Virus record (IMG/VR): IMGVR_UViG_3300048924_000634
Span: 1-42,990 of that record
DNA length: 42,990 bases
Direction: 5' to 3' (one strand)
From: a virus
In this document: positions 1-42,990 of the stretch, in pieces
How positions within the stretch are numbered: position 1 is the stretch's first letter
Layout: each line of letters begins with the position of its first letter
The notes under the pieces: generated by a model
The model's database searches: none
Seen by the model: the letters and a program-made list of their open reading frames with translations, nothing else
What the model was told of the DNA's origin: nothing
Made by a program: the position numbers and the translations under genes

Positions 1-1311
1 TTATATTTTCCCCTTCTTGGGGGCCTCGCCCGCAATGGTGATCTCCGGTGCAAGCCCGGTGTGAACCGGGGAAAATGCCCCCGGAACAAGCGCTTCGATC
101 TCGTTGATGAGGATGGTCGTTGCCTCGAGGGCGACGCCCAGGTTTGCCGTGTCGAACAGCGCATAGAGGTCGCTGGTCGTCGCCTTGTGGTGGCCCAGCA
201 TGATCTGGCCCTGCACCCAGCGCTCCTCGCCGATACGCCGGCGAACGATGGTCGACACGCTCCGTCGAATCAGTTTGAGCCCGGTTTCGCGGTCGCGCGG
301 CATCTCGAGCTCGTCGAGCATCGCTTCAAATGCCTTCCGCACCGATCCGACCGTCACATAAAATCCATTCGTCCTGTCGAGCAGGCGGGCAAAGCGCTCT
401 GGCACGGGCACGGCTGGGCGAAATTTCTTTGTCTGCGCGCGACCGCGCGGGTTGAGCTGAAGGACTCGGGCATTCGAGAGCCATTGGTCCCGCTCGCGCT
501 TGGTCGATACATCGTGCGCCGCATCAGGGCGGCACCAGGTCGCCACGCTGATCTGCAGGAAGCGCAAGAGGTTGCGGCGATACAGCCGTTGCCGGTCGAT
601 CATCCCGTCCGACCACTCGGGCTCACCCCTGCGTGGGCGGGGGTCAATGCAATAGCGGAACATGGCCGCGAGCTCCGCGACTCCCGCGCGATAGGTCGGC
701 GTGCGACTTACCGCGCTGGGGGGCTTGGCCGTGAAGCCAGCCTTGAACGCCGTCTCGCGCCGGTGGTGGGCGAAGTTGATGACGGCCGCGAGCGTGCGCA
801 CGCTGGCCTCGGTGGTGCCAGGTGAGCGCTCTCGCGTGGTGGGGTTCTTTTTACCCTCCACCACCGGCACCGAAGCGGACCACTTGCGAAAATCGGAGAT
901 GAAGCTGCCGTCGACCCGATCGCACACGATCTCCATGCGCCCTGTCTCGGCCAGGAAGGCGAGCACATGCGCCAGGCGTGGCCTGATCGCGTCGATCGAC
1001 GACACCTCGGCCTTCGCCACCAGATAATCGCCGATTGCCACCGTCAGCGGATGGCCCGTCAACGAATCGATAGGGCGGCCGCATGCCTCGCATATCGTCA
1101 GCCCGCGCTCACGCTCGAGATAGAGGGCGTCGAGCTTGTCCTCTGCGGTCCCGATCTCCGAAGTGCCCGTGCTCCGGCTGCGGTTGCGTCGGGCCTTTTC
1201 GTCGTACCAGACGATCTGGAGGAACCGACTGCGGAGGGTTCCATCCTTCCGTCGATCCCACTCGAGTCGATATTTCCCCCGGGAATAGAGCGGACCGTTC
1301 TCTTCAGGCAT
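1..1311 (-). CDS. Phage tyrosine recombinase (integrase 1)
   Basis: A 436-aa site-specific recombinase that would cut and rejoin attP/attB. The C-terminal half shows a tyrosine-recombinase catalytic layout: an Arg in the first box (R261, in TWCRPD), the second-box Arg (R349, in KLIRRSVST), LGHH (H374) and the nucleophile Tyr in DLYALF (Y383). The His normally three residues before the second Arg is replaced by Lys346, which is tolerated in some families. The N-terminal third contains a CEACG motif (C74, C77) that may form a small zinc site. The start ATG lies inside the upstream ORF, so translation may be coupled. It is transcribed toward the left phage end, the usual position for a phage integrase. 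Family assignment is firm; the attachment site it uses is not known. Confidence 0.85.
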   Translation of the reverse strand: MPEENGPLYSRGKYRLEWDRRKDGTLRSRFLQIVWYDEKARRNRSRSTGTSEIGTAEDKLDALYLERERGLTICEACGRPIDSLTGHPLTVAIGDYLVAKAEVSSIDAIRPRLAHVLAFLAETGRMEIVCDRVDGSFISDFRKWSASVPVVEGKKNPTTRERSPGTTEASVRTLAAVINFAHHRRETAFKAGFTAKPPSAVSRTPTYRAGVAELAAMFRYCIDPRPRRGEPEWSDGMIDRQRLYRRNLLRFLQISVATWCRPDAAHDVSTKRERDQWLSNARVLQLNPRGRAQTKKFRPAVPVPERFARLLDRTNGFYVTVGSVRKAFEAMLDELEMPRDRETGLKLIRRSVSTIVRRRIGEERWVQGQIMLGHHKATTSDLYALFDTANLGVALEATTILINEIEALVPGAFSPVHTGLAPEITIAGEAPKKGKI

Positions 1312-1463
1312 TGTTCTCTCAGGGTTCGGGCGGCCTCGGCCGCGAGCAGTTCACCGATGCCGATGGCGTTGAGCAGATTGAGCTGGTCGGCCTCGAGGCG
1401 GATGCCTTTGCCTTTCTCGGTCTGACGCATCCAATGGCGCGATAGGTGGGCGATGTCGGTCAT
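1098..1463 (-). CDS. Small hypothetical early protein overlapping integrase 1
   Basis: The ORF encodes 121 aa starting MTDIAHLSRHWMRQTEKGKG. Its ATG overlaps the frame before it by an ATGA-type junction. Only the first ~51 codons precede the integrase start; the rest overlaps the integrase in another frame over 214 bp and is Ser/Arg-rich, as expected for a shadow frame. The N-terminal part, with a charged amphipathic segment (LEADQLNLLNAIGIGELLAA), is the part most likely under selection. A recombination directionality factor would be expected near here, but I see no excisionase motif. Function unknown; the true 3' end is uncertain. Confidence 0.5.
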   Translation of the reverse strand: MTDIAHLSRHWMRQTEKGKGIRLEADQLNLLNAIGIGELLAAEAARTLREQCLKRTVRSIPGGNIDSSGIDGRMEPSAVGSSRSSGTTKRPDATAAGARALRRSGPQRTSSTPSISSVSAG

Positions 1464-1469
1464 GCGGCC

Positions 1470-1734
1470 TCATCAGGGTAAAGGGCGGGCGGCTGGCCTC
1501 GCGCGGGAGCGCCGGCCAGTTCCCATGCGCAGCACCTCGGCTGGAAACAGCTCCCAACCGGCGAGACGTGCGACAGGTGCAGGCCCACGCCCGGCGCCGA
1601 TCGCGCGCGTGCTGGGCCAGGTGAGCGAAGGGAGAGGCTCGGCTGGGAGGTGCAGTGCTGCCCCTGCCGACGCGCCACCACAGTGAGCATCGGCAGCCCT
1701 GCAAGCAGCAGGCGACGACTAGGGCCAAGATCAT
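1470..1734 (-). other. Unresolved coding stretch, possibly a frameshifted small gene
   Basis: An ATG at 1734 overlaps the stop of the preceding gene (ATGA), which suggests a gene begins here (MILALVVACCLQG, a hydrophobic leader). Further down, the most protein-like peptide (RLAGWELFPAEVLRMG, ending at 1473) is in a different frame that has no start codon. A third frame is also open and ends in an ATGA junction with the gene at 1463. This is either a short real gene in one of these frames or a gene broken by a one-base indel. No product can be named. Confidence 0.35.
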
Positions 1735-2009
1735 TCGATCGCCACCGGCGGCGCGTCTGGCAGGTGATTGATACACTGCCGGTTGTCGCGATCGATGATG
1801 ACCCATTGCTGCTTGCGGCCGTGCCAGCGGTACCACGCGCCCACCCAACGGTGGCTGCGAATGCCTGTGGTGAGCCAGCGCAGATCCGCGTCCTCATGGG
1901 GCACGTAGCCCTTATCGCTGCCGGGCACCGGCTTTCCCGCCCTCCACATCGGACGGGGCGCTGGCCGACGCGGGCGTGGCGGCCCCATGAGGTCGAGGAG
2001 ACCGCTCAT
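1731..2009 (-). CDS. Hypothetical early phage protein (92 aa)
   Basis: A basic, Trp-rich 92-aa protein: a Pro/Arg-rich N-terminus, then WYRWHGRKQQWVIIDRDN, which looks like a small beta-rich fold. Both ends are joined to neighbouring frames by 4-bp ATGA overlaps, typical of translationally coupled early phage operons. No catalytic motif or transmembrane segment is visible. I do not recognise the family; a role in early DNA metabolism or host takeover is only implied by position. Confidence 0.65.
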   Translation of the reverse strand: MSGLLDLMGPPRPRRPAPRPMWRAGKPVPGSDKGYVPHEDADLRWLTTGIRSHRWVGAWYRWHGRKQQWVIIDRDNRQCINHLPDAPPVAIE

Positions 2010-2242
2010 GCGCGCGGCCTTCCGGGGGCGACCGTAGAGACGCTAGTTTCAGCCTCTTCCCGTCTGCAGGCGGATCTGAGCAGGAGCAGCTCTTGCTCCA
2101 GTTCCTCGATCTTCATCCGTCCGCTAATCAACATGGTGATCAGGGCCAGCACGCCGAGGAAGGCCGCGATCGCGGCGAGGCCGAGCCAGTGCATCGTGGC
2201 CGCATTAGAAGCGTCGAGCGCGAAGGGGCAGGCCTCACCCAT
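2006..2242 (-). CDS. Small single-pass membrane protein with coiled-coil tail
   Basis: 78 aa. Residues ~17-38 (MHWLGLAAIAAFLGVLALIT) form one clear transmembrane helix, followed by a short charged heptad-like stretch (MKIEELEQELLLLRSACR) predicted to be a coiled coil on the other side. The start ATG at 2242 was chosen because it removes a long Arg/Pro-rich shadow extension and overlaps the upstream gene by 8 bp. Function unknown. Small membrane proteins in early phage operons are often superinfection-exclusion or host-modulating factors, but nothing here proves that. Confidence 0.65.
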   Translation of the reverse strand: MGEACPFALDASNAATMHWLGLAAIAAFLGVLALITMLISGRMKIEELEQELLLLRSACRREEAETSVSTVAPGRPRA

Positions 2243-2603
2243 GGTGGACCTCCCCAATCGGCTGGGGTGCCCCGGGCCCGCTTTGTGCGGTGCCCGGGAC
2301 GGTGCGACCCACCGGGCTCGGTGGAGTGGCGGAGATCTGTTGATCGGCAAGGCAGACGCGGCGGCGCGCCAGACGCATCCAAGCCGAGAGCAGCCCGTCA
2401 TCTTCGGACCAGGTGCAGTTCGCGCGAACGCCAGCGCAATAGATGACGTTGCCGGTGGGGCGAAGCTCGACCTTCGCCTCAAAGTGCGCTTTCAGGTGCG
2501 CGATGAGGGACCGCGGATTGCGATCCTGGCAGGCGGGGCCTTCAAGGGCACGCAGCGCGACGTGCAGGCGCTCGAGTTGCTCGGGTTTAATAGGACGTGC
2601 CAC
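2235..2603 (-). CDS. Hypothetical early phage protein, GTG start
   Basis: 122 aa beginning at GTG 2603 (MARPIKPEQLERLHVALRAL), six bases after a strong GGAGGT ribosome binding site; longer upstream starts lack one. The N-terminal half is helical and charged, the middle has IYCAGVRANCTWSEDDGLL, and the C-terminus is Pro/Gly-rich and probably disordered. It overlaps the preceding and following genes. No family recognised. The good ribosome site and coupled overlaps make it a real gene; its role is unknown. Confidence 0.65.
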   Translation of the reverse strand: MARPIKPEQLERLHVALRALEGPACQDRNPRSLIAHLKAHFEAKVELRPTGNVIYCAGVRANCTWSEDDGLLSAWMRLARRRVCLADQQISATPPSPVGRTVPGTAQSGPGAPQPIGEVHHG

Positions 2604-2787
2604 GGCACACCTCCGTTGGTGTGAAGTCGAGGGGGATATCGGTGCAGGCATAGACCCAGCGTTCGCCGTCCCACTTGCCGAGCGCGATGGTCGCCCCGTC
2701 TGTGACCAACTGGACGCGGCCATTGCGCGCGGCCGCGTCGATCGGATGGCCATGGAAGCTGGGCCGGGCCCGGGCAGCGGGAATCAT
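2587..2787 (-). CDS. Small hypothetical early protein (66 aa)
   Basis: 66 aa, MIPAARARPSFHGHP at the start, with a compact core (VQLVTDGATIALGKWDGERWVYACTD, split here at its centre) that looks like a small beta-sheet protein. The ATG overlaps the stop of the gene at 2784 and the 3' end overlaps the GTG-start gene by 17 bp. No motif assigned. Its place inside the coupled operon is the main reason to believe it. Confidence 0.6.
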   Translation of the reverse strand: MIPAARARPSFHGHPIDAAARNGRVQLVTDGATIALGKWDGERWVYACTDIPLDFTPTEVCRGTSY

Positions 2788-3287
2788 GGCAGCGGTTTTC
2801 CGACACGATCGAAGCTGAAGACCGTTGCCACAGGGTTCATGTCCCAGCGCGCGTCATGGCCGCCAAACATCAGGTTCTTGTCCCAGCCGCGCGCGAAGTG
2901 ATTGATGCCGCCATAGCCCTGCGCCCGGGCCTCGGGTTCGGTGATGCTGTGGACGCGGCGCCATTCGATGCCGGTGACGATCAGGTGCTGCCGATGCCAC
3001 ACGCGCAGCATGGTGCGGGCGGCGCGGCGCGAGCCAAGCCAACTGGCCGGGTCCGGGCCGTCGATCGACAGATCTGCGACGAAGGTGGGCTTCATGCTTC
3101 TCTGGTGCGCGACGGTGGGGGAAAGGTGGTTCGCCCCCCGGGGCAGGTGGAAGGGCTCGCGCACCCACAGCTTGTCGCCCACCTTGATGCCCGACATGGT
3201 TGCGCCCACCCGCCAGAGCACGCTGAGCGTGCCCCTGGTGACGGGGCCGATGGCCGGTTCAATGATGGTGATTGCCAGGGTGGTCAT
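2784..3287 (-). CDS. ASCH/PUA-like phage protein
   Basis: 167 aa. The pattern 'GDKLWVRE' early on, followed by 'VTGIEWRRVHSITEPEARAQG', matches the small phage proteins with an ASCH (PUA-like beta-barrel) fold, in which a WVRE motif and an 'I-x-E-x-x-A-x-x-x-G' motif are the recurring marks. ASCH domains are thought to bind RNA or modified nucleotides; the phage members have no settled role. It sits in the early operon and overlaps the next gene by 4 bp. Assignment is from motif recall; I am fairly sure of the family, not of the function. Confidence 0.65.
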   Translation of the reverse strand: MTTLAITIIEPAIGPVTRGTLSVLWRVGATMSGIKVGDKLWVREPFHLPRGANHLSPTVAHQRSMKPTFVADLSIDGPDPASWLGSRRAARTMLRVWHRQHLIVTGIEWRRVHSITEPEARAQGYGGINHFARGWDKNLMFGGHDARWDMNPVATVFSFDRVGKPLP

Positions 3288-3432
3288 CGGTCGGTTTCCG
3301 TTTCGGGGCAGTCTTGCGTTGCCGGCGGGGCCGCGCGGCCGGGAGGTGGAGGGCGAGCTGAAGGCCTTCGCCCGGGTGCGCGCGGTCCAGCTCGAGGCAC
3401 CGCACGCAACGGCAGGGCTTAGCCCGGCTCAT
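3259..3432 (-). CDS. Tiny Cys-rich basic protein (57 aa)
   Basis: A short frame begins at ATG 3432 (MSRAKPCRCVRCLELDRAHP) and runs to a TGA at 3259, overlapping the ASCH-like gene by 29 bp. The CRCVRC cluster could hold a metal ion, and the tail is strongly basic (RPRRQRKTAPKRK) with a terminal His run. It fills what would otherwise be a 148-bp gap in a tightly packed operon, which supports it. Codon use is not decisive. It may be non-coding. Confidence 0.4.
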   Translation of the reverse strand: MSRAKPCRCVRCLELDRAHPGEGLQLALHLPAARPRRQRKTAPKRKPTDDHPGNHHH

Positions 3433-3435
3433 CGA

Positions 3436-3663
3436 TCAGCCCGCGCCCGTGTGAGCGGCGACGATGCGATCGAGGGCGAAGAGCAGACCGAACTCGCCCA
3501 GCAGGACGATGGGCGCCCAGCGCCATACGGCGGGCGGCGGGGGCCACTGCAGGCTGCCGATGAGGGTGGCCGGCGCGCGGCTGGGCGAGGCGGGCGGGCA
3601 GGGGGCGCAGGGGGCCGGATCGACAGCGCGCACGCCATCTCGGCCAGAAGCAATCGTGCTCAT
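3436..3663 (-). CDS. Small hypothetical membrane protein (75 aa)
   Basis: 75 aa with a Pro/Cys-rich N-terminal half and a hydrophobic segment near the C-terminus (APIVLLGEFGLLFALDRIVAA) that could be one membrane helix. The start ATG at 3663 follows a purine run on the minus strand (AAGGAACCCTGACC). Upstream, 3664-3891 (228 bp) has no frame I would call a gene, so this may be the first gene of a transcription unit. Function unknown. Confidence 0.5.
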   Translation of the reverse strand: MSTIASGRDGVRAVDPAPCAPCPPASPSRAPATLIGSLQWPPPPAVWRWAPIVLLGEFGLLFALDRIVAAHTGAG

Positions 3664-3891
3664 GGTCAGGGTTCCTTAGGGGGGGACCCGACCGCCAGCC
3701 GCCAAGCTGGAGATCGGGCAACAATGGGTTGGCGGACCGGTGGAACCCTGTGGGACCGGTAAGCCCGAAGGCTTCCCATTGCGCCCGACCATAGGAGCGG
3801 CGCCCGGCATAAAGCCAAGGGCGCGATCCACCGGCAGTGCGCAAGCACGCGCCGGTTGTCAAGCGATGGGCGGTAACACAGGGGTGGAGCA

Positions 3892-4131
3892 TCAGCCGAT
3901 GCCCAGCGCGTTGAGGTAGACGTCGAGGATTGCTTCCTGCTCTTTGCGATCGTCAGGCTTCATCTTGCGGATGCGCACCACCTGACGCATCGCCTTGACG
4001 TCGTACCCCGTGGCTTTGCCCTCGCGATAAACGTCGGAGATGTCGTCGCTGATGCCCTTCTTTTCCTCCTCGAGGCGCTCGATGCGCTCGATCAGGAGGC
4101 GCAGGCGGTCGTCTGCTGCCATATCAGCCAT
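3892..4131 (-). CDS. GapR-like (DUF2312) nucleoid-associated protein
   Basis: 79 aa, a little shorter than chromosomal GapR (~90 aa), and lined up over nearly its whole length with that family: a long N-terminal coiled coil ([20 protein letters not shown]), then '[20 protein letters not shown]' and '[20 protein letters not shown]', ending in a Tyr-containing helix. GapR binds overtwisted, AT-rich DNA ahead of moving polymerases and stimulates topoisomerases (established for the Caulobacter protein). A phage copy could act at the viral replication fork or modulate host gene expression. The start at 4131 overlaps the 3' end of the ParA fragment; an in-frame ATG at 4122 is the alternative. Confidence 0.85.
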
Positions 4132-4249
4132 AGTGGATGCTCCGGTTGGTGGGTTGGGCGAGGTGGATGGCCAAGGTCGTCTTGCCGACGCCACCCTTCT
4201 GACTGACGACGGCGAGTGTCAGCGTGCTTGCAGACTTGCGCGATGTCAT
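4124..4249 (-). CDS. Truncated ParA-type ATPase: N-terminal P-loop only
   Basis: A 41-aa frame starts [20 protein letters not shown] and continues [15 protein letters not shown]. This is the first beta strand and complete deviant Walker A box (KGGVGKTT) of a ParA/MinD ATPase, which is normally 200 or more residues long. It then stops inside the start of the GapR-like gene. Everything after the P-loop helix (Walker A', Walker B, switch regions) is absent. It is probably a relic of a ParA gene replaced by recombination with the GapR gene, retained because its ATG couples the operon. A functional micropeptide is less likely. Confidence 0.6.
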
Positions 4250-4539
4250 CGCTCCACCTCCGTCCTGGCGCGCGACAGGCCGTGAGCTTTGGCGAGCTTG
4301 TCCGCCCCAGCGATGAGGCGGCCCATGTGACTGGCGGCGAGTTGTGCGGCGATCTCCGTGGCGCAGAGGCCGAGATTGTTGTCCGGCGCCATCAGGATGG
4401 TGCGGTTGAACGCCTCTATGGCCTTGTCGCAGGCCTGCGCTGCCAGATCGACGGCGATGGCTGCCCGCTGTGGGGTCATGCGCTGCTTGACCAGCGAGGC
4501 GGTCAACTGACGGCGCGCTTCGGGCGGAAGGCAGCTCAC
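4246..4539 (-). CDS. Helical hypothetical early protein (97 aa)
   Basis: 97 aa, almost entirely alpha-helical by composition: an N-terminal 'LPPEARRQLTASLVKQRMTP', a central Ala-rich helix (AVDLAAQACDKAIEAF) and a final 'HMGRLIAGADKLAKAHGLSR'. It overlaps the ParA fragment and the upstream HTH gene by 4 bp each. No catalytic motif. I do not recognise the family. Confidence 0.6.
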   Translation of the reverse strand: MSCLPPEARRQLTASLVKQRMTPQRAAIAVDLAAQACDKAIEAFNRTILMAPDNNLGLCATEIAAQLAASHMGRLIAGADKLAKAHGLSRARTEVER

Positions 4540-4970
4540 AGCGCGGCCCTCCTCGGCTGATAGTAGGCGTTGGAGGTTTGCGCAAAACGGGGCGCGGAAG
4601 CGTTTTCACAGGCACTGCAGAGATCGCCCTCGGTGCGCGACCAGAAGCATTGCTCGCCATCGACGATGCAATGGTCGCCAGCGCTGCAGGCGCATTGCCG
4701 GCAGATGCGGATCGAGAAAGCGGTGCGCCTGGCCAGATCGCCATAAACCGAGATGCTGAAGGGGAACGCCCTCGCCACAATGGCGCAATGGCTGGGGGTC
4801 AGAACGTGAGCATCACCTTCAATTCGGATCAAAGCCTGCTTGAGCAAATAGCTGCTTGCGGTGAAACTGGCGGTGGCGAGGCGGGACTGCGCGGCGAGCT
4901 TGCTCACCACCTGGTCGATGGAAAGACCTGCGGCCTGTCGGCGCTTGCGCAGGTAGGTGCCGGGCGTCAT
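4536..4970 (-). CDS. HTH regulator with C-terminal Cys-rich domain
   Basis: 144 aa. The first ~60 residues (TYLRKRRQAAGLSIDQVVSK ... RIEGD) have the shape of an XRE-type helix-turn-helix. The C-terminal half holds at least six Cys and one His between residues ~88 and 121 (CRQCACSAGDHC, EQCFW, CSAC), enough for one or two structural zinc sites. It lies downstream of a 128-bp gap that holds a terminator-like repeat (5013-5039), so its expression may depend on read-through. Likely a DNA-binding early regulator of the phage; target unknown. Confidence 0.6.
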   Translation of the reverse strand: MTPGTYLRKRRQAAGLSIDQVVSKLAAQSRLATASFTASSYLLKQALIRIEGDAHVLTPSHCAIVARAFPFSISVYGDLARRTAFSIRICRQCACSAGDHCIVDGEQCFWSRTEGDLCSACENASAPRFAQTSNAYYQPRRAAL

Positions 4971-5007
4971 CGTGTCCTCTCAGCGCCGCCGTTTGCAGGC
5001 AGCAAAA

Positions 5008-5039
5008 AACCGCTGCCGAAAGCGCGGTGCGCAAGCGGC
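5008..5039 (-). repeat. Conserved leader repeat, copy A (terminator-like on the minus strand)
   Basis: Read on the minus strand, CCGCT at 5034-5038 pairs with AGCGG at 5011-5015, followed directly by six T (5005-5010), as in an intrinsic terminator or attenuator. The loop half-sites CTGCCGAAA and CGCAAGCGGC (plus strand) recur in copy B at 11875-11899 in the same order. Both copies are preceded by TTGCAGG and an A-run on the plus strand. It sits between the CII-like gene and the HTH/Cys-rich gene. Confidence 0.5.
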
Positions 5040-5098
5040 GGGCGGTCGTGTGGCAGATATGCGGGCAGTCGAATGCGGGGGTGGGCCCCGTTGCGTGC

Positions 5099-5590
5099 TT
5101 ATGGCGACATAGTGTCTCGTGCCCCCGTGAGTTGCTGATGAAGCCTTTTCAGGACTGCGAGCGGCGCTCTCAGCGCCGCGATCGCTTCCTCAACCTCGCG
5201 CATGCCCTCGGACATGTCGCGGGCCGATGCGTCAGGGCGCGAGGCGTGATGGATGGCGATCTCCGCCTCGCTCACTTCCTTGATGATAATGGGCAGGCTG
5301 TTGTTCAGGGCCTGCTGTTCGGCAAATCGGGTGGCAGTCTCCAGCTCGAGCTGGAGTGAATAGAACTCGTGCAGGGGCGCGCCGATGCCGCCCGCCGCCT
5401 GGAAGGCCAGATCGAGCAGGATGGCATCTTCGACGGGCACCTTCTCGCGCCGCGTGGGATTGCCCCAGGCATAGATCATGTGTTCCTTGCGACTGGTGAT
5501 CTCCGCCATTTTGGCGGCGCCGCCATGAATTTGGCCCATAATGCGGCCGAGGGCGGCCTCTACAGTCGTCGGAGCCTTGTGGGTGGTCAT
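5099..5590 (-). CDS. CII-like phage regulatory protein
   Basis: 163 aa. The segment 'MAEITSRKEHMIYAWGNPTR' followed by 'VPVEDAILLDLAFQAAGGIG' follows the pattern of alphaproteobacterial CII-type regulators, where a helix-turn-helix ends in 'Y-x-W-x-x-P' and a conserved 'D-x-x-x-AGG-x-x-P' follows. A C-terminal helical region (residues ~95-160) may drive oligomerisation. The start at 5590 overlaps the stop of the upstream small ORF by an ATGA. Its place just after the Cro-like gene is where CII sits in lambdoid phages, so a role in the lysogeny decision is a reasonable inference. Confidence 0.6.
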   Translation of the reverse strand: MTTHKAPTTVEAALGRIMGQIHGGAAKMAEITSRKEHMIYAWGNPTRREKVPVEDAILLDLAFQAAGGIGAPLHEFYSLQLELETATRFAEQQALNNSLPIIIKEVSEAEIAIHHASRPDASARDMSEGMREVEEAIAALRAPLAVLKRLHQQLTGARDTMSP

Positions 5591-5868
5591 GAAATGGGCC
5601 CTCGGGGGGCATGCGCTCGTGCGGAAGACATGCCCCCTTTGGTCGGCGCGGCTACGGACATTTGAACCGCGCAAAGGGAATAGGTGCCAGCCCCGTAACG
5701 CTGTGGGGTTACAGCGCAACGGTTATTTCCTCCGCCGGAAGGTGTCGAACGGACGTTGGACCCGGTCGGGACGCTGGCGAGGCCCTCCCGGTTGTATGCT
5801 GAAAACTGGGCAAGCGATTGATGCAGACGAAAAATTGCGAGAGCGGTAGCGAGGGGAAAGCCGATCAT
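5587..5868 (-). CDS. Possible coupled small ORF (93 aa)
   Basis: The frame starts at ATG 5868, overlapping the Cro-like stop codon (ATGA), and ends in another ATGA overlap with the CII-like start. Such two-sided coupling is what a real gene in a phage operon looks like. The peptide is Ser/Gly/Arg-rich with little regular structure, though, and part of it lies over an inverted repeat (9-bp arms GGGGGCATG and CATGCCCCC at 5605-5613 and 5629-5637). The region could equally be an attenuator leader before the CII-like gene. Confidence 0.4.
   Translation of the reverse strand: MIGFPLATALAIFRLHQSLAQFSAYNREGLASVPTGSNVRSTPSGGGNNRCAVTPQRYGAGTYSLCAVQMSVAAPTKGGMSSARAHAPRGPIS
5605..5637. terminator. Inverted repeat before the CII-like gene (possible attenuator)
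   Basis: Perfect 9-bp arms, GGGGGCATG and CATGCCCCC, enclose a 15-nt loop 15 bp upstream of the CII-like start. On the plus strand it is followed by TTT. In lambdoid phages a terminator sits between cro and cII; this hairpin holds the same position, but there is no T-tract on the minus strand. Confidence 0.4.
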
Positions 5869-6149
5869 TCCGCTCGGTCCTCGGGAAAGGAGAACGCGAT
5901 AGGGAGCTGCTCACCCTCTTCACCGGGCACGGGCACACGAGGTTTCAGGCCCAATGCAACTGCAATCTGATGAGATTGCCCACGCACAGCCGCACGCTTG
6001 CCGGTCAGAACTTGGCGAACCAGATAATCAGAAAAACCGCGTTCTTTTGACCATTTGGCAACGCTCACTCCGCTCGCGACAAACTGCAGGCGGACACGCT
6101 CGACGCGGTCGTTCCAAGGTTCTTCAGAGCGGGAGTCGGAAACTGCCAT
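5865..6149 (-). CDS. Cro/Ner-like DNA-binding protein
   Basis: About 94 aa from ATG 6149 (a GTG at 6161 would add four residues). The core 'VAKWSKERGFSDYLVRQVLT', then 'GKRAAVRGQSHQIAVALGLK', is typical of the small phage DNA-binding proteins related to Ner/Nlp, in which the basic 'GKR' and 'RGQSH' segments contact DNA. It is the first gene of the minus-strand early operon and diverges from the repressor, so it plays the Cro part in the switch. Its leader is short (~27 nt from the predicted -10) and has no clear ribosome site. Confidence 0.7.
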   Translation of the reverse strand: MAVSDSRSEEPWNDRVERVRLQFVASGVSVAKWSKERGFSDYLVRQVLTGKRAAVRGQSHQIAVALGLKPRVPVPGEEGEQLPIAFSFPEDRAE

Positions 6150-6169
6150 CGAGTGTGTCACAGGTTGTT

Positions 6170-6568
6170 GTGGACCGACTCAATAATTCCAATTCGCTTG
6201 CGAATCGTCAAGAAGGATTCGCAGATGCGCAGGAAATTTCCGTGCGGCTTCGGGCTGCGCGGAAAAAAGCGCGCCTAAATCAATCGGAACTTGGGAAAAT
6301 TGGGGGGGTGTCTCTCAATACCCAAAGTGGGTATGAAAGCGGCACGTTGCCGCCCTTGGATTACCTCCTCCGTATCGGCGAAGCCGGAATCGATTGGTAT
6401 TGGGTCGTCACCGGCAACCGGATAACCGGTGATCCGCTCAATGATTCTGCACTAGACCTGCTTGCAGTCTTTAATGCGCTACCAGATGAGATTCAGGCAC
6501 TCGTGTTGATGCATGCACATGCCCTAAAAAACGCGTTTGTGGCGAGGGCGGAAAAGGCAAAATCTTAG
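6170..6568 (+). CDS. XRE-family phage repressor (CI-like, short form)
   Basis: A helix-turn-helix of the lambda/P22 repressor type: 'ISVRLRAARKKARLNQSELG', recognition region 'GVSLNTQSGYESG', then 'YLLRIGEAGIDWYWVVTG', as in short repressors of this class. There is no LexA-like peptidase domain, so induction would not be by RecA-driven self-cleavage. The start is uncertain. GTG 6170 gives 132 aa but runs over the operators, whereas GTG 6242 has a better ribosome site (AGGA, 7-nt spacing) but begins close to helix 1. It diverges from the Cro-like gene. The C-terminus contains an in-frame A-AAA-AAC heptamer, discussed separately. Confidence 0.8.
   Translation: MDRLNNSNSLANRQEGFADAQEISVRLRAARKKARLNQSELGKIGGVSLNTQSGYESGTLPPLDYLLRIGEAGIDWYWVVTGNRITGDPLNDSALDLLAVFNALPDEIQALVLMHAHALKNAFVARAEKAKS
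6183..6211 (-). promoter_or_regulatory. Early promoter with an operator inside its spacer
   Basis: On the minus strand TTGACG (6211-6206) is followed 17 bp later by AATTAT (6188-6183), a good sigma-70 match reading into the Cro-like gene. The spacer holds the inverted repeat ATTCGC-TT-GCGAAT (6192-6205). A related half-site, ATTCGC, recurs at 6217-6222 followed by ATGCGC. A protein bound here would block the promoter directly, so these are the likely OR-type sites of the repressor or Cro. Confidence 0.55.
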
Positions 6569-6753
6569 ACTCGAGGCCGACGCCAGCCTGGTTTCAGGGC
6601 GAGTGGCTGGAAACCCTGCGCCGATTGCCGCCGGCAGGCCGGGATGCCGTGACTGTCATGGGGCGGGTTGTTGCGGAGATCTCGTGGTCGAGGTGGCCGC
6701 GCGATGTCCGCGAAAGTTGCATTCTGTCATACTTTGTTGCAGCATTTGCCTAG
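6526..6753 (+). other. Protein-like -1 frame after the repressor, no canonical start codon
   Basis: From the slippery heptamer A-AAA-AAC at 6526-6532, the frame at -1 to the repressor stays open to TAG at 6751. From ~6560 on it reads like a real protein, e.g. TPAWFQGEWLETLRRLPPAG and EISWSRWPRDVRESCILSYF (internal stretches, shown separately). There is no ATG, GTG or TTG in this frame before an internal GTG/ATG near 6648-6656. It could be a frameshift product of the repressor, a gene that lost its start, or a gene with a non-standard start. The other two frames look non-coding here. Confidence 0.45.
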
Positions 6754-6759
6754 GGCAAA
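6745..6759. promoter_or_regulatory. Short inverted repeat upstream of the cargo operon
   Basis: TTTGCC-TAG-GGCAAA, 6-bp perfect arms, lies 17 bp before the next start codon. Its position fits an operator or a weak attenuator for the cargo genes at 6777-7837. Confidence 0.3.
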
Positions 6760-6776
6760 CTGAGCGGGGCAGGCAG

Positions 6777-7148
6777 ATGAGTGCGTTGGTGGACGGCGTT
6801 GAGGCGGTCGAGGCGATAATCAGCGATCAACAAACTGCGGCATACCCCGATGCACCAATTCCAGGACAGGGATTGACCGTTTGCGGGTGGATATTTTTGA
6901 TGTTGGGCATCGCAACCGTTTTCGGTGCATGGATGTTTGATACGACGGTGATGTCTGAAAGTTTGGGCTCGCCTTTGGCTGGAACCTACGAGCCAGCCCA
7001 CAGCGTGGTGAATATCGGCCTCCAGCAGAAGCAGATGATGATTTTCCTCTCCGGCTTGGCTTTGTGCTTGGTAGGAATCATGGGGATCTATCTTGGAACG
7101 GCGACTAGTGCGATCCGCGCGGCATTTCTGACAGGGGCCAAGGCATGA
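6777..7148 (+). CDS. Small two-helix membrane protein
   Basis: 123 aa. Two hydrophobic segments, 'WIFLMLGIATVFGAWMF' (residues ~38-54) and 'MMIFLSGLALCLVGIMGIYL' (~87-106), flank a loop containing 'YEPAHSVVNIGLQQKQ'. That loop motif recurs in many small membrane proteins of unknown role on phages and plasmids of this bacterial group, from memory. A GGGGCAGGCAG purine run precedes the ATG. Its stop overlaps the start of the MtlR-like gene by 4 bp, so the two are co-translated. Both lie on the lysogenic strand behind the repressor, which suggests expression in the lysogen. Confidence 0.65.
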   Translation: MSALVDGVEAVEAIISDQQTAAYPDAPIPGQGLTVCGWIFLMLGIATVFGAWMFDTTVMSESLGSPLAGTYEPAHSVVNIGLQQKQMMIFLSGLALCLVGIMGIYLGTATSAIRAAFLTGAKA

Positions 7149-7837
7149 GTAGGGTTCAAAAGAGTAGAACCAAAGCGCCGTTTGCGGAACAAGATAAGAG
7201 TTGGCTATCTGAACTGGGTGAACGTACTGCATTATTTAACAAGACCGTGGAGGAATTGTCCATTCATCGCGATCGAGAATTGGCAATTGTTGCGTCTTCG
7301 TTGATGGATGATGTTCTAAAGGATTTGCTGCTTTCGTGTATCGTGGATATATCAGAAAATCATAAAAAAAGCTTATTCGATATTTCTGCTCCTTTAGGAA
7401 CATTTTCGGCAAGAATTAATCTTTCGGGAGCTTTTGGTTTTATATCGAAGAAGCAAAGGGACGATCTTAATTGTATTAGAAATATCAGAAACGAATTTGC
7501 GCATTCATATACTGGGCACTCATTTTCTGACGAGCCTATGAAATCTTTATGTGGCAGTCTGAAGCTTGTGTCTTCAAAGAATTATGCAAAATTGCGTGAA
7601 GGTTTTGCAGCGCATGATGAGATGTTGGAGACTTCCGTCGGCGAAGCTTATGTCCATGGCAAGCTTATTGAAATTGCTGTAACGGATGAAAATCAGAACG
7701 CAATTTTATGGGTGAGGCCTCTTGAGGTTGATTTCAAAAATCCCAGAAAACGGTTTATAAATTCAATAAAAATATTATACATGTCGATAGTAACTACAAC
7801 TCTTCTTCGGTATCAGAAGATTGGAAAGTTTTCTTAG
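7145..7837 (+). CDS. MtlR-family helical protein with a HEPN-like R-x4-H motif
   Basis: 230 aa. The stretch 'ISAPLGTFSARINLSGAFGF' then 'ISKKQRDDLNCIRNIRNEFA' + H is the signature region of the MtlR (mannitol repressor) family, an all-helical fold that does not itself resemble a DNA-binding protein. RNEFAH (residues 115-120) also satisfies the R-x4-H motif of HEPN ribonucleases, including the polar residue after Arg. The gene is markedly AT-richer than the phage backbone, a sign of recent acquisition. It is coupled to the membrane protein upstream. Role in the phage unknown; a lysogenic-conversion or defence function is inference only. Confidence 0.65.
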   Translation: MSRVQKSRTKAPFAEQDKSWLSELGERTALFNKTVEELSIHRDRELAIVASSLMDDVLKDLLLSCIVDISENHKKSLFDISAPLGTFSARINLSGAFGFISKKQRDDLNCIRNIRNEFAHSYTGHSFSDEPMKSLCGSLKLVSSKNYAKLREGFAAHDEMLETSVGEAYVHGKLIEIAVTDENQNAILWVRPLEVDFKNPRKRFINSIKILYMSIVTTTLLRYQKIGKFS

Positions 7838-8018
7838 ATATGCGAAACATCGCTTCATATATGCGTTTCACCGCGCGTTCGACTTGATCAAGCCTTTCGT
7901 AGTAGCCATAGGCATCCACGCCCGCTGCGATCATTTCGCGGGTAATCTCAATCTCGGTGAGATGGATATCGTGCGCGCTACTACCGCCCCTGTTAGCGGC
8001 GTGGGGCTTAATGGCCAT
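7794..8018 (-). CDS. Hypothetical protein (74 aa)
   Basis: Starting at ATG 8018, which follows a purine-rich AGGACAGGGCAGGA, the protein is 74 aa: 'HLTEIEITREMIAAGVDAYG', then 'YYERLDQVERAVKRIYEAMF', and a Ser/Asp/Glu tail. The 'ITREMIAAGVDA' phrase is common in small proteins of alphaproteobacterial phages. It is convergent with the MtlR-like gene and overlaps its 3' end by 44 bp. No function assigned; an upstream ATG at 8075 is a less likely start. Confidence 0.6.
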   Translation of the reverse strand: MAIKPHAANRGGSSAHDIHLTEIEITREMIAAGVDAYGYYERLDQVERAVKRIYEAMFRISKKTFQSSDTEEEL

Positions 8019-8205
8019 TCCTGCCCTGTCCTTTCGTGCTGGTTCCAATGCACTATTTGCTCGCATGGCAGTCATCAGGCGGCGTGAGTAATGAGCGATA
8101 ACATCCAGAACGCGCAGGCTCGAGGACTGTTGTAACTACCACGCTGATGCTATGGGTCGATGATGTCGCCAATTTACGGCGAGTTTATCGCATGCCTTCT
8201 CGGTT

Positions 8206-8811
8206 CTAACAGGTCTCGGCTACGTAAATGAACGCGACGCCTTGTTCGTTGAGAAGGCCGGCGCAAATGTGGGACTTCTTGTCAGCCGATGAAATAATGT
8301 GATTGTCTAAAAGGGCGCCGATCTTTCGGAGCCATTGGATAATGGTATCTAGATCAACGTTGGGCCCAGATCGAGGCTCATTCAGTATGCGCTTTGCTGT
8401 GCCACGATGCAAAAATGATCCGCTTATTTTCCAGAGGTTTATAAGCTCATCTTTCGTGAGTTTGGGCACGGGATGATCATCTAGTTGCAGGCCATTTGGC
8501 TCAAATCTGAAGCGTACGCCTTGTGGGAAAAAATCAGGGTTCAATTCCTCCAGCCGAGCAATCATCACGCCGGGTTCATATCGCTTCAGAATGTTAGCGC
8601 CAGTGACATCTCCATGAGCGACCATGCATCCTAAGGCTATCGTTTCGCACAGTAGGCGAAGTTGCAGGTAGCAGAATTCTTGGAGCATGCGGGGTGCCCA
8701 ATTTTCTCGATCGTCTATTGCTCGTTCGAGTGAAGCGATCCTGATTCTGGCCTCATCCATCAAATCGGCGTAGATCTGATGTTCGGCTTTCAATTTTGGC
8801 GCTCCTTCCAT
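8206..8811 (-). CDS. Orphan cargo protein (201 aa), unknown family
   Basis: 201 aa, soluble and helical, with no signal peptide. Recognisable pieces are 'YLQLRLLCETIALGCMVAHG', 'NPDFFPQGVRF' and 'LTKDELINLWKISGSFLHRG'. The last resembles a 'LT-x-x-x-L-x-x-L-W-x-x-x-G-x-x-LHRG' pattern I have seen in conserved hypothetical proteins, but no function is known to me. It has lower GC than the backbone and is transcribed away from the HigBA operon, whose operators lie in its 5' flank; autorepression by HigA could therefore also affect it. Confidence 0.65.
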   Translation of the reverse strand: MEGAPKLKAEHQIYADLMDEARIRIASLERAIDDRENWAPRMLQEFCYLQLRLLCETIALGCMVAHGDVTGANILKRYEPGVMIARLEELNPDFFPQGVRFRFEPNGLQLDDHPVPKLTKDELINLWKISGSFLHRGTAKRILNEPRSGPNVDLDTIIQWLRKIGALLDNHIISSADKKSHICAGLLNEQGVAFIYVAETC

Positions 8812-8902
8812 ACTTATCGACTCCAGCCCTTACCTGGGAAATCTGCGCTGTTGCCGAAACCAAAGTGCGGCGCGAAGCTGCACGCGGACAACATTCCGGT
8901 AA

Positions 8903-8946
8903 AATTTCCCGAAGTGGGAAATTCGCTTGTTTCCCCATCCGGGAAA
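8903..8946 (+). promoter_or_regulatory. Paired HigA operators
   Basis: Two inverted repeats with the same design, TTTCCC-N5-GGGAAA. The first has 8-bp perfect arms (8903-8910 and 8916-8923) and the second 6-bp arms (8930-8935 and 8941-8946), centred 25 bp apart. They end 16 bp before the higB start, and TATATA at 8950-8955 is a likely -10 element. Two phased operators overlapping the promoter is the standard arrangement for toxin-antitoxin autorepression. Confidence 0.65.
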
Positions 8947-8962
8947 TGCTATATAGCCGTTT

Positions 8963-9265
8963 ATGAGAATTATCGCCATCCCTCCCTTACGTGCGTTTCA
9001 AGCGCAATACCCAGACGCAGGCGCAGGCCTGCGAGACTGGGAGTCGACTACAAAACACTCGACGTTTAACCAGTCTTTGGAAGTCGTTCAGGCATTTCCG
9101 AATGCCAAAGCCATCAATGGCGAACGTGTCAGGTTTGCCATTGGCGGAGGAAAATACCGACTTGTGGTTTCATACCAATGGAAGGCACAAATCGCATATA
9201 TTAAATTTATTGGAACGCACGAAGAATATAACAAGATTGACCCTAAGGCTGTAAATAATTTTTAA
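8963..9265 (+). CDS. higB: HigB-family type II toxin (mRNA interferase)
   Basis: 100 aa. The fold marks are those of the HigB branch of RelE-like toxins: start 'MRIIAIPPLRAFQAQYPDA', 'LRDWE', the 'AFPNAKAINGERVRFAIGGG' region, 'KYRLVVSYQW' and the C-terminal 'AYIKFIGTHEEYNKID'. Family members cleave mRNA on the ribosome and stop growth when the antitoxin is lost. Toxin-before-antitoxin order, as here, is characteristic of HigBA. In a prophage it may stabilise the element or act in defence by abortive infection (inference). Confidence 0.9.
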   Translation: MRIIAIPPLRAFQAQYPDAGAGLRDWESTTKHSTFNQSLEVVQAFPNAKAINGERVRFAIGGGKYRLVVSYQWKAQIAYIKFIGTHEEYNKIDPKAVNNF

Positions 9266-9354
9266 TAAGTTTCACATTTCATCACCAAGTCCTTTCACAA
9301 TTTAAATCCGAAAAATATCTCGCTCAAGCGGGTACGGAGTAGGAGAATAGGCAT

Positions 9355-9735
9355 ATGAACGAGACCATTCTTGAGGTGCGTCCAATTCGCACCACCGCCG
9401 ATTACGAAAAAGCACTCCATATGATTAATCAACTTTGGACTGCCGAACCGGGTACTGAAGAATTCGATTATCTTGATGCACTTGCAACACTCGTTGAAGC
9501 ATATGAAACGAAGCATCATCCTGCTCCTGAACGTGACCCAATCGAAGCAATTGAGGACGCGATGGAAGCACATGGATACGCGCGCGCAGATCTGGCACTT
9601 TTGGTGGGCCAAAGCCGCGCGACTGAACTTCTCCAGCGGAAGCGTCCGCTTTCGCTGGAACAAATGCGTAAAATCAACCACGCATGGCACATCCCAATGG
9701 AAGTGCTGACTAAAGAGTATGCCCTCGCGGCCTGA
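9355..9735 (+). CDS. higA: HigA-family antitoxin with HTH domain
   Basis: 126 aa. The N-terminal part ('VRPIRTTADYEKALHMINQL' and 'LATLVEAYETKHH') is the toxin-binding region of the longer HigA class. The C-terminal part ('HGYARADLALLVGQSRATEL', 'LQRKRPLSLEQMRKI') is an XRE helix-turn-helix. It should neutralise HigB and, with it, bind the two operators at 8903-8946. It lies 89 bp after higB in the same operon and is followed by a strong terminator. Confidence 0.9.
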   Translation: MNETILEVRPIRTTADYEKALHMINQLWTAEPGTEEFDYLDALATLVEAYETKHHPAPERDPIEAIEDAMEAHGYARADLALLVGQSRATELLQRKRPLSLEQMRKINHAWHIPMEVLTKEYALAA

Positions 9736-9775
9736 AGACCGCTTTGGCGTTTTCACGCGATAATCTCATCATTGA

Positions 9776-9815
9776 ACCGTCCTGAGGTGCCAACGGCATT
9801 TCAGGGCGGTTTTTT
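9776..9815 (+). terminator. Intrinsic terminator after higA
   Basis: ACCGTCCTGA (9776-9785) pairs with TCAGGGCGGT (9801-9810) over 10 bp with one G-U pair, contains an inner small stem, and is followed by TTTTT. It closes the HigBA unit. Confidence 0.8.
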
Positions 9816-9896
9816 GCATACACCGTGCGAAGGCGGCAGCTCGGCGTATGGAGGTGTCCATCGTGAAACCGATTTCGCGCGAGTAAGTTAGTTTGC

Positions 9897-9911
9897 GCTT
9901 AAATTTTAAGC
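9897..9911. promoter_or_regulatory. AT-rich palindrome before the wHTH gene
   Basis: GCTTAAA-T-TTTAAGC, two perfect 7-bp arms around one base, lies 22 bp before ATG 9934. This is the shape of a dimeric repressor site; it may control the 9934-11137 unit. Confidence 0.45.
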
Positions 9912-9933
9912 AGGCATGCGGTATGTTCCTTAT

Positions 9934-10407
9934 ATGTCCAAAGGAGTTCTCATTGCTGGCGGGGGTGATCGGCGGCGGCTGAAGCCGACGATGGTATCGC
10001 TGCGCCTGCTCGTGCTGGACTTCATCCATGATTACATCGCCCAATGGCGTTATGGGCCAAGCCTGAGCGAGATCGCAGCAGCCGTTCACATCGACCGCAG
10101 CCAGGCGCGCAAGGCGGTGCTCAGCCTGGCCGCCAGCGGTTTGGTGCTCAAGGCCCCGGGTACGCGTGGCATTGCCCTGCCGGACCAGCGCGACGAAGCG
10201 ATTCGGCTGCTCAAGGCGCTGGGCTGGAATGTGGATGATGCCGGGAGACTGGCAACAAATCGGCCACTGATGGAGGGCCCGGCCATCGATTACATCCCAC
10301 CGCCTAGGCACAAGCAGGGGCGCAGCGGGCATCATGGCGACAGTCGGCAAGGGCAACACGGCAGAGAAGATCACACCGCTGCAGGCGAACGCCCAGCGGC
10401 AGCTTGA
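9934..10407 (+). CDS. Winged-helix DNA-binding protein (MarR/LexA-N-like)
   Basis: 157 aa. Residues ~20-85 form a winged helix of the kind found at the N-terminus of LexA and in MarR-like proteins: 'LRLLVLDFIHDYIAQWRYGP', 'SLSEIAAAVHIDRSQARKAV', 'LSLAASGLVLKAPGTRGIAL'. No peptidase domain follows. The C-terminal ~25 residues overlap the next gene by 74 bp and look disordered. ATG 9934 is used because the upstream ATG at 9916 has no ribosome site, although a GGAG occurs only downstream of both. It starts the rightward module leading to the packaging genes, so a late-gene regulatory role is plausible. Confidence 0.6.
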   Translation: MSKGVLIAGGGDRRRLKPTMVSLRLLVLDFIHDYIAQWRYGPSLSEIAAAVHIDRSQARKAVLSLAASGLVLKAPGTRGIALPDQRDEAIRLLKALGWNVDDAGRLATNRPLMEGPAIDYIPPPRHKQGRSGHHGDSRQGQHGREDHTAAGERPAAA

Positions 10408-11137
10408 AGCGATCAGTGCGTTCAACGCCGCGCGCCGTGCCGGGGATCAGGCCGAGGGCGCAGCCACGGTTGCGAAGAAGAAGGGACGAGGCAAGGCGCA
10501 GACCTCAAGCCTGCAGCAGAGCATCGACCGGAAGCGTCGGAGCATCAACGAGCTTTATGCCACACTGCATCCCGACCGCGCCGCGCGAGAGCGCGAGCTG
10601 CGCAAGCGTCAAGCTGCGGCGGCCAATGACTATGGTCACAAGCGCAATGGCACCGTCGAGACCCACGCCAAGGCAGGGAAGGTGCGGCAGGGCGCGCTGG
10701 CGCGGCTGCATCTGAGCGGCGCGATCTCCACCGATCAGTTTGGCTGGGCGTTGGAGATCGCGGCCGAGCACGAGCGTATCGATGCCGAGGTGACGGTGCG
10801 CAGTGCCAGCATCGAGACACGAGTGGATGTCAGCCGCAACGGCGACAGCGCGTTCTATGAAAGCCTTGGTCGGGTTCGCCGCTCGGTCGCCTATACCCGC
10901 TGGCGCGCGGCACTGCCTGGGCTGCTCAAGGAGCGGACCGGCGCGCAGCACCTGCTCGAGATGGTGGTGGATGACCTGGGCTTGACGTGGGCGGCTAAGC
11001 GGCTTCGCATGAGCGTGCGCAAGACGCGCGGTGCGCTGGTCGAGGCGCTTGAGCTGTGGCCGACGCTGCTGGGTGAGGTGAAGGACGACGTGGGCAAGCG
11101 GGAGTGGTTGGACGTTTACGCTAAGTTGGCGGCATAA
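10334..11137 (+). CDS. Coiled-coil/HTH-like phage protein, candidate late regulator
   Basis: 267 aa, highly charged. The N-terminal half has an Ala/Arg-rich helical region and a basic coiled-coil ('SIDRKRRSINELYATLHPDR', 'AARERELRKRQAAAANDYGH'). Around residue 118 'LARLHLSGAISTDQFGWALE' begins a second helical part. The C-terminal 'LLEMVVDDLGLTWAAKRLRM', 'SVRKTRGALVEALELW' looks like a helix-turn-helix. A DNA-binding protein in this position, directly before the packaging genes, often acts like an antiterminator or late activator. I cannot name the family. Confidence 0.55.
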   Translation: MATVGKGNTAEKITPLQANAQRQLEAISAFNAARRAGDQAEGAATVAKKKGRGKAQTSSLQQSIDRKRRSINELYATLHPDRAARERELRKRQAAAANDYGHKRNGTVETHAKAGKVRQGALARLHLSGAISTDQFGWALEIAAEHERIDAEVTVRSASIETRVDVSRNGDSAFYESLGRVRRSVAYTRWRAALPGLLKERTGAQHLLEMVVDDLGLTWAAKRLRMSVRKTRGALVEALELWPTLLGEVKDDVGKREWLDVYAKLAA

Positions 11138-11139
11138 GG

Positions 11140-11751
11140 TCATTCCGCCTGGGGAACATCGTCTGGTAAAAGCTTGCCTTTCATCATCATCGCGCGTGCT
11201 TTTTCGCGATTTGCCTCATATTCGTTTTTCTGCTGTGTCAAATAACTCATAAAGTTCCACTGTTTGTCCAATTTCAGCTTCTTCACGCCGAAAAGAGAAC
11301 GCAGCCGTTTGGCAAGCTTGAAGGCCTTAATGCCCATGTTGACGGTTGCCCACCGCATTTCGGCGATGCCATCCTCATCGTCGCCAAATTCCAATGTGCT
11401 CGCGATCTTCTGATCTGCCATTTCGATCTCGACCAGAAGGGAAAGGCATTTGGTGGTTTCTTTGACGCCGATTGAGTTCCAGTCTATTTCGGTTCGGTAT
11501 GATGGCTTGGCAGGAAGCCTTCCCCTTGGTTGACCTGCAAACCCTTCGGAAGCTGACCACAACTCGGAATCACTCACATAAATCGAGCATTCACGGGCGT
11601 AATCTTCAAGTGCGAGGGCCGCATATAGAGCTGAGTAACCGGCATCGCGCTTCCGCTTAAACCAATCTCTTACGACGGTGATAGATTGGGTCAGCGTAGC
11701 AGCGACCACGGACGATCCGGCAATCAAGCCTATTGTCGATGCTTCTGGCAT
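11140..11751 (-). CDS. Membrane-anchored orphan cargo protein (203 aa)
   Basis: One N-terminal membrane helix ('TIGLIAGSSVVAATLTQSIT', residues ~6-25) is followed by a basic stretch (RDWFKRKRD) and a ~150-residue cytoplasmic helical domain. No catalytic motif is visible. It is convergent with the gene at 10334 (2-bp gap), is AT-richer than its neighbours, and is transcribed against the late genes, the usual profile of a moron expressed from its own promoter in the lysogen. A TAATG junction links its start to a short open frame reading through the repeat at 11875. Function unknown. Confidence 0.65.
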   Translation of the reverse strand: MPEASTIGLIAGSSVVAATLTQSITVVRDWFKRKRDAGYSALYAALALEDYARECSIYVSDSELWSASEGFAGQPRGRLPAKPSYRTEIDWNSIGVKETTKCLSLLVEIEMADQKIASTLEFGDDEDGIAEMRWATVNMGIKAFKLAKRLRSLFGVKKLKLDKQWNFMSYLTQQKNEYEANREKARAMMMKGKLLPDDVPQAE

Positions 11752-11865
11752 TAGCGTTCCGTCATGATTTCAGTTGAGCCTGTGGGCAACGCATCTATTG
11801 CAATCTTCAATTTTCTGCCAGCGCCTGCAGTTCGCCTGCCACTAGGCATCTTGCAGGTGACCACA

Positions 11866-11899
11866 AAAAGGCCACTGCCGAAACGGTCACGCAAGCGGC
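11866..11899 (-). repeat. Conserved leader repeat, copy B
   Basis: Shares CTGCCGAAA, CGGT and CGCAAGCGGC, in order, with the copy at 5013-5039, plus an upstream TTGCAGG and A-run. On the minus strand GCCGCT (11894-11899) can pair with AGTGGC (11871-11876), followed by CTTTTT, again terminator-like. It lies in the leader of the gene at 11751. Confidence 0.5.
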
Positions 11900-11953
11900 A
11901 TTTATGACCCCGCGATAACTGCGTCTTGTCCCCACGTTGCCCGCATCCCCTGA

Positions 11954-11984
11954 GCCCGCTGACCGATCCGGTTGGCGGGCTTTT
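11954..11984 (+). terminator. Intrinsic terminator before the HNH/packaging operon
   Basis: GCCCGC (11954-11959) and GCGGGC (11975-11980) close a stem that continues inward through G-U and A-T pairs to a GATCC loop, followed by TTTT. It separates rightward transcription arriving from 9934-11137 from the late operon, as in phages where an antiterminator controls late genes. The rest of 11752-12004 holds only this and the repeat copy B. Confidence 0.6.
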
Positions 11985-12004
11985 GCGTGCCTGGAGCCGC
12001 TGCC

Positions 12005-12220
12005 ATGCCGCCCATCACCCGACAGCTCTTGAACGAGCGAGATCCTGCCGGTGCTGATGTGCTGCGCCAGTTGCGGCCGCTTCAGGACGAGCTGGATGCG
12101 CTGGTAGCCCGGCTCAGCGCCGGCGTGCGGTCGCACGCGCAGTTCGACGAACTTGACCATCAGGCCCACCGGATCGCCACGGGCATCCGTGCCGCCTTCC
12201 GCCAAAGGAAACGCACATGA
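12005..12220 (+). CDS. Small helical protein upstream of HNH (71 aa)
   Basis: 71 aa, all-helical: 'RQLLNERDPAGADVLRQLRP', 'LQDELDALVARLSAGVRSHA', 'QFDELDHQAHRIATGIRAAF'. The GGAG 10 bp before the ATG supports this start. Its stop overlaps the next ATG (ATGA). Function unknown; it heads the late operon. Confidence 0.6.
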   Translation: MPPITRQLLNERDPAGADVLRQLRPLQDELDALVARLSAGVRSHAQFDELDHQAHRIATGIRAAFRQRKRT

Positions 12221-12456
12221 TCGACGAAGCGCCCGGTATCGACCTGCGTGGCCTACGGGATATCGCCGGTGCTGGCGACGAGGCAGAGCGCGTGCCCGTC
12301 ACCAGGCGGTTTCTGATGCAGGTGGTGCGTGAACTCGAGCGCGGCCGCGCCGCCGAGGCAATGGCCAACGGACAGCAGCAGCTCGATGCCGTGCTCAACA
12401 ACATCCGGTTCGAGCGCAACATCGGCCACCGCGTGTGCGTCGATGTTAGCGCCTGA
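12217..12456 (+). CDS. Small helical protein upstream of HNH (79 aa)
   Basis: 79 aa with an amphipathic C-terminal helix ('AMANGQQQLDAVLNNIRFER'). Coupled by 4 bp to the gene before and overlapping the HNH start by 14 bp. No motif; unknown phage protein conserved in position only as far as I can tell. Confidence 0.6.
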   Translation: MIDEAPGIDLRGLRDIAGAGDEAERVPVTRRFLMQVVRELERGRAAEAMANGQQQLDAVLNNIRFERNIGHRVCVDVSA

Positions 12457-12787
12457 CCTGACCCAGCGCCAGCGCGGTCGGGCAGGCCAGCGCGCGCGCC
12501 TGCGTCGGTTGAGGCGCACCAACGGTCTTTGCGAGATGTGCCTTGCCCAAGGGCGCACCAATGCTGCAACCGAGGTGGACCACGTCACGCCGCTTGCCCA
12601 TGGCGGCCTTGACGTCGATGGCAACACGCGCAACCTCTGCGCCGAGCATCACCGGCAGGTCACTGCCGAGCAGTTCGGCCATGCCGCACCGACCGGCGCG
12701 CGTGGGGTCTCCACCACCGGCAGGCCGACCGGCGCTGACCATGCGTGGAATACGGCACGGATCGGTCGATCGGCGAAAAATGGCTGA
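12443..12787 (+). CDS. HNH endonuclease (packaging-associated)
   Basis: 114 aa. A basic N-terminus precedes the HNH core: CEMC, then 'TEVDHVTPLAHGGLDVDGNT' with the catalytic His of VDH, 'RNLCAEHHRQ' completing the zinc site (CxxC...CxxH). Phage HNH proteins encoded next to the terminase are required with it for cos cleavage in several HK97-type phages (established for related systems). Its place immediately before terS fits that role. The ATG at 12443 gives a normal HNH length; upstream sequence in the same frame is low-complexity Ser-rich shadow. Confidence 0.85.
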   Translation: MLAPDLTQRQRGRAGQRARLRRLRRTNGLCEMCLAQGRTNAATEVDHVTPLAHGGLDVDGNTRNLCAEHHRQVTAEQFGHAAPTGARGVSTTGRPTGADHAWNTARIGRSAKNG

Positions 12788-12952
12788 TTTCCGCCATTTC
12801 TGGGCCAGTGCGACACGAATGAATGGCACCGCGCACGAATATTACGGGGTGGGGGTCAAAACTTGCAAGGCCGGGTCTGCGGACACCGACCGCCCCGTTC
12901 GTATGCACTGCGACGATTTTTCAGGTAAAAAGTTGCGGGCGGGAATGGTCGT
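12788..12952. other. Non-coding gap between HNH and terS, candidate cos region
   Basis: 165 bp without a convincing gene. It contains a G-rich block (GGGGTGGGGGTC at 12846-12857) followed by AAAACTTG, and several short inverted segments. In phages with an HNH gene beside the terminase the cohesive-end site lies at this position, so the packaging start may be here. No experimental mark for the cut can be seen in sequence. Confidence 0.35.
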
Positions 12953-13396
12953 ATGACAGACAACACTGCCCCCGGGAGGGCCACGCCGATCGGCATCGAT
13001 GAGCCAGACTGGCCGCACCTGTTGCCGGATGCTGCCGAGCAGGTGACTGCTTCGATCCATTGGCACCGCGTCGCCCAGGAGATGGCGGAGCTGCAGACGC
13101 TCTCCGCCTCGAACGGTCATGCCATCCAGCGCCTCGTATTGGCCTATCTCGTCTACGACCGCTGCTCGAAAATGGTGGCCGCTGATGGCTTGGTCACCGA
13201 GCCGGCCCCGGACAACCCCAAGGCGATTGCGCGCCTGTCAATCTATTACAAGGCAATGCGAGAGGCTGAAACGACGGCCGAGCGCCTTGAGGCGCAACTC
13301 GGCCTTTCGCCCGGTCGCCGGAGCAAGGTCGGCAAGGTCGTGAAGAAGCGGGAGCGCAGCACTGGTGCCGACGCGTTCCTCGGACCGAGAGGCTAG
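12953..13396 (+). CDS. terS: Terminase small subunit, P27 family
   Basis: 147 aa. The helical middle ('HRVAQEMAELQTLSASNGHA', 'IQRLVLAYLVYDRCSKMVAA') followed by 'PKAIARLSIYYKAMREAETT' and 'LGLSPGRRSKVGK' is the P27-type TerS pattern, in which the C-terminal 'LGL-(S/T)-P-x-(S/A)-R' motif is diagnostic. It recognises the packaging site and recruits TerL. It lies directly before TerL and overlaps it by 32 bp. Confidence 0.85.
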   Translation: MTDNTAPGRATPIGIDEPDWPHLLPDAAEQVTASIHWHRVAQEMAELQTLSASNGHAIQRLVLAYLVYDRCSKMVAADGLVTEPAPDNPKAIARLSIYYKAMREAETTAERLEAQLGLSPGRRSKVGKVVKKRERSTGADAFLGPRG

Positions 13397-15227
13397 CGCC
13401 CGGCTCGCCATCGAGGACCCGACCACCGCTTGGGCGATGGCCGCCGTCCGGGGCGATTTCGTTGTAGGAGATCTCGTTCGATACGCCTGCGAAAGGCACC
13501 TGCGCGATATGCGCGATGCCGAGGCGCGGGGCTATTTCTGGCGCCCGGAGCTGGCGCAGCGCGCACTGGATTTCTTCCCGTCGCTCTTCACCATCACCGA
13601 TGGTCCGGCGGCGGGTAAACCCTTCAACCTGCTGCCCTATCAGGTGTTCTGCGCCGGCTCGCTCATGGGATGGGTCAATGCAGACGGGCGATGGCGGTTC
13701 CGCTCCGGTTTCATCGAGACCGGCAAGGGGCAGGCCAAATCGCCGCTGATGGCGGGGCTGGGCCTCTACGCCATGGGCTGGTGCGGATTTCCCCGCGCCC
13801 AGATCTACTCGATCGCGGCCAACAAGCAGACGGCCAATGTGCTGTTCAAGGACGGCGTGGCCATGTGTCGCGCCGGCGTCCCGGGTTACGACGAGGAGGA
13901 AAATCTCGAGGCCCTTGGCCATGTGGTCATTCGCGGCCTGGGCGATGCGGCCTGGAAGATCGAGCATCCCGCCTCGAAGAGCTTCTTCCTGCCGCTCGCC
14001 GGCGGGACCGCGCAGTCAGGCCCGCGCCCTCGCATGGTGCTCGCGGACGAGATCCACGAGTTTTCAGAGGATACGCAGATCGAGATCTGGAAGCAGGCAA
14101 TCGCCAAGGTCGCCGGCTCCGCCATGATGGTGCTGGGGACCAACACCCCGGCGATGAGCCAGCATGTCGGCACCAGCATGTCGGAGGTTGCCCAGGCCGT
14201 TGCCCGTGGCGACGTGAAGGACGACACGGCCTTCGCCTTCGTGGCCCGGGTGGACAAGGCCGATCGGGAGAAGGTCTTCGAAAATGAGGCGTGCTGGCAG
14301 AAGGCGCTGCCGGCGCTGGGCATCACCTATCCCGTCACCAATATCCGCGAGCTGGTGGCCACTGCCCAGACCAAGCTTTCCACGGCCGCCTTCGTCAAAC
14401 GGCTGTATTTCGGTATACCGGCGGGCGCGGCGGACTTCTGGATCGATGAGGCTTCCTGGGCTGCGGTGCTCGACGTCATCGATGATGACACGCTCGCGGC
14501 GCTGAAGGGCTGCCCCTGCTGGCTCAGCCTTGACCTTTCGAAGAAAAACGATCTGACGGCCCTGACCGCGACATGGCGGGATGGCGCGGGCGTTTTGTGG
14601 CAGAAGACCTGGTACTGGACCACGGAGGTCGGCCTCGACGATCGGGCGACGGCCGATCACGCGCCCTATCGCGAATGGGTCGAGCAAGGCTGGCTGACAG
14701 CGGTGCCCGGCGCCACGATCGACAAGACCTTCGTCGCCGCGCGTGTGGCCGAGATCTGCGCGGCCCACAATGTCCAGGAGCTGGTGTTCGACCCGGCCCA
14801 GATGGCCGATTTCGAGACGGCCTGCGAGGACATCGGTTTCGCCGCCTGGCGCTTCAAAGGCCCCAAGGAGCCGGCGGGGCAGGGCTTGCGGATGGTCGCC
14901 CATGCTCAGGGCCCGCGCGTGATGTTTGAGGACAAGCAGCACTGCATGCCTCGCTCGATCGAGCGGTTTGAGGATCGCATCCTGGAAAAGACGATCGTCA
15001 TCGACCGCTCGCCGGTCACTTACAGTTGCGCCGCCAATGCCGCGCTTACCGAGGACGGCATGAAAAACAGGGCATTCGACAAGAAGCGCTCTCGCGGGCG
15101 CATCGACGGCATTGTGACCAGCGCCATGGGCGCCGGCGCGGCCAGCGCGCCCGCGATTGGTGGGCCGGGCTATTCTGGCAGCTTCTTCGTGGATCTGAGT
15201 GCAGATCAGCAGGCGGCCGGCGCATGA
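13365..15227 (+). CDS. terL: Terminase large subunit
   Basis: 620 aa, full length for the Terminase_1 family. ATPase domain: Walker A-like 'ETGKGQAKSPL' (residues 118-128), Walker B 'MVLADEIHEF' (224-233, D228/E229), coupling motif around 'MMVLGTNTPA'. The nuclease domain begins at the RNase-H-like Asp of 'SLDLSKKNDL' (D390), with further acidic residues near 'VFDPAQMADF'. It packages DNA into the prohead and cuts it. GTG start inside terS; its stop overlaps the portal ATG (ATGA). Confidence 0.95.
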   Translation: MPTRSSDREASARLAIEDPTTAWAMAAVRGDFVVGDLVRYACERHLRDMRDAEARGYFWRPELAQRALDFFPSLFTITDGPAAGKPFNLLPYQVFCAGSLMGWVNADGRWRFRSGFIETGKGQAKSPLMAGLGLYAMGWCGFPRAQIYSIAANKQTANVLFKDGVAMCRAGVPGYDEEENLEALGHVVIRGLGDAAWKIEHPASKSFFLPLAGGTAQSGPRPRMVLADEIHEFSEDTQIEIWKQAIAKVAGSAMMVLGTNTPAMSQHVGTSMSEVAQAVARGDVKDDTAFAFVARVDKADREKVFENEACWQKALPALGITYPVTNIRELVATAQTKLSTAAFVKRLYFGIPAGAADFWIDEASWAAVLDVIDDDTLAALKGCPCWLSLDLSKKNDLTALTATWRDGAGVLWQKTWYWTTEVGLDDRATADHAPYREWVEQGWLTAVPGATIDKTFVAARVAEICAAHNVQELVFDPAQMADFETACEDIGFAAWRFKGPKEPAGQGLRMVAHAQGPRVMFEDKQHCMPRSIERFEDRILEKTIVIDRSPVTYSCAANAALTEDGMKNRAFDKKRSRGRIDGIVTSAMGAGAASAPAIGGPGYSGSFFVDLSADQQAAGA

Positions 15228-16579
15228 ACGGATATCGTCTGGGGCCAGAAGCGGCCGCTGCACAGGCGCGACGGGACGCCGCCCGGGCCAACCCGGGCGC
15301 AGCGTCGGCGCCGGTCAGCAACACGGTCGATAGTGCCTCGGTCATCGCTGGCGGCGGTGACGTGTTCGAGTGGTTCGGCGGCGGGGGCCGCGCGGCCGGG
15401 ATGACCGTCACGCCCGAGAGCGCGATGCGCACCACGGCTGTTTGGCGCTGCGTCACTCTGATCGCCGGCGCGATCATGGCGCTGCCCCTCGGGGTATATG
15501 AGCGCACCGACGCGGCGCCCATTCGGGTGACCGATCACGACTACAACCGCTTCCTGCAGATCGAGCCGAACGACGAGATGTCGGCGCCGGATTTCTTCGA
15601 GCTGCAGACGATGGGGGTTCTCCAGCGGGGCAACGGCTATGCCCGCATCCGCAAGGCCCGCAACGGCGTGCTCCATGACATCGACTATTATCACACCACT
15701 CGGGTGCAACCGTATTGGTCCTCGAACGAGCGTTGGTATCGCCTGACCAATTACGACGGCTCGATAGAGATCGCCCACTCGAGCGACATGCTGCATTTCA
15801 AAGGGCCCGGGCTCACCTATGATGGGCTGCGCGGGCTCAACCCCATCCAGCATCATGCGCAAACCATCGGCATCGGTCTGGCGGCACGGGATTACACCGC
15901 TCGCCAGTTCGAGCAGGGCCTGCTCACCAACGATTATTTCACCTTCACCGGACCTGTCAGCAACGATCAGCGCGCAGCATTCCTTGAACACCTGCGCCGC
16001 CGCGCCGCTGGCGTGGCCAATGCCCACAACCCTCTTCTGCTCGAACAGGGCGGCAAATGGGATCGTCTTGGGCTTACCGCCAAGGACGCCCAGTTGCTGG
16101 AGCTGCTGCAATTCTCCACCTCCGACATCGCGAGGATCTTCGGCGTACCTCCCCACATGATCGGCGACGTCGACAAGTCGACCAGTTGGGGCACGGGCAT
16201 CGAGCAACAGGGCATCGGCTTTGTCCGCTACACGCTCTTGCCTCACCTCCGCCGTTTCGCGGCCGAAATGAGCCGCAAGCTGTTCCCGACCAGCGGCGCC
16301 AAAGTGTCGAAATATTACATCGATTTCGATCCTGACGTGTTGGCGGTGGGCGATGCCAAGGCCCAGGCCGAGTTCTATCGCAGCGCCTTGGGCGGCAACC
16401 AGCTCCCCGGCTTCATGACCATCAACGAAGTGCGCGCGGCGCGTGGCCTGCCGCCCGTCCCGCACGGCGACGAGGTCTACATCCCCACCGGCGCAGCGCC
16501 CCCCGGGCAGCCGCTGGTGGCACCTGAAAACGACGATCCCGCCAAAAAGGACGGCAAAGATGTCCCGCAAACTGCTTAA
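15224..16579 (+). CDS. Phage portal protein, HK97 family
   Basis: 451 aa. Typical portal segments are 'TTAVWRCVTLIAGAIMALPL', 'YERTDAAP', 'LLTKDAQLLELLQFSTSDIA' in its native form (here LTAKDAQLLELLQFSTSDIA), 'RIFGVPPHMIGD' and 'QQGIGFVRYTLLPHLRRF'. The IxxxFGVPPxxIGD motif is a strong portal signature. The dodecameric ring forms the DNA channel of the head. The Ala/Pro-rich N- and C-termini are likely disordered. The gene is coupled to TerL upstream and overlaps the protease gene by 20 bp. Confidence 0.95.
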   Translation: MNGYRLGPEAAAAQARRDAARANPGAASAPVSNTVDSASVIAGGGDVFEWFGGGGRAAGMTVTPESAMRTTAVWRCVTLIAGAIMALPLGVYERTDAAPIRVTDHDYNRFLQIEPNDEMSAPDFFELQTMGVLQRGNGYARIRKARNGVLHDIDYYHTTRVQPYWSSNERWYRLTNYDGSIEIAHSSDMLHFKGPGLTYDGLRGLNPIQHHAQTIGIGLAARDYTARQFEQGLLTNDYFTFTGPVSNDQRAAFLEHLRRRAAGVANAHNPLLLEQGGKWDRLGLTAKDAQLLELLQFSTSDIARIFGVPPHMIGDVDKSTSWGTGIEQQGIGFVRYTLLPHLRRFAAEMSRKLFPTSGAKVSKYYIDFDPDVLAVGDAKAQAEFYRSALGGNQLPGFMTINEVRAARGLPPVPHGDEVYIPTGAAPPGQPLVAPENDDPAKKDGKDVPQTA

Positions 16580-17276
16580 TCTGGCCCGCGACAATCAGAA
16601 CCGCGGCGCCCCGCTGCGCGCCCAGGCCAGCGCGGACGGCCAGTCGACCGACGTGTTCATTTACGACATGATCGACAGCTTCTGGGGCATCGGTGCGCAG
16701 GACTTCGTGCAGCAGATCGCCGCGATCACCACGCCAAATATTCGCCTGCGCATCAACTCCCCCGGTGGCGACGTGTTTGAGGCACGGGCCATGATGGCGG
16801 CGATCAGCGACCACGCGGCGACCTTCACGGCGCGCATTGACGGCCTGTGCGCCAGCGCCGCGACCGCGATCACCCTGCCTTGCGATTCCGTCGAGATCGT
16901 CGATGGCGGTTTTTACATGATCCACAACGCGTGGACCCTCGCGATGGGCAACGCCGGCGACATGCGTGAAACCGCTGCCATGCTCGACAAGGTCGATGGC
17001 TCGCTGGTCGATGGCTATGTCGCGCGCAGCGGCAAGCCCGCCGACGAGATCCGTGCCCTGATGGCAGCGGAAACCTGGTTCGAAGCGCAGGCCGCGATCG
17101 ACGCTGGATTCTGCGACAGCCAGGTGGAGATCCGCATTGGCGGCAAGGCGTCGGCGGCGGCCTTCAACCTCAGTGCCTACAATCATGCGCCCAAGATCGA
17201 GGCTCCGGCCGAGGACGATACCGCCGCCCGTGGCCGCATGATGGCGCGACTGCGCCTGTACGAGCTCACCAACTAA
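16560..17276 (+). CDS. ClpP-like prohead protease
   Basis: 238 aa. ClpP-fold serine protease: 'RLRINSPGGDVFEARAMMAA' (oxyanion glycine loop, residues ~62-81), nucleophile Ser99 in GLCASAAT, His122 in MIHNAW, and an Asp (D143 or D146) in 'MLDKVDGSLVDGYVARSGK'. It would cleave the N-terminal delta domain of the capsid protein during head maturation. Its position between portal and major capsid is the standard HK97 order. The start at 16560 gives the usual length; the in-frame extension is shadow of the portal gene. Confidence 0.93.
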   Translation: MSRKLLNLARDNQNRGAPLRAQASADGQSTDVFIYDMIDSFWGIGAQDFVQQIAAITTPNIRLRINSPGGDVFEARAMMAAISDHAATFTARIDGLCASAATAITLPCDSVEIVDGGFYMIHNAWTLAMGNAGDMRETAAMLDKVDGSLVDGYVARSGKPADEIRALMAAETWFEAQAAIDAGFCDSQVEIRIGGKASAAAFNLSAYNHAPKIEAPAEDDTAARGRMMARLRLYELTN

Positions 17277-17326
17277 CCGGCCACTCGGCCACCCCTTCGG
17301 CGCCGGTCCCACCGTCGCCCCCGACA

Positions 17327-17353
17327 GCCCGCCATCCCGGCGGGCTTTTTTTT
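17327..17353 (+). terminator. Intrinsic terminator immediately before the major capsid gene
   Basis: GCCCGCC (17327-17333) pairs perfectly with GGCGGGC (17339-17345) around ATCCC, followed by eight T. The last T abuts the GGAG ribosome site of the capsid gene. A full-strength terminator inside a head operon suggests partial termination, antitermination, or a processed 5' end for the capsid mRNA. Confidence 0.8.
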
Positions 17354-17363
17354 GGAGTGAAGC

Positions 17364-18620
17364 ATGAGCAAGATTCGCGCTCTCCGGGACCAGCGCGCCG
17401 CCCTGGCGATCGAAGCCCGCAACCATCTCGACAACAACACCGGCGAAGGCTGGACCAAGGAAGCTGCCGCCAAGGTCGACGAGATCTATGCCAAAATCGA
17501 TCTCATCGACAGCCAGATCGAGCGCCTGGAGAGGCAGGCCAGGATCGATGGCGAGGCGGAGGCCGATGGCGCCCGGCAGGAAGCTGGCGCCCGCGCGCTT
17601 GCCGGCCTGCCGCCCGAGCAGCGCGAGCGCCAGGTGGCCTACAGCGCAGCCTTCCGCAATTTCGTCATTCGCGGTGAGCGCGGGATCACCGTGGAGGAGG
17701 CAAACCTGCTGCGCACCGGCGTGCAGGCCGCGCAGTCCGGCCAGCAGGCCAACGGCACGCAGGGCGGCTATCTGGTGCCCACGGGCTGGGGTGGTTCGCT
17801 GCTCGAGGCGCTCAAGTCCTTCGGCGGCATGCGTGATGTGGCCAACATCATCCAGACCGAGGGCGGCAACCCGATCCCGTTCCCGACCGTGGACGACACC
17901 GCCTCCGAGGGCGAGATCGTCGCCGAAAGCGTCGCCGCCTCGACCGGCGACCTGACTTTCGGCACGACCTCGCTTGGCTCCTGGAAGTGGAGCTCGAAGA
18001 TCTTCACCGTGCCGATCGAGCTGCTGATGGATCAGGGCCCGGGCATCGACATCGAGGGGTATATCCAGAAGGCGGCAGCCCAGCGCATCGCGCGTGGCCA
18101 GAACCGGAAATACACCGTCGGCGCCGGCACGACCGAGCCGCTCGGCATTGTGAACTCCGCTTTTGCCGGCAAGGTTGGCGTGACGGGCCAGACCACCACC
18201 ATCATCAGCGACGACTTGGTCGACCTCGAGCACAGCGTCGACCCGGCCTACCGCGCCGGGCCCGGTGTAGGCTGGATGATGCACGACCAGAGCGTGCGCA
18301 CCATCAAGAAAATGAAGGACTCGCAGAACCGTCCCCTGTGGCTGCCCGGCTTTGCCACGAAGGAGCCGGACACGATTTTGAACTACCGCTACACGGTCAA
18401 TCAGCACATGCCGACGATGGCGGCCAATGCGAAGTCGATCCTGTTCGGCAAGCTCGACGAGTTCATGATCCGCGACATCCTGAACGTCACGCTGTTCCGC
18501 TTCGATGACAGCAACTTCGTCACCAAGGGGCAGATCGGCTTCCTTGCCTGGGCGCGGGGTGACGGCAAGCTGGTCACCGGCGGCCAGCCCGTCGCCTATT
18601 ATCAGAACAGCGCCACCTGA
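17364..18620 (+). CDS. Major capsid protein, HK97 fold
   Basis: 418 aa. An N-terminal coiled-coil delta/scaffold domain (residues ~1-95, 'DEIYAKIDLIDSQIERLERQ') is followed by the mature shell protein. Marks of the fold are 'GGYLVPTGWGGSLLEALKSF', 'NPIPFPTVDD', 'WSSKIFTVPIELLMDQGPGI' and 'ILFGKLDEFMIRDILNVTLF'. Cleavage probably falls near residues 100-120, by the upstream protease. The ribosome site GGAG sits directly after the terminator T-tract. Very likely the most abundant virion protein. Confidence 0.95.
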   Translation: MSKIRALRDQRAALAIEARNHLDNNTGEGWTKEAAAKVDEIYAKIDLIDSQIERLERQARIDGEAEADGARQEAGARALAGLPPEQRERQVAYSAAFRNFVIRGERGITVEEANLLRTGVQAAQSGQQANGTQGGYLVPTGWGGSLLEALKSFGGMRDVANIIQTEGGNPIPFPTVDDTASEGEIVAESVAASTGDLTFGTTSLGSWKWSSKIFTVPIELLMDQGPGIDIEGYIQKAAAQRIARGQNRKYTVGAGTTEPLGIVNSAFAGKVGVTGQTTTIISDDLVDLEHSVDPAYRAGPGVGWMMHDQSVRTIKKMKDSQNRPLWLPGFATKEPDTILNYRYTVNQHMPTMAANAKSILFGKLDEFMIRDILNVTLFRFDDSNFVTKGQIGFLAWARGDGKLVTGGQPVAYYQNSAT

Positions 18621-18701
18621 TCGACGGCATCGCCTGACGATCGACGCGCGGCGCCGACCCGGTGCCGCGCTGTTTGCCCCCATGCCCAGCGAGGGAAATT
18701 C

Positions 18702-19016
18702 ATGCCAGATCTCGATACGTCGGCCGACGCCGGCAAGCGCAAGCCCACCCCCATCAATCAGGCCGGCGAAGCTGGCAACGGCCCCGCCAACGGTGCTGGC
18801 CCGGTGGACAATCCGCCGCCCGGGCCCGAGGACGAAGACGACGAGGCGCCGATCGACTCGGACCGGATCGTCGAGGTGCGCATCCTGCGCAACCACGTCG
18901 ATTATGCCGCCAACACGATTGAGTTGGTGACCGAGGCGGAAGCCAAATCCGGGCATGGCGACTGGTGCGATGCCCATGAGGACGCCGTGGCCTACATCAA
19001 GAGCCTGGCGGCCTGA
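18702..19016 (+). CDS. Acidic small head-region protein
   Basis: 104 aa. The N-terminal half is Pro/Gly/Asp-rich and disordered ('NPPPGPEDEDDEAPIDSD'). The C-terminal half ('RIVEVRILRNHVDYAANTIE', 'LVTEAEAKSGHGDWCDAHED') may form a small folded unit. Its position between capsid and connector is where decoration or head-fibre proteins are found. No family recognised, so the role is inferred from position only. Confidence 0.6.
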   Translation: MPDLDTSADAGKRKPTPINQAGEAGNGPANGAGPVDNPPPGPEDEDDEAPIDSDRIVEVRILRNHVDYAANTIELVTEAEAKSGHGDWCDAHEDAVAYIKSLAA

Positions 19017-19017
19017 G

Positions 19018-19617
19018 ATGGAGCCGGTCTCGCTGGATGACATCAAGCAGCACCTGGTGCTCGATCCTGACGACAACAGCGAAGATCAGCGCCTGAGCTC
19101 GATGATCGTCGCTGCGCGCCATGCATGCGAATTGCGGATGAACCGCAGCGTGCTGGGTGGCGCGGCGACCCTCGTGCTCGAGGGTTTTCCCGTGCAGGCG
19201 CCCCGTACTCCTTTTTTGCCCTCGCTTACCAGCGAGGCTCATCTGCCCGACCATAGCCAGATTGAGCTGATGGGCGGCACCGTGGCCAGCTATCAGATCA
19301 GCTATTTCGATCGCGCCGGCGTTGCCCAGACCATGGGCGACAGCGAAACGCATGCCGATCTCACCCAGCTTCCCGCGATCGTGCGACCGGCGACCTGCTG
19401 GCCCGAAGCGGCAAGGCGCCCGGACGCGGTGACGGTTTCTTACATGCTGTCGCCGCTCGAGCCCGCCAAGCTGGAGATGGTTCGTCATGCGATCCGGCTG
19501 CTGGTAGGGCATTGGTATGCCAATCGCGAGGCGGTCGCCGACACCCGTGGCACCCCTGGCGAGCTGCCCATGACCGTGACATGGTTGCTCGACCCACTGC
19601 GCGTTTGGGCCATCTGA
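19018..19617 (+). CDS. Head-tail connector protein (gp6-like)
   Basis: 199 aa. 'SLDDIKQHLVLDPDDNSEDQ' and 'LSSMIVAARHACELRMNR' at the N-terminus, with 'AIRLLVGHWYANREAV' near the C-terminus, match the HK97 gp6-type connector (Phage_gp6-like): 'L-x-x-x-K-x-H-L-x-x-D' and a final 'L-x-x-H-W-Y-x-N-R'. The ring binds below the portal. The start at 19018 has a ribosome site in the preceding gene and avoids a low-complexity extension. Confidence 0.85.
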   Translation: MEPVSLDDIKQHLVLDPDDNSEDQRLSSMIVAARHACELRMNRSVLGGAATLVLEGFPVQAPRTPFLPSLTSEAHLPDHSQIELMGGTVASYQISYFDRAGVAQTMGDSETHADLTQLPAIVRPATCWPEAARRPDAVTVSYMLSPLEPAKLEMVRHAIRLLVGHWYANREAVADTRGTPGELPMTVTWLLDPLRVWAI

Positions 19618-19620
19618 TCG

Positions 19621-19965
19621 ATGGCGGACAATCGCGCGGGCCAGCTCCGCCACCTGATCACCATCCGGCGCCAGGCCAAGACGCGGGATGGGCGCGGGCA
19701 ATATGCGACGAGTTGGTCGACCATCGGCACGCCCCGGGCCAAGGTCGAAGGGTTGGCCGGCAGGGAGGCCATGGTTGCCCAGGCACTGCAGGGTGTTTCG
19801 GCATTCCGCATTCGCATCCGCTTCCGTGAGGATCTCCTGCAGTCCGATCAAATCGTGCTCCCAAGCGGGATGGAGCTCAATATCAAGTCGATCGGTGATC
19901 CTGACGGTTTACGCCGTTGGCAGGTGATTCTGGCCGACAATGAAACTGTGGCACCAGACCCATGA
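19621..19965 (+). CDS. Head-tail joining protein (phage head closure)
   Basis: 114 aa, beta-rich. 'AGQLRHLITIRRQAKTRDGR', 'WSTIGTPRAKVEGLAGREAM' and the end 'LNIKSIGDPDGLRRWQVILA' are typical of the Phage_H_T_join (SPP1 gp16-like) adaptor, which closes the head after packaging. It follows the connector by 3 bp and overlaps the next gene by 4 bp. Confidence 0.85.
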   Translation: MADNRAGQLRHLITIRRQAKTRDGRGQYATSWSTIGTPRAKVEGLAGREAMVAQALQGVSAFRIRIRFREDLLQSDQIVLPSGMELNIKSIGDPDGLRRWQVILADNETVAPDP

Positions 19966-20471
19966 GCAGCCAGGGCTGGTCGGACGCCCTCAACTCCGCC
20001 TTTTCGCTGTTTACCGCGCTTCCCGAAGCCGCCCGCGAGCAAGCCGGCGAGGCGCTCCGCGAGATCGGTAAGGAGGCACTGGAGCTGCAGGAGGCGCTGG
20101 TGCCCAAGCGCACCGGCTTTCTGGCACAGGGTCTGACGGTGTCCGAGGCGATCGAGTACCTCCGCGTTCGTGTCGGTTTCCCCTCCCTGAAGGGCGGCCG
20201 AAACGACCGCTTCTACGCGATCGTCATGGAATACGGCCGCAAGGCGCAGACTGTGACGGTGAAGCGATCGACCATCGCGAGCCCGCGCTCGGCGGTCGCG
20301 CGCAAGCGGCTCCGCGCCGGTCAGGCTCTCCGCAAGCCCTACCTGCTTCACGTCACCGCGCTCCCTGCGCGGCCCTTCGTCCATGTTGAAGACAGGATCG
20401 ATCAGCTCGCCGATCGTCTGACCGACAGATTTTGGGACCAGGCGCTGGCCCGGGCCGGAGAGACATCATGA
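19962..20471 (+). CDS. HK97 gp10-like tail completion protein
   Basis: 169 aa. 'ALVPKRTGFLAQGLTVSEAI' and 'YAIVMEYGRK' with a C-terminal 'LPARPFVHVEDRIDQLADRL' match the HK97-gp10 family, in which a 'P-x-x-T-G-x-L' and an 'R-P-F-(M/V)' near the end recur. It acts at the head-tail interface or tail terminator. Coupled on both sides by 4-bp overlaps. Confidence 0.85.
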   Translation: MSSQGWSDALNSAFSLFTALPEAAREQAGEALREIGKEALELQEALVPKRTGFLAQGLTVSEAIEYLRVRVGFPSLKGGRNDRFYAIVMEYGRKAQTVTVKRSTIASPRSAVARKRLRAGQALRKPYLLHVTALPARPFVHVEDRIDQLADRLTDRFWDQALARAGETS

Positions 20472-20908
20472 ACGACGACGACGTCGACCTGCTGACGCCG
20501 GCGCAAGATGCCGTGTTCGCCGCGCTGGCGCCTCTGGAGGCACTGGCTGGCACCGATGGACTGCCGGATGGGCTAGGCGTCTATCAGCATGTACCGCAGG
20601 GTACCAGGCCGCCCATGGTGGTGATCGGCAACGTCACCACCACCAACAAGACCGACAACGAGGACGAGCAGGACGAGGAAGTCCGCGTCGAGGTGCATTG
20701 CATGTACGCCGGCGAGGGCAGGGTGCCACTGCTCAAGATGCAGGCCGCTGTGAAGCGTGTGCTGAAGGGCAAGCAGTTGCCGGCGCAGCCCGGCGTCTGG
20801 TTCGAAACCCCGCGCTTCCTGACGTCCGAGGCGACCACCGCCTGGGAGAACGACGGCATCACCTACGTCGGCCTTTCCATTTTCGAGTTCCGCGCCGCGC
20901 CCGCGTGA
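20468..20908 (+). CDS. Tail terminator/completion protein (DUF3168-like)
   Basis: 146 aa. 'LLTPAQDAVFAALAPLEALA', 'YQHVPQGTRPPMVVIGNVTT', 'VRVEVHCMYAGEGRVPLLKM' follow the DUF3168 pattern (short N-terminal helix, 'P-x-x-x-x-G' strand, then 'V-x-x-x-x-x-Y-x-G'), a tail-tube terminator family. Its position between gp10-like and the major tail protein agrees. Start 20468 overlaps the previous stop. Confidence 0.75.
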   Translation: MNDDDVDLLTPAQDAVFAALAPLEALAGTDGLPDGLGVYQHVPQGTRPPMVVIGNVTTTNKTDNEDEQDEEVRVEVHCMYAGEGRVPLLKMQAAVKRVLKGKQLPAQPGVWFETPRFLTSEATTAWENDGITYVGLSIFEFRAAPA

Positions 20909-20938
20909 GGCGCCCCTTTCCGCTGAAGGAGCAGCTCT

Positions 20939-21394
20939 ATGACCAACCCGGTTTCCATTGTGAAACTCGGCAAGACCTATCGCCTCAAGGTGGGCGATGG
21001 TACGACCGACACCGAAGCCTTCAACAAGATCGCCGGCGAGCAGACCCTTTCCAAGAAGGGCAGCTCGGAGACGATCGATACCGCGTCCAAGGACGATGGC
21101 AACGTCAAGTCGCAGCAGTATGGCCAGCGCACCGTCACCATTTCGGCGGCGGGCGAGGTCAAGCTGCCCGACGCCGGCCTTGCGCGCCTGGCGGCCGTCG
21201 CCGAAATGACGCCACCCAACTGCAACATCGAGATCGTCGATACCAGCACGGGCGCCGACGTCGTGGTTTTCGCCGCCAACGTCAGCGTCGGCAATGACAG
21301 CATCCAGCTCGATAACGGCAAGGCGGCCACCTACAGCTTCGATCTGACGCTGACCGGCCCGGCCACCACCAACACCCTGTTCTCGGGTAGCTGA
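20939..21394 (+). CDS. Major tail (tube) protein
   Basis: 151 aa, beta-rich. 'FNKIAGEQTLSKKGSSETID', 'TASKDDGNVKSQQYGQRTVT' and 'DLTLTGPATTNTLF' follow the TP901-1/phi13-type tail tube family, including the 'K-x-x-x-x-I-x-x-(A/T)-x-K-D-D/G' phrase that marks these short tail proteins. A GGAG ribosome site lies 10 bp upstream. It builds the long tail tube around the tape measure. Confidence 0.85.
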   Translation: MTNPVSIVKLGKTYRLKVGDGTTDTEAFNKIAGEQTLSKKGSSETIDTASKDDGNVKSQQYGQRTVTISAAGEVKLPDAGLARLAAVAEMTPPNCNIEIVDTSTGADVVVFAANVSVGNDSIQLDNGKAATYSFDLTLTGPATTNTLFSGS

Positions 21395-21396
21395 TC

Positions 21397-21846
21397 GTGA
21401 TCGGCGAAAAACCGCGTCGTGCGCGCCGCCCTACCAGGCCCAAGGCCGCCGCCTCCGCCAATCCCCAGCGCGGCGAGCATACGCTTACCCTGGCTCGCAC
21501 CACCTATGTGCTGCGCCCCAGCTTTGAGGCGTGCCGCGCGATCGAGGAGGCGCTGGGCGCGTCCCTGATCGAGCTCGCGCGGGAAGCAAACAAGATGGCG
21601 CTCTCGCTTGACCAGCTCGGCACGATCTGTGCGGAGCTGATCCGTGCCGGGGCCCGGCCGGGCGACGCGATGACGCGCGCCGTTGCGGTCGAGCGCATTG
21701 CCGAACTGATCTTCGAAGAGGGGCAGAGCGGTGTGCTGCCAGTGGTGACGCTCGTGCTCCTCGATGCCATCACCGGCGGCCGCACCGCCTCGGGGGAAGT
21801 CAAGGCGGTGACGATGAAGATGGGCCAAGCCGCCACCGCCGAATGA
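21397..21846 (+). CDS. Tail assembly chaperone, GTA-gp11-like
   Basis: 149 aa. After a basic, Ala-rich N-terminus (~30 residues), 'YVLRPSFEACRAIEEALGAS', 'LIELAREANKMALSLDQLGT' and 'ICAELIRAGARPGD' match the gene-transfer-agent gp11 family, a tail assembly chaperone in rhodobacterial and sphingomonad phages. It overlaps a small second chaperone ORF in the classical G/GT-like position, although here by an ATGA overlap rather than a visible frameshift. Confidence 0.8.
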   Translation: MIGEKPRRARRPTRPKAAASANPQRGEHTLTLARTTYVLRPSFEACRAIEEALGASLIELAREANKMALSLDQLGTICAELIRAGARPGDAMTRAVAVERIAELIFEEGQSGVLPVVTLVLLDAITGGRTASGEVKAVTMKMGQAATAE

Positions 21847-21959
21847 TGGGCCTGATGATGGATGCCTTCGGATGGTCCGCCGATGAATATTGGCGCTCCA
21901 CTCCCCATGAGGCCTGGGCGCTGATCGAAGCGCGCCAGCGCGCCAACGCCCGCCCGTAA
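21843..21959 (+). CDS. Very small tail assembly chaperone (38 aa)
   Basis: A 38-aa gene starts at ATG 21843, overlapping the previous stop by 4 bp: 'MMGLMMDAFGWSADEYWRST', 'PHEAWALIEARQRA'. The 'W-x-x-x-E-F/Y-W-x-x-T-x-x-E' pattern is that of the short GTA-type chaperone (phage TAC family) that always follows the gp11-like gene and precedes the tape measure. It is short enough to be skipped by most gene finders. Confidence 0.75.
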   Translation: MMGLMMDAFGWSADEYWRSTPHEAWALIEARQRANARP

Positions 21960-22004
21960 TGTCTGCTTCTGCCCGTGATTGGCCACCGATGAGGGACATC
22001 GCTC

Positions 22005-24692
22005 ATGGGCAATAAGCCGCTCGTCCTTGTCGTCGACGCGCAACTCGACGGGCTGACCAGGTCACTGCGTGATGGTAAAAGCACGCTGGCCGATTTCGGC
22101 AAATCCGCGCAGGATATGTTGGCGGGTCTGCGCAGCAATCTGGCCAACGCGGCGAGCGGCGCCGGCCCTGCCGAAATCGCGGGCCAGCTTTCGAAGAACC
22201 TTTCCCAGCAAATCCAGGCCGTGCGTCGATCGGCCGAGGAGGCCGCAGGCAAGGGTAAGAGCTTCGATCCCTTGGGAGGCCTCGACAGCAAAAGCGCTTT
22301 GGCGGCTGCGGCCTCCTACGACAAGATGGCCACTGCCATGCGTGCCCGGGCAGACGCTTCCGCCCGCGTTGTGGCAGCCAGCGAGCAGGAAGCGCTTGTT
22401 CTTAAGCAGGTGTCCGTCGCCTCGGAGGTCGCCGCACAGGAGTTTGATCGCCTGGGCGCGGCGATGCGGGTGCAGGCGTCGGTGTTCGGCTCGGTCGAGG
22501 CGGAGATGGCTGCGGCGGGCAATCGTACCGCCGATGTCGTGGCCGCCGGCCATAACCGCATCGGCGTTTCCAGCCAGATCATGATGCACTCGGTGCGATC
22601 GGCGGCGGACAGCTTCGCCGCCGGCCTGCCGCCCGCCATGATCTTCGCCGAGCAGATCAGCCGCGTTTCGGAAGCGATGGTCTATGCCGCACAGGAATCG
22701 GGCGCCACGGAAGGGGCCATGGCCAAATTTGCAGGTTTCATGACCAGCGGATGGGGCATTGCCATTATCGCCGGCGTTTCGATCCTGGGCACCATGATCG
22801 GGCAGATGGATCTGTTCAAGGACAAGGCGGTCGAGAACGCCAAGGCCCTGGAGGATGTGAAGGAAGGCGATAACGGTCTGTCAGATGCCCAGAAGGTCCT
22901 GGGCGAAATGTTCGACCTGACCACGGGGAAGCTGGAGCATCAGAACGAGATGCTCCGTCTCAATGCCCGGCTCACCGCCGAAAAGCTGCGCGCGGAGGCG
23001 GTTTCGGATCGCGCTCAGGCTGACAAGACGCTCGGCACGGCCACGGGATGGCAGCAAGGGCTTTCAGGCAGCACGATCGCGCAGGGGCTCGTTGCTAACG
23101 TGCTGCCGGGCAGCCTTGGGAATGTTGGCGACGAGCAGGCGCGCGCACATCAGCTTCAGGGGCAGATTTCGGGCCTGCAGACCGGCAAGGTTTCGCGGGA
23201 AAGCGCACTGCGCTGGGCCGAGAGCTTCAATTTCGACGGCCTATCGATCAGCCGTCAGACCTTCGCTCAAGCGCTGATCGGGCAGGTCGAGGCCGAGCAG
23301 AAAACCAAGACGGCCGACCTGATCGACCAGTCCCTGGACAGTAACACGCTGGCGCCGGGCTTGCGCAGGGAGGCAAAGGAAAAGCGGCCGCGTAAGCCGC
23401 CAGTCGATAAGACGCCGGCGAACGATGACGCCTATACCTCGCTTTGGGATCGGTTGACGTCGGACGCCACAGGCATCGGGCGGCAGAACGACCTTTCCAT
23501 TGAGGACAAGGCGCAGGCCGATCGCGCTAAGGTCGCCGCCGCGCTCCGCAAGCAGCTTGATCAGATCACCTCGGACGGGCGGCAGCACGATTGGAGCGCC
23601 AAGGACATTCAGGATGCGAGGACGCTCGCGCAGTTGACGGCGGGCGGGCAGACCTCCGAGATCAACGCCAAGGAAAAGCGCGATATCGCGGATCGCGACC
23701 TGGGCAAGCAGCAGAAGGCGCTCGAGCAACAGGACACCCTGCTCGAGCTTCAGGGCGAGCTGGCCACCAATCTGAAGGACCGGCGCGATATCGCGCTCAA
23801 GCTGCTCGACAACGAGAAGCAGGCCGAGATCCTTGGCGTCCAGCGCGATGTCAACAACGGGAAGCTCACCGGCGACGAAGGCGCCGCGAAGATCTCCGAC
23901 ATAGACACCAAATATGGCTTGCGGCGCCAGCAGACCAATCAGCAGTTGGCCTCACCGCTCGACGCCTACAAGCAGGACCTGGTCAAGAATGTTGGCGACA
24001 TCAACACGGCCCTGCAGGGGATCGAGGTCTCCGGCATCGAGAACCTTGAGGATGGCTTCGCGGGCCTGGTGACGGGCTCGGAAAGTGCTGACAAGGCAAT
24101 CAAATCCATGGTGACGAGCGCCTTGGGTTCGCTTGCCAAGCTGGGCGCCCAGCAGATCGCCCTCTCGATCTTCGGCCTTTCCACCGGTGGCATCGTGGGC
24201 AAGCGCGCGACCGGCGGCCTCCTTGGATTTGCCACAGGCGGCCTGCCAGGGTTCGCCGGCGGCACGCGGTCTGCCAGTGGCATGATCAGCGGTCCTGGTA
24301 CGGGAACCTCGGACAGCATCCTTGCTCTGGTCAATGGCAAGGACCCGATCCTGGTGTCGAACGACGAGGGCATCGTCAATGCGCGGGCCGTGCGCAATTA
24401 TTGGCCCGCGATCGATGCCATGAACAAGGGCACCTACCCGCGCTTTGCCACCGGCGGCTCGCTCAGCAGCATCGCCTATCCTGCACTTCCCTCGGCCGAC
24501 AGTGTGCGGGGCGGAAACGGCATGGTCCTGGCTCCCGTGAGCTTCGATCTGCGCGGCGCCATCACCACGCCCGATCTGATGAAGCAGATGGTGCTGATCG
24601 CGCAGCAGCATTCCGCCGCTGCTCTCGCGGCGGCCCCCGGCCTGGCGCAGCGGCAGATCGCCGACACGCAGGCCCAGACGATTCCGACCTGA
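22005..24692 (+). CDS. Tape measure protein
   Basis: 895 aa, Ala/Gln-rich and mostly helical, with a membrane-like segment 'SGWGIAIIAGVSILGTMIGQ' (about residues 247-266) and a Gly-rich C-terminal hydrophobic region ('GGIVGKRATGGLLGFATGGL', 'PGFAGGTRSASGMI'). The C-terminal repeats 'A-(T)-G-G' are typical of lambda-like tape measures, which set tail length and help DNA cross the membrane. At ~0.15 nm per residue it predicts a tail near 130 nm (rule of thumb). Confidence 0.93.
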   Translation: MGNKPLVLVVDAQLDGLTRSLRDGKSTLADFGKSAQDMLAGLRSNLANAASGAGPAEIAGQLSKNLSQQIQAVRRSAEEAAGKGKSFDPLGGLDSKSALAAAASYDKMATAMRARADASARVVAASEQEALVLKQVSVASEVAAQEFDRLGAAMRVQASVFGSVEAEMAAAGNRTADVVAAGHNRIGVSSQIMMHSVRSAADSFAAGLPPAMIFAEQISRVSEAMVYAAQESGATEGAMAKFAGFMTSGWGIAIIAGVSILGTMIGQMDLFKDKAVENAKALEDVKEGDNGLSDAQKVLGEMFDLTTGKLEHQNEMLRLNARLTAEKLRAEAVSDRAQADKTLGTATGWQQGLSGSTIAQGLVANVLPGSLGNVGDEQARAHQLQGQISGLQTGKVSRESALRWAESFNFDGLSISRQTFAQALIGQVEAEQKTKTADLIDQSLDSNTLAPGLRREAKEKRPRKPPVDKTPANDDAYTSLWDRLTSDATGIGRQNDLSIEDKAQADRAKVAAALRKQLDQITSDGRQHDWSAKDIQDARTLAQLTAGGQTSEINAKEKRDIADRDLGKQQKALEQQDTLLELQGELATNLKDRRDIALKLLDNEKQAEILGVQRDVNNGKLTGDEGAAKISDIDTKYGLRRQQTNQQLASPLDAYKQDLVKNVGDINTALQGIEVSGIENLEDGFAGLVTGSESADKAIKSMVTSALGSLAKLGAQQIALSIFGLSTGGIVGKRATGGLLGFATGGLPGFAGGTRSASGMISGPGTGTSDSILALVNGKDPILVSNDEGIVNARAVRNYWPAIDAMNKGTYPRFATGGSLSSIAYPALPSADSVRGGNGMVLAPVSFDLRGAITTPDLMKQMVLIAQQHSAAALAAAPGLAQRQIADTQAQTIPT

Positions 24693-24704
24693 AGGATCGC
24701 CAGC

Positions 24705-25310
24705 ATGACAGATCCGATCCTGCTGCCTTCACGCCCTGGCGTGAAGACGGACAAGGTGCGCATGGTCGATTATGGCGGGCAGCTTAAGCCCACGCTGGGC
24801 GGCCCGGTCCAGAACCTGTATCGCCTGGGCACGCGGCATGCGCTCGACATCACCTTGCCCGTGATGCCGGCCGAACCGACCGGGCGGATCTGGGCGAGCC
24901 GGCTGCGCCAGGCGAAGCTTTATGGCGCGATCCTGCCGTTTACGCAGGACGGCTTTGTAATTGGATTTCCCGGCTCGCCCTCGGTCAACGGGGGAGGGCA
25001 GTCGGGCATTCAACTCGTGCTGAAGAACTTCCGGCCGCGATACGCCGTGCGGGAAGGGCAGGCCTTCAGTCTCGTACATGCCGGTGTTCGCTATCTGCAT
25101 TTTGCCGCCCTGCCCGGCATTGCTGACGCGGCAGGCAATCTCTCGCTCACCATCTTCCCGATGCTGCGCTTTTTGACCACCGACGGCGATACCGCTGAGT
25201 TTGGCAAGCCCATGCTGCAAGGGTCGCTGAGCGGCAATGAGGCTTCGTGGGATCGTCTGACCACACCTCTCTGTGATTTCGGCACCATCTCGATCTCCGA
25301 GGATTACTGA
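24705..25310 (+). CDS. Distal tail protein
   Basis: 201 aa. Beta-rich, with 'LPSRPGVKTDKVRMVDYGGQ', 'WASRLRQAKLYGAILPF', 'VREGQAFSLVHAGVRYLHF'. The size and position directly after the tape measure are those of the distal tail ring protein that joins tube and tip. I recognise the type from gene order and the WxxxL...G pattern, not from a named family. It overlaps the next gene by one base (TGATGG). Confidence 0.65.
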   Translation: MTDPILLPSRPGVKTDKVRMVDYGGQLKPTLGGPVQNLYRLGTRHALDITLPVMPAEPTGRIWASRLRQAKLYGAILPFTQDGFVIGFPGSPSVNGGGQSGIQLVLKNFRPRYAVREGQAFSLVHAGVRYLHFAALPGIADAAGNLSLTIFPMLRFLTTDGDTAEFGKPMLQGSLSGNEASWDRLTTPLCDFGTISISEDY

Positions 25311-25948
25311 TGGCCGAGCTCAACCCGGCCACTCTCGCGGCATTTCAGTCGCCGCGGCCTCTCATTTTCGGCGCGGCGGAGCTGCTGCTCGCGGCGGGCC
25401 CGGTGCGGCTCCTCGATGGCAGCTATGAGCTGATGGTCGGCGGCAACCTCTATACCGGCCGCGATCCTTCCTGGGGTGTGCTCGACACGATCAAGGGGCT
25501 CACCGACACCACCGGCAATCAGGCGCCGTCGGTCACCCTGGGCATGATCCCTGAAAGCGATCTGGCTCTGGCCACGATGGTCGATCCCTCGCTGCAGGGC
25601 TCGCCCGTGACCATCATGGTTGGCGCTGTCCATCCGGCGACCGGCTTGCTGATTGGCGAGGTCTATGTCTGCCTGACGGGCGAACTTGATGTGCCCACCA
25701 TCTCCTGGGACAACAACGACCGCCGGGTGGAGTTTAAGGTCACCACCGTCGCCGAGCGCCTCTTCATGACCGAGGAGGGGCGACGCCTTGCATCAGCCTT
25801 CCACCAGCGTGTCTGGCCGGGCGAGAAGGGCCTCGATTACGTCACCGGCGTCGAGATCACCGTGCCCTGGGGGCAGGCCCTCGACACCACCGCCGTCAGC
25901 ACGCGCAGCAACCTTCCTAGCTACACCTCAACCACGGCCCGCACATGA
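25310..25948 (+). CDS. Tail-tip assembly protein (lambda L / DUF2163 position)
   Basis: 212 aa. 'LLDGSYELMVGGNLYTGRDP', 'LTGELDVPTISWDNNDRRVE' and 'FHQRVWPGEKGLDYVTGVEI' plus 'VPWG'. The 'D-x-x-x-(R/K)-x-V-E-F' strand and the C-terminal 'W-P-G-x-x-G-L' resemble tail-tip hub components such as DUF2163/lambda gpL. Gene order (ring, hub, peptidase, tip) supports this. Family call is moderate only. Confidence 0.6.
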   Translation: MAELNPATLAAFQSPRPLIFGAAELLLAAGPVRLLDGSYELMVGGNLYTGRDPSWGVLDTIKGLTDTTGNQAPSVTLGMIPESDLALATMVDPSLQGSPVTIMVGAVHPATGLLIGEVYVCLTGELDVPTISWDNNDRRVEFKVTTVAERLFMTEEGRRLASAFHQRVWPGEKGLDYVTGVEITVPWGQALDTTAVSTRSNLPSYTSTTART

Positions 25949-26430
25949 TCGACCCACACAATGGCGCATTCGATGGCATCGAGCGCGATCACACCCTGTT
26001 GGGCCGGCGCGATGCTGCCCAGGCCACGTTGGACGCCTGGAAAGGTCGCCCGCTGCGCCTCGGTGAATGGGACTGCGCGCGCATGGCGGCCTCGCATCTT
26101 CGGCGCCTCGGTTACCAGGTGCGTTTGCCGGCAGCGAGGACCTACCGCACCGCCCGATCGGCGATCGCCGCGATGCGAAAGCTGGGGCACGAGGATCTCG
26201 CCGGCGCGCTCGATGCACTTGGCCTGGTCCGCATTGCGCCGGCCGCCGCGATCGTGGGCGACATCATCCAGATGCCCAGCGAAGTCGAGGCGTTGGGCGC
26301 GCTGACCATCGTTATGGGCAATGGCCGTGTGGCGGGCTGGCACGGGGACGGGGCCCGCTCCGATGGCGGCTTCATGGTCCTTCAGCCCCTTTCCTATGTC
26401 GCCGCCTGGCGCGTCGATCCGAAGGACTGA
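25945..26430 (+). CDS. NlpC/P60-like tail assembly protein (DUF6950 type)
   Basis: 161 aa. 'WKGRPLRLGEWDCARMAASH' places a candidate catalytic Cys at the start of a helix, as in NlpC/P60 peptidases, and a 'GDIIQMPSE' strand follows; a clear catalytic His is not obvious but 'AGWHGDG' is a candidate. These proteins trim peptidoglycan or assemble the tail tip during entry. Coupled to both neighbours by short overlaps or gaps. Confidence 0.7.
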   Translation: MIDPHNGAFDGIERDHTLLGRRDAAQATLDAWKGRPLRLGEWDCARMAASHLRRLGYQVRLPAARTYRTARSAIAAMRKLGHEDLAGALDALGLVRIAPAAAIVGDIIQMPSEVEALGALTIVMGNGRVAGWHGDGARSDGGFMVLQPLSYVAAWRVDPKD

Positions 26431-26433
26431 TCG

Positions 26434-28734
26434 ATGTCGGGCGTGCTGAAATATGCGGCGATCGCAGTGGGCGTTATTGCCACGGCAGGCGTGGGGATCG
26501 GACTGGCCGCTGGTTGGAGCCTTGCTGCATCCATTTCCGGTGTGGTGGGCATAACGGCCGGCGCTTTGGGTGTCTCCACCGCCCTTGCCTCGGGCATCCT
26601 GCTCTCGGCCCTCGCGATCGACCTTTCGATGGTCGAGAACGCGGTCTTTCCCAAGGAGTCGCAGGGGGGCCAGCAGACCAAGTGGAAGGCCGACCCATAC
26701 GCCGGCATCCCCTATGTCATGGGGCGCACGCTGACCTCGGGCAACATCGTGGCCCGCCTGGTCAGGGGTAACAACAACGAGTTTGAGGGCTTCTGCACGG
26801 TCCTGAGTCTGGGCCCGATCAACCGCTACGAAGCCAGCTTTATGAACAAGACCACGATGACGTGGTCGACCGATCCCGGCGCCGACCCCGACATGGCGGC
26901 AGCGACCAACGGCTATTCCGGCTATGTCTGGGAAAACCGCACCTATGGTTTGTGCCCGGAGACACGCGCACCCGGACAGAACGAAGCCTATGCGAACTGG
27001 GGGCCCGATTACAAGCTCTCGGGGCTGGCCTGCGCGTTCAACACCTTCTGCCAGAACACGAAGAAGTCGGACACGCTCACCACCGAGCCGCAGCCGGCAT
27101 GGATCATCGAAGGCGTCCTCGTCTACGATCCGCGCCTCGACAGCACCTATCCCGGGGGCTCAGGCCCCTGCCGCGCGCTCGATGAAACGACCTATGTCTA
27201 CAGCGAGAACCCGCATCTCCATGGGCTGACATGGCTGCTGGGCCGCTGGCAGAACGGCGTGCGCGTCGCCGGCGTCGGCGCGCCGGTGGCCTCGATCGAC
27301 ATGGCTCCCTATGTCGAGGGCGCCAATCTTGACGATGCCCGAGGGTGGAAAATCGGCGGGCAGGTTTACACCCGGCCCGACACGCCCTGGAACAACCTGC
27401 AGGCAATGCTGCAGGCGGGAGGCGCTCAGCCTGCAATCATCGGCGGCCGCTATAGCTGCATCAACCGGGCGCCCCGGGTTTCGCTCGCGACGATCACGCG
27501 CAATGACATCGTGGGGAAGTTCACGCTGGCGGCGACGCAGCCGCGCCGCAGCCGCATCAATGGCATCGTGCCCCAGTACCGCTCGGAAGCGAACGACTGG
27601 GAGATGGTCAGCGCGGCCGGTTTGCTCATCCCGGCTTATATCGCCATGGATGGGGACGAGCGCACCAAGGAGGTGCCTTATTCGCTCGTCCAGGACGTCA
27701 ACCAGGCCAGCCAGCTCGCGACCTATGATATCTGCGACGCGCGCGAGATCGGGCCGGGCACCGTTCCGCTGGGCCCGGCCTGGCTGAATTACAAGGTCGG
27801 CGATTGCGTCACCTTTGCGCCCGAGGACGGGTTCACGCTTAAGGCGCTGATCACCGGCCGGGCGATCGACGCGCAAACCGCGACCATCACTTACACGCTG
27901 CGCGGGGAGACCGATGGCAAGCACGCCTTCGCGCTGGGGCAGACAGGCGTGGCGCCAGCGATCGCGGCTTATTCCTACAGCGCGGATCTGCCGGCGCCGA
28001 TCGGCGACTGGTCGCTGGCGGGAGGCACGATCACCTCGAGCGATGGGTCGGCGGTGCCTGCGCTGATCCTCTCGGGTGCGGTGTCCAATCCCAACGCCGA
28101 GGCGATCATTTTCGAATATCGCAGCTACGTCAGCTCGCTGGGGGACGATGATGGCTGGCAGGCGGCGGGCACGGAAGCGCCCACCACCACGGTGAAGAAG
28201 ATCACCACCGTCACCAGCGGCGGCAACTATCAGTGCTGCGTCCGCTATCGCGCGCGGGGAAAGCTCAGCCCGCGCGCGATCTTCGGCCCCGATACGGCCG
28301 GCGTACAATCCATCAACGGCGGCGCCGTGCAACCGGGCACGGTGGATACGCCTCAGCTCGCCGGCGGTGCGGTAACGGGCTCGGTGCGCGTGCTGCCCGC
28401 CAGTTCCTTCGCGGGCACAGGTGGGTGGATCGAGGTGGCATCGCTCAACCTGCCGCTGGCGGCAGATTCGCAGATCGATGTCACGGCCAATTCCGGGCAG
28501 GGCTACAGCGCCTCATCCGCCGATTGGGGCCTGCGCATCAAGGTCGATGGCGTGGTGGCCAAGGAGTTTGGCTACGGCGGCAACCGGCAGGTGCAGACCG
28601 ATATCCTTACCATCATCCGCAACGGCATCGCGCTGGCCGCCGGCAACCACACCATCTCGCTCGAATGGGCCGGGGACAGCGGGCGGGTCAGCGTCTTCTC
28701 GGTCGATCTGGCCGTCATCAGGAGGTCCGCATGA
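26434..28734 (+). CDS. Tail tip / host-specificity protein (J-like)
   Basis: 766 aa. The first ~65 residues are two hydrophobic segments ('IAVGVIATAGVGIGLAAGWS', 'ALGVSTALASGILLSALAID'), as in central tail-fibre proteins that insert in the cell envelope. Next comes 'GIPYVMGRTLTSGNIV' and the large tip core with 'TPWNNLQAMLQAGGAQPAII' and 'LVQDVNQASQLATYDICDAR', as in phage-tail-3/J-type proteins. The C-terminal third is fibronectin-like and beta-sandwich in character. It contacts the host and conducts DNA ejection. Confidence 0.8.
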   Translation: MSGVLKYAAIAVGVIATAGVGIGLAAGWSLAASISGVVGITAGALGVSTALASGILLSALAIDLSMVENAVFPKESQGGQQTKWKADPYAGIPYVMGRTLTSGNIVARLVRGNNNEFEGFCTVLSLGPINRYEASFMNKTTMTWSTDPGADPDMAAATNGYSGYVWENRTYGLCPETRAPGQNEAYANWGPDYKLSGLACAFNTFCQNTKKSDTLTTEPQPAWIIEGVLVYDPRLDSTYPGGSGPCRALDETTYVYSENPHLHGLTWLLGRWQNGVRVAGVGAPVASIDMAPYVEGANLDDARGWKIGGQVYTRPDTPWNNLQAMLQAGGAQPAIIGGRYSCINRAPRVSLATITRNDIVGKFTLAATQPRRSRINGIVPQYRSEANDWEMVSAAGLLIPAYIAMDGDERTKEVPYSLVQDVNQASQLATYDICDAREIGPGTVPLGPAWLNYKVGDCVTFAPEDGFTLKALITGRAIDAQTATITYTLRGETDGKHAFALGQTGVAPAIAAYSYSADLPAPIGDWSLAGGTITSSDGSAVPALILSGAVSNPNAEAIIFEYRSYVSSLGDDDGWQAAGTEAPTTTVKKITTVTSGGNYQCCVRYRARGKLSPRAIFGPDTAGVQSINGGAVQPGTVDTPQLAGGAVTGSVRVLPASSFAGTGGWIEVASLNLPLAADSQIDVTANSGQGYSASSADWGLRIKVDGVVAKEFGYGGNRQVQTDILTIIRNGIALAAGNHTISLEWAGDSGRVSVFSVDLAVIRRSA

Positions 28735-28895
28735 ACTATGTCGCGGTCGGCCTGCCCGGCCAGATGCCCCGCCAATGGGTCGAGGCCGCCAATGAGCGCG
28801 ACCTGAAAGCGCAATGCCTGCCGGGTGAAGTCACTGCCCCGGCTTTGCTCGATGCCAGCGGGAAGCCCGTTCCCGCGCCGCTTCCCGCCGCCTGA
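28731..28895 (+). CDS. Very small tail-region protein (54 aa)
   Basis: 54 aa, ATG 28731 overlapping the previous stop and preceded by AGGAGG. 'YVAVGLPGQMPRQWVEAANE' is followed by 'RDLKAQCLPGEVTAPALLDA'. No motif; probably a tip accessory or chaperone. The very good ribosome site makes it credible. Confidence 0.65.
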   Translation: MNYVAVGLPGQMPRQWVEAANERDLKAQCLPGEVTAPALLDASGKPVPAPLPAA

Positions 28896-28918
28896 TCCTC
28901 TTTTCAAGGATAACCCAC

Positions 28919-29365
28919 ATGAAAGCGAGCAGCATTCCGCTGTGCGCCTGGCGCCATGTGCCCTTCGGCGGGGCATCGGGCGATCAGGACCTGATCATCA
29001 TCGGCCTCGACTGGTCCGCTGCCTCGCTGGCCTTGCAGGTCCGTGCGGCCAAGGGCGACACCGGCACGCCGCTGGTGTCGCTGGTCAATGCCGCCGCCGG
29101 CGTCGAGGGGCTCAGCGCAAGCTATGACCCGGCCTATATCTATCCCGCCAACGGGCCCACCGTCGCCCTGCGCGGCCAGACCGTGGGCGCCACCACCATC
29201 CGGCCCCAGATCAACCAGGCGACGCTGGAGGCCATTCCCTACGCCGCCGACGATCCCGCCGCCGCGCTGACGCTCTGGTATGACCTGCACGTCACGCCGG
29301 GCGGCTTGCCCAAGCTGCAGTTTGCCTTTGGCAGCTTTACCCTCGACCCCGGAGTGACCATCTGA
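28919..29365 (+). CDS. Tail-tip/baseplate-associated protein
   Basis: 148 aa, beta-rich and with few charged clusters: 'LIIIGLDWSAASLALQVRAA', 'SYDPAYIYPANGPTVALRGQ', 'LTLWYDLHVTPGGLPKLQFA'. The 'L-x-W-x-Y-D-L-x-V-x-x' phrase is common in proteins placed just before tail fibres in these phages. Overlaps the fibre gene by one base. Role inferred from position. Confidence 0.65.
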   Translation: MKASSIPLCAWRHVPFGGASGDQDLIIIGLDWSAASLALQVRAAKGDTGTPLVSLVNAAAGVEGLSASYDPAYIYPANGPTVALRGQTVGATTIRPQINQATLEAIPYAADDPAAALTLWYDLHVTPGGLPKLQFAFGSFTLDPGVTI

Positions 29366-31677
29366 TGGGCGCGATCATCGACGCCACCGCCGGCACGGCC
29401 ACCGTGCTGGACCTGGGGCCCAATGTCCTCGATGCCTCGCGGGCGGCAACGCTGGCGACGGCGCAGGTTGCCGGCCTCGTCAACTCCGCCCAGGCCGCGC
29501 TGGGCGCCGCCTCGATCCTGCCCCCTGGGTCCTTCCTGACGGCCACGCCCACAGCGCTGCCCTTCGAGGTGATCGGCATTGCGGGCGGGGTGGGCACGGG
29601 CAGCGGCGGCACGCCGGGCGAATATGCTCTGATCCCCACGGGCGGCCCATCCGGCCACAAGGCCTATGTGACAATCGACGCCACGGGCAAGATCGCCAGC
29701 TATCGCAATGCCAACCCCGGCCTTTCCGCCGTCAACGCGGCGCCCACCTATTCGCTGGCCAATGTCCCCGGCCTGACCGGCGCCGCCGCGCCGACTGCCA
29801 CCATGGGCACGATCCCGGTGGGGCGCGTGTTCTATGCTCTGTCTCCCGATGGCTACCGCTTCCTCGCCTGGGGCAACAATGCCGGTGCGCTGGCGCCGGC
29901 GCCCTTCGGCGGCGCACAGGCCAACATGCTCTCGGGCGCTTATGACACCTCCGCCACCCGCTATGTCTATGGTCGGGCTGTGGCAGGGGCGATGGTCGGG
30001 GCGTCGCTCGGTCTGGGCTGGGCGGTCACCGTCGATGGCTATCTGTTCGCCAAACCGGCCATCCGCATCGGTGGCGCCTCGAACGGGCTGAGCTGGTCCC
30101 AGAGTGCCGACGGCTTCTGGAATATCCAGTTGGGCAGCGCGCAGGGGCAACTGCCGATCGGCACCGGCGGCGATATGATCGACAGCACCGCCCAGCGCTA
30201 TATGGGGGGCAGCGCCGTCCTGTGGGGCGTGGTTGATGGCAACAACAATGTCGGCGTGGCGCTGACGGCAGACGGCTATCTGCGCGCCAAGCTGCCGCTG
30301 CTGCTGGGCAATGCCAATGGGCTGAGCCTCACGCGCGGAAGCAACGGATTCTACACGCTGGGCTTCGGTACGGTGGCCGGGCAGATGCCGATCAGCTCGG
30401 GCGGCGATGCGATCGACAGCACCGCCCAGCGCTACTATCGCGGTCTGACCGTGACCTGGGGCGTGATCGACGCCACCAGCAGCGCGTCCATCGTCGGCTT
30501 TGGCGGCGGCGGCGTTGCTATCCCCAAGCTGCACAGCCCTGCGGGCCTGCCGCGCCCGCTCGATACCGCCGCCTGGTTCTTCGAAGGGGCGCTGGTCAGC
30601 GGCTTCTGGCAGATCTTCAAGACGGTCAAGGCCACGGGCAAGCGTTCGCAGATCACCACCACCGGCAACAACGCAAATTTCACGCTGGATGCTACCGGCG
30701 CGAACCTGATCTACAACAGCGACCGCAACGGCATCCAGACGCCGGTGCTGATGTATCAGCCGATCGCCGGCGGCGCCGAATATGCCGTCTTCCCCACCTC
30801 GATCATCGACGGCCATGGCGATAGCCTGATGGCCGGCGCCGATTCCGCTGACACCGGCGCCGGCAGCACCGGGCCCATGATCGTCCAGCTCGGGCGGCTG
30901 CTCAATCGCAAGGTCAACAATTACGGCATCGGTGGGCAGACCAGTCCGCAGATCGCGGCGCGGCAGGGCGGCAGCCCGTGTCTGTGCACCGTCACCGGCA
31001 ACCAGATCCCGGCGTCAGGCGCGGTGACCTTGACCGCCTATTCGACCGACATGCTCTACAACTCGGGCGTCTCGGGCAATCTGACCTATGCCGGCGCGCT
31101 GGCTGGGGTTCACGGCAAGCTGTCGGGCAACTCGACCAACGGGATGAACACGGCCACCTATACCTTCACCCGTGACAGCGCGGGCGCGGCGGTGGCGTGC
31201 CCGGCCAACACGCCTTTCATCCCGGATATCGGCGTTGCCTCGCGTGGCAACATCCAGATCCTTGAGGCCGGGCGCAACAACTCGGGCCAGCAGGCGCAGA
31301 TCCTCGCCGATTTCGCGGCGATGATCGGGTACGAAACCCCGCTCATCAAGAAGTTCATCATCCTGCCGGTGATGAACGCCGTGGGCGAGGGCATCGGCAC
31401 GAGCGCCTATGCCACGATCATGGCGATCAACGCCGCGCTGCAGGCGGCCTATCCCAACAGTTTCGTGGATACCCGCTCGCCGCCAACCGCCGATGAAATG
31501 GCAGCGCTGGGCTACACACCGACCGCGCAGGATCTGACCGACATCGCCAACGGCTGCATCCCCACCGGCATGCGCGGCGTGGTCAACGGGGTGCCCGACG
31601 CCCTCCACCTCAACAACATCGGCTACGCCCTGCAGGCTCTGCGCGTCGCCGCCTTCATCACCGCCATGGGCTGGTAA
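29365..31677 (+). CDS. Tail fibre with three internal repeats and a C-terminal SGNH hydrolase
   Basis: 770 aa. The N-terminus (~1-150) attaches to the tail. Three tandem ~78-codon modules begin near residues 194, 273 and 351; the best conserved phrase is 'DSTAQRY' followed by 'W-G-V-(V/I)-D'. From residue ~480 an SGNH/GDSL hydrolase follows: block I 'DGHGDSLMAG' (Ser487), block II Gly in 'YGIGGQTS', block III 'GRN' (N638), block V 'PDALH' (D745, H748). Such domains deacetylate O-antigen or capsular glycans, so the fibre probably modifies the receptor polysaccharide. All four catalytic blocks are present. Confidence 0.85.
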   Translation: MGAIIDATAGTATVLDLGPNVLDASRAATLATAQVAGLVNSAQAALGAASILPPGSFLTATPTALPFEVIGIAGGVGTGSGGTPGEYALIPTGGPSGHKAYVTIDATGKIASYRNANPGLSAVNAAPTYSLANVPGLTGAAAPTATMGTIPVGRVFYALSPDGYRFLAWGNNAGALAPAPFGGAQANMLSGAYDTSATRYVYGRAVAGAMVGASLGLGWAVTVDGYLFAKPAIRIGGASNGLSWSQSADGFWNIQLGSAQGQLPIGTGGDMIDSTAQRYMGGSAVLWGVVDGNNNVGVALTADGYLRAKLPLLLGNANGLSLTRGSNGFYTLGFGTVAGQMPISSGGDAIDSTAQRYYRGLTVTWGVIDATSSASIVGFGGGGVAIPKLHSPAGLPRPLDTAAWFFEGALVSGFWQIFKTVKATGKRSQITTTGNNANFTLDATGANLIYNSDRNGIQTPVLMYQPIAGGAEYAVFPTSIIDGHGDSLMAGADSADTGAGSTGPMIVQLGRLLNRKVNNYGIGGQTSPQIAARQGGSPCLCTVTGNQIPASGAVTLTAYSTDMLYNSGVSGNLTYAGALAGVHGKLSGNSTNGMNTATYTFTRDSAGAAVACPANTPFIPDIGVASRGNIQILEAGRNNSGQQAQILADFAAMIGYETPLIKKFIILPVMNAVGEGIGTSAYATIMAINAALQAAYPNSFVDTRSPPTADEMAALGYTPTAQDLTDIANGCIPTGMRGVVNGVPDALHLNNIGYALQALRVAAFITAMGW

Positions 31678-31689
31678 CAGGAGCATCAC

Positions 31690-32496
31690 ATGAGCGTTTC
31701 GATCCTCGAGAAGCTGGCGGCCACCTTCACGGACGCCAGCATGCCCAAACTTTATCGCGACCCCTCGATCAACCCGGGCACCAAATATTGCTTCGATTTC
31801 ACCAACCCCTTCTGCAATCCCAACGCAGACGGCGCGATTCCCACGGGCTCGACGTTCAACAACCTGGTGGACGGTGCCGCCTCGGCGACAGCAACGGTTG
31901 CGGCGGCAGGCACTCGCTTCACCAATGCAGCAGGCAAGGCCGGGCTGGTGTCTGGCAACACGGGTGGCGGCAACATCAACCTTGGACCGGCGGGCGTGTA
32001 TGACCGCGCGGTGCTCAACCACGAGTTCCTGTTCATCATCTGGATGAAGTTGGCCGGGAGCGGGTTCGCCACCAATTACCCAAACATCATGTTTCAGGGT
32101 GGGGGCGGCAATCGGAACAACGAGCAATTCTGGATGGACATGGGGCCCGATGGTCTGTCGCCTTATCTGACCATCGGCAACTCCAGCTCAAGCAATATGG
32201 CAGCCGGTGCTACGGCCACCGCCGGGGCGGTGTTCCAGTTTGCCGTGAACTGGGTTCCGGGCGTTTCGCTCACCTCCTTCAAGAATGGCGCGCAAGTTGC
32301 CAGCAACACGTCCTCCGTTTATTCGACGCTGCTGTCGGCGGCTGCCCAGTCGCTCCAGATTTCGGGCTCGACCAGCTCCACGCTGTACCGCGTCCAGGAG
32401 GAGGACATGGTCGTCAACAAGCAGATCTATCCCACGATGACTGCCGCGCAGATCGTCGCCGCAGACTATGCCACCTTCAACGGCAAATTCGTTTGA
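31690..32496 (+). CDS. Putative lectin-like (LamG/concanavalin-like) tail protein
   Basis: 268 aa. After a short N-terminal segment, 'FDFTNPFCNPNADGAIP', 'EFLFIIWMKLAGSGFATNYP', 'NIMFQGGGGNRNNEQFWMDM' and 'FAVNWVPGVSLTSFKNG' alternate in the way of a beta-sandwich glycan-binding domain (LamG/ConA-like). Ser/Thr/Asn-rich surface. It follows the fibre by 12 bp and probably binds a host polysaccharide. The fold is an inference from pattern. Confidence 0.55.
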   Translation: MSVSILEKLAATFTDASMPKLYRDPSINPGTKYCFDFTNPFCNPNADGAIPTGSTFNNLVDGAASATATVAAAGTRFTNAAGKAGLVSGNTGGGNINLGPAGVYDRAVLNHEFLFIIWMKLAGSGFATNYPNIMFQGGGGNRNNEQFWMDMGPDGLSPYLTIGNSSSSNMAAGATATAGAVFQFAVNWVPGVSLTSFKNGAQVASNTSSVYSTLLSAAAQSLQISGSTSSTLYRVQEEDMVVNKQIYPTMTAAQIVAADYATFNGKFV

Positions 32497-32518
32497 TCGC
32501 TCTGTAAAAGGAATTCCC

Positions 32519-32773
32519 ATGCAGATCTCGGTTTCCATTCAGGGCACGACGCAGGCGGACGCCGTGGCCAAGCTCACTGCCGCCTTGGCTGAGACGCTCG
32601 ATCCGGCCAATGCTGCCGCCGTCGCCGCCGATGTGCTCCATTTCGCTGACGATCCTCAGTCAGGTTTCCTCCTGGCCGTCGATATGTCCGTCGCCACGAT
32701 CGTCGGCGAGGACGGCAAGGTGGTCAGCGCTGGCACTGCTGCCAGCATCCAGATGGTGCCGATCGCCACCTGA
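32519..32773 (+). CDS. Small tail-region protein (84 aa)
   Basis: 84 aa. 'ISVSIQGTTQADAVAKLTAA' then 'LAETLDPANAAAVAADVLHF' and a beta C-terminus 'VATIVGEDGKVVSAGTAASI'. An AAAAGGAATT ribosome site precedes the ATG. It is the last gene before the terminator that ends the tail module. Function unknown. Confidence 0.6.
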   Translation: MQISVSIQGTTQADAVAKLTAALAETLDPANAAAVAADVLHFADDPQSGFLLAVDMSVATIVGEDGKVVSAGTAASIQMVPIAT

Positions 32774-32798
32774 TCCTCGCAACCGATCTGACAACAGC

Positions 32799-32820
32799 GC
32801 CGCCTCCGGGCGGCTTTTTT
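32799..32820 (+). terminator. Terminator between tail and lysis modules
   Basis: GCCGCC (32799-32804) pairs with GGCGGC (32809-32814), loop TCCG, then six T. The lysis genes must therefore be read through it or have their own promoter. Confidence 0.85.
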
Positions 32821-32835
32821 GTGCCCGGAGTTGAC

Positions 32836-33027
32836 GTGACCCAACCTCAACCACTGCTCAAGCACGCCGGCGACATCGGCGCGACGATCGCGAGCGCATT
32901 TGTCGCGGTCTCACACTGGGCCGAGCTGGCCACGCCGATCCTGTCCTTCGTCATCGCCCTGGCAACCTGTGTCTGGTGGGCCATCCGCTTTCGTGAATGG
33001 TACCGCACCGGGAAGCTGGGCGACTGA
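32836..33027 (+). CDS. Small single-helix membrane protein, candidate holin
   Basis: 63 aa from GTG 32836, with GGAG five bases upstream (GTG 32821 in the same frame has no site). One membrane helix ('LATPILSFVIALATCVWWAI') sits between a polar N-terminus and a short basic tail ('RFREWYRTGKLGD'). A small membrane protein right before a lysozyme is usually a holin or pinholin. The exact class is unclear. Confidence 0.6.
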   Translation: MTQPQPLLKHAGDIGATIASAFVAVSHWAELATPILSFVIALATCVWWAIRFREWYRTGKLGD

Positions 33028-33053
33028 TCCCCTGATCGCAAGGAGGCATGCCC

Positions 33054-33599
33054 ATGCCACCCAACACGCTCGGCGCCGCCGGCGCCGGGCTTATCCGGCA
33101 TTTCGAGGGCTGCGGCCGCCGTCTGCCGGATGGCCGGTATATCGCCTATCCTGATCCGGCCACCGGCGGTGCGCCCTGGACGATCGGGTGGGGCAGCACC
33201 GGGCCAGACATCAAGCAGGGCACGATCTGGACGCAGGAACAGTGCGATGCACGCCTGGCGGCCAACGAGAGCTATTTCTCGGCCCATGTCGCCGCCATGC
33301 TGGGCAAGGCGCCGACCACCGCCAACCAGTTCGATGCCCTGGTCGACTTTGCCTACAACGTCGGGCTCGATGAAAATCGCAACGGGATCGCCGAGGGGCT
33401 GGGGGACAGCACGCTCCTGAAGAAGCATCTCGCCGGCGACTATACCGGCGCCCGGGCCGAGTTCGCCAAGTGGAACAAGGCCGCTGGCGCGCCGCTGCTC
33501 GGCCTCACCCGGCGCCGCGCGGCCGAGGCGGCGCTCTACGCCACCACAGGCCCGGCCAACATCATCGCCATCATCCAGCAGATCGGAGGCAGCAAATGA
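33054..33599 (+). CDS. Phage lysozyme (endolysin), GH24 family
   Basis: 181 aa from ATG 33054, seven bases after AGGAGG (the ATG at 33048 is too close). The GH24 catalytic set is present: Glu18 in 'IRHFEGC', Asp34 in 'AYPDPATGG', Thr43 in 'PWTIGWGST'. 'FDALVDFAYNVGLD' and 'GLTRRRAAEAALY' are also conserved. It cuts the glycan of peptidoglycan. No signal peptide or SAR anchor is evident, so it needs a holin. Its stop overlaps the next start (ATGA). Confidence 0.93.
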   Translation: MPPNTLGAAGAGLIRHFEGCGRRLPDGRYIAYPDPATGGAPWTIGWGSTGPDIKQGTIWTQEQCDARLAANESYFSAHVAAMLGKAPTTANQFDALVDFAYNVGLDENRNGIAEGLGDSTLLKKHLAGDYTGARAEFAKWNKAAGAPLLGLTRRRAAEAALYATTGPANIIAIIQQIGGSK

Positions 33600-33808
33600 G
33601 CCCTGATACCCGCAATCGCCTGGTGAAGGTGCTCAAGCGCCTGTCCCAGCCCAGCAGTATGGCAGGCTTCGCCTCGCTGGCTGTCGTCGCCCATGTCTCC
33701 GCGCCGCAGTTCGCGGCGCTGACCGACACCGTCGCCATCGCCGCCGGCCTTTTGGCCGTCTGGTTCGACGACGGCTCCAACGCTTCCCCTCCCGTAGAAG
33801 GAAACTGA
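33596..33808 (+). CDS. Second small membrane protein, candidate holin/antiholin
   Basis: 70 aa. 'SMAGFASLAVVAHVSAPQFA', 'ALTDTVAIAAGLLAVWF' give one or two membrane helices. Coupled to the lysozyme. Two small membrane proteins around the endolysin suggest a holin plus antiholin, but which is which cannot be told. Confidence 0.6.
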   Translation: MSPDTRNRLVKVLKRLSQPSSMAGFASLAVVAHVSAPQFAALTDTVAIAAGLLAVWFDDGSNASPPVEGN

Positions 33809-33811
33809 CTC

Positions 33812-34180
33812 ATGGCACTCAAGATCTTCGGCCTTGCCATTCTGTCCAGCGCCGAGCTGGCCACCCTCAAGACCTTTGCCCTGACCGAAGGCGAAAAGGC
33901 CGTCGCCGCCCTCAAGCAGACCGACATCGGTAAGACCGTGGCGGCTGACATCGCCGCCGCCGCCAACGCGGACCTGACGGGCATGCAGAAGTTCGAGCAG
34001 GTGCTCACCAACACCCTGCCGCTGATCCAGGCGCTCTTCACCAAGCAGGGTCAGCAGGTCGAGATGGCCGACCTCGAGGACGTCGGCCGCAGCCTGGTCC
34101 AGACCGTCTACAACGACGTGAAGTCCACCACCGTCGGCACCTGGGCGGCGGGCATCCTGAAGCTGCTTGGCATCGGCTGA
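33812..34180 (+). CDS. Helical protein in the lysis module
   Basis: 122 aa, mainly helical: 'LTEGEKAVAALKQTDIGKTV', 'AADIAAAANADLTGMQKFEQ', 'VLTNTLPLIQALFTKQG'. An N-terminal hydrophobic stretch ('ALKIFGLAILSSAELATLK') is short of a signal peptide. A GAAGGAAA ribosome site is present. Proteins of this type are frequent beside lysis genes in alphaproteobacterial phages; role unknown. Confidence 0.65.
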   Translation: MALKIFGLAILSSAELATLKTFALTEGEKAVAALKQTDIGKTVAADIAAAANADLTGMQKFEQVLTNTLPLIQALFTKQGQQVEMADLEDVGRSLVQTVYNDVKSTTVGTWAAGILKLLGIG

Positions 34181-34182
34181 TC

Positions 34183-34479
34183 GTGTGGGCCCTTCTCGCG
34201 GGGCTCGCCGGAAAGGGGCTCGAGCTTCTGCTCGGGCTCCTGACCCGGACCAAGGACCCCACCGCCGTGCAGTTGGCCACCGACAAGGCCACTGCCGAAA
34301 CCAGGCTCGATCAGGAGCAAACTGCCAATGAGATTGTCGACCAGGCCGCTGCTGTTCGCACCAGCGCTGATGCTCGCGTCCTGCTCGAGTCTGAGCAGCC
34401 TGCGCCCCAAACCAGCACCGGCGGCGCCGGCGATCGCACCGCCCTCGACGCCGACCCCGAAGGCCACTGGCGCGATTAA
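34183..34479 (+). CDS. Inner-membrane spanin (Rz-like)
   Basis: 98 aa from GTG 34183. One N-terminal membrane anchor ('WALLAGLAGKGLELLLGLLT') is followed by a helical periplasmic segment ('VQLATDKATAETRLDQEQTA', 'NEIVDQAAAVRTSADARVL'). This is the i-spanin layout. The o-spanin gene is nested within its 3' part in another frame, as in lambda Rz/Rz1. The C-terminal residues ('TALDADPEGHW') are shared sequence with the nested gene. Confidence 0.7.
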   Translation: MWALLAGLAGKGLELLLGLLTRTKDPTAVQLATDKATAETRLDQEQTANEIVDQAAAVRTSADARVLLESEQPAPQTSTGGAGDRTALDADPEGHWRD

Positions 34480-34594
34480 GGTCGTGCCGTGCTCTGCTCT
34501 CACGCCGACGCCTCTTTCGCACGCCGATACCGAACTGACCAAGCAGCACGATATCGCGCAGAACGAGGTGATCGACAGGGCCTGCGGGGGCTGA
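34328..34594 (+). CDS. Outer-membrane lipoprotein spanin (Rz1-like)
   Basis: 88 aa. A lipoprotein signal 'MRLSTRPLLFAPALMLASCS' with lipobox L-A-S-C is followed by a Pro-rich linker ('LRPKPAPAAPAIAPPSTPTP'), as in Rz1 proteins. It starts inside the i-spanin gene in the +1 frame and ends 115 bp beyond it. Two Cys later in the mature part may dimerise it. Together the pair fuses inner and outer membranes at the end of lysis. Confidence 0.8.
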   Translation: MRLSTRPLLFAPALMLASCSSLSSLRPKPAPAAPAIAPPSTPTPKATGAIKVVPCSALTPTPLSHADTELTKQHDIAQNEVIDRACGG

Positions 34595-34598
34595 AAAA

Positions 34599-34620
34599 GT
34601 GGGGTATCGGTGGGGGTATC
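34599..34620 (+). repeat. Direct repeat A (tandem GGGGTAT motifs), left border of the cargo cassette
   Basis: Twenty-two bases made of GTGGGGTATC, GG and TGGGGGTATC. Two GGGGTAT motifs lie 11 bp apart. Repeat B at 36053-36074 matches at 20 of 22 positions. A hairpin AATGGC/GCCATT (34644-34649, 34658-34663) follows 24 bp downstream. Confidence 0.75.
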
Positions 34621-34666
34621 GACACTCCAGCCGACACCCTAAAAATGGCCGAAAACTGCCATTCCT

Positions 34667-34701
34667 GAAAAAATCGCGGCGGAGGGGTTATCCGCCGCGA
34701 T
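34667..34701 (-). terminator. Terminator of the leftward cargo genes
   Basis: ATCGCGGCGG (34673-34682) and CCGCCGCGAT (34692-34701) form a perfect 10-bp stem with a 9-nt loop. On the minus strand it is followed by six T, so it ends transcription of the genes at 34715-35984. Confidence 0.8.
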
Positions 34702-34714
34702 CGGGCCTGAAGCG

Positions 34715-34954
34715 CTAGTTCACCTGCTCGCCCGGATCCTTCGGACGGCCTTGAGCGGCTGCCAAGACACAGTGAGCCATCCCGGCCAGGTACTCGGCGC
34801 GCTTCGCATATTCCGGTCCGGCGTCCCGAGTTACCAGAGCCATGTTCCCAATCTTGTTGGCGAAGTCCATCGTGGAGCAGATCCCGTTCCTTTCAAACAG
34901 GCCGCCGAGCACAGCCATCACCGTACCAATGGCCATGAGAGCATCATCATCCAT
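34715..34954 (-). CDS. Small hypothetical cargo protein (79 aa)
   Basis: 79 aa. 'ALMAIGTVMAVLGGLFERNG' is a possible weak membrane helix, followed by 'STMDFANKIGNMALVTRDAG', 'PEYAKRAEYLAGMAHCVLAA'. The helical pattern resembles small phage proteins of unknown role. A GGAGATG ribosome site precedes its ATG. It lies downstream of the DUF2971 gene on the same strand, 112 bp away, within the repeat-bounded cassette. Confidence 0.6.
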   Translation of the reverse strand: MDDDALMAIGTVMAVLGGLFERNGICSTMDFANKIGNMALVTRDAGPEYAKRAEYLAGMAHCVLAAAQGRPKDPGEQVN

Positions 34955-35066
34955 GCGTCATCTCCTCTCCGTGAGATGACAGGATGCCTCATCTGGACCA
35001 TCTTACCTATACCAGGAAAGGGGGATGGCATGGGGATCTCTGTGAGCAGAAAGCGTTACGGCGCGC

Positions 35067-35984
35067 CTATCTGCCGCGATAGAACGACGCCGAGCGATGC
35101 AGGGAAACGTTTCGATAGCCGGCTTGGGTAAGCGGGTATACGGCATTCCCGACCCCGTTTCGGTTACATGGCCCATACCACACATCGCTGATCGCAACAT
35201 CATCGACCTTTTGAAACGGTATGTCGACATAGGCTGTGATCGAACTCCCGTCCGCACGGAACTTGACAGGCTCCCCGCGAACTTCTTGGCCTCCAGCTGT
35301 TCCGCCTTCATCCTGCAAAATGGCGCCGTCGTCGGACCATTTGACCGACAGTTCATGCAGGGCCCGAACCTCTTTCTCTTCTGCAAACGAGGGGTCTTTG
35401 TAGGCATGGAGGAAGCTCCCCAGAAGAGCCGCATCCTGTCCGACAGCATCTTTGAATGAGCCGCCTACCTCCTTAAAATGCAGGTATCTCACGGCTAGAT
35501 AATTCATCACCTCAGCAACCTGTTGTTTCGGGTCATAAAGAACCTCCAGCAACGTGATTGGCATTGCGTTTATCGATTTCGAGCTAAAGCCGATCGACCA
35601 TCCCTGTCCATCCTGACCATAGGCTCGCCACTGGCTTAGAACGTCTGGAGACGTCGAGAAGCAAGCAATTATGGGGTGGCTGTGGAATTGTTTGGGCGAA
35701 AGTCTTGCATCGAACTCGTCGAAAAAATCAACAGTCAGTCCTTCAAAGGCAGGTTGATCTGGGACCATTTTGAGCAGCTTGTCAGCTGCTTTCTCAAATA
35801 TCCCATAGCCATATCTCCCCTCGCTGCCATCGTTCATCATGTTGGCGTCACTAAACCTGATTTTACCTCCTTGGAGAATGGCAAGGAACGTTTCGCTGCT
35901 GCAGTAGTGAAAAAGCGTCCGATCCACATCGCGCTGTATGATGCGGTCATACAAATTTGCTTCTTTGAACGAACTCTCGGGCAT
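35067..35984 (-). CDS. DUF2971 protein
   Basis: 305 aa. The family marks are in order: 'LFHYCSSETFLAILQGGKIR', 'FSDANMMNDGSEG', 'ACFSTSPDVLSQWRAYGQDG' with 'QGWSIGF', and later 'DPSFAEEKEVRAL'. DUF2971 proteins are cytoplasmic, of unknown activity, and are often carried on prophages and in defence islands; the fold may be ADP-ribosyltransferase-like because of the 'H/Y...Y/F-S...E-x-E-x-R' order (inference). The GC content is below that of the phage backbone. It is transcribed against the lysis genes, as a lysogen-expressed cargo gene would be. Confidence 0.75.
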   Translation of the reverse strand: MPESSFKEANLYDRIIQRDVDRTLFHYCSSETFLAILQGGKIRFSDANMMNDGSEGRYGYGIFEKAADKLLKMVPDQPAFEGLTVDFFDEFDARLSPKQFHSHPIIACFSTSPDVLSQWRAYGQDGQGWSIGFSSKSINAMPITLLEVLYDPKQQVAEVMNYLAVRYLHFKEVGGSFKDAVGQDAALLGSFLHAYKDPSFAEEKEVRALHELSVKWSDDGAILQDEGGTAGGQEVRGEPVKFRADGSSITAYVDIPFQKVDDVAISDVWYGPCNRNGVGNAVYPLTQAGYRNVSLHRSASFYRGR

Positions 35985-36052
35985 GTTCTAAACCTCTCCA
36001 CCGCGCTGATCGGTGCAGTATGCCATCGTCTCTCATCCATTGCCTGCTGAAT

Positions 36053-36074
36053 GTGGGGTATAGGCGGGGGTATC
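36053..36074 (+). repeat. Direct repeat B, right border of the cargo cassette
   Basis: GTGGGGTATA, GG and CGGGGGTATC; same orientation as repeat A, differing at two positions. A perfect 9-bp hairpin GAAATGGCG/CGCCATTTC (36096-36104, 36111-36119) follows 21 bp downstream, then a stem GGCTGAGG/CCTCGGCC (36132-36150) before the next leftward gene, copying the order seen after repeat A. Confidence 0.75.
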
Positions 36075-36156
36075 ACGTTCTTGATTAAGTGGAATGAAAT
36101 GGCGCAAATTCGCCATTTCGTATTTGATCGAGGCTGAGGGATCCTCGGCCGCAATG

Positions 36157-36525
36157 CTATCTTTTCCGCCCTGCCAGCACCCATTTGACCACAGCGTAGG
36201 TCGTCGCGACCATCGTCCAAAACGCGGCTGCGATCGATGCCGCTATGCCAATTGCATATAAGGCCAACACAAGATCACTCGAACGTGCCCAGTCAGACAT
36301 GTACTGCGCGAGGCATGTTGGTGCGGCGGTTGGACACAATTTTTCAGCTAGGTTCCGCTGGTCCTGCGCGCCTTCCACGAGGTTCAGATAGGTCACCAGG
36401 CTGAAGCCGATCATCCAAAGTGTGGTCACGACGATACCGAGGCGGGCCCACATGCCTAGCCGATGGGTAGCTTTGCTGACCTCGTGAATGTTCCCGATCG
36501 GATTCATTTCGATATCCACCCCCAT
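36157..36525 (-). CDS. Small membrane protein with two helices (122 aa)
   Basis: 122 aa from ATG 36525 (ATG 36507 also possible, preceded by GGGGGTGG). Two membrane helices, 'LGIVVTTLWMIGFSLVTYLN' (~29-48) and 'LVLALYAIGIAASIAAAFWT' (~85-104), enclose a periplasmic loop with two Cys (LCPTAAPTCL) that could form a disulfide. The longer in-frame extension is shadow of the integrase and is rejected. It diverges from integrase 2, with a 57-bp gap holding the short inverted repeat TCCCG-TT-CGGGA (36541-36552). Function unknown. Confidence 0.65.
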   Translation of the reverse strand: MGVDIEMNPIGNIHEVSKATHRLGMWARLGIVVTTLWMIGFSLVTYLNLVEGAQDQRNLAEKLCPTAAPTCLAQYMSDWARSSDLVLALYAIGIAASIAAAFWTMVATTYAVVKWVLAGRKR

Positions 36526-36582
36526 GTTCAGACTGAGTTGTCCCGTTCGGGAACTTGGTCGCCCGTGCCAGAGGCCCATCAT

Positions 36583-37776
36583 ATGCTCACACCTGCCGCC
36601 GTAAAGGCCGCGCAGCCGCAAACGCGCGCCTATAAGCTGTGCGACGCCAAGGGCCTGCATCTGTTCATAGCGCCGACCGGGCTGAGGGCATGGCGTTTGA
36701 AATACCGCCGCGCCGGCCGCGAGCAGGTTGTGACCCTTGGCCACTATCCTTTCATGTCGCTGCCTGCGGCGCGCGCCGCACGCGACGCAGCAAAGGAGCG
36801 CCTGCGCGCTGGCGCCGCGCCGGTCGGCGCCCAGGCGGCTGACGAGATCTCGACTTTCGCCCAGCTCGCCCATGCGTGGCATGCTGACCAGGCCAAGCGC
36901 TGGTCGACCGTCCATGCGGCTGACGTGCTTGCCAGCCTCGAGCGGGACGTGTTCCCGGTACTGGGCGAGGAACTGCTGGCCTCGATCGACGCACCCATGG
37001 TCCTGCAGGTCCTCGAGTTGGTGGAAGGCAGGGGGCGGCTGGTGACGGGCAAGCGTATCCGCCAGCGGATCTCGAGTGTTTTCCGCTATGGCATCGCTCG
37101 CAAGCATTGTACCGAGGACCCGGCCGCAATCCTGTCGCGCTCCATGGCGCCGGCGCGGCCGCCGCGCCAGCATGCCGCGCTGTTGACGGCGGTGGAATGT
37201 CGTGAGCTGCTCGCCCGATGTTATAGCACCAGCACGCGGCCGGTCGTGTTGCTCGCGTCGCGCTTCCTTGCACTGACGGCTGTGCGTTTCGATGCGGTGC
37301 GCGGCATGTGCTGGGGGGAGGTCGAGGACCTGGACGGCAAAGAGCCGGTGTGGCGCGTGCCGGCGGCGCGGATGAAGCTCGCCCTAGTCAAGAAGAATGA
37401 TGGTCGGTTCGATCACCTGGTGCCGCTGAGCCAAGCGGCCGTGAAGGTCCTGCAGATTTGCCGCGCCGCGCTCGATCATGTTGCCGATGCCGGAGAATTG
37501 GTTTTTCGGGCTGGAGCGAACAACGTGCCGATCGGGGAGGGCGCCATTCGCCAGCTCTACATCGACGCCGGCTACAAGGGGCGCCATGTGCCGCACGGCT
37601 GGCGCGCCAGCTTTAGCACCATCCTCAACGAGCTGATGCCATCCGAGCGCGGCGAGATTGATCGTGCGCTGGCCCACACGCCGAAGGATAAGGTCGAAGC
37701 AGCCTATAACCGCTCAATGCAGCTTGCACGCCGACGCGCGTTGTTCGACCAGTGGGGTGCTTTGTTGACCGAGTAA
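36583..37776 (+). CDS. P4-type tyrosine integrase with arm-binding N-terminus (integrase 2)
   Basis: 397 aa. The DUF4102-type N-terminal domain is clear: 'MLTPAAVKAAQPQTRAYKLC', 'DAKGLHLFIAPTGLRAWRLK', 'YRRAGREQVVTLGHYPFMSL'. The catalytic set is complete: R235 (TAVRFD), H338 and R341 (HGWRASFST), H365 (ALAHTP), Y375 (AAYNRS). P4-type integrases nearly always insert in tRNA 3' ends (established), which matches the tRNA-Pro fragment 2.3 kb away. The start chosen at 36583 is where homology to the family begins. It should be active. Confidence 0.93.
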   Translation: MLTPAAVKAAQPQTRAYKLCDAKGLHLFIAPTGLRAWRLKYRRAGREQVVTLGHYPFMSLPAARAARDAAKERLRAGAAPVGAQAADEISTFAQLAHAWHADQAKRWSTVHAADVLASLERDVFPVLGEELLASIDAPMVLQVLELVEGRGRLVTGKRIRQRISSVFRYGIARKHCTEDPAAILSRSMAPARPPRQHAALLTAVECRELLARCYSTSTRPVVLLASRFLALTAVRFDAVRGMCWGEVEDLDGKEPVWRVPAARMKLALVKKNDGRFDHLVPLSQAAVKVLQICRAALDHVADAGELVFRAGANNVPIGEGAIRQLYIDAGYKGRHVPHGWRASFSTILNELMPSERGEIDRALAHTPKDKVEAAYNRSMQLARRRALFDQWGALLTE

Positions 37777-37824
37777 TGCACAAACCGGGGCCTGAGATGC
37801 ATAATTAGCCCTCGGGCTGCATAT

Positions 37825-37861
37825 CCCCGCCTCGGGCGGGGGTGACCGGGTTCCAGCCCGG
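37825..37861 (+). terminator. Tandem stem-loops after integrase 2
   Basis: CCCCGCC/GGCGGGG (37825-37831, 37835-37841, loop TCG) is followed directly by CCGGG/CCCGG (37846-37850, 37857-37861). There is no T-tract, so termination is possible but unproven. The remaining 37862-37952 has no clear gene. Confidence 0.4.
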
Positions 37862-37952
37862 CCACCGACGAGAATGGGCTCGTCACGACGTTGCCGGCCG
37901 ACAGGCCGCCCCGCACCCGCGCGCCGGGTGTGATCCCATTGGAATATTTTCA

Positions 37953-38783
37953 TTGAAAATTGAAGCTCTTAAATCCGTCTCTTCCGTTTCGCCCGCTGCT
38001 GGCTATCAGGGCGGTAAGCGTAATCTGGCCCGCCGAATCTGCGCTATCATCGAGAACATCCCGCATGACGGCTATGCCGAGCCCTTTGTCGGCATGGGCG
38101 GGATCTTCCTGCGCCGCTCGATGCGGCCGAAGGCCGAGATCATCAACGACATCAGCGGCGACATCGCGACCTTCTTCCGGGTGCTTCAGGAGCACTATCC
38201 CTACCTGATCGACATGCTGCGCTGGCGCGTCTCCGGGCGGGCCGAGTTCGCGCGGCTGGCCGCCATGCCCGCCGACCGGCTGACAGATCTGCAACGCGCT
38301 GCGCGTTTCCTGTATCTCCAGCGCCTGGCCTTCGGCGGCAAGATCTCCGGCCGCAATTTCGGTGTCGATAGCCGTGCCGGCGCGCGCTTCAATGTGTCGA
38401 AGCTGGAGCCGATGCTGGCGGACGTCCACGAGCGGCTCGCCGGGGTGGTGATCGAGCAACTGCCGTTCGACCAATTCATCGCCCGCTACGATCGGCCGGG
38501 GATGCTGTTCTACCTCGACCCGCCCTATTGGGGCTGCGAGACTGACTATGGCGCCGACGTCTTCACCCGGGACGACTTCGCGCGGCTGGCGGCGCAGCTC
38601 GCCGATGCGCGCGGCAAATTCCTGCTGAGCCTCAATGATCGGCCCGAGGTGAGGGAGTGCTTCGCGGCGTTCCACATCCAGGCGATCGACACGACCTATA
38701 CCATCGGCGGCGCGGCGCGGGCGGGGGAGGTTCTCATCAGCAACTTCCTGCCGGCTGGGCCCGGCCGGCGCCGCGAGAGCTGA
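37953..38783 (+). CDS. D12-class DNA N6-adenine methyltransferase
   Basis: 276 aa if TTG 37953 is used (no ATG or GTG fits in the conserved region; a longer start at 37842 is possible). Motif I is split as in this class: 'PAAGYQGGKRNLARRI' and 'EPFVGMGGIFLRRS'. Motif IV is DPPYWG (D189-Y192), the catalytic DPPY of adenine methylation. It transfers methyl from SAM to adenine, shielding phage DNA from host restriction or regulating phage genes. There is no partner restriction gene nearby, so it is a solitary enzyme. Confidence 0.9.
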   Translation: MKIEALKSVSSVSPAAGYQGGKRNLARRICAIIENIPHDGYAEPFVGMGGIFLRRSMRPKAEIINDISGDIATFFRVLQEHYPYLIDMLRWRVSGRAEFARLAAMPADRLTDLQRAARFLYLQRLAFGGKISGRNFGVDSRAGARFNVSKLEPMLADVHERLAGVVIEQLPFDQFIARYDRPGMLFYLDPPYWGCETDYGADVFTRDDFARLAAQLADARGKFLLSLNDRPEVRECFAAFHIQAIDTTYTIGGAARAGEVLISNFLPAGPGRRRES

Positions 38784-38826
38784 TCCACAGCGAAGAGTGG
38801 GTGCGAACCGTCGGCCCCTTAATAGA

Positions 38827-38931
38827 GCCCTTTCAGGGCGCGGAATAGCAGCAAACGCTGGGCGCGCGTGTTGGCACAGAGCTTGCGCTCTTCCCCCTGG
38901 GAAGCCTCGGAGCCGCGCAAGCGGCTCCGAG
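38827..38931 (+). ncRNA. Cluster of four consecutive perfect stem-loops (possible structured RNA or origin element)
   Basis: Four stems: GCCCT/AGGGC (38827-38839), GAGC/GCTC (38879-38890), TTCCC/GGGAA (38891-38903), and an 11-bp stem starting CTCGGAGCCGC with a GCAA tetraloop (38906-38931). The last is GNRA-like and strongly suggests a folded RNA. No ORF spans the region convincingly. A further 8-bp hairpin GGAGGTCC/GGACCTCC lies at 39005-39023, before the stop of the next gene. Alternatives are a replication or packaging site. Confidence 0.4.
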
Positions 38932-39038
38932 CAACGGTGCGGCTGGCGCTCCTTTGCTGCGGGGCTTTACCTATCCACGCTCACTTTATGGTCCAATTAC
39001 GCATGGAGGTCCTTTGGACCTCCCATTCCCTATATGGA

Positions 39039-39881
39039 TCAGAATGATCCCACGGTTTCTCCGCTTGTGGAAGATTCGCGTTCCTGCCGATCGAGGCCCG
39101 CTGCGATCGAAGCGAAGCTCTCCCCGGTGAGCTTGTCCCCCGACCAGAAGTCGTGGTGGAATTTGCTTGCCGTAACGGTGGCGATAAGGGCGTCGAGGTC
39201 CTTGGCCGCTTGCTCGTGACGCCAGCGCTCGCAATCTGGTGTCGGCGCGTCGCCGAGCAGCTTGTGCAGGTGGTCCTGCAGTTCCGCCGGGATGCGCAGG
39301 GCATAGGCGTTCGTGATTTGCTCAACCTGTGGGCCCACCTGGCCTTCGTTATCCGTTGGCCGGCTTCGCCTGATCCAACTGAGGAAACCGCGCTGTCGAA
39401 GGCGATCCAGCGCATTATGTACGGCAGCGTAGCTCTTGCCGATGCGCTCCGCGATGAAGTGGATCGACGGCTCTAGGCGCCCGGTTTTGAAATCGACGAT
39501 CTCGTAGAGCGCCTTTAGGACTCGCAGACCAATGTCGCCAAGGACGCCGTTGCGCACGCCCGGCTTCTTGGCCTGACGCTCGCGGAGTGTACGCAGCTCG
39601 AGCTTTTCGGCGGCCTGAAGGATAGCGCCCATCAAGCGCCTCGCACCGCGCTTTTTGCCCCGATCCTTTCCGATCCCGACGGGCCGCCACAAACGGTCCT
39701 CGAGCTGGCCCTCGGTGTAACTGTTGCGCCAGACCTTTTCGCCGGAGCGCGGGCTGTCGCCATGCTCCCGCTCCTTGCGAACCGCAGCAGCCATCAGGCC
39801 TGCGGCAATGCCCGTCGCAAGTCCACCAATTCCGCGTCCGATGCTATCGCTGCGGGGTTCCCCCTGTTGCCCCGCATTCAT
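39039..39881 (-). CDS. Winged-helix protein, replication-initiator-like
   Basis: 280 aa. The N-terminus is Gly/Ala-rich ('GIGGLATGIAAGLMAAAVRK'). The middle region is a winged helix: 'GDIGLRVLKALYEIVDFKTG', 'RLEPSIHFIAERIGKSYAAV', 'HNALDRLRQRGFLSWIRRSR'. The C-terminus is helical and charged. Proteins of this shape are often annotated as plasmid replication protein A in sphingomonad elements (from memory), but transcription factors look alike. It is convergent with the methylase and its start faces the attachment site. GGGGAG precedes the ATG by nine bases. Confidence 0.6.
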   Translation of the reverse strand: MNAGQQGEPRSDSIGRGIGGLATGIAAGLMAAAVRKEREHGDSPRSGEKVWRNSYTEGQLEDRLWRPVGIGKDRGKKRGARRLMGAILQAAEKLELRTLRERQAKKPGVRNGVLGDIGLRVLKALYEIVDFKTGRLEPSIHFIAERIGKSYAAVHNALDRLRQRGFLSWIRRSRPTDNEGQVGPQVEQITNAYALRIPAELQDHLHKLLGDAPTPDCERWRHEQAAKDLDALIATVTASKFHHDFWSGDKLTGESFASIAAGLDRQERESSTSGETVGSF

Positions 39882-39899
39882 GCCGCCTGCTCCCCATAT

Positions 39900-39910
39900 G
39901 CGGGGGTAGC
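39900..39910 (+). repeat. Candidate integrase arm-type site near attR
   Basis: GCGGGGGTAGC matches GCGGGGGTATC of repeat B at 10 of 11 positions and lies 151 bp from the tRNA fragment, the usual distance for arm sites of P4-type integrases. A single copy, so weak. Confidence 0.35.
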
Positions 39911-40060
39911 TTGTGCTTCCTGACGGCCACGACTATCGGGGTCAGGCTCCGGTGAATCTCCGGTGCAACTGGTCGATGTTTCAGCATTGTTCCGCGCTTT
40001 TGCAGGTTGGCGCGGTGCACGAAAGTAAGGTTTTCCGCGCCTTTGCGCCCTAGCCGCTCT

Positions 40061-40106
40061 CTTCGGGAGGCAGGGGCCGGAGGTTCGAATCCTCTTTCCC
40101 CGACCA
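40061..40106 (+). other. attR: 3' part of a tRNA-Pro(CGG) gene
   Basis: From the anticodon loop on, the sequence is that of a tRNA-Pro: loop TTCGGGA (anticodon CGG, 40062-40068), T-arm GGAGG-TTCGAAT-CCTCT (40079-40095), acceptor strand TTCCCCG (40096-40102), A, and encoded CCA. The 5' acceptor strand (expected CGGGGAA), the D-arm and a paired anticodon stem are missing upstream, so it is a fragment, not a gene. This is the target remnant left on one side by integration into a tRNA 3' end. Confidence 0.85.
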
Positions 40107-40135
40107 TTTGCTTCACATTGTGAGGTATCAGAAAG

Positions 40136-40159
40136 GCCGGCCTTCGGGTCGGCTTTTTT
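40136..40159 (+). terminator. tRNA terminator with UUCG tetraloop
   Basis: GCCGGCC (40136-40142) pairs with GGTCGGC (40147-40153) around a TTCG loop, then six T. It probably was the terminator of the original tRNA-Pro gene and so belongs to the host chromosome. Nothing else is seen in 39911-40270 beyond this, the fragment, and the thyA leader. Confidence 0.85.
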
Positions 40160-40270
40160 GTTGTCTGCAGCCTTCCGCCCCGATCCTGCCGCGCCGGTGA
40201 TCGTGCGGTCTGCCCCCTTCACCGCCGGGCGAAAGGCTCTATACCACGTGTCTCGGCAGAAGGATCAGAC

Positions 40271-41167
40271 ATGCGCCATCCGGAATATCAGTATCTCGAC
40301 CTTGTCGAGCATGTGCTCGAACGCGGTGACGAGCGGATCGACCGGACCGGCGTGGGCACACGGTCGATGTTCGGCGCCTCGGTCCGTTTCGACCTGTCGG
40401 ACGGGACGGTGCCGATCCTGACCACCAAGCGCATCTACTGGAAGACGGCGGTCAAGGAGATGCTGTGGTTCCTGACCGGGCAGACCAATATCCAGCCGCT
40501 GATTCGCGAGAATGTGCGCATCTGGACCGATTGGCCCCTGGCGGCCTATCGCCGCGAGACGGGCGATGCCATCAGCCAGGACGCCTTCGAGCAGCGCATC
40601 CTGGAGGATGATGCCTTTGCCGCGCGCTGGGGCGAGCTGGGTCCGGTCTATGGCAAGCAATGGCGCCGCTGGCTGGGTGCCGACGGCAGGGAATACGACC
40701 AGATCGCCGATCTGATCGAAACCTTGCGGCATAATCCCTCCAGCCGGCGGATGCTGTTCCACGGATGGAATGTGCCCGAGATCGGTCAGATGGCGCTGCC
40801 GCCTTGCCACATGGTCTATCAATATTACGTCACCTCTGACGGTCGCCTGTCTTCGCTGTGTTTTCAGCGTTCGGCCGATCTGCTGCTGGGGGTGGGTTTC
40901 AACTGGACCAACGGCGTGGCCCTGCAATTGATGATCGCCCAGCAGGCGGGGCTGAAGCTGGGAGAGTTCATCTGGTTCGGGGGCGACGTGCATCTGTACC
41001 TCAATCACATCGACCAGGCCCGGGAACAGTTGACGCGTGAGCCGCGTCCTTTCCCTAAAATGCGCCTTGTCCGCCATGCCGCCAGCATCGACGACTATCG
41101 TATCGAGGATTTCGAGGTCGAGGGCTACAACCCTCATGCGGTGATCAAGGCCGAGGTCGCCGTCTGA
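40271..41167 (+). CDS. thyA: Thymidylate synthase
   Basis: 298 aa, full length. Methylates dUMP to dTMP using methylene-tetrahydrofolate. Family marks are 'RTGVGTRSMFG' (phosphate loop), 'LTTKRIYWKTAVKEMLWFL', 'GPVYGKQWRRW', the catalytic Cys in 'LPPCHMVYQYYV', 'CFQRSADLLLGVGFNW' and 'HLYLNHIDQAREQL'. An AAGGATC ribosome site precedes the ATG. It is outside attR with its own leader after the tRNA terminator, so it is the host housekeeping copy and not phage cargo, though phages do carry thyA at times. Confidence 0.97.
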   Translation: MRHPEYQYLDLVEHVLERGDERIDRTGVGTRSMFGASVRFDLSDGTVPILTTKRIYWKTAVKEMLWFLTGQTNIQPLIRENVRIWTDWPLAAYRRETGDAISQDAFEQRILEDDAFAARWGELGPVYGKQWRRWLGADGREYDQIADLIETLRHNPSSRRMLFHGWNVPEIGQMALPPCHMVYQYYVTSDGRLSSLCFQRSADLLLGVGFNWTNGVALQLMIAQQAGLKLGEFIWFGGDVHLYLNHIDQAREQLTREPRPFPKMRLVRHAASIDDYRIEDFEVEGYNPHAVIKAEVAV

Positions 41168-41199
41168 CAGGCATCACCTGCCCTGAACGCAAGCCGGGA

Positions 41200-41265
41200 G
41201 AGGACCCTGTCTGGGCAAGGTCCTCCCCCGGGCGGGGACTGCGGAAAGCGGGGCGGGCCGCAGTC
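41200..41265. terminator. Two hairpins between the convergent thyA and ompA-like genes
   Basis: GAGGACC/GGTCCTC (41200-41206, 41219-41225) and GACTGCGG/CCGCAGTC (41237-41244, 41258-41265), perfect arms of 7 and 8 bp. No T-tracts. Their place between convergent genes fits bidirectional termination. Confidence 0.5.
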
Positions 41266-41275
41266 TCCTGGCAGG

Positions 41276-42427
41276 TCACAGGCTGGCGCTGGCCTTGAGT
41301 TGCGGAGCGCCATCCGGACCTGTTGCCTTGTCGTCGGGTGAGGAGGGCGCGCCCTGGAAGGTGATCTCGACCCGCCGGTTCTGGGGTTCCCGCACGCCGT
41401 CGGGTGTGGCCACGCGCGGCATGGTCTCGCCATAGCCGTGGACGATCATCGCCTCATTCGGGACGCCGCGTCCGCTCAGGTAGACCTTGACCGCAGCGGC
41501 CCGGCGCAGCGACAGTTCCATATTGTAGACTTCGGGCCCGCTTCTGTCGGCATGACCGGCCAGTTCCACCGTGGCTGTGCCGACCTGCTGATAGGAATTG
41601 CTGGCCCTGTCGAGCGTGGCCGCGGCCTCGGGAGTGATGTCAGCCTTGTTCCAGTCGAAGAAGACGACATAGGGCCCAGGCGCCTGGTTCATCGCCGAAG
41701 GTGGCGACGGGGGCGGCATGGACGGGGGCGGGGGCGCGGCCACATAGGCCGGGTTGGGCGAGCCGTCGGGCTTCATCCGGCAGGGGCGGCCAAGGGCATT
41801 GTAGACCCGGAAGATTTCCTCATCCGCGCACATCAGCTCGCGGGCCGCGTCACGGTCGCCCACCGTCTGGGCCAGTTCGCGCGCGTTCAGCCGGCGGACG
41901 CAGTGATGATCCTGCCAGGTGGTGCCGCCCGTCGCGCCAAAGCCCAGCACCGATACGCCCATCGAGCTCGATCCCATGCAGGTTTCGGTCAGTGTGGTGG
42001 TCAGCGCCGGGGCAACCACGGCGGGCGCCGTCTTGAGCGTCTGATTGGCCGGATAGACCGAATTGTTGTTGATCGTCTGCGCGTTGCCCTGGTTGGACGC
42101 GGCTGAATTCGTCGAGGAATGCGTCGAGGAATTCGAACTGGAATCCGAACCCGACGTCGATCCCGAGGTGGAGTTCGTCGTCGTGATGGTGGTGTTGATC
42201 GGGTTGGATGATGAATTGGATGTCGATCCCGCATTCGAACCCGATATCGAACCCGAGGCCACGTTGGTGGACTGTACCGGGTTGGCGGCGGCGTTAGAGT
42301 TGGAGCCTGACACCGCGCCCGCGTTCGAGCCCGATGCCGAGTTGCTGGTCTGCGCCATGGCTGGCGCCGGGGCGATGGCCCCGGTCACGAGCGCAATGGT
42401 GCTGATGGCCGTCCAGAGCCTTTTCAT
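41276..42427 (-). CDS. OmpA-domain outer membrane/periplasmic protein with Ser/Asn-rich linker
   Basis: 383 aa. A signal peptide ('MKRLWTAISTIALVTGAIAP', cleavage near AMAQ) is followed by ~85 residues of Ser/Asn/Gly/Thr repeats (variations on GSNS, SGSN, SSNS), a Cys-containing middle domain, a Pro-rich linker and a C-terminal OmpA-like peptidoglycan-binding domain ('FFDWNKADITPEAAATLDRA', 'VELAGHADRSGPEVYNMELS', 'LRRAAAVKVYL', 'NRRVEI'). It binds peptidoglycan; no beta-barrel is visible. The start at 42427 is set by the signal peptide. Confidence 0.85.
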   Translation of the reverse strand: MKRLWTAISTIALVTGAIAPAPAMAQTSNSASGSNAGAVSGSNSNAAANPVQSTNVASGSISGSNAGSTSNSSSNPINTTITTTNSTSGSTSGSDSSSNSSTHSSTNSAASNQGNAQTINNNSVYPANQTLKTAPAVVAPALTTTLTETCMGSSSMGVSVLGFGATGGTTWQDHHCVRRLNARELAQTVGDRDAARELMCADEEIFRVYNALGRPCRMKPDGSPNPAYVAAPPPPSMPPPSPPSAMNQAPGPYVVFFDWNKADITPEAAATLDRASNSYQQVGTATVELAGHADRSGPEVYNMELSLRRAAAVKVYLSGRGVPNEAMIVHGYGETMPRVATPDGVREPQNRRVEITFQGAPSSPDDKATGPDGAPQLKASASL

Positions 42428-42555
42428 GGCGATCCTCCTGACAGGGGCGTGTCCGGCTTCGTGTCGGCCGGATGCCTCGTGGAAAACTGGGGTGGCATGG
42501 ATCGGAAAGTCGTCGGCCGGTGCCGGCCGGGTTTCCGACTGGTCACGGCAGGGTG

Positions 42556-42591
42556 GCGCGATGGGGGAAGATTGGGGGTCCCCCATCGCGC
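42556..42591. terminator. Long inverted repeat between the two secreted-protein genes
   Basis: Perfect 12-bp arms, GCGCGATGGGGG (42556-42567) and CCCCCATCGCGC (42580-42591), with a 12-nt loop. It follows the Gly/Ser-rich gene on the minus strand, so it probably ends that transcript; no T-tract. Confidence 0.6.
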
Positions 42592-42606
42592 TTCCCCTCA
42601 CCGGAC

Positions 42607-42990
42607 TCAGTGGTGCGGCGAAGTGAACGCCACCGCACCGGCACCGGCGCCATAGACGCCGCCCGCCCCGCTGGTCGAGGAGGCCGAGCCGCCGTGACCG
42701 CTGGTCGATGCGCCGCTGCCCTGCACCGCGCCGCCCAGGCTGCCCGAGGAGGTGGTGATGGTGGTGCCGTTGTGGCCGCTGCTCGTATTGGCCGAGGCCT
42801 GCGACGCACCGCCGCCCAGCGCACCGCCGCCAGCCGAGGCGCCGCAGTTCCAGCCGCTGCAAGAAGTCTGGCTGGCCGAACCCACGGTGGTGACCGAAAC
42901 GCTGCCCGCTCCCATTGCCGAATGCTGGGCCATGGCAGGGGTTGCGACAACAAGGGCGAAGCCCACGGCAACTGCATAGGAAATACGCAT
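42607..42990 (-). CDS. Gly/Ser-rich secreted protein (127 aa)
   Basis: 127 aa, complete: the ATG is the last codon of the window. A signal peptide 'MRISYAVAVGFALVVATPAM' (cleaved at AMAQ) precedes a low-complexity Gly/Ser/Ala/Thr chain with one Cys pair (SCSGWNCG). The same Ser/Asn/Gly repetition occurs in the downstream OmpA-like protein, so they may work together at the cell surface (inference). No enzymatic motif. Confidence 0.7.
   Translation of the reverse strand: MRISYAVAVGFALVVATPAMAQHSAMGAGSVSVTTVGSASQTSCSGWNCGASAGGGALGGGASQASANTSSGHNGTTITTSSGSLGGAVQGSGASTSGHGGSASSTSGAGGVYGAGAGAVAFTSPHH

Follow-up and report, generated by a model that had tools for sequence, protein, structure and literature searches.

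The gene at positions 7145–7837 of a temperate phage encodes an MtlR-like HEPN protein, in which three residues of the HEPN motif are invariant among the aligned relatives. It overlaps the gene of a two-helix membrane protein, and none of the loci with relatives of either protein harbors both. The explanation favored here, to which we give about an even chance, is that the HEPN protein is an endoribonuclease, carried by the phage as low-GC cargo and made by the lysogen against superinfection, and that the membrane gene is a separate gene.

Gene pair and immunity region of the phage

The stretch of DNA analyzed here, called the window in the following, comprises positions 1–42,990 and represents a complete virus record of 42,990 bases with a GC content of 63.1%. 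The genes found in the record for a terminase, a portal protein, a major head protein and an integrase (36463–37776) are those of a temperate tailed phage. A megablast search with positions 1–25000 matched no phage record. Two phages share a related tape measure protein with the record, but protein search detected no HEPN protein in them; both may be fragments. The distribution of the membrane-protein family suggests a sphingomonad as possible host, although the terminase is closest among named phages to that of Azospirillum phage Cd (42%).

A repressor-like HTH open reading frame is located at 5954–6568 on the plus strand (Pfam HTH_3, 6.4e-5; phrog_8 transcriptional regulator, 3e-12). Its HTH comprises residues 99–142, and the true start of the repressor probably lies downstream of 5954. 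On the minus strand, a divergent HTH DNA-binding protein is encoded (5865–6161; phrog_925, 1.4e-16), which is Cro-like by position, and a CII-like gene is also present on this strand opposite the repressor. Due to these genes on the opposite strand and the presence of the integrase, it is reasonable to place the pair, as an earlier note on this DNA had done, on the lysogenic strand behind the repressor, where the repressor-like frame is found just upstream on the same strand. Between the end of the repressor and the membrane gene lies a further open frame (6571–6753, plus strand), which is coding-like, has no ATG, GTG or TTG before 6625 and gave no match to phages on search.

The gene of the membrane protein (123 amino acids, plus strand) runs from an ATG at 6777 to a TGA at 7148, followed by the HEPN gene (230 amino acids, plus strand) from an ATG at 7145 to a TAG at 7837. 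Both open reading frames were found as previously described and overlap by the 4 bp ATGA (7145–7148). The description of the pair as AT-rich holds for the HEPN gene with its GC content of 38.4% and fails for the membrane gene, which reaches 54.5% in comparison to the 63.1% of the record. The low GC content of the second gene in particular makes it look acquired. That the two reading frames are more than chance is indicated by relatives of both proteins at other loci and by the unvarying motif of the aligned MtlR-like relatives. The ATGA overlap fits a co-transcription of two lysogeny genes, and it could also reflect a functional coupling in this single phage. A scan for promoters and terminators at the pair recognized none, the result lying below the shuffle expectation, and a shared transcript is therefore proposed from the position of the genes.

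Further downstream, a 201-amino-acid gene on the minus strand (8206–8811) has its sole match in phrog_13799 of unknown function (3.5e-10), with no relative in Pfam or the PDB. It is followed on the plus strand (8963–9735) by a HigB-type toxin (Pfam HigB_toxin, 6e-22) and a regulator-like gene (phrog_1373, 8e-16), which, judged from their matches, are probably a HigBA toxin-antitoxin pair and lie 1.1 kb past the HEPN gene. At 11140–11751 on the minus strand, a match to the PADLOC candidate defence family PDC-S67 (5e-20) marks another possible defence gene in the early region.

Fold and active site of the MtlR-like HEPN protein

The assignment to the MtlR family was confirmed by the Pfam model MtlR (PF05068), for which the HEPN protein scores 29.7 bits at a cut-off of 25.2 bits (E 7e-7) and which is matched by 103 of the 131 relatives at E 0.001. 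Furthermore, phrog_22031 is matched at 3e-13. The NCBIfam MltR subfamily model (NF008234) yields 30.4 bits, far below its cut-off of 149 bits, which indicates that the protein is not a close mannitol regulator.

The all-helical fold expected of an MtlR/HEPN protein was recovered in an AlphaFold2 model (single chain, 131 sequences, pLDDT 81.8). The best 14 chains in a Foldseek search are MtlR, YggD and HepS. Using VIA-align, the highest values were obtained for MtlR (3brj, Z 15.4, rmsd 2.1, 141 residues aligned; 6kcr, Z 15.3) and YggD (3c8g, Z 14.8), followed by HepS (9oij, Z 12.6, rmsd 3.6, 153 residues aligned, covering residues 23–230 of the model), the archaeal HEPN protein 2hsb (Z 9.8) and HepT (Z 8.8–9.4 in 7bxo and 5yep, with 9.4 for 7bxo). 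Helical models can reach a Z of about 13 by chance, a level which the MtlR matches clearly exceed and at which the HepS match lies; the latter may be backed additionally by an alignment of the motifs RNKYAH and RNEFAH, for which the profile E-value is only 0.027. MtlR, HepS, 2hsb and HepT head the fold list well above unrelated entries. Based on this model, the HEPN reading of 7145–7837 is well supported.

The sequence RNEFAH at residues 115–120 (codons 7487–7504, plus strand) contains the R-x4-H motif that the earlier note had recognized. A single helix, spanning residues 102–120, holds both R115 and H120 at a distance of five residues, and HEPN proteins carry their motif at that helix position. 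The motif also fits the definition given in passages of PMC3710099, namely R-x4-6-H with a polar residue after the arginine. The same passages place MtlR in the HEPN superfamily, report 60% motif conservation in the MtlR family, predict some of its members to be active RNases and propose that those lacking the motif bind RNA in a non-catalytic way. The membership of MtlR among HEPN proteins has been in print since 2013.

Relatives of the HEPN protein were obtained in several ways. A tblastn search identified 9 phage and 9 plasmid records, 13 of which were taken as loci, whereas H2, H5, H7, H9 and H12 were left out because their names, lengths and scores marked them as duplicate records of phages already included or as nearly identical to these. 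Pattern scans revealed MtlR-like relatives at no fewer than 80 viral and at least 80 genome loci from several phyla. Together, 173 MtlR-like loci were considered among the matches listed (13 named, 80 viral and 80 genome loci), with KS9 and Lo5R7ANS counted twice, once in the named and once in the viral set. When viral contigs were scanned for exact peptides of either protein alone, no relative was found, and blastn of the pair against E. coli genomes gave no match. For the alignment, the 160 loci of the viral and genome scans contributed 158 (all except L153 and L162, the motif filter removing no other), which were reduced to a pool of 137 relatives; seven of these were dropped by hand (L090, L119, L127, L150, L164, L167 and L174), and the remaining 130 together with the protein of the window form the 131 rows.

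Within this alignment, the only columns of zero entropy are R115, N116 and H120, which are present in 131 of 131 rows and read RN-x3-H. Since the motif formed part of the patterns used in the viral and genome scans, which partly selected for it, a fair count has to come from searches without a motif requirement. Here, RN-x3-H is kept in 13 of 13 phage and plasmid relatives and in 12 of 13 Sphingomonadaceae loci. The thirteenth Sphingomonadaceae locus (L189) carries an in-frame stop at the expected arginine of the motif and is a broken copy. Also among the loci that did not match the motif pattern, RN-x3-H is kept in all 7 of the viral loci and in 19 of the 21 genome loci. The two exceptions, L153 and L162, have short open reading frames at the match, the only frames considered there, and are probably broken frames. 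The earlier note had regarded its reading as contradicted if the arginine and histidine were far apart or variable; they lie on the same helix and are invariant in the 131 rows.

It is conceivable that the protein is a non-catalytic, RNA- or protein-binding regulator, acting for example on the sugar metabolism of the host as MtlR does. The Pfam score and the best fold matches, which are MtlR chains (Z 14.8–15.4 including YggD), fit to this. According to the literature, the MtlRs as the best-studied relatives are mannitol regulators that show no DNA binding in vitro and act through HPr. In contrast to the two solved mannitol MtlRs that were aligned, of which that of E. coli reads REELNH and that of Vibrio has no motif, the motif of the phage and plasmid group is complete and invariant. 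Furthermore, the gene is placed in a phage immunity region, the NCBIfam MltR model is missed by a wide margin, and the named neighbors seen around the relatives are phage, plasmid or mobile-element genes. We therefore consider a purely regulatory role doubtful and, because of the fold and the conserved motif, favor the reading as an enzyme.

As an enzyme, the protein could also be the toxin of a toxin-antitoxin pair serving prophage maintenance, with the membrane protein or another neighbor as antitoxin. HepT of the MntA-HepT pairs is among the fold matches and shares the HEPN fold and the R-x4-H motif. The HepT motif reads R-x4-H-x-Y, as it does in the protein of the window. However, this tyrosine (Y122) is not conserved among the relatives, tryptophan being the commonest residue at this position with 22 of 131. 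In contrast to the HepT systems, no nucleotidyltransferase (MNT)-like motif was detected in the six frames of the window using one regular expression, and no constant neighbor was seen around the HEPN relatives examined. A toxin-antitoxin function is for these reasons unlikely.

Two loci show further arrangements of such genes. In Rikenella microfusus (L119, 3104–4783), MtlR-like HEPN genes occur in tandem with an RN-x-F-A-H motif in both. In Onishia taeanensis (L107, 3342–4522), the MtlR-like HEPN gene is directly preceded by the gene of a protein that has the motif RNEAAH as well as a single predicted membrane segment and is predicted to be a second, membrane-anchored HEPN-like protein.

Linkage of the two genes and the membrane-protein family

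In the membrane protein, two hydrophobic segments are found by hydropathy at residues 33–51 and 88–106, and a model based on 4 sequences only (pLDDT 72.7) displays helices at 31–53 and 80–122, in line with its description as a two-helix membrane protein. Family-library searches did not name it, and tblastn against phages and plasmids found no relative. Weak matches were obtained in 9 of 397 Sphingomonadaceae genomes at E 0.01. Four of these (L179–L182, with L181 as the weakest) were accepted as relatives on a shared signature, in which two helices enclose T-[ST]-V or a similar sequence followed, in three of the relatives, by N-x3-4-Q-x-Q; the other five were rejected, as the matched proteins were longer and unrelated or were fragments. 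Three of the four relatives served to build an alignment, which led to three viral relatives (L207–L209). The profile of the family matched 7 of 397 Sphingomonadaceae genomes at 1e-4, of which three (G181, G005 and G159) had provided alignment rows and match by construction, and the lowest two (E 2e-7 and 3e-5) are doubtful; among 385 genomes drawn from the class, there was no match at 1e-6.

A linkage of the two genes elsewhere, without which the earlier note had regarded its pair of membrane sensor and HEPN effector as contradicted, was not found. The signature of the membrane family was found within 3 kb at 0 of the 173 MtlR-like loci, a test that is weak at the five loci with less than 400 bp upstream of the HEPN gene, and when the membrane protein was compared with these loci by tblastn, the best match had an E-value no lower than 0.75. 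Vice versa, a HEPN relative was detected by tblastn or motif at 0 of the 9 membrane-family loci. Any two-segment membrane protein of 70–250 amino acids is encoded tightly upstream of the HEPN gene at only 3 of 173 loci (L123, L124 and L159), and these proteins have no visible sequence relation to that of the window. Also a profile comparison of the two families gave no common origin. Since the two genes are unlinked elsewhere, they appear as parts assorted independently, and the pair as a conserved sensor and effector defence unit was rejected on the counts of 0 of 173 and 0 of 9.

Each gene by itself can be found next to a repressor. At two viral loci (L207 and L209) and in one prophage (L201), all without HEPN gene, an HTH or S24 repressor precedes the membrane gene on the same strand, whereas L208 has the membrane gene among late genes. 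Conversely, on one phage contig (L031), a related repressor (E 3.4e-7) lies 207 bp before a HEPN relative, and no membrane gene was called in between. This contig is the one case among the 80 viral loci in which a repressor was seen directly upstream of a HEPN relative, a lower bound because four repressor queries only were used; the same search gave 0 of 13 named and 0 of 80 genome loci. Two membrane-family loci have defence-like genes downstream. At L207 (2542–6802), an S24 repressor, a HIRAN-domain gene, the membrane-family gene and an HATPase/HSDR_N protein are encoded on one strand, and at L204 (5899–7763), an SLFN_AlbA_2 gene of the same orientation begins about 100 bp behind the membrane-protein relative.

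These observations bear on the possibility that the two genes of the window nevertheless form one defence module, in which the membrane protein would sense the attack or anchor a partner and the HEPN protein would be the effector under its control. The translational ATGA overlap, the same-strand genes behind the membrane relatives of L207 and L204, and the HEPN domains joined to membrane segments with a proposed membrane sensing, which passages of PMC3710099 describe, would fit to such a module. In view of the missing linkage, the differing GC contents of the two genes and the unrelated families, this is improbable. A literature search, limited in extent, found no membrane-HEPN pair as a described system. 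The arrangement in the window resembles RexA/RexB of lambda, where a membrane and a soluble protein are likewise produced by the lysogen from genes behind the repressor, with a gene order that differs from that of the window. This likeness concerns the gene arrangement, and the pair of the window is not conserved elsewhere.

A more far-reaching variant would be that, in sphingomonad phages and mobile elements, the membrane protein serves as a constant platform, often beside the repressor, for swappable downstream effectors: the HEPN protein here, SLFN_AlbA_2 in L204 and HATPase/HSDR_N in L207. The HEPN protein would be triggered by a phage structural protein, and lysogens would gain exchangeable defences against superinfection. 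We rate this as very improbable. The membrane protein would rather belong to the lysogeny functions of sphingomonad phages as an independent gene product, which may exclude superinfecting phages by itself.

Proposed function and meaning

The favored reading is that of a HEPN gene that was acquired by a temperate phage, probably of a sphingomonad, as low-GC cargo behind the repressor. Due to this position, the protein is expected to be made in the lysogen. It would be present as a dimer that is silent at first and is activated by a trigger from a superinfecting phage. With its two R-x4-H motifs, the dimer would then cut RNA without a metal, and the cell would stop phage production; the membrane protein may share the transcript and act separately. 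A role in conflict is suggested by the carriage on prophages, phages and plasmids, where the relatives are found in varied places. PADLOC has no model for the HEPN protein of the window, and its matches among the 131 HEPN relatives are scattered with at most two members each.

A role in phage defence is plausible by analogy, as prophage cargo with a fold like that of HepS from the Gifsy-1 prophage. HepS (9oij and 9oik), known here from PDB titles alone, is the nearest non-MtlR fold and was solved with the lambda J tail tip. It is similar in prophage carriage and size, and its motif can be aligned at the profile E-value of only 0.027 given above, whereas the identity in the structural alignment is 12%. 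From this PDB entry comes the guess that the trigger might be a phage structural protein. Literature searches found no paper on HepS as a named system and, for 'MltR' together with prophage and the family annotation name, nothing on this gene. PMC9879122 describes a variable three-gene block in the Gifsy-1 immunity region of Salmonella 14028s that is needed to activate the RNA-repair regulator. Mitomycin C does not increase the expression of this block, and without the block the phage yield is two- to four-fold higher.

Several public records label such proteins, which are found in phages, plasmids and chromosomes, as 'MltR family transcriptional regulator'. Since a complete HEPN active site is retained in nearly all the examples examined, candidate ribonuclease is the better label for them. 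Should they indeed act against phages, they would represent a common and overlooked class of effectors of prophages and plasmids, with a fold close to that of a prophage protein whose structure was determined together with a phage tail tip. The membrane protein, in turn, points by its lack of linkage to a second, independent lysogeny gene in sphingomonad phages.

Follow-up and report, generated by a model that had tools for sequence, protein, structure and literature searches.

What allows phages to exchange accessory and anti-phage genes so rapidly at fixed loci is an open question in the field, and the locus described here offers one possible answer. The window, by which we mean the whole 42,990-nt stretch of DNA analyzed (IMG/VR virus record IMGVR_UViG_3300048924_000634), is, to judge from its relatives, most likely a prophage of a sphingomonad and contains a P4-type integrase gene (Int2) next to small genes bordered by repeats. 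From comparison with related genomes and viral contigs we found a structured unit that appears equivalent to the attachment ends of related prophages, is linked to Int2, lies in the interior of prophages, and borders cargo that varies between relatives and is arrayed in some of them. The role of Int2 may be to shuffle accessory genes, including anti-virus ones, in a manner resembling bacterial integrons.

Two 22-bp repeats of the same orientation, 34599-34620 and 36053-36074, are identical at 20 of 22 positions, and no other match with up to four mismatches was found on either strand of the window. As the preliminary description had stated, an ATGGC/GCCAT stem-loop starts 24 bp after each repeat (34645-34662 and 36099-36116) and is followed by a second dyad (34674-34700 and 36128-36154). 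Each repeat turned out to form the left-hand portion of a longer unit (~105 bp) that includes the second dyad; this dyad is the conserved core of the unit, and the first stem-loop is weaker and lies in a variable stretch. In the window, a covariance model of the unit (R1) found only the units A and B, with 88 and 72 bits, both of which belonged to its training set; the best other match reached 11.6 bits, and the distant left-hand unit of some relatives (see below) is absent. Since the E-values in the window are 4e-19 and 2e-15 and the model, applied to 401 related genomes, has matches in only 19, units A and B are not chance. They lie in the order late/lysis genes, unit A, the leftward 79-aa and DUF2971 genes, unit B, a leftward gene and Int2, with the following features:

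34597..34701, plus strand: unit A, putative attachment-type site of Int2 with arm pair, middle stem-loop and core dyad (R1 88.1 bits, E 3.8e-19, training-set member)
34601..34620, plus strand: arm pair of unit A, GGGGTATC at 34601-34608 and GGGGTATC at 34613-34620, 12 bp apart (from the sequence; the same pair is seen at rhizobial attachment ends)
34674..34700, no strand assigned: core dyad of unit A, TCGCGGCGGA - GGGGTTA (34684-34690) - TCCGCCGCGA, in another notation GCGGCGGA-GGGGTTA-TCCGCCGC (from the sequence; the dyad pairs covary across 25 units)
34715..34954, minus strand: cargo gene, 79 aa, with its 3' end 15 bp from core A (open reading frame; no Pfam, PHROGs or PADLOC match)
35067..35984, minus strand: cargo gene, 305 aa, DUF2971 (Pfam 2.6e-8; phrog_1762; weak PADLOC match to PDC-S31, 7e-5)
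36051..36155, plus strand: unit B, second putative attachment-type site (R1 71.8 bits, E 2e-15, training-set member)
36055..36074, plus strand: arm pair of unit B, GGGGTATA at 36055-36062 and GGGGTATC at 36067-36074 (from the sequence)
36128..36154, no strand assigned: imperfect core dyad of unit B, TCGAGGCTGA - GGGATCC (36138-36144) - TCGGCCGCAA (from the sequence)
36157..36582, minus strand: cargo gene between unit B and Int2, at most 141 aa, membrane-protein-like (open reading frame; no family match)
36583..37776, plus strand: Int2, P4-type tyrosine integrase with an arm-binding domain (Arm-DNA-bind_3 1.3e-16, Phage_int_M 1.4e-28, Phage_integrase 6.8e-6)
37953..38783, plus strand: Dam-type D12 methyltransferase (Pfam 4.8e-24)

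The Pfam matches agree with the preliminary description both on the DUF2971 gene between the repeats and, through Arm-DNA-bind_3, on the P4-type integrase near them. PDC-S31, which the DUF2971 protein matches weakly, is a candidate defence family of PADLOC. The GC content is 0.52 in the DUF2971 gene, 0.60 in the 79-aa gene and 0.65 in the late genes. Elsewhere in the window, 7145-9265 and 11140-11751 have low GC (0.46 and 0.50) and probably contain further accessory genes, with no unit beside them, and a leftward gene at 1-1311 has a recombinase-like reading with no Pfam or PHROGs match at 0.001. The spacers of the two core dyads, GGGGTTA in A and GGGATCC in B, differ at three of seven positions. 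A recent or plain tandem duplication of A into B is unlikely, because 30 other units resemble A at least as much as B does; A and B are not mutual closest relatives.

Across relatives, a typical unit comprises a pair of GGGGTATC-type sites with 12-bp spacing, then a variable stretch and, ~90 bp on, the core dyad with its 7-nt spacer. The spacing of the arm pair is either 12 or 22 bp, and this difference of about one helical turn is as expected for a protein complex. In the core, the inner GGA/TCC is constant and the outer pairs covary, seven of ten pairs being changed on both sides; the spacer is mostly GGGRTTA (25 of 60). These two-sided changes would agree with one diverging protein recognising both halves of the site, and also with a folded strand. 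When we compared a folded-strand (attC-like) core with a double-stranded one, stem mismatches of the G-T kind numbered 33 vs 16 for A-C, a suggestive excess that shared descent keeps from deciding the matter. The units form similarity islands of ~105 bp between unrelated flanks, with 60-78% identity from unit to unit, and all units of one locus share one orientation. At L169:9068-9172, the spacer reads TAATTCC, which is GGAATTA in reverse complement and looks like a flip of the core relative to the arms. An exact scan of viral contigs with the window's 22-bp repeat gave zero matches and a relaxed pattern that includes the core gave 21; pattern scans overall located units in ~30 viral contigs, mostly adjoining Int2. 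In the phages collection, blastn of 34100-37800 found no unit, the matches being weak ones to the integrase.

The rhizobial relatives of Int2 adjoin tRNA-Ser genes and have GGGTA(T/C)C pairs between the tRNA gene and the integrase gene. The distance from the arm pair to TCCGCC is 84-94 bp in the units and 91 bp in one rhizobial locus (L012), and at the distal attachment ends an arm pair followed after ~90 bp by TCYGCCA occurs once each in 8 of 13 rhizobial records. In four clean rhizobial prophages, the identity between attL and attR covers the 7-8 bp left of TCYGCCA and goes no further; among the remaining pairs, one has 16 bp of identity, L023/L144 is mismatched and may be a different element, and L017 is not informative as a pair, its right flanks being identical. 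This position of the identity places the crossover overlap where the sphingomonad dyad has its spacer. Because the geometry and the overlap position match the real prophage ends of Int2 relatives, the units are very probably attachment-type sites. The GGGGTAT pairs, likened to P4-type arm sites in the preliminary description, correspond to such an arm pair, with the 12-bp spacing and the ~90 bp to TCCGCC seen at real attachment ends of the relatives. No arm pair was found between core and Int2 in the sphingomonad loci, whereas the rhizobial relatives have one there.

The units are closely tied to Int2. An Int2 profile found 14 copies above 514 bits in 13 of the 401 related genomes, the next score down being 466 bits. 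The 19 genomes with units comprise all 13 with an Int2 ortholog and 6 of the 388 others (Fisher 3e-20), and the ortholog adjoins a unit in each of the 13. Some of the counted units had been used for training the model; the enrichment does not depend on training-set membership, since no genome among the 401 had been excluded beforehand. Among the six unit-containing genomes with no counted ortholog are G033, which has an integrase of 463 bits at a distance of 1.4 kb, and G189, in which Int2 is broken. The units are thus probably attachment-type sites of Int2.

Many of these phages also carry Int3, a P4-type integrase adjoining a tRNA gene (Ser, Asn or Gln). The phages of L003:11241-12512 and L020:11441-12799, among others, have this pair of P4-type integrases, with Int2 in the interior and Int3 at a tRNA gene of varying identity. 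In eight genomes, both ends of the element are marked by 15-21-bp repeats of a tRNA 3' end; these are seven prophages of 37.6-42.8 kb and one element of 9.1 kb, with the unit and Int2 located 3.7-6.1 kb inward from the right end (the right unit of G345 was placed by the unit model). In these mapped relatives, Int2 is not the lysogeny integrase, a role that another integrase at the tRNA gene serves. The Int2 frames are open in the eleven copies compared, with dN/dS of ~0.1-0.4, and Int2 is intact and under purifying selection. R235, H338-x-x-R341 and Y375 are invariant in the alignment. Together, the interior position and the dN/dS values indicate that an integrase not used for present integration has been kept by selection along with its sites.

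Two of the compared elements have peculiarities of their own. The 9.1-kb element (L089, G105:C5:796939-816938) contains, between tRNA-Gln 3'-end repeats, Int3, a rep-like gene, Int2, cargo and a unit, apparently with no structural genes, and could be a remnant or a satellite; on its reverse strand, a direct repeat of ~55 bp (12119-12172 and 13066-13120) surrounds a gene for 256 aa that lies left of the unit. G345 has a second prophage (L131, G345:C1:968155) whose late end and unit are the same (83% identity); it lacks Int2, and right of the core comes other DNA, which may be phage or host. We had considered its unit as a prophage-host junction and withdrew this reading, as the adjoining lipoprotein gene is near phage genes in G321 too.

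The DNA to the right of the units differs from one relative to another. In eight loci, the right-hand unit is 19-150 bp from Int2 and there is no cargo; in others, the distance is 240-2200 bp, and the cargo includes membrane proteins, a zinc-finger-like 55-aa protein, BLUF, AbiV (listed by PADLOC, 7.5e-7) and DUF4145-like genes, several of low GC. Other cargo at units consists of DUF2971 and GDSL/acyltransferase genes. The Dam-type methyltransferase gene also changes place, being left of the unit, in the gap between unit and Int2, or behind Int2 (L164, L172, L176, L081 and L083 compared with the window). The preliminary description had proposed that a single repeat with no cargo, or other genes between two repeats, would speak for a cassette. 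The former was found in L013, L015, G104, G288, G252, G202, G061 and G162, and the latter, with two or three units, in L169 (three units, GDSL-type and membrane genes between), G189/L127 (three units, a GDSL hydrolase and an acyltransferase between), G332/L088 (two units, one with poor arms) and L170 (two weak units). It had also named two observations that would speak against a cassette, and neither applies: the genes differ among relatives, and the unit is not spread through unrelated phage DNA. The G189 locus (L127, G189:C4) is a prophage remnant with a broken Int2, in which the late genes between the units are missing.

A second unit of the same orientation lies 24-30 kb to the left, near the border of early and late genes, in G001, G003, G061, G100 (two prophages), G104, G170 and G345, and two units bracket the late-gene block in at least eight prophages. 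The spacers of the left and right units of one phage differ in every case. In three pairs of related phages (L156/L159, L158/L174 and L078/L153), the two members agree in the left flank and through the unit as far as the right end of the core, the cargo is unrelated, and the match resumes at the start of Int2; at this junction L078 has no cargo and L153 has a 181-aa gene. In the pair L082/L161, the sequences are alike from the unit rightwards (93%) and different left of it. The unit is therefore a module border on both sides. Among the phages compared here, we found no pair differing by exactly one unit-bounded cassette. As in a hotspot, the locus is fixed between conserved phage genes and contains unrelated cargo in relatives, and these comparisons support a cassette-like accessory locus. 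The interpretation in the preliminary description is supported in part; excision by recombination of A with B, as a simple reaction of a strict integrase, is disfavoured by the three differing spacer positions.

In the explanation that we favour, if by a modest measure, units A and B would be recombination sites of Int2, consisting of an arm-binding pair and a core in which the 7-nt spacer would serve for the crossover, and the DNA right of each unit would be an accessory-gene locus. The stretch from A to B would be one cassette (the 79-aa and DUF2971 genes) that carries its own site B and is stacked on a further cargo gene next to Int2. Int2 would recombine sites with matching spacers between co-resident phages or prophages, by which cargo right of the core would be gained, swapped or stacked. 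We infer that Int2 acts on the units today and moves cargo. The unequal spacers could mean that the cassettes came from different phages and stay put once stacked; a different phage origin fits the finding that other phages have units at least as close to A and B as these are to each other. Under strict overlap homology, recombination between the units of one genome would be disfavoured, because left and right spacers always differ. At single-unit loci, where cargo lies between the last unit and Int2 with no site on the Int2 side, one crossover must be something else. Exchange by homologous recombination is also possible. Against exchange by Int2 we count that no excised circle was seen, that arm sites between core and Int2 are absent, and that the two DUF2971 proteins found as cargo, from A-B of the window and from right of the left unit in G100, are only 25% identical, which makes them members of the same family and not a recent transfer. 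The spacer sits at the 7-8-bp overlap position of the relatives, but A and B differ at three of its seven positions and no partner site was found.

The main competing explanation is that of an ordinary attP beside which imprecise excision has brought in cargo. The unit would then be the Int2 attP for occasional integration of the whole phage into the chromosome, now or formerly; imprecise excision and homologous recombination would bring the cargo, and Int2 would move no cassettes. Accessory (lysogenic-conversion) genes next to attP are a known pattern in other phages. This reading also accommodates the differing spacers of units within one phage, the fact that most loci have a single unit and cargo on the Int2 side only, and the common spacer GGGRTTA, which looks as if there were one shared target. 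We nevertheless consider it unlikely, though a serious contender, as the unit is at the junction in none of the eight prophages with mapped ends, no host attB for the units was found, and arrays of two or three units with cargo, as well as second units 24-30 kb away, are unexpected for a single attP. A further reading, improbable in our judgement, takes the units as passive homology islands, whose ~105 bp would let Red-like recombinases or RecA swap flanking modules, with Int2 irrelevant to cargo turnover. Mosaic junctions at both unit edges and the identity between units are in line with it, but it leaves unexplained why the arm spacing, the covarying dyad and the constant spacer are kept and why the unit is tied to Int2, and the exact stretches common to units are short. 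That the unit is a transcription or packaging element (a terminator between convergent genes, an operator or a cos-linked element) bordering accessory genes by chance is very improbable. In its favour, units are often found between convergent genes, the unit A hairpin, with T6 after it on the minus strand, suits the end of the 79-aa gene, and P2/P4 hotspots adjoin cos (PMC9122126). Against it, only an attachment site explains the 7-bp end identity of the relatives, the arm pair and its distance to TCCGCC, and no units occur outside genomes that have Int2 or its remnants. The hairpin as a terminator was dropped, most units having no T-run.

If Int2 does move the cargo as we favour, an ordinary phage integrase targeting tRNA genes would have evolved into a device resembling an integron, and accessory genes in these phages could be located with the unit model through their borders. 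A more far-reaching version, which we offer tentatively, is that a P4-type integrase underlies an integron-like capture system carried by the phages themselves, a dedicated cassette platform apart from lysogenic integration. Through it, phages of sphingomonads would exchange accessory and defence genes, and perhaps also the late-gene block as a whole. In either form, a conserved second integrase with its own attachment-type sites at such a locus makes for a specific, testable enzyme-and-site mechanism.

Parts of this locus have counterparts in known systems. First, P4-type tRNA attachment sites (KplE1 IntS, PMC2951348; the rhizobial loci L016-L023) likewise have arm sites and a core, an adjoining integrase and an N-terminal arm-binding domain, and the rhizobial sites also share the arm sequence, the spacing and the core half-site TCCGCC. 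In contrast to these, the core of the unit is a near-perfect dyad outside a tRNA gene, and the units have no arm sites on the integrase side, lie inside the prophage, and occur in one to three or more copies with cargo between. Second, integrons, including phage ones (PMC11551772, PMC9892861), have an integrase beside an array of cargo of single or few genes with the site near the 3' end of the gene, and two or three units with genes between them, which may be an array of this kind, occur in the window, L169, L170, G189 and G332. Int2, however, is P4-type and not IntI, its sites are ~105-bp arm-pair sites with a core related to the tRNA-Ser end and not attC, and the arrays are very short. Third, the dif modules of Acinetobacter plasmids (PMC6449649, PMC13141974) are small gene modules bounded by short tyrosine-recombinase sites, and their rearrangement depends on equal or nearly equal spacers; they use host XerC/XerD and alternating pdif sites on plasmids, whereas the units go with a phage integrase and one orientation. 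Fourth, CIMEs and att-site accretion (PMC5704250, PMC7563491) also place two att sites around integrase-less DNA stacked beside an integrase-bearing element, but they are chromosomal, at the integrase target, and have equal cores, whereas the units are inside phages and have the unequal spacers GGGGTTA and GGGATCC. By the features tested, the locus would work like a cassette platform and is not an integron, a dif module or a CIME. At last, P2/P4 phages show fast turnover of accessory and defence genes at fixed loci next to cos, for which the authors could only speculate about cohesive ends (PMC9122126). The present locus shares the fixed phage position and the fast turnover; no recombination site or enzyme is known for the P2/P4 hotspots, whereas this locus is bordered by an integrase and attachment-type units. 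We class the unit as a variant P4-type attachment site, located in an accessory-gene hotspot of phages like that of P2/P4 (PMC9122126).
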